Below, one piece after another: positions 1 through 23,955 of a DNA stretch of 23,955 nucleotides. The position numbers and the translations under genes were made by a program. This DNA comes from a virus. The notes below the pieces were generated by a model. The model searched no databases and was not told where the DNA came from. It was given only the letters and a program-made list of their open reading frames with translations. The first letter of the stretch is position 1, and each line of letters opens with the position of its first letter. The stretch lies in IMG/VR virus record IMGVR_UViG_3300042887_000120, positions 1-23,955 of that record, one strand, 5' to 3'.

Positions 1-21
1 TGTAAGCCTACGTAATTCATC

Positions 22-678
22 TTACCAATCTACGTTGGTTGCAGATGAAGTTGTTGGACCGTCAAAGCCTAAGTAAAATGCTTCTTGCTCAGCATAAGGA
101 ATTTTCTTTAATGCTAACTCAAGTGCATAAGGCTTGTGTGCTGACCAGTCAAATGGCTCTGTGTCTGGTGCACTTGGAATAGTTGTGTAACTTGTTTCAG
201 TTCCCTGACCGTTACGCTTTACTTTCCAAACTAAGTTTGAGATACTGCCAGTTTCTAAGGCATACTCACGAATTGTATTAAATGCTGATTGCTTGCTAAC
301 ACCCATTGACCAAATAGCCACATAAGGTGCTTCAATGCCATCGTCTACTAGAACGTTGCAATAGAATCTAAGACGTGCTCTCCAGCCAGCCTTTGGATCT
401 TTTCTGTGCATTTCTTCTGCCCAGTCACGACCTTCTGATTCCATTGTATCTACAGCCTTGCGCTTGTAGTCTTTTGGATTTGTGTGTTCTTTCACAACAA
501 GAGCAAGACCACGCTCTGCATTATAGTTTGCAGAATCTTCGTCTAACTCTTCAATGAAACGGATTTTTACTGATTGACCATCGGCAAGTTTAAGCCATCT
601 TACCTTTGGTGAGTTTTCATCATACTTTGGTTTGTCGAGCAGGGCATTTATATTTTTGAGTCCCTTTACTACGCTCAT
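22..678 (-). CDS. Single-stranded-DNA-binding protein, gp32-like
   Basis: A 218-residue protein with AAGGAG eight bases before its ATG. The order helicase, primase, SSB is the standard replisome set. Content: an early basic strand pair (VRWLKLADGQSVKIRFIEEL), a central beta core (GWRARLRFYCNVLVDDG, VAIWSMGVSKQSAFNTIREY) and a late helix (AEQEAFYLGFDGP). It looks like the OB-fold core of phage gp32/actinophage SSB proteins. It has only one Cys (C107), so the His-Cys3 zinc site of T4 gp32 is absent, and its end (SATNVDW) is not the acidic tail of bacterial SSB. The call rests on pattern and context. Confidence 0.7.
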   Translation of the reverse strand: MSVVKGLKNINALLDKPKYDENSPKVRWLKLADGQSVKIRFIEELDEDSANYNAERGLALVVKEHTNPKDYKRKAVDTMESEGRDWAEEMHRKDPKAGWRARLRFYCNVLVDDGIEAPYVAIWSMGVSKQSAFNTIREYALETGSISNLVWKVKRNGQGTETSYTTIPSAPDTEPFDWSAHKPYALELALKKIPYAEQEAFYLGFDGPTTSSATNVDW

Positions 679-702
679 ATTTTTCTCCTTCGATTTGTTA
701 TT

Positions 703-1626
703 TTAGTTTAACATAGATGATATAGATTTGTCAAATTGAAACTCAAGGCTTCTAATTGCATCATCATCCATATCTCCTATATCTTTATATTTTTTATCTA
801 TATTTACTACGCTGACTAATGAGCCAAGTTTTTCAATTAACTTATCTCTCATTATTGCGCCAGCCTCGTCATTGTCTGCAACAAGTACAACATTATTGAA
901 GTACTTTTCTAACAATTTAATCTGCGATGCAGATACGTTAGCACCCAACGTTGCAACTGCTGGGAATCCTACTTGGTCTAGCCTTATAGCATCAAAAGAT
1001 GATTCAACTACATATACTAAACTAGATGCTTTAATTCTGTGTAAATTAAACAATAGTTTACCCTTTGGAAGTCCTGGAGTGTTTTTAAACTCTTTACCTT
1101 CAATAGATCTGCCAACAAAGCCAAGAGTCATTCCATCTGGAGAATGAACTGGTATAGTAACCATGTCTTGCTTTTCTGAATATCCTAAAGCAAATTTTCT
1201 TATTGATTCTTCAGTTATAAGCCTACTAGAATAATATCGCATTGCTCTTGGAGATTCTAGGGCTTGATTGTTTAATCTTTTAATTAATACTTCATCATAT
1301 TGAACAAAATCTGGTGGAGCATACATTGCTTTGTTAATTACACTCTCAATGTTTGTTTCTGTTTGCTTACTTTTTATGTACCGTGCTGCTTCAAAATAAG
1401 TTCTACCAGTCACAAACATAACAAATTCTTCAAGATTTTTTGTGGTTTGACAACCAAAGCAAAAGAACAAACCGCTATCCTTTGCAACTTCTGCAGCAGG
1501 GGTTCTTGTGTTATTGTGATATGGACAATAAATAATAAAGTCATTACCAAACTCTGCCTCTATGTCAATGCCAGCGCCACCAAGAACTCTTTGTATTTGT
1601 TCTTTACTATAAAGATTACTTGGCAT
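703..1626 (-). CDS. DNA primase, CHC2 zinc finger plus TOPRIM
   Basis: A 307-residue protein that makes RNA primers. The zinc ribbon is C34, H37, C56, C59 (CPYH and CFGC). Residues 125-190 form the start of the polymerase core (RYYSSRLITEESIRKFALG). The TOPRIM domain has the catalytic glutamate E208 (VVESSFDAI) and the acidic pair D251/D253 (VADNDEAG). DnaG is about 600 residues; this one stops soon after TOPRIM, without a helicase-interaction domain, like other short phage primases. It begins inside the helicase gene and is followed by the SSB gene after a 24-base gap. Confidence 0.93.
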   Translation of the reverse strand: MPSNLYSKEQIQRVLGGAGIDIEAEFGNDFIIYCPYHNNTRTPAAEVAKDSGLFFCFGCQTTKNLEEFVMFVTGRTYFEAARYIKSKQTETNIESVINKAMYAPPDFVQYDEVLIKRLNNQALESPRAMRYYSSRLITEESIRKFALGYSEKQDMVTIPVHSPDGMTLGFVGRSIEGKEFKNTPGLPKGKLLFNLHRIKASSLVYVVESSFDAIRLDQVGFPAVATLGANVSASQIKLLEKYFNNVVLVADNDEAGAIMRDKLIEKLGSLVSVVNIDKKYKDIGDMDDDAIRSLEFQFDKSISSMLN

Positions 1627-2839
1627 CTTCGTAATCCTTGTATCTATAGTAACCCTTGTCGAAATCTACCTGTACTAAAAAGTCTCCCATAAAACCATTT
1701 CTATTTTTTCTAAATACGCACTCAATAATATCACTATTAGTTGCACGACCAAGAGCCATTACCCAGTCAGCATCATAGGCAATCTGTCTAGACCATGCAG
1801 TTTGTCCAAGAGTAGGAGCACTGCTTAAATCTTTTACATCATCAGGGGTAGCAGATGAGATAGCGATAATAGGAACTTCTTCACTAATAGCCATAAGTTT
1901 AAGTTCTCTTGAAAGGTTCTTCATACGTACCGTCTCATTTTCAGACTTTTGGTTTGGAGACATAAGTTGCAAGTAGTCAACAATAACAAAGTCTGGTTTG
2001 TATTGATCAATCTTTCCACGAACTACAGATGGGTTTACCTCTCCACCATTATCGTTTGAGATAATATGAAACTCTGGCTTGCCTGCTATTTTGTTAGCAT
2101 GCCAACTTTTTAGCATATCAAGTTCTACTTCACCATTACTTAGTTTACGATGAGACCAAAGACCTTCACCCATAATTGCAAATACACGATTACGAACTTC
2201 TGTCTCAGACATTTCAAGGGATATGACTAATGGAGACTTGCCCTGCTTCCATGCCTGAACTGCAAAATAAAGAGCAAGCCAAGATTTACCAATTCCTGGA
2301 TAGGCTAAAAATACACCAAGTTGTCCTGGCATAATTCCAGAAGGAAGATAATTATCAAATCCTGGTAAACCTGTTTTAATTCCAATTTGACCAGTTAGTT
2401 TTTGTTCCTGAATCTTTTCAAAATATGCGACGGCAGAATCAAGATCTGTAGCATCAATATCACGTATAGCAGAAGTGTTTTTCTTTAACTCAGATGTTTT
2501 TGTAATCAGTCCATTTAGTGCCTCTGTGCCATTGCCAACCTGCACTTCACCTGCTGCAGATCTTAGGATGTCCTTAAGGCTATCATTCAAATACTCTGTC
2601 TGTAACTCTTCAAGATGATGTTTGGTAGCGCCAATACCATCTACTGGTTGAAAGTCTCTAAACTTTTCTACAACTAGAGAGGTTGGTGGAATAGATCCAT
2701 TATTATCAAAATATAAACGAATAAAATTCCATACATCGTTATGAGTTCTAAGAAGGTTTTCTACATTAGCCTGCAACAATACGTGCATCTGTTTATCTTG
2801 TAATAATGCTGAAATAACTTTTGCTTCTGTATTATTCAC
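1616..2839 (-). CDS. Replicative DNA helicase, DnaB family
   Basis: A 407-residue protein that unwinds DNA at the fork, starting at GTG in an 8-base overlap with the previous gene. Residues 1-120 form the helical N-domain. The RecA-type domain follows: Walker A 179-186 (AYPGIGKS), catalytic glutamate in ISLEMS (E209), Walker B FVIVDYLQLM (D288), GQTAWSRQIAYDADWVMALG (346-364) and the basic loop FRKNRNG (376-382), which corresponds to the arginine-finger region. The first glycine of GxxxxGKS is Ala here. The size is near that of other phage DnaB proteins (about 400-450). It overlaps the primase start by 11 bases, as primase and helicase usually act together. Confidence 0.93.
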   Translation of the reverse strand: MNNTEAKVISALLQDKQMHVLLQANVENLLRTHNDVWNFIRLYFDNNGSIPPTSLVVEKFRDFQPVDGIGATKHHLEELQTEYLNDSLKDILRSAAGEVQVGNGTEALNGLITKTSELKKNTSAIRDIDATDLDSAVAYFEKIQEQKLTGQIGIKTGLPGFDNYLPSGIMPGQLGVFLAYPGIGKSWLALYFAVQAWKQGKSPLVISLEMSETEVRNRVFAIMGEGLWSHRKLSNGEVELDMLKSWHANKIAGKPEFHIISNDNGGEVNPSVVRGKIDQYKPDFVIVDYLQLMSPNQKSENETVRMKNLSRELKLMAISEEVPIIAISSATPDDVKDLSSAPTLGQTAWSRQIAYDADWVMALGRATNSDIIECVFRKNRNGFMGDFLVQVDFDKGYYRYKDYEDAK

Positions 2840-3140
2840 TCAGCCACCTTCTTGCTAATTTCCTGCGCTCTGTTCTTTCTTTAATATCTTGCTCTACATC
2901 TAGTTTACCATTAAGAATTTTTTCTGCGTTATAAGCAAAATAATTCCAACTTGGTTCTTGTGCAATACTAAAATAATACTCAATTAGGTCATAGCAACCA
3001 ACAACACCATAAGACTCTATAAGAGAGTCGGCTGCCCACTGCTCTACATTTAAATTTAAAGATGGCTTATGCTCGTATCTTGCTGTATGCAATTTACTAT
3101 ACCTACTAAGCAAAGCCATACGGTCTTTGCGTTCAGCCAT
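2832..3140 (-). CDS. Replication-operon protein of unknown function, possible helicase loader
   Basis: A 102-residue, mainly helical protein directly upstream of the helicase gene and overlapping it by 8 bases. It has a central SWNYFAYNAEKILNGKLD and a basic C-terminus (RTERRKLARRWLSE). A small helical protein coupled to a DnaB-type helicase is a common position for helicase loaders or replisome organisers, and the basic tail would suit DNA or helicase binding. No loader ATPase motif (Walker A) exists. The role is inference from position only. Confidence 0.5.
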   Translation of the reverse strand: MAERKDRMALLSRYSKLHTARYEHKPSLNLNVEQWAADSLIESYGVVGCYDLIEYYFSIAQEPSWNYFAYNAEKILNGKLDVEQDIKERTERRKLARRWLSE

Positions 3141-3352
3141 TAGTTAGTGTTATCAGCCTCTGATTGTGCTTCTTGAATCTTTTCTGTTAGTTTATCTTCA
3201 ACAAACTTATAGACTCTATCAAAAGCCTGTTCTGTATTTTCACCATCACGCTTAGAATCAACAACTCCAAGATCAAGTCTTAATGATTGAAAATTGCCTA
3301 AATTAAGAGTATATCCAAGTGTTACTGATACTTTTGTATTTTCGTTTTCCAT
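3140..3352 (-). CDS. Small conserved-looking protein of unknown function (70 aa)
   Basis: A 70-residue protein after AGGTGGGG and ATG. An N-terminal beta hairpin (VSVTLGYTLNLGNFQSLRLD) is followed by a helix (AFDRVYKFVEDKLTEKIQEA) and an acidic tail. The hairpin-helix plan recalls small proteins encoded beside helicase/primase genes in several phages, but no family name can be given with confidence. Its stop overlaps the next ATG (TAATG), so it belongs to the replication operon. Confidence 0.6.
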   Translation of the reverse strand: MENENTKVSVTLGYTLNLGNFQSLRLDLGVVDSKRDGENTEQAFDRVYKFVEDKLTEKIQEAQSEADNTN

Positions 3353-3372
3353 TACCCCACCTATTCTTGAAT

Positions 3373-3915
3373 TTAAATGTTCTCAGACCAAACAGGAATA
3401 TACCTTCCATCTTCAGTCTTCGTATATGTAAGTATACCGTCACCCATTCGTCGTGTCAACTCTTGGCTTGTGGGAATACTATTATTTGTTATTAATCCGT
3501 CTCTTCTGGGTTGCCCCATATGTCTAGATCCCAGTATAGCACGAATATCCCTTATGTGATCTTCTGAATAATAAGATCTTATTTGCCAACCTCTTTGACC
3601 ATTTAATTTTGCACCAATTGGTGGTGGGATAATTCCAGTTTTAATTAATGTTGGCATATATTTTCTATGACGATTAACTAACCTAGCAGTCTCAGCAACA
3701 GTGTATGCTCTTTGTCTGTTCCGTCTAAAATCTGTACGAAGACAAGTTTCAAGTCTATCTTTAGTAATATTATAAAACGTAACCATTCCAGTAGAACGAG
3801 AACTATGGTAAAGTCTTACTAGATCTCCATTTAAAAACCAAAGTTTTTTACTACCCTTAATTACAGGGTCGTTATTGTATTGTTGGCTCTGGATTTTTCC
3901 TTTTGCAGTATCCAT
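3373..3915 (-). CDS. Helix-turn-helix DNA-binding protein (MerR-like)
   Basis: A 180-residue basic protein. Residues 24-66 contain LWFLNGDLVRLYHSSRSTGM, a beta-rich module that looks conserved. Residues 70-126 hold a helix-turn-helix: AYTVAETARLVNRHRKYMPT, then LIKTGIIPPP and a wing ending YYSEDHIRDIRAIL, as in MerR/excisionase-type winged helices. The C-terminal part (SQELTRRMGDGILTYT) is short. The weak AAGG before the ATG and 55-base overlap with the zinc-ribbon gene suggest translational coupling; an internal Met at 44 is a less likely start because it would delete the conserved-looking front. It probably regulates phage transcription or marks an origin. Confidence 0.7.
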   Translation of the reverse strand: MDTAKGKIQSQQYNNDPVIKGSKKLWFLNGDLVRLYHSSRSTGMVTFYNITKDRLETCLRTDFRRNRQRAYTVAETARLVNRHRKYMPTLIKTGIIPPPIGAKLNGQRGWQIRSYYSEDHIRDIRAILGSRHMGQPRRDGLITNNSIPTSQELTRRMGDGILTYTKTEDGRYIPVWSENI

Positions 3916-4052
3916 CTACCTTGCCCACTTTCTGACGGGGGATGAAAAAATACACGATATCCACATGATATACAAAATGTTTCTAAATGATCTATGCTGC
4001 TGTATTGTCTATCAACAAACATACGACCCTTACATTTTTTACAAAAAATCAT
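3861..4052 (-). CDS. Zinc-ribbon protein (63 aa)
   Basis: A 63-residue protein with two CxxC knuckles, C4/C7 (CKKC) and C27/C30 (CISC), a typical four-cysteine zinc ribbon, followed by a basic tail (LQKEKSRANN). The ATG follows AAAGGTGGGG. Its last 55 bases overlap the start of the helix-turn-helix gene in another frame, so the two are tightly linked. Such phage zinc ribbons may bind nucleic acid or RNA polymerase, but the sequence alone does not decide. It stands at the border between structural and replication genes. Confidence 0.7.
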   Translation of the reverse strand: MIFCKKCKGRMFVDRQYSSIDHLETFCISCGYRVFFHPPSESGQGRWILQKEKSRANNTITTL

Positions 4053-4067
4053 ACCCCACCTTTAATT

Positions 4068-4511
4068 TTAATTAGGAATACCAATAATTACTAAGTGAAC
4101 GGCTAGTGATAAATCACCAGAAGCACCAAACCGAACAACTCCTTCTACCTTAGAGGTTGTTACTGTTTTTAAGATAACGCTTACGTTTTGTCCAGCAGGA
4201 GTGTTTCCAATGTTTACTGGAGTCGCTGTGACAATTGGTGAATACTTAAAGTCACTAGGAAAGTCGTATGAGAATGTTTTATCAGATGCTGCAGTAACCG
4301 TAGAGTTATTTGCTACCTCTACATACCCGCCAATTATTCTTGTTTCAGAGGTCTTTACACTCTGCTTTCCAGCACTAACAGTATCAATTGTTGCATAGTT
4401 GTATGTTGCTGAAGATACTTCAGTAGATAGTTGGTTTAATGTATCCACTAGTTTGTAAATATAAGGTACATCTAGAGGTTGCCCTCTTTCTGGTAACGGT
4501 ACTTTTGCCAT
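4068..4511 (-). CDS. Virion structural protein, H-type-lectin-like C-terminus
   Basis: A 147-residue protein with AGGAGG seven bases before the ATG. Residues 1-40 (AKVPLPERGQPLDVPYIYKL then a helix) are an extended arm plus helix, likely a trimerisation or docking piece. Residues 60-147 form a beta-sandwich (TFSYDFPSDFKYSPIVTATP, VSVILKTVTTSKVEGVVRFG, SLAVHLVIIGIPN) that resembles H-type lectin domains. It is the last structural gene before the zinc-ribbon and helix-turn-helix genes. It may be a receptor-binding tip or a decoration protein. Sugar binding is not shown by the sequence. Confidence 0.6.
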   Translation of the reverse strand: MAKVPLPERGQPLDVPYIYKLVDTLNQLSTEVSSATYNYATIDTVSAGKQSVKTSETRIIGGYVEVANNSTVTAASDKTFSYDFPSDFKYSPIVTATPVNIGNTPAGQNVSVILKTVTTSKVEGVVRFGASGDLSLAVHLVIIGIPN

Positions 4512-4525
4512 TTATTCCTCCTGTT

Positions 4526-4536
4526 TAATTATACCA
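4526..4536 (-). promoter_or_regulatory. Extended -10 promoter before the 147-residue tail gene
   Basis: The minus strand reads TGGTATAATTA, the same 11 bases as at 23013-23023. It overlaps the stop codon of the fibronectin-like gene and lies 8 bases before AGGAGG. The predicted start (near 4521) leaves an exceptionally short leader beginning about at the Shine-Dalgarno itself. There is no recognisable -35 (CGACTC at 17 bases). It could drive the last structural gene and the regulatory/replication genes beyond it. Confidence 0.5.
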
Positions 4537-4945
4537 AAGACTCTACGCCAGAGTCGAAGATAACTAGTCCTGCATTTACTTTTTTTACAGATGACGCTAT
4601 CTGTATTTTTACATGAACGGATGTGGTACCTGTATTTAAAAATGAATACATGTGAGTTGCGCTAGTTCCATGATATAAGAAAGATCCAGAATCGAACTTG
4701 ACAAATATGTCATATGCTGGCCTATTTAACTCATCTCCCCATACCGCAGTAATAATTGTTTCTGTAATTGATAACGCACCGTTTACGGCTTCAACTGGAA
4801 TTGGATTTGTAATAAAAGTTGGAGACCAGTGAGATGTTCTGTTTTTATCCTCAGAAATGATTCTATATCTTACGACATATCCTGCACTTTCAGAATCAAC
4901 TGGTGGTAAAGATTCTTTTAAAATAATTGCTTTTTTTACAGCCAT
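4529..4945 (-). CDS. Small tail-tip protein, fibronectin-III-like
   Basis: A 138-residue protein starting in a TAATG overlap. YVVRYRIISEDKNRTSHWSP near residue 22 has the look of a fibronectin type III strand pair, followed by TETIITAVWGDELNRPAYDI, FVKFDSGSFLYHGTS and a hydrophobic C-terminal strand. The size equals about one sandwich domain plus a tail. It is probably a fibre or tip component that goes with the 385- and 147-residue proteins. The stop TAA lies inside the extended -10 element of the next gene. No enzymatic motif is visible. Confidence 0.6.
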   Translation of the reverse strand: MAVKKAIILKESLPPVDSESAGYVVRYRIISEDKNRTSHWSPTFITNPIPVEAVNGALSITETIITAVWGDELNRPAYDIFVKFDSGSFLYHGTSATHMYSFLNTGTTSVHVKIQIASSVKKVNAGLVIFDSGVESLV

Positions 4946-6102
4946 TAGGTTACGCCAATTGAAAATCTAAATTCGACATAGTTGCTAGTGTTAGGAGACT
5001 TAACAATTGTTTCGGCAGCATCATTTTTAATAATTGAATATCCAGTTAGTCCATAAAGTGGGTTGACTGTTGCTACGTTTTCTAGTCTTATTGCGTCTAA
5101 CGCTACATAATAATCTTGTGAAGGGTTACCAGCATCAATTACACATGCATAAATTTTGACAACAGTAACTGCATCCCAAGTAAAGTTTGCACTTGTGTAT
5201 AGTTCTTGTAATTGTTTTGAAACTACAAAATATCTATTTGTTTCAAAATCTGCAACAGAGTTTTCTAAATTTCCAGAACTGCCATGATTTATTTCTACTT
5301 CAAACCTTGCAAACTCTCCACTCAAGGTATCGGTTTCTGCAAAGTCTACAAGAATTCTAACTGTTTCTGGAATTGCAGAAGAGTCTCCATTTTTACTTAT
5401 TAAAGAAAATGCTAATCTTAATTCATCAATAGGTGAGTTTCTTGTAAAGTCAACATTTGCTCCAGTTAAGTGAATATGATTTGATCCTTCTTCAACAACA
5501 AAGTGATCAAAGGTTGGACCGCTTTCTGAACTAACAGTTAAATCTGCATCATCACCTTGAATTAAAATAACATTATTTAAAAATCTGCATCTTTCATATC
5601 TGTTTCCACGAGAGGTTTTAAAAAATATAGCATTGTCTGCATTTGTTTGAAAAACTGAATCTGCTACTGCAATAACGTTGTCATCTTCTGGATCATCTAG
5701 TGGTGCGGTAACGGTATTAATTGCAGTTGCTGCAGAAGCCGTATGGTGTTGCCAATTTTCTCCAGTGGTAAAAGCAAAGACTGTTTTGCTATCATAGGCT
5801 CCAGCAGAGGGATTTGATCCTGCAGAGTATAGCCCTACTTCAGATATTTCATATCTTTCTTCTGTTGGTAGTTCTGCGGTTAGAACAATTTTATTTATAC
5901 CGCCCTCACTTACAAACCCTCTAGATGAAATTGGAACACGAAACATTTCAAAATCAAGGTTTTCTTTTGTTGCAAAGTTATCTGCTACATCGCCAGTTTC
6001 TAAAGGGGTAGGACCACAGCCAACAGCCAAAAATGAAGCATAGGCAGGGGCTTGACCAAGCATATACTTACCAATAATAGTCTTACCAGTGTTAGTTATC
6101 AA
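4945..6102 (-). CDS. Tail fibre / receptor-binding protein candidate
   Basis: A 385-residue protein starting at TTG (TTGA overlap with the previous stop; GGAG ten bases upstream). Residues 1-110 (IGKYMLGQAPAYASFLAVGC, YEISEVGLYSAG) resemble the N-terminal attachment domains of phage tail fibres and collar-type proteins. Residues about 150-350 form a beta-rich module (FDHFVVEEGSNHIHLTGANV, FARFEVEINHGSSG, YYVALDAIRLENV) like a jelly-roll carbohydrate-binding domain. The last 35 residues (GLTGYSIIKNDAAE to FRFSIGVT) may assemble the trimer or bind the next protein. Its place after the hub and before two small beta proteins makes it a likely host-recognition protein. The receptor cannot be predicted. 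Confidence 0.6.
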   Translation of the reverse strand: MITNTGKTIIGKYMLGQAPAYASFLAVGCGPTPLETGDVADNFATKENLDFEMFRVPISSRGFVSEGGINKIVLTAELPTEERYEISEVGLYSAGSNPSAGAYDSKTVFAFTTGENWQHHTASAATAINTVTAPLDDPEDDNVIAVADSVFQTNADNAIFFKTSRGNRYERCRFLNNVILIQGDDADLTVSSESGPTFDHFVVEEGSNHIHLTGANVDFTRNSPIDELRLAFSLISKNGDSSAIPETVRILVDFAETDTLSGEFARFEVEINHGSSGNLENSVADFETNRYFVVSKQLQELYTSANFTWDAVTVVKIYACVIDAGNPSQDYYVALDAIRLENVATVNPLYGLTGYSIIKNDAAETIVKSPNTSNYVEFRFSIGVT

Positions 6103-6941
6103 GAGGTTATTTCTCCAAATTCCGCTTCATATATTGTACCACTTGTAGTTATTTCTACTTGAATTTGTTCATCAGGCTCAAGATTAATAGCCTCTACAAT
6201 CATATTTCCTGTATTCTCATCTAGATAAACATATGCTCCATTTGGACCAGTTCCTGGTTCTGGAACTTTGTTTTCAAGTTTAATAGAAAAATTTGCAAAA
6301 TATTTGTCTGAAGTAGACTGAAGACTAAGAATATTGTTTGGGTTATATTGTTGTTGAATTGATGAAAGATTTTTAATAGGTTGATAGGAAACTTGTTGTC
6401 CATTAACAATATCATTACGTGCTATATTTATTAACTCGTGTCCACCAATATTTTCAAATATAATATCAGTCATAACCTCAATTGGAGTAGATTCATCGTC
6501 AAATAAAACCGTGTCTATTGGTGCTGTTTTAACTGGAGGTGGAGGTGGTGCTATAACTGCTGCGGTTATTGTTGCTGGAGTTGCTGGTACTGCTGCTACT
6601 GTTGTTCCGCCACTTGGGCTACCACCATTTGAGGTGCCGCTATCTGTGTTACCACTAGGAACAAAAACTGAAGTTCCTAATGGACTTGTCTGTGATTGTA
6701 TTTGTGTTTGATATGCATTTTCATAAGCATTTAAAGCACTTTGAATTTGTTTTGTTGTTGATCCTGGCTTTGCACTAATTGCTTCTAATGCAGCACCTGC
6801 TGACTGAAAGTTTTGATAAGATTTACTTGTTGTGTCAACTCCTAAAATTTGTTGAGCCTTTTGCACTCCAGTATCTGCTTGAACTGCTGCTAAGGCTTCT
6901 CTAACTGCTTTTTCTTCTTTTGACATTTTAGATTTTGACAT
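6099..6941 (-). CDS. Tail-tip structural protein with low-complexity linker
   Basis: A 280-residue protein whose ribosome binding site GAGGTG lies inside the end of the hub gene. The start region repeats (MSKSKMSKEEK), so the ATG at 6926 is an alternative. Residues 1-90 are helical and Ala/Gln-rich. Residues 90-140 are a Gly/Ser/Thr/Pro/Val linker ending in PPPPP. Residues 145-280 are a beta-rich domain (FDDESTPIEVMTDIIFENIG, YFANFSIKLENKVPEP, EQIQVEITTSGTIYEAEFGE). The build, helix then flexible linker then beta domain, suits an adaptor that hangs a fibre or tip domain on the tail. No family was recognised. The stop is TGA in a TTGA overlap with the next gene. Confidence 0.6.
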   Translation of the reverse strand: MSKSKMSKEEKAVREALAAVQADTGVQKAQQILGVDTTSKSYQNFQSAGAALEAISAKPGSTTKQIQSALNAYENAYQTQIQSQTSPLGTSVFVPSGNTDSGTSNGGSPSGGTTVAAVPATPATITAAVIAPPPPPVKTAPIDTVLFDDESTPIEVMTDIIFENIGGHELINIARNDIVNGQQVSYQPIKNLSSIQQQYNPNNILSLQSTSDKYFANFSIKLENKVPEPGTGPNGAYVYLDENTGNMIVEAINLEPDEQIQVEITTSGTIYEAEFGEITS

Positions 6942-6942
6942 T

Positions 6943-9900
6943 TTACACCTCGCTTAAATAAACAGTCATATTTGGACCACTGTTATTTCTAAAATAATCA
7001 ATATTATATACTACGAAACGACTTGAATCAGATGCAACAAGATCTAGTCCAGAAGAGTCTTTATAATCAACAGTTACAATATCTCCAAGTTGTAATGTTG
7101 GAATTGAAAATAAATTTACACCAATTGATTTTTTAGGATGCATAATTTTATTAATAATCCAACCCATAAGAGCCTGAGCATCATCGTCTGTTTGAATGTA
7201 TATACTATCAATAGAAAATTCATTTTTGCCATATATCATTCTGCTTTGCCTAATTTCGTCATACTTTGCTTTTTCTACAAGCGGTGAAAATACTAAAGAA
7301 CTACCTTGAAATTCTGGATCAGAAAGGTTTCCACGTTTTTTAAAATACTCATCAACAGTTAATTCGTGAGTTGTGTCTTGTGTAAATGTTACTCCCTGAA
7401 TTCTTAAATAATTTCCAGTTGTTTCGTCAAGACTTAAAGCAGTATCTGTAGCATTAAATATCAAAAATTCTGCACCATAAGAGTCTGCTAAAAACCCAGA
7501 AGTTGTGTACCCCTTAATTCTATTAAATGTTGGAGATAGTTGTGCATAAAGAGCAGGGTATGCACGATCATATCTAACATCAAAATAAGCGCATTCACGC
7601 ATAATAGAACCAAATTCTTCAAAATACAAACCATATTCTGGAGGTTGTTGTGCGCTTATTCCAGAAAGATGTGTTGCCTGAACAATTCCACTCATTGCAT
7701 ATTTTCTAAATGATTCATTAGCATTAATTTTACCCTCCGATAATGCAGAGGCTAAGGTTTCTCCAACAGTAAAAACTGTATTTTGAGAATAATTTTCAGA
7801 TAAAGCATATATATTTTCAAACATACATCTTGATGATCCACGAGTAAACAAAGCCATGTTATTATAAATTGGCAACGGATCTGAGTCGTCAACAACTTTA
7901 ACTAACTTATTATTAATATATAAATAAAATCTTCTTATCTTGCCAATATCTTGATACTCTACAGACAAGTCATACACTGTTGGGTTTTCTTCTCCTGCCA
8001 TTCTGTATTGACCAGTAAATCTTCCATCATCAACAAGAATTTTTGAAAGGCCGCCCCAAAGTTTAATAGGTATTGCGTTTGTATTTGACGAATCTTTTTT
8101 AATTTTATAAAATAAAATATTATTGATTGATTTTTCTGCATTTCCTTTTGTATCAAATTTTAAATAGGAGTTAATGTTATCTTCTGTTAAAGCAACTATT
8201 TCGAAATAATATCCATTGTTTGTTTCTGGGTTTAACAATACTGCCAAACCTCCAGACCCACCACCAATGCTAACTGTCTGGTCTGGTTGAATTCCAGAAG
8301 CCTGATAATAAGTTGTGCTGCCAATTGGAGTTTGTGTTCTGCTTGTATTGTTTTCTATTTTGCCAACTATCCTCATTCTAGTACCAAAATGTTTATATGC
8401 GCTGTCAAGGTTTTTATAAACATATGAAACAAAGTTTAATGGGGTTTCTGTAGTTTTAAAAGATGGGCCATTTATTACAAGTGCAGATGATTGAATTGTT
8501 CCAGACTGTGTTGATTTAAGATTATTTACTTGAGTCTCTGTTAAATAATTTGTTGCCATAAAGTTTTTTATAACTCCAGTACGAGTTGTTTGTCTTGCTA
8601 AAACGTTATTAACTCCTGCTGCTCCAGTAGTAGTTGATGGGTAGGTAACGTCTTCATCAAGTGCTGTGGTAAACATAAATTGTGACTGCATATCTACTCC
8701 ACGAACATAATCATTGTTAGCCCAATAATCGTCTATTCCTGCTGTGTGAGATGTTATAGTTGTGCCAAATTGTGCACGGCCATGGTCTACTACCGCTCCA
8801 TTTTGCAGTCTAGTGATTCCATCAACTGTTTCATAATATGGTGTTGCATATATTCTAACTAAACCTGTTGGATATATTTTTCCATTAAATGGCAATGAAG
8901 AAAAATAACTTTGATATTCTTGATTGCTACTAATAAAAACATTTCCAGTACCAGTTATATTAAATTCTACAGCATCATATTTAATGATTTCCCCATTTGA
9001 GTAAAAGTATCCTTGATATCTTGTAAGCCAATAAACATTTTCTCCAAGATCAAATATATTATTTGTCATTGCATGATTTACAACTGTAGGAGCCGAAGAA
9101 GATAAATTAGAGTTTAATGGCATTGCACCTAAAACATAGTTGCTTTGATTTGAAGCAACCTCATTAATTGTTTTTGTATTTTCTGTTCCAGATACTTCCC
9201 ACAACAATGATGGTTTATATATCCAAGTTTTATCTTGATCAATCATGCTTGACTGCTTAATTGATCCGTATGATCTTTGAATATATCTAGTAGTGTAATT
9301 AATTTTTCCATCATTATATATTTTATTGTCTTGAGATGCTATAGATATAATATTAGGCAAGTTTCCAGAACTTGAATTTTCAATAACTCCAGTATCGGTT
9401 TGATTTGTTGATCCAGAAATAACAAAATCTGTACCCCTTTGACTTTCTGTTGGCATTAAATAATCTTTGCTCATAACAATAAAATTGTTGTATTCATCAA
9501 AAAACATTGCAGTTTGAGTAGCAAGTGCTAATTGATTTAATACTTGTGCAACGTTTTGATCTGGTGCTACAAAGAAAAAAGGAATAATTGGGTCAGACTC
9601 TCCGTCAACCCTTCTAAAAACATAATTACTAAAACCTATATAATCAAGCAATGTTGTAATAGCATAACTTAATGATGATTGAGTTGTCAACAATCTTGGT
9701 GCTGGCATAGATTCTAAAAAGAAAAAGAAGTCTCTAAGTTCTATTGATAAGGTTCCAGCAGTAACGTCTGCTTGTGGAAAACCCTCTGAGTATAAAGTTT
9801 TAATTGGAATGTAATAATCAAAACCTTCAACATCAAGAATAATTTCATGAAAGGTAAATTTAATATTTTTTCTAACATAATCTGCAATAATGCTAGTAGA

Positions 9901-11253
9901 GTTTTGATCATTAAATGCTTGGTCGTCATCGAATATTGAAAGTTGGCCATTTGATGCAAGTAATTGACCTACAGGTAAAGATGTAATTCCTATATCAGAA
10001 AGAGTTTTTGTAATTTTAAAATCAATCACTTTATCTGAAATGTCAACTACTAGCCTTGGAGACATTTCAATTAAATCAAAGGTAGAGTCAGATTTGTTCA
10101 TAACATCTACTACAATTCTTATTCCATTAATATATGAAAAATCACGATATGTAACTCCACCCTCTGTATCATTATCAAATGATGCTGGAGATGTTAAGTC
10201 AGTAATAAAGTTTGTATTAACTCCTATGGTCTCAGATCCTAGTTGCCATCCATACTCTGGTGAGAATGTTGCATAATCACCATTGGTCCAAATATGAATT
10301 GTTCCTCTGTCCCCTTCGTTTTCTATTACTAAATACGCATACCCCTCCACGCTAGTTTCTGGAAGCAAGGTATCTGAAGAAAGAGTATCTGCAAACACAA
10401 AAGATGATCGGTATTCTTCAGGGATTATTAATCCATATTCTAATTCAACATAACCATCTGATCCAATAATTGGATCTCCAGATTCACGAGTATCGTTTTC
10501 TCTAAAGGTGTATGCATCAATCCATTGATTGTCTTTAAGGTACTGTATTTTCCATCTAGATGGTGTTGTTTTATTTACGTCACCGTATAATGGATCTGAT
10601 ATTGAGCCAGTTGCAGTTGCAAAAGGTCCTAAGTCTACATCTCCTACATTTGTTTGCATTTTTACTACAAGCCTATTTGCTGGAACCCTTTCTTTATAAA
10701 CAACAAAAGGAACTGCATCATCAATATAATACAAACCATTAGATGGAATACTTGCAATGCCACGCTCAATATTATTTTCTGTTCTATAGGATGTCCAGTA
10801 TCTAAACTGATCATACCTAGATGCCATATAGTATCTTGGCCTTTGTGCCATAGAAGCACCAGAGTTTGCAAAAAATCTATTATTAAAATTTGCTGCTTTG
10901 TTAATGCCAGATCTTGGTCTAAATGGATTTAAACAATCTTCTAAAGAGTAAACTAACTTTAATTTATCTTTTGTTAGTGTAAAACTTTGTGGGGTATCGT
11001 CGTCTTCAAACCCTCCATCAACCACAACATCAGCATCGGTTGCACCAGTATAGTAGTTTCCAGCATCTAAGGAATCAAAATCATTTGGCAAAGTAAAATA
11101 TTGAGATGTATTATCTGTTGGACGATATCTATAGTTTCCTAATTTAAAAATATTATCTGGCATGTTCATATTCCACTCAGCCAGTGTTAGTGACTGAAGT
11201 TTAACAGTTGCAGATGTTTCTAGGTGTGTTTTTAATTCTTCTCCAACAAACAC
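6943..11253 (-). CDS. Tail hub / minor tail protein with LamG-like insert
   Basis: A 1436-residue protein starting at GTG two bases after the previous stop, behind GAAGAGG. Order and content suggest the central tail-tip (Tal/gp27-like) protein. Residues 1-400 are beta-rich with LNPFRPRSGINKA near 130. Residues 410-610 look like hub domains (TLLDYIGFSNYVFRR, then NVAQVLNQLALATQTAMFFD, the typical helix before a catalytic-site-less hub strand). Residues about 950-1155 look like a laminin-G/concanavalin-like sandwich (SGGLAVLLNPETNNGYYFEI, IRRFYLYINNKLVKVVDD). The end (IPTLQLGDIVTVDYKD, FVVYNIDYF, MTVYLSEV) matches hub C-termini. The insert may bind host surface glycans. No peptidoglycan hydrolase motif was seen. 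The domain calls are by eye. Confidence 0.75.
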   Translation of the reverse strand: MFVGEELKTHLETSATVKLQSLTLAEWNMNMPDNIFKLGNYRYRPTDNTSQYFTLPNDFDSLDAGNYYTGATDADVVVDGGFEDDDTPQSFTLTKDKLKLVYSLEDCLNPFRPRSGINKAANFNNRFFANSGASMAQRPRYYMASRYDQFRYWTSYRTENNIERGIASIPSNGLYYIDDAVPFVVYKERVPANRLVVKMQTNVGDVDLGPFATATGSISDPLYGDVNKTTPSRWKIQYLKDNQWIDAYTFRENDTRESGDPIIGSDGYVELEYGLIIPEEYRSSFVFADTLSSDTLLPETSVEGYAYLVIENEGDRGTIHIWTNGDYATFSPEYGWQLGSETIGVNTNFITDLTSPASFDNDTEGGVTYRDFSYINGIRIVVDVMNKSDSTFDLIEMSPRLVVDISDKVIDFKITKTLSDIGITSLPVGQLLASNGQLSIFDDDQAFNDQNSTSIIADYVRKNIKFTFHEIILDVEGFDYYIPIKTLYSEGFPQADVTAGTLSIELRDFFFFLESMPAPRLLTTQSSLSYAITTLLDYIGFSNYVFRRVDGESDPIIPFFFVAPDQNVAQVLNQLALATQTAMFFDEYNNFIVMSKDYLMPTESQRGTDFVISGSTNQTDTGVIENSSSGNLPNIISIASQDNKIYNDGKINYTTRYIQRSYGSIKQSSMIDQDKTWIYKPSLLWEVSGTENTKTINEVASNQSNYVLGAMPLNSNLSSSAPTVVNHAMTNNIFDLGENVYWLTRYQGYFYSNGEIIKYDAVEFNITGTGNVFISSNQEYQSYFSSLPFNGKIYPTGLVRIYATPYYETVDGITRLQNGAVVDHGRAQFGTTITSHTAGIDDYWANNDYVRGVDMQSQFMFTTALDEDVTYPSTTTGAAGVNNVLARQTTRTGVIKNFMATNYLTETQVNNLKSTQSGTIQSSALVINGPSFKTTETPLNFVSYVYKNLDSAYKHFGTRMRIVGKIENNTSRTQTPIGSTTYYQASGIQPDQTVSIGGGSGGLAVLLNPETNNGYYFEIVALTEDNINSYLKFDTKGNAEKSINNILFYKIKKDSSNTNAIPIKLWGGLSKILVDDGRFTGQYRMAGEENPTVYDLSVEYQDIGKIRRFYLYINNKLVKVVDDSDPLPIYNNMALFTRGSSRCMFENIYALSENYSQNTVFTVGETLASALSEGKINANESFRKYAMSGIVQATHLSGISAQQPPEYGLYFEEFGSIMRECAYFDVRYDRAYPALYAQLSPTFNRIKGYTTSGFLADSYGAEFLIFNATDTALSLDETTGNYLRIQGVTFTQDTTHELTVDEYFKKRGNLSDPEFQGSSLVFSPLVEKAKYDEIRQSRMIYGKNEFSIDSIYIQTDDDAQALMGWIINKIMHPKKSIGVNLFSIPTLQLGDIVTVDYKDSSGLDLVASDSSRFVVYNIDYFRNNSGPNMTVYLSEV

Positions 11254-11254
11254 T

Positions 11255-11902
11255 CTAGACCTCTTCCAGTGTTACCGATATGTTCCAAAGATCATGATTA
11301 GTACCACCACGTTTTACGACTGAATAGTTAAAGTCTGAAATATAAACCTGTATTATTTGATTATACTGTGCAAGATGCCCGTATGAAGCATTTGTAATTT
11401 CTCCATCAACAGGAAAATTTGTATATTTGTCATAGGCTAAGTACATCCAGAATGGTCCTTGATGATCTTCATACCATTCAAGTAAGTCTACTCCGCCTGC
11501 TCCACCATCAGATGTAAATTCTCCAGTACCGCCTTTATAAGGAGAAGTTCCTGCAGAGTCAAAAGCAGGATCTTGATAATAAGATCTTGATGGTAAATTA
11601 TTCCAAGATACTGACATATTTAATTTATCTGCAATGTGATATGAACGCATACGACCATTAATTGTTCTTTGGCGTTGCTCAATTCTAACTGGAGTAAATT
11701 GTAATTCTCCACGATTATGATCAGAAAGGATCATAAACTGATCTACAAGGCTAGCAGCGGTGCCCTCTGGCACGGTAGCGCCTATTTCAAACCCTGTTGG
11801 AACATATACACCACTTGTAAGTGTTCCTGCGTTCTCAGACCATAATAGGGCTTGTGGTCTTTGATATCTGCGTCTACCCGTCAAATATGCAGCGGTAGCC
11901 AT
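11255..11902 (-). CDS. Distal tail (Dit-like) protein, putative
   Basis: A 215-residue protein whose ATG overlaps the tape measure stop (TAATG). In siphoviruses the gene after the tape measure encodes the distal tail protein that forms the ring joining tube and tip. The sequence is beta-rich with many aromatic residues, including ELQFTPVRIEQRQRTINGR, KLNMSVSWNNLPSRSYY, GPFWMYLAYDKYTNFPVDG and the ending HDLWNISVTLEEV. The last strands resemble tube-like domains, in keeping with Dit N-domains. Length is close to the shorter Dit proteins. A minor tail structural role is safe; the exact ring position is inferred from order. Confidence 0.6.
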   Translation of the reverse strand: MATAAYLTGRRRYQRPQALLWSENAGTLTSGVYVPTGFEIGATVPEGTAASLVDQFMILSDHNRGELQFTPVRIEQRQRTINGRMRSYHIADKLNMSVSWNNLPSRSYYQDPAFDSAGTSPYKGGTGEFTSDGGAGGVDLLEWYEDHQGPFWMYLAYDKYTNFPVDGEITNASYGHLAQYNQIIQVYISDFNYSVVKRGGTNHDLWNISVTLEEV

Positions 11903-14900
11903 TATCTTTGTCCCCTAATTCTTTGATTATCAATATACTTAATCTGACCAATTACTGCCCTAGCAATATCGTTAGGATTTGCATTTGATTGTGGAACGGT
12001 AATTCCAACATTATAATTATACACCTTACTAGAGTTATCGCTAACAGATGTCATTATTCCACCACTAGAACCTTTTCCATCATATGATGATCCTATCATT
12101 GAAGGATATTTTGATTCATTTAACATAGATAATAGTGGTCCAAATGACTTTGTTGCTTGTTTGTTCATTACAAATTCTCCAGGAGTTAGCATCGCTGGTA
12201 CGGTATCAGAACCCATTCTTCCACCGCTAGCCATATATTTAGGAACTACCCCTCCCATGTTCATCTTTTTAATTTTTCCACCGTACATTTGGAATTGCAT
12301 TGCTCCTCTAGGGCTTCCGCTACCACCACCACGACCACCAGTACTACCACCACTAGCAATTATTTTATTGCTTGTTAGAGTAGCCTCAACCTCAGCAGAT
12401 TTTTTTGCAATACTTGTTAAAAGTTTGTCCATACCGCTTAACTTTTCATTTGATAAATCAAGTGCAGCATTATAAAGACTTACTTTTCCTTCAGCAATTA
12501 CCCATTGTTCTTGAGTTTTTCCAAGAACTGTTTGATTTTTAATTAAAAGTATTGTTTCATTTTTATAATCATCAAGTGATTTTTGTTGTGTAATTAATGT
12601 GTCGTTTTTAATTTTGTAAATGCTTTCTTCGGTCGCATAATTTTTATCTTGAAGAACAACTATTTGATCCTGTAAGGTTTTTCTTTGTTGTTCAAGTGAA
12701 AAAACTTGTTGACCAATTGCATATGTACGGGCTTCAATTTGATCCTTTGTCATTCCTCCAGCAGTGATTCCAGTAAGGGCTTGTTGACGAGATACTTCAA
12801 GTGCTTTTGTCTGTTGATCTATTCTAGATGCTGCAGCCTGTGCTCTAGCATCCTGCACTGCCGCTGCAGCGGCTGCTATATCTCCAGATGTTAAAGCATC
12901 AGCAATAGTTAATCTTGATTTTTCTTGACCTGCAATTTCTTGATTAATAGATGATATTTTTTCAAGTGATTCAATTTGCTTATCATATTGACTATTAATT
13001 GCATCTTCTTGTTTACGAATAACATCAAGATTATTGCTTAATATTGTTGATTCATCTTGTAATTTTTGGATTGGTCTGTCATATTCAAGGTCAATCCTGC
13101 GGTTTAATAAATCAATAGAACGCTGGTTGGTGTCAATTAATTTTTGTTCAGCATCAATTTGTTTTTGTGTTGCATCTATTGATGCTTGTAATGCATCTTC
13201 TTCTAGTTGTCTTTCTTGTTTAATTAATGCTTCTTTTGCATTAAAGTAATTTTGAATAATTGAAAGTTGTCTGTTTGCTTTTTGTCCTTCTGTTTCTACA
13301 GTAACATTTGTGTCAATAGGGCTTGCTACAATTTTATTTAATTCTTCTTGAAGTTTTTTTCTATCTCTTACACTTTTTCTATAAGATGCTTCTTGTAGCC
13401 CAGCACTTATTTGTAAAGCAGTATCGTTTGGATTTAATCTTGCTTGCTCCATTATTGTTATTAAATTTTGTGTTTCTGTTGAACCTATTCCTAGCATTAT
13501 TCCTTCTAAAAACATTAATTTACTGCTTAACTTTTCAACCTCCACTGCAGCCAATGCAGTTGCTGTTCCAATATTTTTAAGAATTGCATTTACCAACATA
13601 TCTGAACCTTGTTTAAATTTTGGATCACTAATTTTTTTAAAAACTGTATCGACTGCTTTTGAATATTGTTCTGCATTAATAACACCATTTTTAAACTGTA
13701 AAGCAATACCAGATAATATAGTATTAATAGACATAGCAGCAGTGTTTAAATTTTTACCAGAAAACTGTTCAAATAATTCTGTAATATTAATTCCATAATC
13801 TTTCATTTTTTCTGGACTTGCTAAATTAGGTAATTTAAAAAATTTATCAAAATCATTTGCAAATTGATCGGTTACTTGTTTTACAACAACATCTAAATTT
13901 TCTATTCCTTGTTCGGTACCAATATTAAGGGCTTTAAAATCTAACTTTAGATCTTGTCTTTCAGCACTTTCTCTTAATGCAATTAATATGCTTTTTATAG
14001 TTTTATCATCATAGTCTCCAGCAAATTTAATTGCTAAAGATGAAAATATTAAATCTGCTTGCTGTTGTGATGCAGATTTAATTTGACTTATTGTATTTTG
14101 AAAATCTTTATAACTATCGGCTCCTGCATCTTTAAAAAGTTCTTTAAATTGATCAATTTGAATTCTTTCAGTATTTTCTCTTTGACTTCCGCCAGTTGGT
14201 GTTAAATTTTCTTGTGTTAGTGGATCTTTACTTGGCTCTCTACCAACAATTTTACCTATATCTTTTAATTGATCTGCAGATAAACTTGCCGCTCTTCCAA
14301 GACCTTCGATTTTCATTCTTGTTTTTTCTTGTGAATCTTTATATAATTTATTAATTGCGTATAGTCCTGTAAGTCCAGCAATTACTAATCCGACAGGTCC
14401 AGTTGCAAGAAGTTTAAGTTTTTTTAGTAATCCAATAATGTTAGACCCACCAAATAATTGAAGAATTGTAGATAAAGCAAAAAGTGGTCCAGTTATTCTA
14501 AACAAAAGTTCAGAAAATTTTCCTAATCCACCATTTGCCATTGATGTAACTCCTGCTAAGGAAGAAACTGCAAAAGATGCACCCATAATTTTGCTATTAA
14601 GACCAACAAACCTTTGATTTGATGTTTGTAAAATTTTTGCTTGTTCTTTAATTTTAGTATTAATTTGAGGACTCATTGGAGTATTTGCTGCTACCGCTCC
14701 AAACGTAGTTGATGGTTGTTGTCCTGGTTGACTTGGTGAACTAAATGGAATATTTCTAGCACCACCTTGAACTCCACCTGTTGCAGCCTTACCTAATTGA
14801 GATCCTATTAGAGCAACATTGTCCTTTCTATTTTGCATTCCAACCTCAAGACCACGAGCAATGTCCTCACCAATTGGAATAGTTTTACGAGAAGGAGATT

Positions 14901-17900
14901 GTGTTCCTGCTGCTCTAGCAGTTTCTAACACAACCTGATTTGTTACTGCACGTGCAGCCTCAGTAATTGGAGTAAATGATTGTTGACCTCTAAACTTGGC
15001 TTGTGCTAGACTTTGCTCCGCCGCCAACTTTTGTTGTGCACTTCTTGTGCCAACGCCAGGCTGTTGTGCGGGATTGTCTATTAAGAATTGTGTAGCAGCA
15101 ACCGCACCTGCAGCCTGTGGACCAAAACCAGGTGCAACTTTTGCCATTGACCCTGTAGAACTTAGCATACGTTCAAGAACTTGTTTTTGTACTCTTAATT
15201 CTTGCTCTGTTAATGCAATATTGTTAGTAATTTTTTCCATAATAGATGCAACAATTGTTTCATCAGCGTTTATTTCTGAAAGATTTTTAAAATATTCATC
15301 ACGAGTTGACATAGATGATTGTAAAATATTACTTACTTGATTTAATGTTGATGACTGTGCAACCCATGCGTTAGGATTCCAAGCCTCCATAAACATTTTA
15401 TCAACATTACTTCTAACTGTAATTACATGCGCTCTGTGAACATCTCCAGCCTGTTTAACTACACTTGAAAATTCTGCAGCATTTTTGCCTTGTGATTGAT
15501 AATATTCAGTCATTGCTCTTTGTGCAGCATTAGAAGATCCTCTTGCTCTTGTTAGTTCTTCCTCTAATACAGCAGATCCAGCAACTTGCTCTTCCATGGT
15601 TCCAACACCAGTTTGACCAGCATTAAAACGTCTTTCTCCTCTTCCAGCATCTTGAAATACTGATCCTGGTATTTGCTTACCAGTAATTGATTTTGTTACT
15701 AAATCTAGTTCTCTAACAAATTGATCAATGGTAATTTTAGTGTCACTAGCCATTCGTGCTAAGGTTTCTTCAACAACTTCTAGTGCATTTTCAATGCCTG
15801 CTCCATTAGCAAGCATTGCGCTAATAAGTCTTTGCGCTTTTAAAGCAGTATCTTGTCTAGCAAAATCTAAAGTACTTACACGTCCCCCAACACTTACTTC
15901 TCCAGACATATATCCAGGAATATTTCCTGCAACCATTCCTTGAATTAATCCAGCATATTTTTTTGTCATATCTGCTGGAATAACTGATTCTCCTGGGGAT
16001 AGCATTGCTGGAACTATGTCTCCTGCACCCTTTGGTCCTGGGACTGAAACAATGCCATTTGCTAACTTTCTAACTGCTCCTCTTGGTGGCATCATCATTC
16101 CAGGATTATTAAACATGAATGATTGACCTGCTCTAGCAGCACCTTGATATGCAGCAATTAATTGTTGAAGTGCTGCTGTTTCGGCAGTAAAACTTTGTGT
16201 TAGTTTTGCATGTGATTGATCTAATGAATGTGCAGCAGCAGCCGCTTCAAGTTGTTCTGTATTTAAATATTGTGTTTGTTCTCCAAGAATTTGTGATTGA
16301 CCAGTTAATCTTAAATATCCCTGACGTAAAAGCATTACGCCCTTAAGTCCATTTGCAATTGCGTTAGCAACTAAACCAAAAGTCATTAAAAATATTGGAC
16401 CAATAGCGCCTATTCCTACAGTTAAAAATGTTATAAGTTTTTTAGTTCCATCTGAAAGATTGCCAAATTTTTCTAACACTCCACTAACAAACTCTATAAT
16501 TGGTGTTGCTGCTTCTAAGAATGCTTGACCAACTGGTATAAGTGCAAATTTAAGATCTTCAACACTCTTTTTAAATTTATTCATTGCAGAATCTGCAGTC
16601 ATTCCTAATTCTTGTTCAGATAAAGCAGATAACTCTTCTACTGATGAATTCGCTAAATCAAGTACACGAGCAGCCTGATTTCCATCTTTTGCAACGTTAG
16701 CAAATAATGTTGACAAACGAGCAAATTGGAATTTGCCAAACATTTGTTCAATTGCTCTTGCTCTAGCAAGTGGGTCTAAATTATTTAAAGCAGTAGCAAA
16801 TTCAACAACTGTTGATTTTAAATCACCTTTGTTTTTTTCTACAATTGCTGTTGCATTAATACCAAACCCAGCAAGCATTTCTGATGCTTTTTTAGTTGGA
16901 TTAATTAATGCTGCAAGACCAGACTTAAGTGCGTTAGCACCTTCTGATGCATTAATTCCGCCTTCTTTCATTGCCGCAATAAAGAATGTTAAATCTTTTA
17001 CATCGCCACCTAATTGTTGAATAACGGGGGCTACTTTTGGAATAGCAGTAGTAATATCATCAAGAGATACAACAGTTTGGTTTTCTACTGCGTTTAAAAA
17101 GTTAATTGAGTCTGCAAGTTTGTCAGATGACATTCCAAATGCATTTTGTAAAGAGATAGTTGTTTCAAGTGCTTTTTGGCTATCAATCTGACCAAGAACA
17201 GAAAGACGTGTTGCTTCTGTGGTTTGACGTTGTAAGTCTAAACCTTGAAAACCTGCTGCTGCGGCCTCTGCTGCTAAACCAACTGTTTGAGAAACTGAAA
17301 TTCCATATTTGGTAAATTGTCTTCCAAGTTCTGTTATATTATTTAATGCTTCTTGGGTTTCAGCCTTTGGTGTAAATAAATCTCCGTAAACTTTTCTAAA
17401 CTTAAGGGCCTGGGCTTCCATATCCATAAAGGTTTTTGTGGCGGTAGATCCAACAATAGTTAGTGGTATTGTAAAACCAACCATCAACTGACGTCCAGCC
17501 CATTGTGTATTTTTACCAAAGTTTAAAAGATTGGTAGTGCCTTGCTTCATTAATTGATTAAATAGTGCTTGTTTCTGCGCTGCTATGGCTGTTCTTGTGC
17601 CATAGTCTTGCATGTTAAGGCTGGTAGGTCTAATAGCAATTGCTTCCATTGCCCCACTAGCATTACGACCCATTTTAATATATTGGGTTTGTAGTGTTTT
17701 TACACGTTCTTGTGCTACCTTGCCAATTGTGTCAAACTCTGATTTAAATAATCTACCAAAAGTTTTTGTAGATGCACCAGCATAGCGGAAGTATTCCCGC
17801 ATTGAAAACTTGTTTTTTTCTAAAGAGTTAGTAAAAGATTCTGCACTTGTTTTTACAGTTCTAAGTTCTGCAGAAAAAGCACCAATAGAGTTAATACTAC

Positions 17901-18063
17901 CAATTAGGTTTTTCTGCAGAGACCTTTGAGCAAGTGCTGCTGATTCGCTAGACCTAGCGATAGAAGAGTGAAACTGAGATATCTGTCTCTGTAAAGCCTT
18001 TAGTTGTGCTAACGCTGCAGACGTATCTATACTTACGCCAATATTAGCATTAACATCAGCCAT
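11902..18063 (-). CDS. Tape measure protein (TP901-type core)
   Basis: A 2053-residue protein, the largest in the window, that sets tail length and sits inside the tube. In order: an N-terminal coiled-coil segment (1-150); a TP901-like core (about 200-490, with FMDMEAQALKFRKVYGDLF, LAAEAAAAGFQ and NFLNAVENQTVVSLDDITTA); a hydrophobic stretch near 540-570; a first VPAMLSPGESV module near 690; Ala/Gln-rich helices; hydrophobic segments at 1180-1240 (GPVGLVIAGLTGLYAI) that may insert into the host membrane; a long heptad-rich coiled coil at about 1600-1720; a Gly-rich linker; and a second VPAMLTPGEFV module near 1960. No peptidase or lysozyme motif was recognised. The start has GAAGGTG upstream; the stop shares TAATG with the next gene. 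At about 0.15 nm per residue the tail would be near 300 nm. Confidence 0.93.
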   Translation of the reverse strand: MADVNANIGVSIDTSAALAQLKALQRQISQFHSSIARSSESAALAQRSLQKNLIGSINSIGAFSAELRTVKTSAESFTNSLEKNKFSMREYFRYAGASTKTFGRLFKSEFDTIGKVAQERVKTLQTQYIKMGRNASGAMEAIAIRPTSLNMQDYGTRTAIAAQKQALFNQLMKQGTTNLLNFGKNTQWAGRQLMVGFTIPLTIVGSTATKTFMDMEAQALKFRKVYGDLFTPKAETQEALNNITELGRQFTKYGISVSQTVGLAAEAAAAGFQGLDLQRQTTEATRLSVLGQIDSQKALETTISLQNAFGMSSDKLADSINFLNAVENQTVVSLDDITTAIPKVAPVIQQLGGDVKDLTFFIAAMKEGGINASEGANALKSGLAALINPTKKASEMLAGFGINATAIVEKNKGDLKSTVVEFATALNNLDPLARARAIEQMFGKFQFARLSTLFANVAKDGNQAARVLDLANSSVEELSALSEQELGMTADSAMNKFKKSVEDLKFALIPVGQAFLEAATPIIEFVSGVLEKFGNLSDGTKKLITFLTVGIGAIGPIFLMTFGLVANAIANGLKGVMLLRQGYLRLTGQSQILGEQTQYLNTEQLEAAAAAHSLDQSHAKLTQSFTAETAALQQLIAAYQGAARAGQSFMFNNPGMMMPPRGAVRKLANGIVSVPGPKGAGDIVPAMLSPGESVIPADMTKKYAGLIQGMVAGNIPGYMSGEVSVGGRVSTLDFARQDTALKAQRLISAMLANGAGIENALEVVEETLARMASDTKITIDQFVRELDLVTKSITGKQIPGSVFQDAGRGERRFNAGQTGVGTMEEQVAGSAVLEEELTRARGSSNAAQRAMTEYYQSQGKNAAEFSSVVKQAGDVHRAHVITVRSNVDKMFMEAWNPNAWVAQSSTLNQVSNILQSSMSTRDEYFKNLSEINADETIVASIMEKITNNIALTEQELRVQKQVLERMLSSTGSMAKVAPGFGPQAAGAVAATQFLIDNPAQQPGVGTRSAQQKLAAEQSLAQAKFRGQQSFTPITEAARAVTNQVVLETARAAGTQSPSRKTIPIGEDIARGLEVGMQNRKDNVALIGSQLGKAATGGVQGGARNIPFSSPSQPGQQPSTTFGAVAANTPMSPQINTKIKEQAKILQTSNQRFVGLNSKIMGASFAVSSLAGVTSMANGGLGKFSELLFRITGPLFALSTILQLFGGSNIIGLLKKLKLLATGPVGLVIAGLTGLYAINKLYKDSQEKTRMKIEGLGRAASLSADQLKDIGKIVGREPSKDPLTQENLTPTGGSQRENTERIQIDQFKELFKDAGADSYKDFQNTISQIKSASQQQADLIFSSLAIKFAGDYDDKTIKSILIALRESAERQDLKLDFKALNIGTEQGIENLDVVVKQVTDQFANDFDKFFKLPNLASPEKMKDYGINITELFEQFSGKNLNTAAMSINTILSGIALQFKNGVINAEQYSKAVDTVFKKISDPKFKQGSDMLVNAILKNIGTATALAAVEVEKLSSKLMFLEGIMLGIGSTETQNLITIMEQARLNPNDTALQISAGLQEASYRKSVRDRKKLQEELNKIVASPIDTNVTVETEGQKANRQLSIIQNYFNAKEALIKQERQLEEDALQASIDATQKQIDAEQKLIDTNQRSIDLLNRRIDLEYDRPIQKLQDESTILSNNLDVIRKQEDAINSQYDKQIESLEKISSINQEIAGQEKSRLTIADALTSGDIAAAAAAVQDARAQAAASRIDQQTKALEVSRQQALTGITAGGMTKDQIEARTYAIGQQVFSLEQQRKTLQDQIVVLQDKNYATEESIYKIKNDTLITQQKSLDDYKNETILLIKNQTVLGKTQEQWVIAEGKVSLYNAALDLSNEKLSGMDKLLTSIAKKSAEVEATLTSNKIIASGGSTGGRGGGSGSPRGAMQFQMYGGKIKKMNMGGVVPKYMASGGRMGSDTVPAMLTPGEFVMNKQATKSFGPLLSMLNESKYPSMIGSSYDGKGSSGGIMTSVSDNSSKVYNYNVGITVPQSNANPNDIARAVIGQIKYIDNQRIRGQR

Positions 18064-18088
18064 GTATCACACCTTCTCTAATATATAA

Positions 18089-18412
18089 TTATTCCTGTGA
18101 ACTAAGAATGTCTGTAACAGATGACAAATTAATGCCAGATGCTGCTTCAACAATTTTATACACAGTTGGAAGATCAAGAAGATCTTCTAATTTTTGAATG
18201 TCTCCAGCCAATTCTGGCTTGTATTGCTCCATAGCAATCTGTACACATTCAACTAGCAGAGTCATTGATTTCTCATTGTCTTCTGCAACCTTAGCCACCC
18301 CTTCAAACTTCTTCATAAACGGACGAAGAAGAGAGATTTTTAACGGGCGAACTGTTATTTTTGTTCCATCGATAAGGGTGACTTGGTCAGCCTCATGCAC
18401 GGTTGTCGCCAT
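18089..18412 (-). CDS. Tail assembly chaperone, short form (G type)
   Basis: A 107-residue protein related along its whole length to the N-terminal domain of the preceding gene: MATT start, IDGTKITVRPLKI, TLLVECVQIAMEQY, LDLPTVYKIVEAASG. It lacks the T domain. It has one of the best ribosome binding sites in the window (AGGAGG, six bases before ATG) and its own extended -10 promoter. By analogy with lambda gpG and equivalents, several copies would coat the tape measure while the long form recruits tube subunits. No slippery site is seen near its end, and no T-like frame follows it, so frameshift production of a long form from this gene is unlikely. Confidence 0.75.
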   Translation of the reverse strand: MATTVHEADQVTLIDGTKITVRPLKISLLRPFMKKFEGVAKVAEDNEKSMTLLVECVQIAMEQYKPELAGDIQKLEDLLDLPTVYKIVEAASGINLSSVTDILSSQE

Positions 18413-18433
18413 ATTTCCTCCTATAGGTTATGT

Positions 18434-18464
18434 CAATTATAGCATAGGAAGGCTATTTTGTTAG
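18434..18464 (-). promoter_or_regulatory. Extended -10 promoter for the short tail chaperone
   Basis: The minus strand has TGCTATAATTG, a perfect extended -10 (18436-18444), with CTAACA, a 4-of-6 match to TTGACA, at a 17-base spacing (18459-18464, overlapping the end of the long chaperone gene). The predicted transcript would start near 18429-18431, just before AGGAGG and the ATG at 18412. It would allow the short chaperone, and the tape measure behind it, to be transcribed apart from the long form. Confidence 0.65.
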
Positions 18465-19166
18465 GTCTTCGTAATCCAACCCCATGCCAATACCAAACCC
18501 TACTTTTTGAGCATTTGGTCCTTGTAAAGATAAAACATCGTTTGAATCTTTTGTTTGACCACCACTAAAGACTCTAGCCTTCATGTCTTCCCATTCTTTT
18601 TGACCACGCTGCTTATCTGACTGCCCGTCTAAATCCACACCTTGAATTGCTGCTAAAAACTTTTTTTCAGTATAGTCTAACTCTCTGCTTACTTCAAGGG
18701 TTGCTATCAATTCTGGCATTGAAAGAGATTTTTCTAGTTCTTGATAATCTTTCCAAATACCTAATAAAAATACTTCAGACTCTAATTTTGCAAGATCTAA
18801 GGTTTCCCAGGTTTGACCACTATCAAGTGCCTGATCTTTAACTGGCTCTTGTGATTTTTTGTTAATGCGAATTCCAGCAGAAGTATCTAAAACCTTATAA
18901 ACTGTTGGCATATCTATATTGTCTTCAATTTGCTCTACCGTGCCTGATATTTTAGGATAGTATTGTTTCATACAAATTCTAACGCACTCTACTAAAACTG
19001 CTATAGCCTCATCATCATTTTTTGTATTTTTAATATTTTCAAAAACATCCATAAATTCACGCAAATATTTAATCTTTAATGGGACTATCTCTAATTCAGT
19101 GCCGTCAAATAAATGTATAATTTGACTATTATATATTGTAGTTGCCATAGAATTCCATTTTACCAT
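18453..19166 (-). CDS. Tail assembly chaperone, long form (G-T type, single frame)
   Basis: A 237-residue protein. Residues 7-105 are clearly related to the next gene (shared MATT start, PLKI, LVECV, MPTVYK; about 40% identical by eye with one gap). Residues 115-237 are an extra domain containing SLSMPELIATLEVSRELDYT and QKEWEDMKARVFSGGQ, matching the T part of tail chaperones. Such proteins bind the tape measure during tail assembly. Normally the long form arises by ribosomal frameshifting from the short gene, but here it is one continuous frame and precedes the short gene. The start ATG at 19166 has only AAAGG upstream; the ATG at 19148 aligns with the paralogue's start and may be the true one. 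A terminator lies just upstream. An A6 run sits at the domain junction (18855-18860). Confidence 0.75.
   Translation of the reverse strand: MVKWNSMATTIYNSQIIHLFDGTELEIVPLKIKYLREFMDVFENIKNTKNDDEAIAVLVECVRICMKQYYPKISGTVEQIEDNIDMPTVYKVLDTSAGIRINKKSQEPVKDQALDSGQTWETLDLAKLESEVFLLGIWKDYQELEKSLSMPELIATLEVSRELDYTEKKFLAAIQGVDLDGQSDKQRGQKEWEDMKARVFSGGQTKDSNDVLSLQGPNAQKVGFGIGMGLDYEDLTK
18855..18860 (-). other. A6 tract at chaperone domain junction (possible slippage site)
   Basis: The minus strand reads AAC AAA AAA TCA in frame at the boundary between the N-terminal chaperone domain and the T domain. A -1 shift here reads five further codons (ATC ACA AGA GCC AGT) and stops at TAA (18838-18840). It would yield a protein of 109 residues from the first ATG or 103 from the second, against 107 for the paralogue. 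It is not a canonical X XXY YYZ heptamer. Activity is speculative. Confidence 0.3.
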
Positions 19167-19183
19167 AAATAGCCTTTACATAC

Positions 19184-19214
19184 AAAAAAACCCACTTCCG
19201 AAGAAATGGGTTTT
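19184..19214 (-). terminator. Rho-independent terminator with UUCG loop after the tail tube gene
   Basis: On the minus strand, AAAACCCATTTC pairs with GAAGTGGGTTTT across a TTCG tetraloop closed by C-G, giving 12 pairs with one G-U wobble, followed by TTTTTTTG. On the plus strand the wobble becomes a C-A mismatch, so the element is directional. It sits between the tube gene and the long tail chaperone, leaving only about 18 bases before that gene's start. It therefore probably limits read-through into the chaperone and tape measure genes. Confidence 0.92.
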
Positions 19215-19230
19215 AATGTTTTATAACTGA

Positions 19231-19869
19231 TTAAGAAAGTGTATCTCCGAAAGTACGGTCTACGATCTTTCCATATGATCCAGAAGTATCTTCTGGTAAT
19301 AGACGGAATGAAACTTCAAACATTGAAGGCTCATCACGCTTGGCTGAAACTGTTACGTTTTCAATTGACAAAGCACGGTATGCTGTATAAACACGCTCTA
19401 CGTCTGCAGAGGTAGCACAGTCACCTGTACCTGGACCTACTGCAACGATTCCACGTTCTACTGGACATTCGCCTAGTTCACCTGCAGAAAGGTTAAGAAC
19501 CCGTCCTGAGTGAGTAGCCTTGTTTCCAGTTAATTGTGCATCGGTAAATGCTAATGCAAGAAGCAAGTTTTCTAGGGTTGCTTCAGCAAAAGCGGTAGCA
19601 AGATTAACCTGCATGCCTTGCTTGTAAAGTTTTGCAACGTCAAGAATTTGATCAACCTGTACTTCACCGAAGTCTGGTTGGAACTGTAATTCAAGACCGT
19701 TCATTGTATAACCTACGTTAGTATAGTCTGCATCGCTTGAGAGAGTCTCTCGAAAAGATACTTCAGTACTAAAGTTTTCCAAAGTGCTTGGAGTCAGGGT
19801 TGTATCTGCAACAAAAAGTGCTGCAGCACCAACGATGATGTTGGTCGAACTTCCACGGCTATATGACAT
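19231..19869 (-). CDS. Major tail (tube) protein
   Basis: A 212-residue protein that polymerises into the tail tube. The start ATG has AGAGGTG six bases upstream, and a terminator follows the stop, both fitting high expression. The sequence is beta-rich, with an N-terminal SYSRGSSTNIIVGAAALFV, TNVGYTMNGLELQFQPDFGE in the middle and SMFEVSFRLLPEDTSGSYG near the end, a pattern typical of siphovirus tube proteins of the lambda gpV/phi29-distant class. Its location directly before the tail chaperones and tape measure supports the call. No contractile sheath gene is present, so the tail is the non-contractile type. Confidence 0.8.
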   Translation of the reverse strand: MSYSRGSSTNIIVGAAALFVADTTLTPSTLENFSTEVSFRETLSSDADYTNVGYTMNGLELQFQPDFGEVQVDQILDVAKLYKQGMQVNLATAFAEATLENLLLALAFTDAQLTGNKATHSGRVLNLSAGELGECPVERGIVAVGPGTGDCATSADVERVYTAYRALSIENVTVSAKRDEPSMFEVSFRLLPEDTSGSYGKIVDRTFGDTLS

Positions 19870-19932
19870 TTATTCACCTCTTCCATAAGAATAGATATTA
19901 AGTTGTATGGCGTTTGTGTTTCCTCAATACCA

Positions 19933-19941
19933 ATTATAATG
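19933..19941 (-). promoter_or_regulatory. Candidate promoter upstream of the tail tube gene
   Basis: The minus strand carries CATTATAATTG in the 77-base gap before the tail tube gene: a consensus TATAAT without the TG extension. A -35 is not convincing. It lies just past the tail terminator stop and gives a leader of roughly 55 bases ending in AGAGGTG before the ATG. A separate promoter for the abundant tube protein is plausible; the evidence is only the hexamer and its placement. Confidence 0.4.
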
Positions 19942-19946
19942 CCTTT

Positions 19947-20519
19947 TTATGAGTATCTTTGGGATACCGCATCTATTGTATGATAGTCGTACTCTATAAC
20001 TAGTTTGTTTAAAAATAAGGTTCTGGCTGATGCTAACTCCGCTATATCCCTTGCTTCGTCTGCCTGATAGACCTTTATATTATGGAAATATACATTTGGG
20101 GTTATAGTTTGATCGTTTTCGTCTTTTATTTCATTTGTTGCTACCCAGGAATTTAAATCTTGGGCTGCTGCATCTTCTCTATCAAGGCACTCAATGATTA
20201 CCCTTGTTGTATCAAATAACTTTGAAAGGTTTGGACCATAAATAAAATATACCAACTGTTCTCTTTTATTTCTATAAAATGGGGTAGGCCTAAATCTAAT
20301 AAGCCTGTCAAACATGATGACTACTCCGTCTGGATTATTGCGAATGTATAGACTATCATTATAAACATCTTCTATATTCATTGGGCTTTGAGCAGGGAAA
20401 AATGGTTGAAATGGATTAGGTCCAGTTGGCATTAAACCAAACTCTTGAAGTTCACTATTAATAAAAGCATTTAAAAATGTTGGCGGGAAGCCAGTTTGAG
20501 TAGATATATTAAGGGTCAT
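19947..20519 (-). CDS. Tail terminator protein, putative
   Basis: A 190-residue protein four bases after the preceding stop and immediately before the tail tube gene. This is the classical slot for the tail terminator, which caps the tail tube and joins it to the head. It contains an alternating strand/helix core (FRPTPFYRNKREQLVYFIYG, then TRVIIECLDREDAAAQDLNS), and the end LVIEYDYHTIDAVSQRYS is compatible with the compact alpha/beta fold of lambda gpU-like proteins. The residue range 30-60 is rich in Pro and Asn and looks like an additional loop. No strong Shine-Dalgarno is visible, so translation may be coupled to the upstream gene. Confidence 0.6.
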   Translation of the reverse strand: MTLNISTQTGFPPTFLNAFINSELQEFGLMPTGPNPFQPFFPAQSPMNIEDVYNDSLYIRNNPDGVVIMFDRLIRFRPTPFYRNKREQLVYFIYGPNLSKLFDTTRVIIECLDREDAAAQDLNSWVATNEIKDENDQTITPNVYFHNIKVYQADEARDIAELASARTLFLNKLVIEYDYHTIDAVSQRYS

Positions 20520-20523
20520 AATA

Positions 20524-21201
20524 CTATTCTACACCAATCTTTGCATTAGCAATCCACTTAAATCCAGTTTCTACACCTTTTGATTTACCGCTTTTAGATC
20601 CAGCCTTAATATTCTTTTTAAATACTGTTGGCTTTTTAATATAGTCATACATTCCACTTGCACGTAAAAATGACTGTTTAAAATATTTAAGCATAAACTC
20701 ATCTATTGTTCTTTCAAATGAACCCTGAACCATGTCTCCTCCAGGATTTCTAACTGTTACAGATTTTTTAGTAAAAATAGTTTCTCCTCCTTGGGTAAAT
20801 GCAAGAACAGAAGATTTTTTAGGTGTAATTGTAACTGGAATTCCTTTTTCCATAATCTTTGCTTTATTATAAAACGGTGTATTTGAATCTTCTTTTACAG
20901 TGCGAGATTGTCTAAAGGTAGAATTAATGCTTAATCCAAGATTGCTAACAGTATAGTTTATGTCAAAGAGTCTTGCGCTTGGGCTGCCAGTTTGAGACCA
21001 TTCATAAACATGGTGTAATGCAGAAGGATTTCCTCTTGCAGAAACATCAACATATGCGGCTAATGCTTGTATTGTTCCAGTACCAAGGTTTTGTAAGAAA
21101 ATCTTTTTACCTTTTTGGACGCCATCTAAAAAACCAAAAGCATACTGAACAATGTTGTTCATTTGTTTATTAAAATTTTGAGTATTTGTTCTGACTATCA
21201 C
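20524..21201 (-). CDS. Tail completion / neck protein, HK97-gp10-like
   Basis: A 225-residue protein starting at GTG in a TAGTG overlap with the upstream gene. The order adaptor, stopper, this gene, tail terminator is the standard neck order, where this slot holds the HK97-gp10-type protein. The N-terminal helix (FNKQMNNIVQYAFGFLDGV), a basic mid-section, RNPGGDMVQGSFERTIDEF near residue 155, and a lysine-rich C-terminal segment (residues 190-212, KKNIKAGSKSGKSKG) fit that family loosely. The protein is longer than the usual 110-150 residues. The strongly basic C-terminus may be disordered or contact DNA. Assigned chiefly by context. Confidence 0.5.
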   Translation of the reverse strand: MIVRTNTQNFNKQMNNIVQYAFGFLDGVQKGKKIFLQNLGTGTIQALAAYVDVSARGNPSALHHVYEWSQTGSPSARLFDINYTVSNLGLSINSTFRQSRTVKEDSNTPFYNKAKIMEKGIPVTITPKKSSVLAFTQGGETIFTKKSVTVRNPGGDMVQGSFERTIDEFMLKYFKQSFLRASGMYDYIKKPTVFKKNIKAGSKSGKSKGVETGFKWIANAKIGVE

Positions 21202-21650
21202 TAGTCGCCTACAGTCTGATTTTCTGTCCTACGCAATACTAGTTTATAGTATTCTATTGATTTAAATGGGCCAGTAAATGGCTCTACTGTTGCTACTTCG
21301 TAAATTGTTCCACGCCCAGCCCTAGGCCCTGCTGTTTCTTTATACAGTAAACTATCATCTTCAAAACGAATATTGGTTACTAAGATATTGCTAATTGCAT
21401 TGTCAGCATTGGTTGAAGATGTTCTTGGGTCTGCTTTAACTCTGGCAATAAGTTTATTTTCGTATTGCAAAAATGTTTCTGGTTTAATATCTTCTGATCC
21501 TGCTCCGCCTACTGGAGTTGCGTTGCATACAATGGTTTTATCATAAACCCAGTCTTTTGTTGCTTGACCATATTGAGTTTGCTTAATAATTGGATAGTAT
21601 ATATCAGCCTTCATAGGGTACATAAAATCTGTTGTTTCACAGACCGTCAT
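21201..21650 (-). CDS. Head-closure (stopper) protein, putative
   Basis: A 149-residue, mostly beta-strand protein whose ATG overlaps the adaptor stop in TAATG. Its placement between adaptor and tail completion genes, its size and its content (an early ADIYYPIIKQTQYGQ segment on measured-strand pattern, a middle loop with VGGAGSEDIKPETFL, and a late strand pair EVATVEPFTGPFKSIEYYKL) match head-closure proteins of the SPP1 gp16 / HK97 type. These plug the portal and form the neck with the adaptor. It ends with TAG overlapping the GTG start of the next gene. The assignment rests mainly on gene order, so another neck role is possible. Confidence 0.55.
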   Translation of the reverse strand: MTVCETTDFMYPMKADIYYPIIKQTQYGQATKDWVYDKTIVCNATPVGGAGSEDIKPETFLQYENKLIARVKADPRTSSTNADNAISNILVTNIRFEDDSLLYKETAGPRAGRGTIYEVATVEPFTGPFKSIEYYKLVLRRTENQTVGD

Positions 21651-22636
21651 TATAAAACTCCTGGGCGTATGATATTTTCTTTGTATTTATCTAGAATTTT
21701 ATCTACTAATATGTTTCCAGTTCCGTCAATTAAACGTTTATCATACTCAATTTTAAATTGATCTGTGCTATAGTTTTTAACATATCTCTTGTAGTGATCT
21801 AACCTTCCACACTTGATGTCATCAATTAACATTAATGTTGCGTCTTGAATGTCATAAGGAACAACCCTATAGCCTGTTTCTGCTAAGATAATGTAGTCTG
21901 CGCCCTCTGAAAATGCAACACCTGGAACAACAGTCTGAGTGTTTCCGCTATCTTCTGTATCAAACAAACTCATAGAGTCAGATATACCCAAAGGTATACG
22001 AGAGTATCTTCTTTCTGCACGGTTTATAGAATCAACGTTTTCAAGTGGATCTTTAGTAATTGCTGTTTTATCTTTAGTTATAAAAAAAGTATAATCTGTT
22101 AAGGCTGGACCTTCTGCATTTTCTATGTCGTATACAAGTTCTGCATTTTCATATATTTTTAAAAGTTTATGTGTTTTTTTCCAAAGCGGTAGATAATCAT
22201 TTCCTTGACCAACAACTTCTAAATAAGTTCTATCATAATAAAATCCACCGACAATGCTATCAATTATTGATCTTGCCAAATCTTCATATCCTGTATATAA
22301 GGCTATGTCTGTTGCTGTACCAGATGTAGCAAGGGAAGCGGGATCTACATAAGGTCTCATAATTTCTAAATTATCTTCTACAACAATGTCTCCACGAACT
22401 AAGGTTTCTCCAGAAGATCCACCATCTTCATAAATTGTTAAAGCATAAGACTTGTCATATTTAACAAAGTCATCAGTTAAAGAATAGGTTATTTTTTTAT
22501 TTGCATTAGATGTAACGGACTCTTCAATCTCTGTTAACTCTGCAACGTTTTCAATAACAAGTATATAATCAGCACTTGCATCTGGAACTGTGTAAGTCAC
22601 AGAAAGCGGGTATGGGGGAAGACGTAATATCTGCAT
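21650..22636 (-). CDS. Head-tail connector (adaptor) protein with extra N-terminal beta domain
   Basis: A 328-residue protein, starting ATG two bases after the previous stop. Position right after the capsid block and a helix-rich C-terminal half suggest a head-tail adaptor of the gp6/gp15 type, which docks under the portal. The features are YEDLARSIIDSIVGG near residue 120 and DATLMLIDDIKCGRLDHYKR near residue 270, then a short acidic/basic tail. Typical adaptors are about 100-180 residues, so this one is long. Residues 1-90 (LPPYPLSVTYTVPDASADYI and following) look like a beta-sandwich or Ig-like extension, and the adaptor part seems to start near residue 105. It shares a TAATG stop/start with the next gene. 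The role is inferred from order and helix pattern. Confidence 0.65.
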   Translation of the reverse strand: MQILRLPPYPLSVTYTVPDASADYILVIENVAELTEIEESVTSNANKKITYSLTDDFVKYDKSYALTIYEDGGSSGETLVRGDIVVEDNLEIMRPYVDPASLATSGTATDIALYTGYEDLARSIIDSIVGGFYYDRTYLEVVGQGNDYLPLWKKTHKLLKIYENAELVYDIENAEGPALTDYTFFITKDKTAITKDPLENVDSINRAERRYSRIPLGISDSMSLFDTEDSGNTQTVVPGVAFSEGADYIILAETGYRVVPYDIQDATLMLIDDIKCGRLDHYKRYVKNYSTDQFKIEYDKRLIDGTGNILVDKILDKYKENIIRPGVL

Positions 22637-22638
22637 TT

Positions 22639-22992
22639 TTATTTACCGTAGTAGGCTGCTACCTCTTCAGGCGGTGCAATTCTTACCAACCTGTGGGTTA
22701 ACCACTTTTCCGATGCCTCCTTTGAGACTATGTTGTATCCTACTTTTAAAGCCCCTATGTTATCCATGTGTAGGTTTCTTTCTGAGTATAGTGCTACTTT
22801 GTTTGTTAAAATTTCTGCCTTGTCTGGTTCCTCTACCCGCTCTTCTGTGTTTACTGGAGGAATCCAACTGGCAAGAATTTCTAATATTTCAAGTTTAGTA
22901 TTTACGTCAAATAATTCTATGTTATTTTTCTTTGCATAGGCTTTTAATGCCATTACGGTTTTAGTTGATAACTCTTCAATTGTTAGGTTCAT
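22639..22992 (-). CDS. Small head-region protein with Rho-N/SAP-like N-terminus
   Basis: A 117-residue protein between the capsid and connector genes. It starts at ATG with AGGAG eight bases upstream, behind its own terminator/promoter pair. Residues 1-45 (beginning MNLTIEELSTKTVMALKAYA) have the two-helix, leucine-spaced look of Rho-N/HeH/LEM-type domains, often seen in small phage head-region proteins. A Pro/Glu-rich linker follows. The C-terminal part ends PEEVAAYYGK and contains VALYSERNLH and GYNIVSKEASEKW, which looks conserved and compact. Function is unknown; it could be a capsid-associated or neck protein or a small DNA-contacting head protein. The fold call is by eye. Confidence 0.6.
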   Translation of the reverse strand: MNLTIEELSTKTVMALKAYAKKNNIELFDVNTKLEILEILASWIPPVNTEERVEEPDKAEILTNKVALYSERNLHMDNIGALKVGYNIVSKEASEKWLTHRLVRIAPPEEVAAYYGK

Positions 22993-23012
22993 AATTCTCC
23001 TGTGCTCATTTG

Positions 23013-23023
23013 TAATTATACCA
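23013..23023 (-). promoter_or_regulatory. Extended -10 promoter for the neck genes
   Basis: The minus strand reads TGGTATAATTA, a perfect extended -10 element (TGn TATAAT) lying directly after the capsid terminator. It is about 20 bases upstream of the AGGAG ribosome binding site of the 117-residue gene. No good -35 hexamer is present at 17 bases (TACCCG, inside the terminator stem), as is usual for extended -10 promoters. The identical 11-mer occurs again at 4526-4536. Promoter activity is inferred from sequence only. Confidence 0.6.
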
Positions 23024-23030
23024 GAATAAG

Positions 23031-23063
23031 AATAAGGCGGGTAGTTTTTACGCTACCCGCCCT
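23031..23063 (-). terminator. Rho-independent terminator after the capsid gene
   Basis: Read on the minus strand, a perfect 9-bp stem GGCGGGTAG / CTACCCGCC encloses the 8-base loop CGTAAAAA and is followed by the T-rich run TTATTCTTATT. It starts about 20 bases past the capsid stop codon and is the most GC-rich stretch nearby. The T-tract is interrupted, so termination may be partial, which would let some transcription continue into the neck genes. Confidence 0.8.
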
Positions 23064-23083
23064 AATATTTGATCTTTTAGATC

Positions 23084-23955
23084 TTAGGAATCAGCACTAT
23101 CTGAGTCAACATAAGCGACTGCATCTAGTTCTTCCCATTGGATACCAAAGCGTACGAATACTGTGTATTCAATAGTGTCTTTCTTTGGCTTGTATTCACG
23201 GTTTACAGTGATGTCTCTCTGGAAGCCCCATACACGGTTCTGAGGGAATGTCAAATCGACATAACCTGCAGGGTAGTAAGGAACCTCAAGAACATCTACA
23301 CCAAGTACACGAGTTGTACGTGAGTTACCTAGTGTCTGTGCTCCACCATCAAGGAATTCTTGACGGTTTGCTTGTGTGCTACCAACTCTGTCAGCGAATG
23401 CTGAAGAAATGGCGTCTGCAAGTGTACCGTTGTTACGAACAATACCAGCAAAAGCATCAGTACCTGCGTAGAACTTAAGATTGCTCTTAAGTGCACGGTA
23501 TTTACGAGGCATTGCTAGTAGCAAGCCTTGCATTACTGATGTTGTGTAGTTGTTGTCTGCAACTGTTGCAGCATACTCGTGAGCGTCGTTTCCAACTGTC
23601 GTACGAGTTTGCTTGATAAAGCCAGGCATGATTGAAAGGAAGGCATCTGCGCCTGATCCTAAACCATTGATAGCAAGATCTTCAATATCGTTTGCGAAAG
23701 CATTGGTCATCAAGCGAACTAGATGATCTTCAAGTGCTCCACCTTCAATATTGTCTTCAAGTGCTTCTGTTGATACTTCCCAATCAAGACGAATCTTTTT
23801 TGTAGTAAGTTCAACCTTTGTAAATGTAGCGCCGATGTTTGTATAATCTGGTGCACCTTGTGCTGCTGCACGGATTACACGCTCTCCAACGTTGACCTTT
23901 TCGATCTCCATTGTGTTAGCACGCATTGTAACTCTACGACCATCTTTAGCGAGAA
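23084..23955 (-). CDS. Major capsid protein, HK97 fold (5' end outside window)
   Basis: This is the shell-forming capsid protein; 289 residues are visible. The frame stays open to the window edge: codons upstream of the first internal ATG (at 23926) read LAKDGRRVT and continue in frame. The real start therefore lies outside, and the ATG at 23926 (MRANTMEIEK) is probably internal. Supporting traits are the segment VELTTKKIRLDWEVSTEALED followed by NIEGGALEDHLVRLMTNAF, typical of the long-helix region of HK97-type capsid proteins, and a C-terminal part with VLGVDVLEVPYYP, resembling the conserved turn of phage capsid families. It ends with an acidic tail and TAA, then a strong hairpin terminator, as expected for a very highly expressed gene. 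The following genes are neck and connector genes, which fits. Family assignment is from recognition, not a search. Confidence 0.9.
   Translation of the reverse strand, partial: LAKDGRRVTMRANTMEIEKVNVGERVIRAAAQGAPDYTNIGATFTKVELTTKKIRLDWEVSTEALEDNIEGGALEDHLVRLMTNAFANDIEDLAINGLGSGADAFLSIMPGFIKQTRTTVGNDAHEYAATVADNNYTTSVMQGLLLAMPRKYRALKSNLKFYAGTDAFAGIVRNNGTLADAISSAFADRVGSTQANRQEFLDGGAQTLGNSRTTRVLGVDVLEVPYYPAGYVDLTFPQNRVWGFQRDITVNREYKPKKDTIEYTVFVRFGIQWEELDAVAYVDSDSADS

Follow-up and report, generated by a model that had tools for sequence, protein, structure and literature searches.

The 1436-residue tail hub protein of a freshwater phage is predicted to be a hub of the gp27/VgrG/Mu gp44 type, in which a single fold is made up of an N-terminal and a C-terminal piece and a lectin-like sandwich lies between the two. 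We consider it probable that this Tal/gp27-type hub holds, by means of the sandwich between its core halves, a widespread sugar of the host envelope.

The DNA analysed here (the window) is an entire virus record of 23,955 bases, in which the hub gene occupies positions 6943..11253 of the minus strand and begins with GTG. In PHROGs, its product matches a single family, the minor tail protein phrog_10359 (E 3.9e-58); a Pfam search of the whole protein returned no family at E up to 1, and a sequence search of the PDB returned no match. The gene follows those for the tape measure protein (11902..18063, minus strand; PF10145, E 4.7e-28; phrog_10030) and for a 215-residue protein (11255..11902, minus strand; phrog_1194 of unknown function, E 3.1e-8), which is the position of a tail hub. 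The same order of tape measure, small gene and hub is also seen in Stanwilliamsviridae. Judged by its position, which is the usual place of a distal tail protein (Dit), the 215-residue protein is a candidate Dit, and the named relatives of the hub suggest a host among the Actinobacteria.

Hub core and lectin-like sandwich

We modelled residues 330-1436 by AlphaFold2 from 98 sequences (pLDDT 79.7, pTM 0.66), and Foldseek's list of matches was re-examined with VIA-align 2. The strongest match, to the hub of phage Milano, has a Z of 21.6 and aligns 306 of 326 residues at rmsd 3.8; Mu gp44 (Z 19.2, rmsd 3.7, 293 aligned), T4 gp27 (Z 16.9, rmsd 3.6, 297 aligned) and the 80alpha hub (Z 16.3, rmsd 4.2, 297 aligned) follow. 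All four cover model positions 67-72 to 1106-1107, or about residues 400 to 1436, and most hub matches start at model positions 65-74 (residues 394-403). Since the matches use some 300 residues spread over 1037, in this model the hub core must be built of distant pieces with the sandwich between them. VIA-align reports only the end points of a match, and we thus infer the approximate limits of the two pieces, residues 400-620 (9394..10056; all coordinates within this gene are on the minus strand) and 1209-1436 (6946..7629, with the PTLQLGDIVTVDY stretch), from secondary structure, confidence and conservation. Both pieces are related to the Streptomyces-phage hubs, with hhalign E values of 8.7e-25 and 4e-19, respectively. 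According to the accessible part of PMC13033339, the hub core of phage Douge seen by cryo-EM likewise consists of two segments (42-147 and 487-560), suggesting that an interrupted core is normal and that it is the content of the gap that differs. Residues 1-399 (10057..11253) lie mostly outside the model, and residues 1-370 gave no Pfam family. Besides the sandwich, residues ~621-838 (8740..9393) also sit between the hub halves; where relatives have a split hub, their first gene stops at a position equivalent to about residue 840.

The sandwich was also modelled alone (residues 905-1180, 71 sequences). The resulting all-beta model has a mean pLDDT of 78.9 (90 or higher at 112 of 276 residues) and a pTM of 0.79, although the other four of the five models reached a mean pLDDT of only 67-68. 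Its best solved match in Foldseek was the GH16-type glucanase VvEG16 (E 4.9e-5), with thrombospondin and the evolved Dit carbohydrate-binding module (CBM) of phage J-1 (6.5e-4) among the lower ones; the TM-scores of the first rows were low (0.28-0.41 of the query). VIA-align placed the levanase CBM66 4b1m at the top (Z 17.1, rmsd 2.2 Å, 146 of 161 residues), and its three highest rows were all CBM66 (Z 16.8-17.1). Further matches were galactocerebrosidase (Z 15.4, rmsd 3.5, 156 aligned), thrombospondin (Z 13.5, rmsd 3.3, 162 aligned), galectin-8 (Z 12.8, rmsd 2.4, 136 aligned) and the C-terminal receptor-binding domain of mycobacteriophage TM4 gp23 (Z 12.1, rmsd 3.5, 159 aligned). Within the large model, levanase CBM66 (Z 16.1, rmsd 2.3, 159 aligned) matched from model position 509 to 823-826, and residues 699-878 of Douge gp20 (Z 13.8, rmsd 3.0, 170 aligned) at 511-825.

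On these models, residues ~918-1152 (7798..8502) are predicted to form two antiparallel beta sheets of a concanavalin A-like/LamG fold, the fold of the levanase CBM66. In the large model, the alignment to CBM66 begins at the equivalent of residue 838, and the segment preceding the sandwich (residues 839-917; 8503..8739) may contribute one strand to it. On its C-terminal side follows a variable linker of low confidence (residues 1157-1206; 7636..7785), with 2% invariant columns. A preliminary description had assigned, by eye, a laminin-G/concanavalin fold to residues ~950-1155 and hub-like domains to both of its sides. The fold, the region and the flanking hub halves are all supported by the structure prediction and fold search, which give a sandwich separate from the hub fold and not a continuous hub domain; the N-terminal limit, however, had been set about 30 residues late.

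The by-eye call was not trivial, because both Pfam and Laminin_G_3 are blind to the sandwich of the window protein: it matched 0 Pfam families at E up to 1, and a Laminin_G_3 (PF13385) profile search over the 23,955-base record gave no match. In the sandwich alignment, Laminin_G_3 matched 2 of the 71 domains (best E 0.0014) and 3keto-disac_hyd (PF06439) matched 8 (best 1.6e-6). The sequence relation to CBM66 was not significant (E 0.45-0.46), and when only residues 931-1165 of the sandwich served as a tblastn query, 50,697 phage records yielded nothing at E up to 1. By contrast with such single-sequence searches, which are blind to the sandwich, profile search succeeds: a profile built solely from the second ORFs of split hubs and the Streptomyces-phage hubs picked out residues 903-1151 of the window protein (i-Evalue 1.9e-8).

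Relatives of the hub and its division into two genes

At least 80 close loci are related to the hub (best-segment identity 68-92%), and tblastn of the hub in phage records gave 130 relatives, 127 from Streptomyces phages and 3 from Rhodococcus phages, all below 60% identity. Ten of these records were compared in detail; the hub measures 1062-1067 residues in nine Streptomyces phages and 1785 in Rhodococcus phage Dorin. Profile alignment joined residues 4-1397 of the window clade to 5-1028 of the Streptomyces hubs (975 columns, E 2.4e-50), with gaps of 28 and 25 residues in the window sandwich relative to Streptomyces, and a search with the mixed alignment led to 78 further loci, among them a distinct freshwater lineage. 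When the sandwich slices were compared by hhalign, the window clade matched the split second ORFs with an E value of 8e-9 (124 columns) and the Streptomyces hubs with 1.8e-6 (42 columns only), and the latter two matched each other with 1.2e-9 (134 columns); the best of 20 column-shuffled controls was 0.053.

We surveyed 876 ORFs, from loci that include repeats of the same contigs, with a profile seeded by 9 Streptomyces hubs and as many as 14 second ORFs of split hubs (E up to 1e-3). The sandwich was found in 141 of 144 ORFs of the close lineage; the diverse set, which holds up to 14 of the seeds, gave 69 of 70, and the named records, in which all the positives are seeds, gave 9 of 10. The profile found no match in L043, L045, L171, L148 and Dorin (L089). 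The sandwich thus appears, from these profile matches, to be common to three deep lineages and present in nearly all relatives examined. Because the Streptomyces hubs and the second freshwater lineage carry the same domain, it is not a recent addition, and calling it an "insert" is not supported if the word implies a late or lineage-specific gain. A recent insertion was rejected on the grounds that the Streptomyces hubs align across the region and that the slices of the three lineages match mutually.

Among the 56 loci L113-L168, 16 encode the hub as two overlapping ORFs. The match of the first ORF stops at the equivalent of residue 764 in L144 and of residue 837-844 in the other 15, and the latter position, just ahead of the sandwich, indicates a natural module border. 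The second ORF, which has a start codon in all 16 loci and overlaps the first by 1-31 bases, encodes both the C-terminal core and the sandwich, which in several cases are preceded by an FN3-like domain. PF00041 (FN3) was detected in 3 of 15 second ORFs scanned (best 7.1e-9), and FN3 matches in the PDB reached 6.8e-6, but no single stretch was above the limit. All three kinds of stop codon occur at the split, and 14 aligned second ORFs are 30-82% identical to the first of the set; L156 and L157 resemble copies of one locus. Sequencing errors are an unlikely source of the 16 split loci, given the start codons, the overlaps, the varied stops, the divergent second ORFs and the extra FN3-like domain. 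A hub-core tree of 86 rows includes 14 split forms, all of them within the second freshwater lineage, where they make up 14 of 29 rows; at least two changes between split and unsplit forms are needed by well-supported branches and four on the best tree.

Conservation and possible role of the sandwich

We compared the window with the 80 close loci. The median identity of the sandwich (residues 906-1155) was 81.2% (80 of 80 loci). The two pieces of the hub core reached 78.3% (371-640) and 80.9% (1207-1436), and the N-terminal residues 1-370 reached 68.3%. Values were lower for the next gene (6099-6941; 65.3%, with a match in 79 of 80 loci) and lower still for that at 4529-4945 (57.3%, 65 of 80 loci, a count limited by contig ends). 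The gene at 4068-4511 is conserved against this trend (79.6%, 64 of 80 loci). Mean column entropy over 80 aligned sequences was 0.59 bits for the sandwich and 0.62 and 0.59 bits for the hub core, a difference that was not significant (permutation p 0.83).

These data bear on what the sandwich does. The preferred reading is that the protein is the hub of a tailed phage related to actinobacteriophages, and that the hub core (residues ~400-620 and 1209-1436) flanks the CBM66/LamG-like sandwich (918-1152) together with the region 621-838. If the hub is a trimer, three sandwiches would hang from the tip and would hold on to an envelope sugar that many hosts share, which would keep the closed hub near the surface after more variable tail proteins make first contact; the sandwich may also aid in pulling the hub open. 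A glycan-binding site of its own at the tip, in addition to the fibres, is plausible, because CBM66 and the C-terminal domain of Douge gp20, whose tip-CTD construct bound M. smegmatis and glycans from it (PMC13033339), share the fold. A rapidly diversifying determinant of host range is, by comparison, quite improbable. Loops within the sandwich do vary more than strands (0.72 vs 0.46 bits), and the accessible part of PMC7291167 describes CBMs of other tail tips that contribute to host binding, but a sandwich that matches the hub core in conservation, and exceeds the genes at 6099-6941 and 4529-4945, does not behave as a recognition element under rapid change. Variability among relatives, which the preliminary description had named as a check, thus speaks against a host-range role.

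Lectin folds can also be structural, as are Dit-type galectin domains. It is possible, if somewhat doubtful, that the sandwich is likewise a structural or docking domain that holds a fibre, Dit or an adaptor rather than sugars. Conservation equal to that of the core, in nearly all relatives examined, fits such a role equally well, and in the accessible text of PMC13033339 the galectin domain of Douge Dit forms part of the contact with the hub. On the other hand, the best fold matches of the sandwich are carbohydrate-binding modules and glycan-binding phage domains, and the fast-changing, low-confidence linker on its C-terminal side suggests a mobile domain. We give very little credence to a third alternative, that the hub fold runs unbroken through this region with no separate sandwich: Pfam indeed finds no domain in the window protein, but the hub matches leave most of the ~1037-residue span unused, and CBM66-type folds match independently in between. 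Sugar holding by a separate sandwich is the reading we retain. A more speculative, and rather unlikely, extension of it is a two-part hub, with a part that forms most of the ring and a part comprising the lectin and the closing half (in some lineages a separate polypeptide with an FN3-like start), in which the lectin would couple sugar binding to tail opening without a separate receptor-binding fibre step.

Comparison with known tail tips and significance

This kind of design is known, and the closest case is the "evolved Tal" hubs of siphophages of lactic acid bacteria, which, in the part of PMC7291167 available, carry carbohydrate-binding modules in the gp27-like domain; the available part of PMC9437275 likewise describes a gp27-like domain insertion with lysin domains in SW13 and TP-778L. 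As in "evolved Tal", a carbohydrate-binding-type module lies within a gp27-like hub fold, here from predicted structure. Unlike there, the module is CBM66/LamG-like, near-universal among the relatives examined and slowly evolving, the named family members infect Streptomyces and Rhodococcus, and some relatives divide the hub core into two genes at the module. What is new is that the sandwich is a fixed, slowly evolving trait of the hub family and that the hub core is, in some relatives, split between two genes at the lectin boundary.

Mycobacteriophage tips offer domains of the same fold, also with actinobacterial hosts. The portions of the two reports at hand state that the CFP-NTD, CFP-tip-CTD and BppU domains of Douge bound M. 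smegmatis and its glycans (PMC13033339), that domain II of Claus BppU resembles 4B1M and that tip domains of this fold bound host glycans (PMC13252515). In Douge and Claus, however, the domain (BppU domain II, central fibre C-terminal domain) is on accessory proteins or the central fibre and its glycan binding was measured, whereas here it is in the hub and its glycan binding is putative. Closer in sequence are the minor tail proteins of Stanwilliamsviridae (for example SEA_MILDRED21_59 of Streptomyces phage Mildred21, 1065 residues, where residues ~640-825 are the counterpart of 905-1180; phrog_10359), which are homologous over residues 4-1397 and share the gene order and the sandwich, but are ~370 residues shorter and labelled only as minor tail protein in the records examined. 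Compared by description only, gp21 of Stenotrophomonas phage AXL3 also has a LamG superfamily domain in a central tail hub; according to the accessible part of PMC7504290, that domain is C-terminal (residues 874-1024 of 1036) and the hub is of the Phage-tail_3 type, unlike the sandwich between hub halves described here. A limited literature search found no publication on the hub structure of this family.

Taken together, these results let a so far unannotated "minor tail protein", from a freshwater phage family that is common, be regarded as a hub with a defined, predicted lectin-like module that can be expressed alone for a binding assay; the protein has relatives in 130 records of Streptomyces and Rhodococcus phages. 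The split hubs locate the border of the module. If the sandwich does bind sugar, its conservation implies that the ligand would be a common component of the envelope and not a strain-specific one.

Other tail genes of the window

Two adjoining genes lie ahead of the tape measure protein gene, at positions 18089-18412 and 18453-19166 of the window. Their products are 42% identical over 97 residues, which marks them as a duplicated pair; judged by its position, it probably encodes the tail assembly chaperones. A further tail protein is encoded at 4945-6102; its second half resembles, by eye, another beta-rich, jelly-roll-type domain, and a Pfam search of this protein returned no match.

Split and enlarged hubs in related loci

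In 16 of the 56 loci that include the second freshwater lineage (L113-L168), the hub is encoded by two slightly overlapping genes (for example, L133:4785-8517 and L126:4920-8602). The gene border lies shortly ahead of the lectin domain, and in several of these 16 loci the second gene starts with an FN3-like N-terminal region. The 1962-residue hub of locus L148 carries an additional stretch of ~370 residues (L148:6864-7979) at the counterpart of residue 771 of the window hub, for which a Pfam search gave no match.

Decorated hub of phage Dorin

The 1785-residue hub of Rhodococcus phage Dorin (L089:4540-9894) has a CBM_5_12 match close to its N-terminal part (E 4.5e-6) and putative Ig domains at its C-terminal end (E 1.1e-26). 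These domains add more decoration to the same hub.
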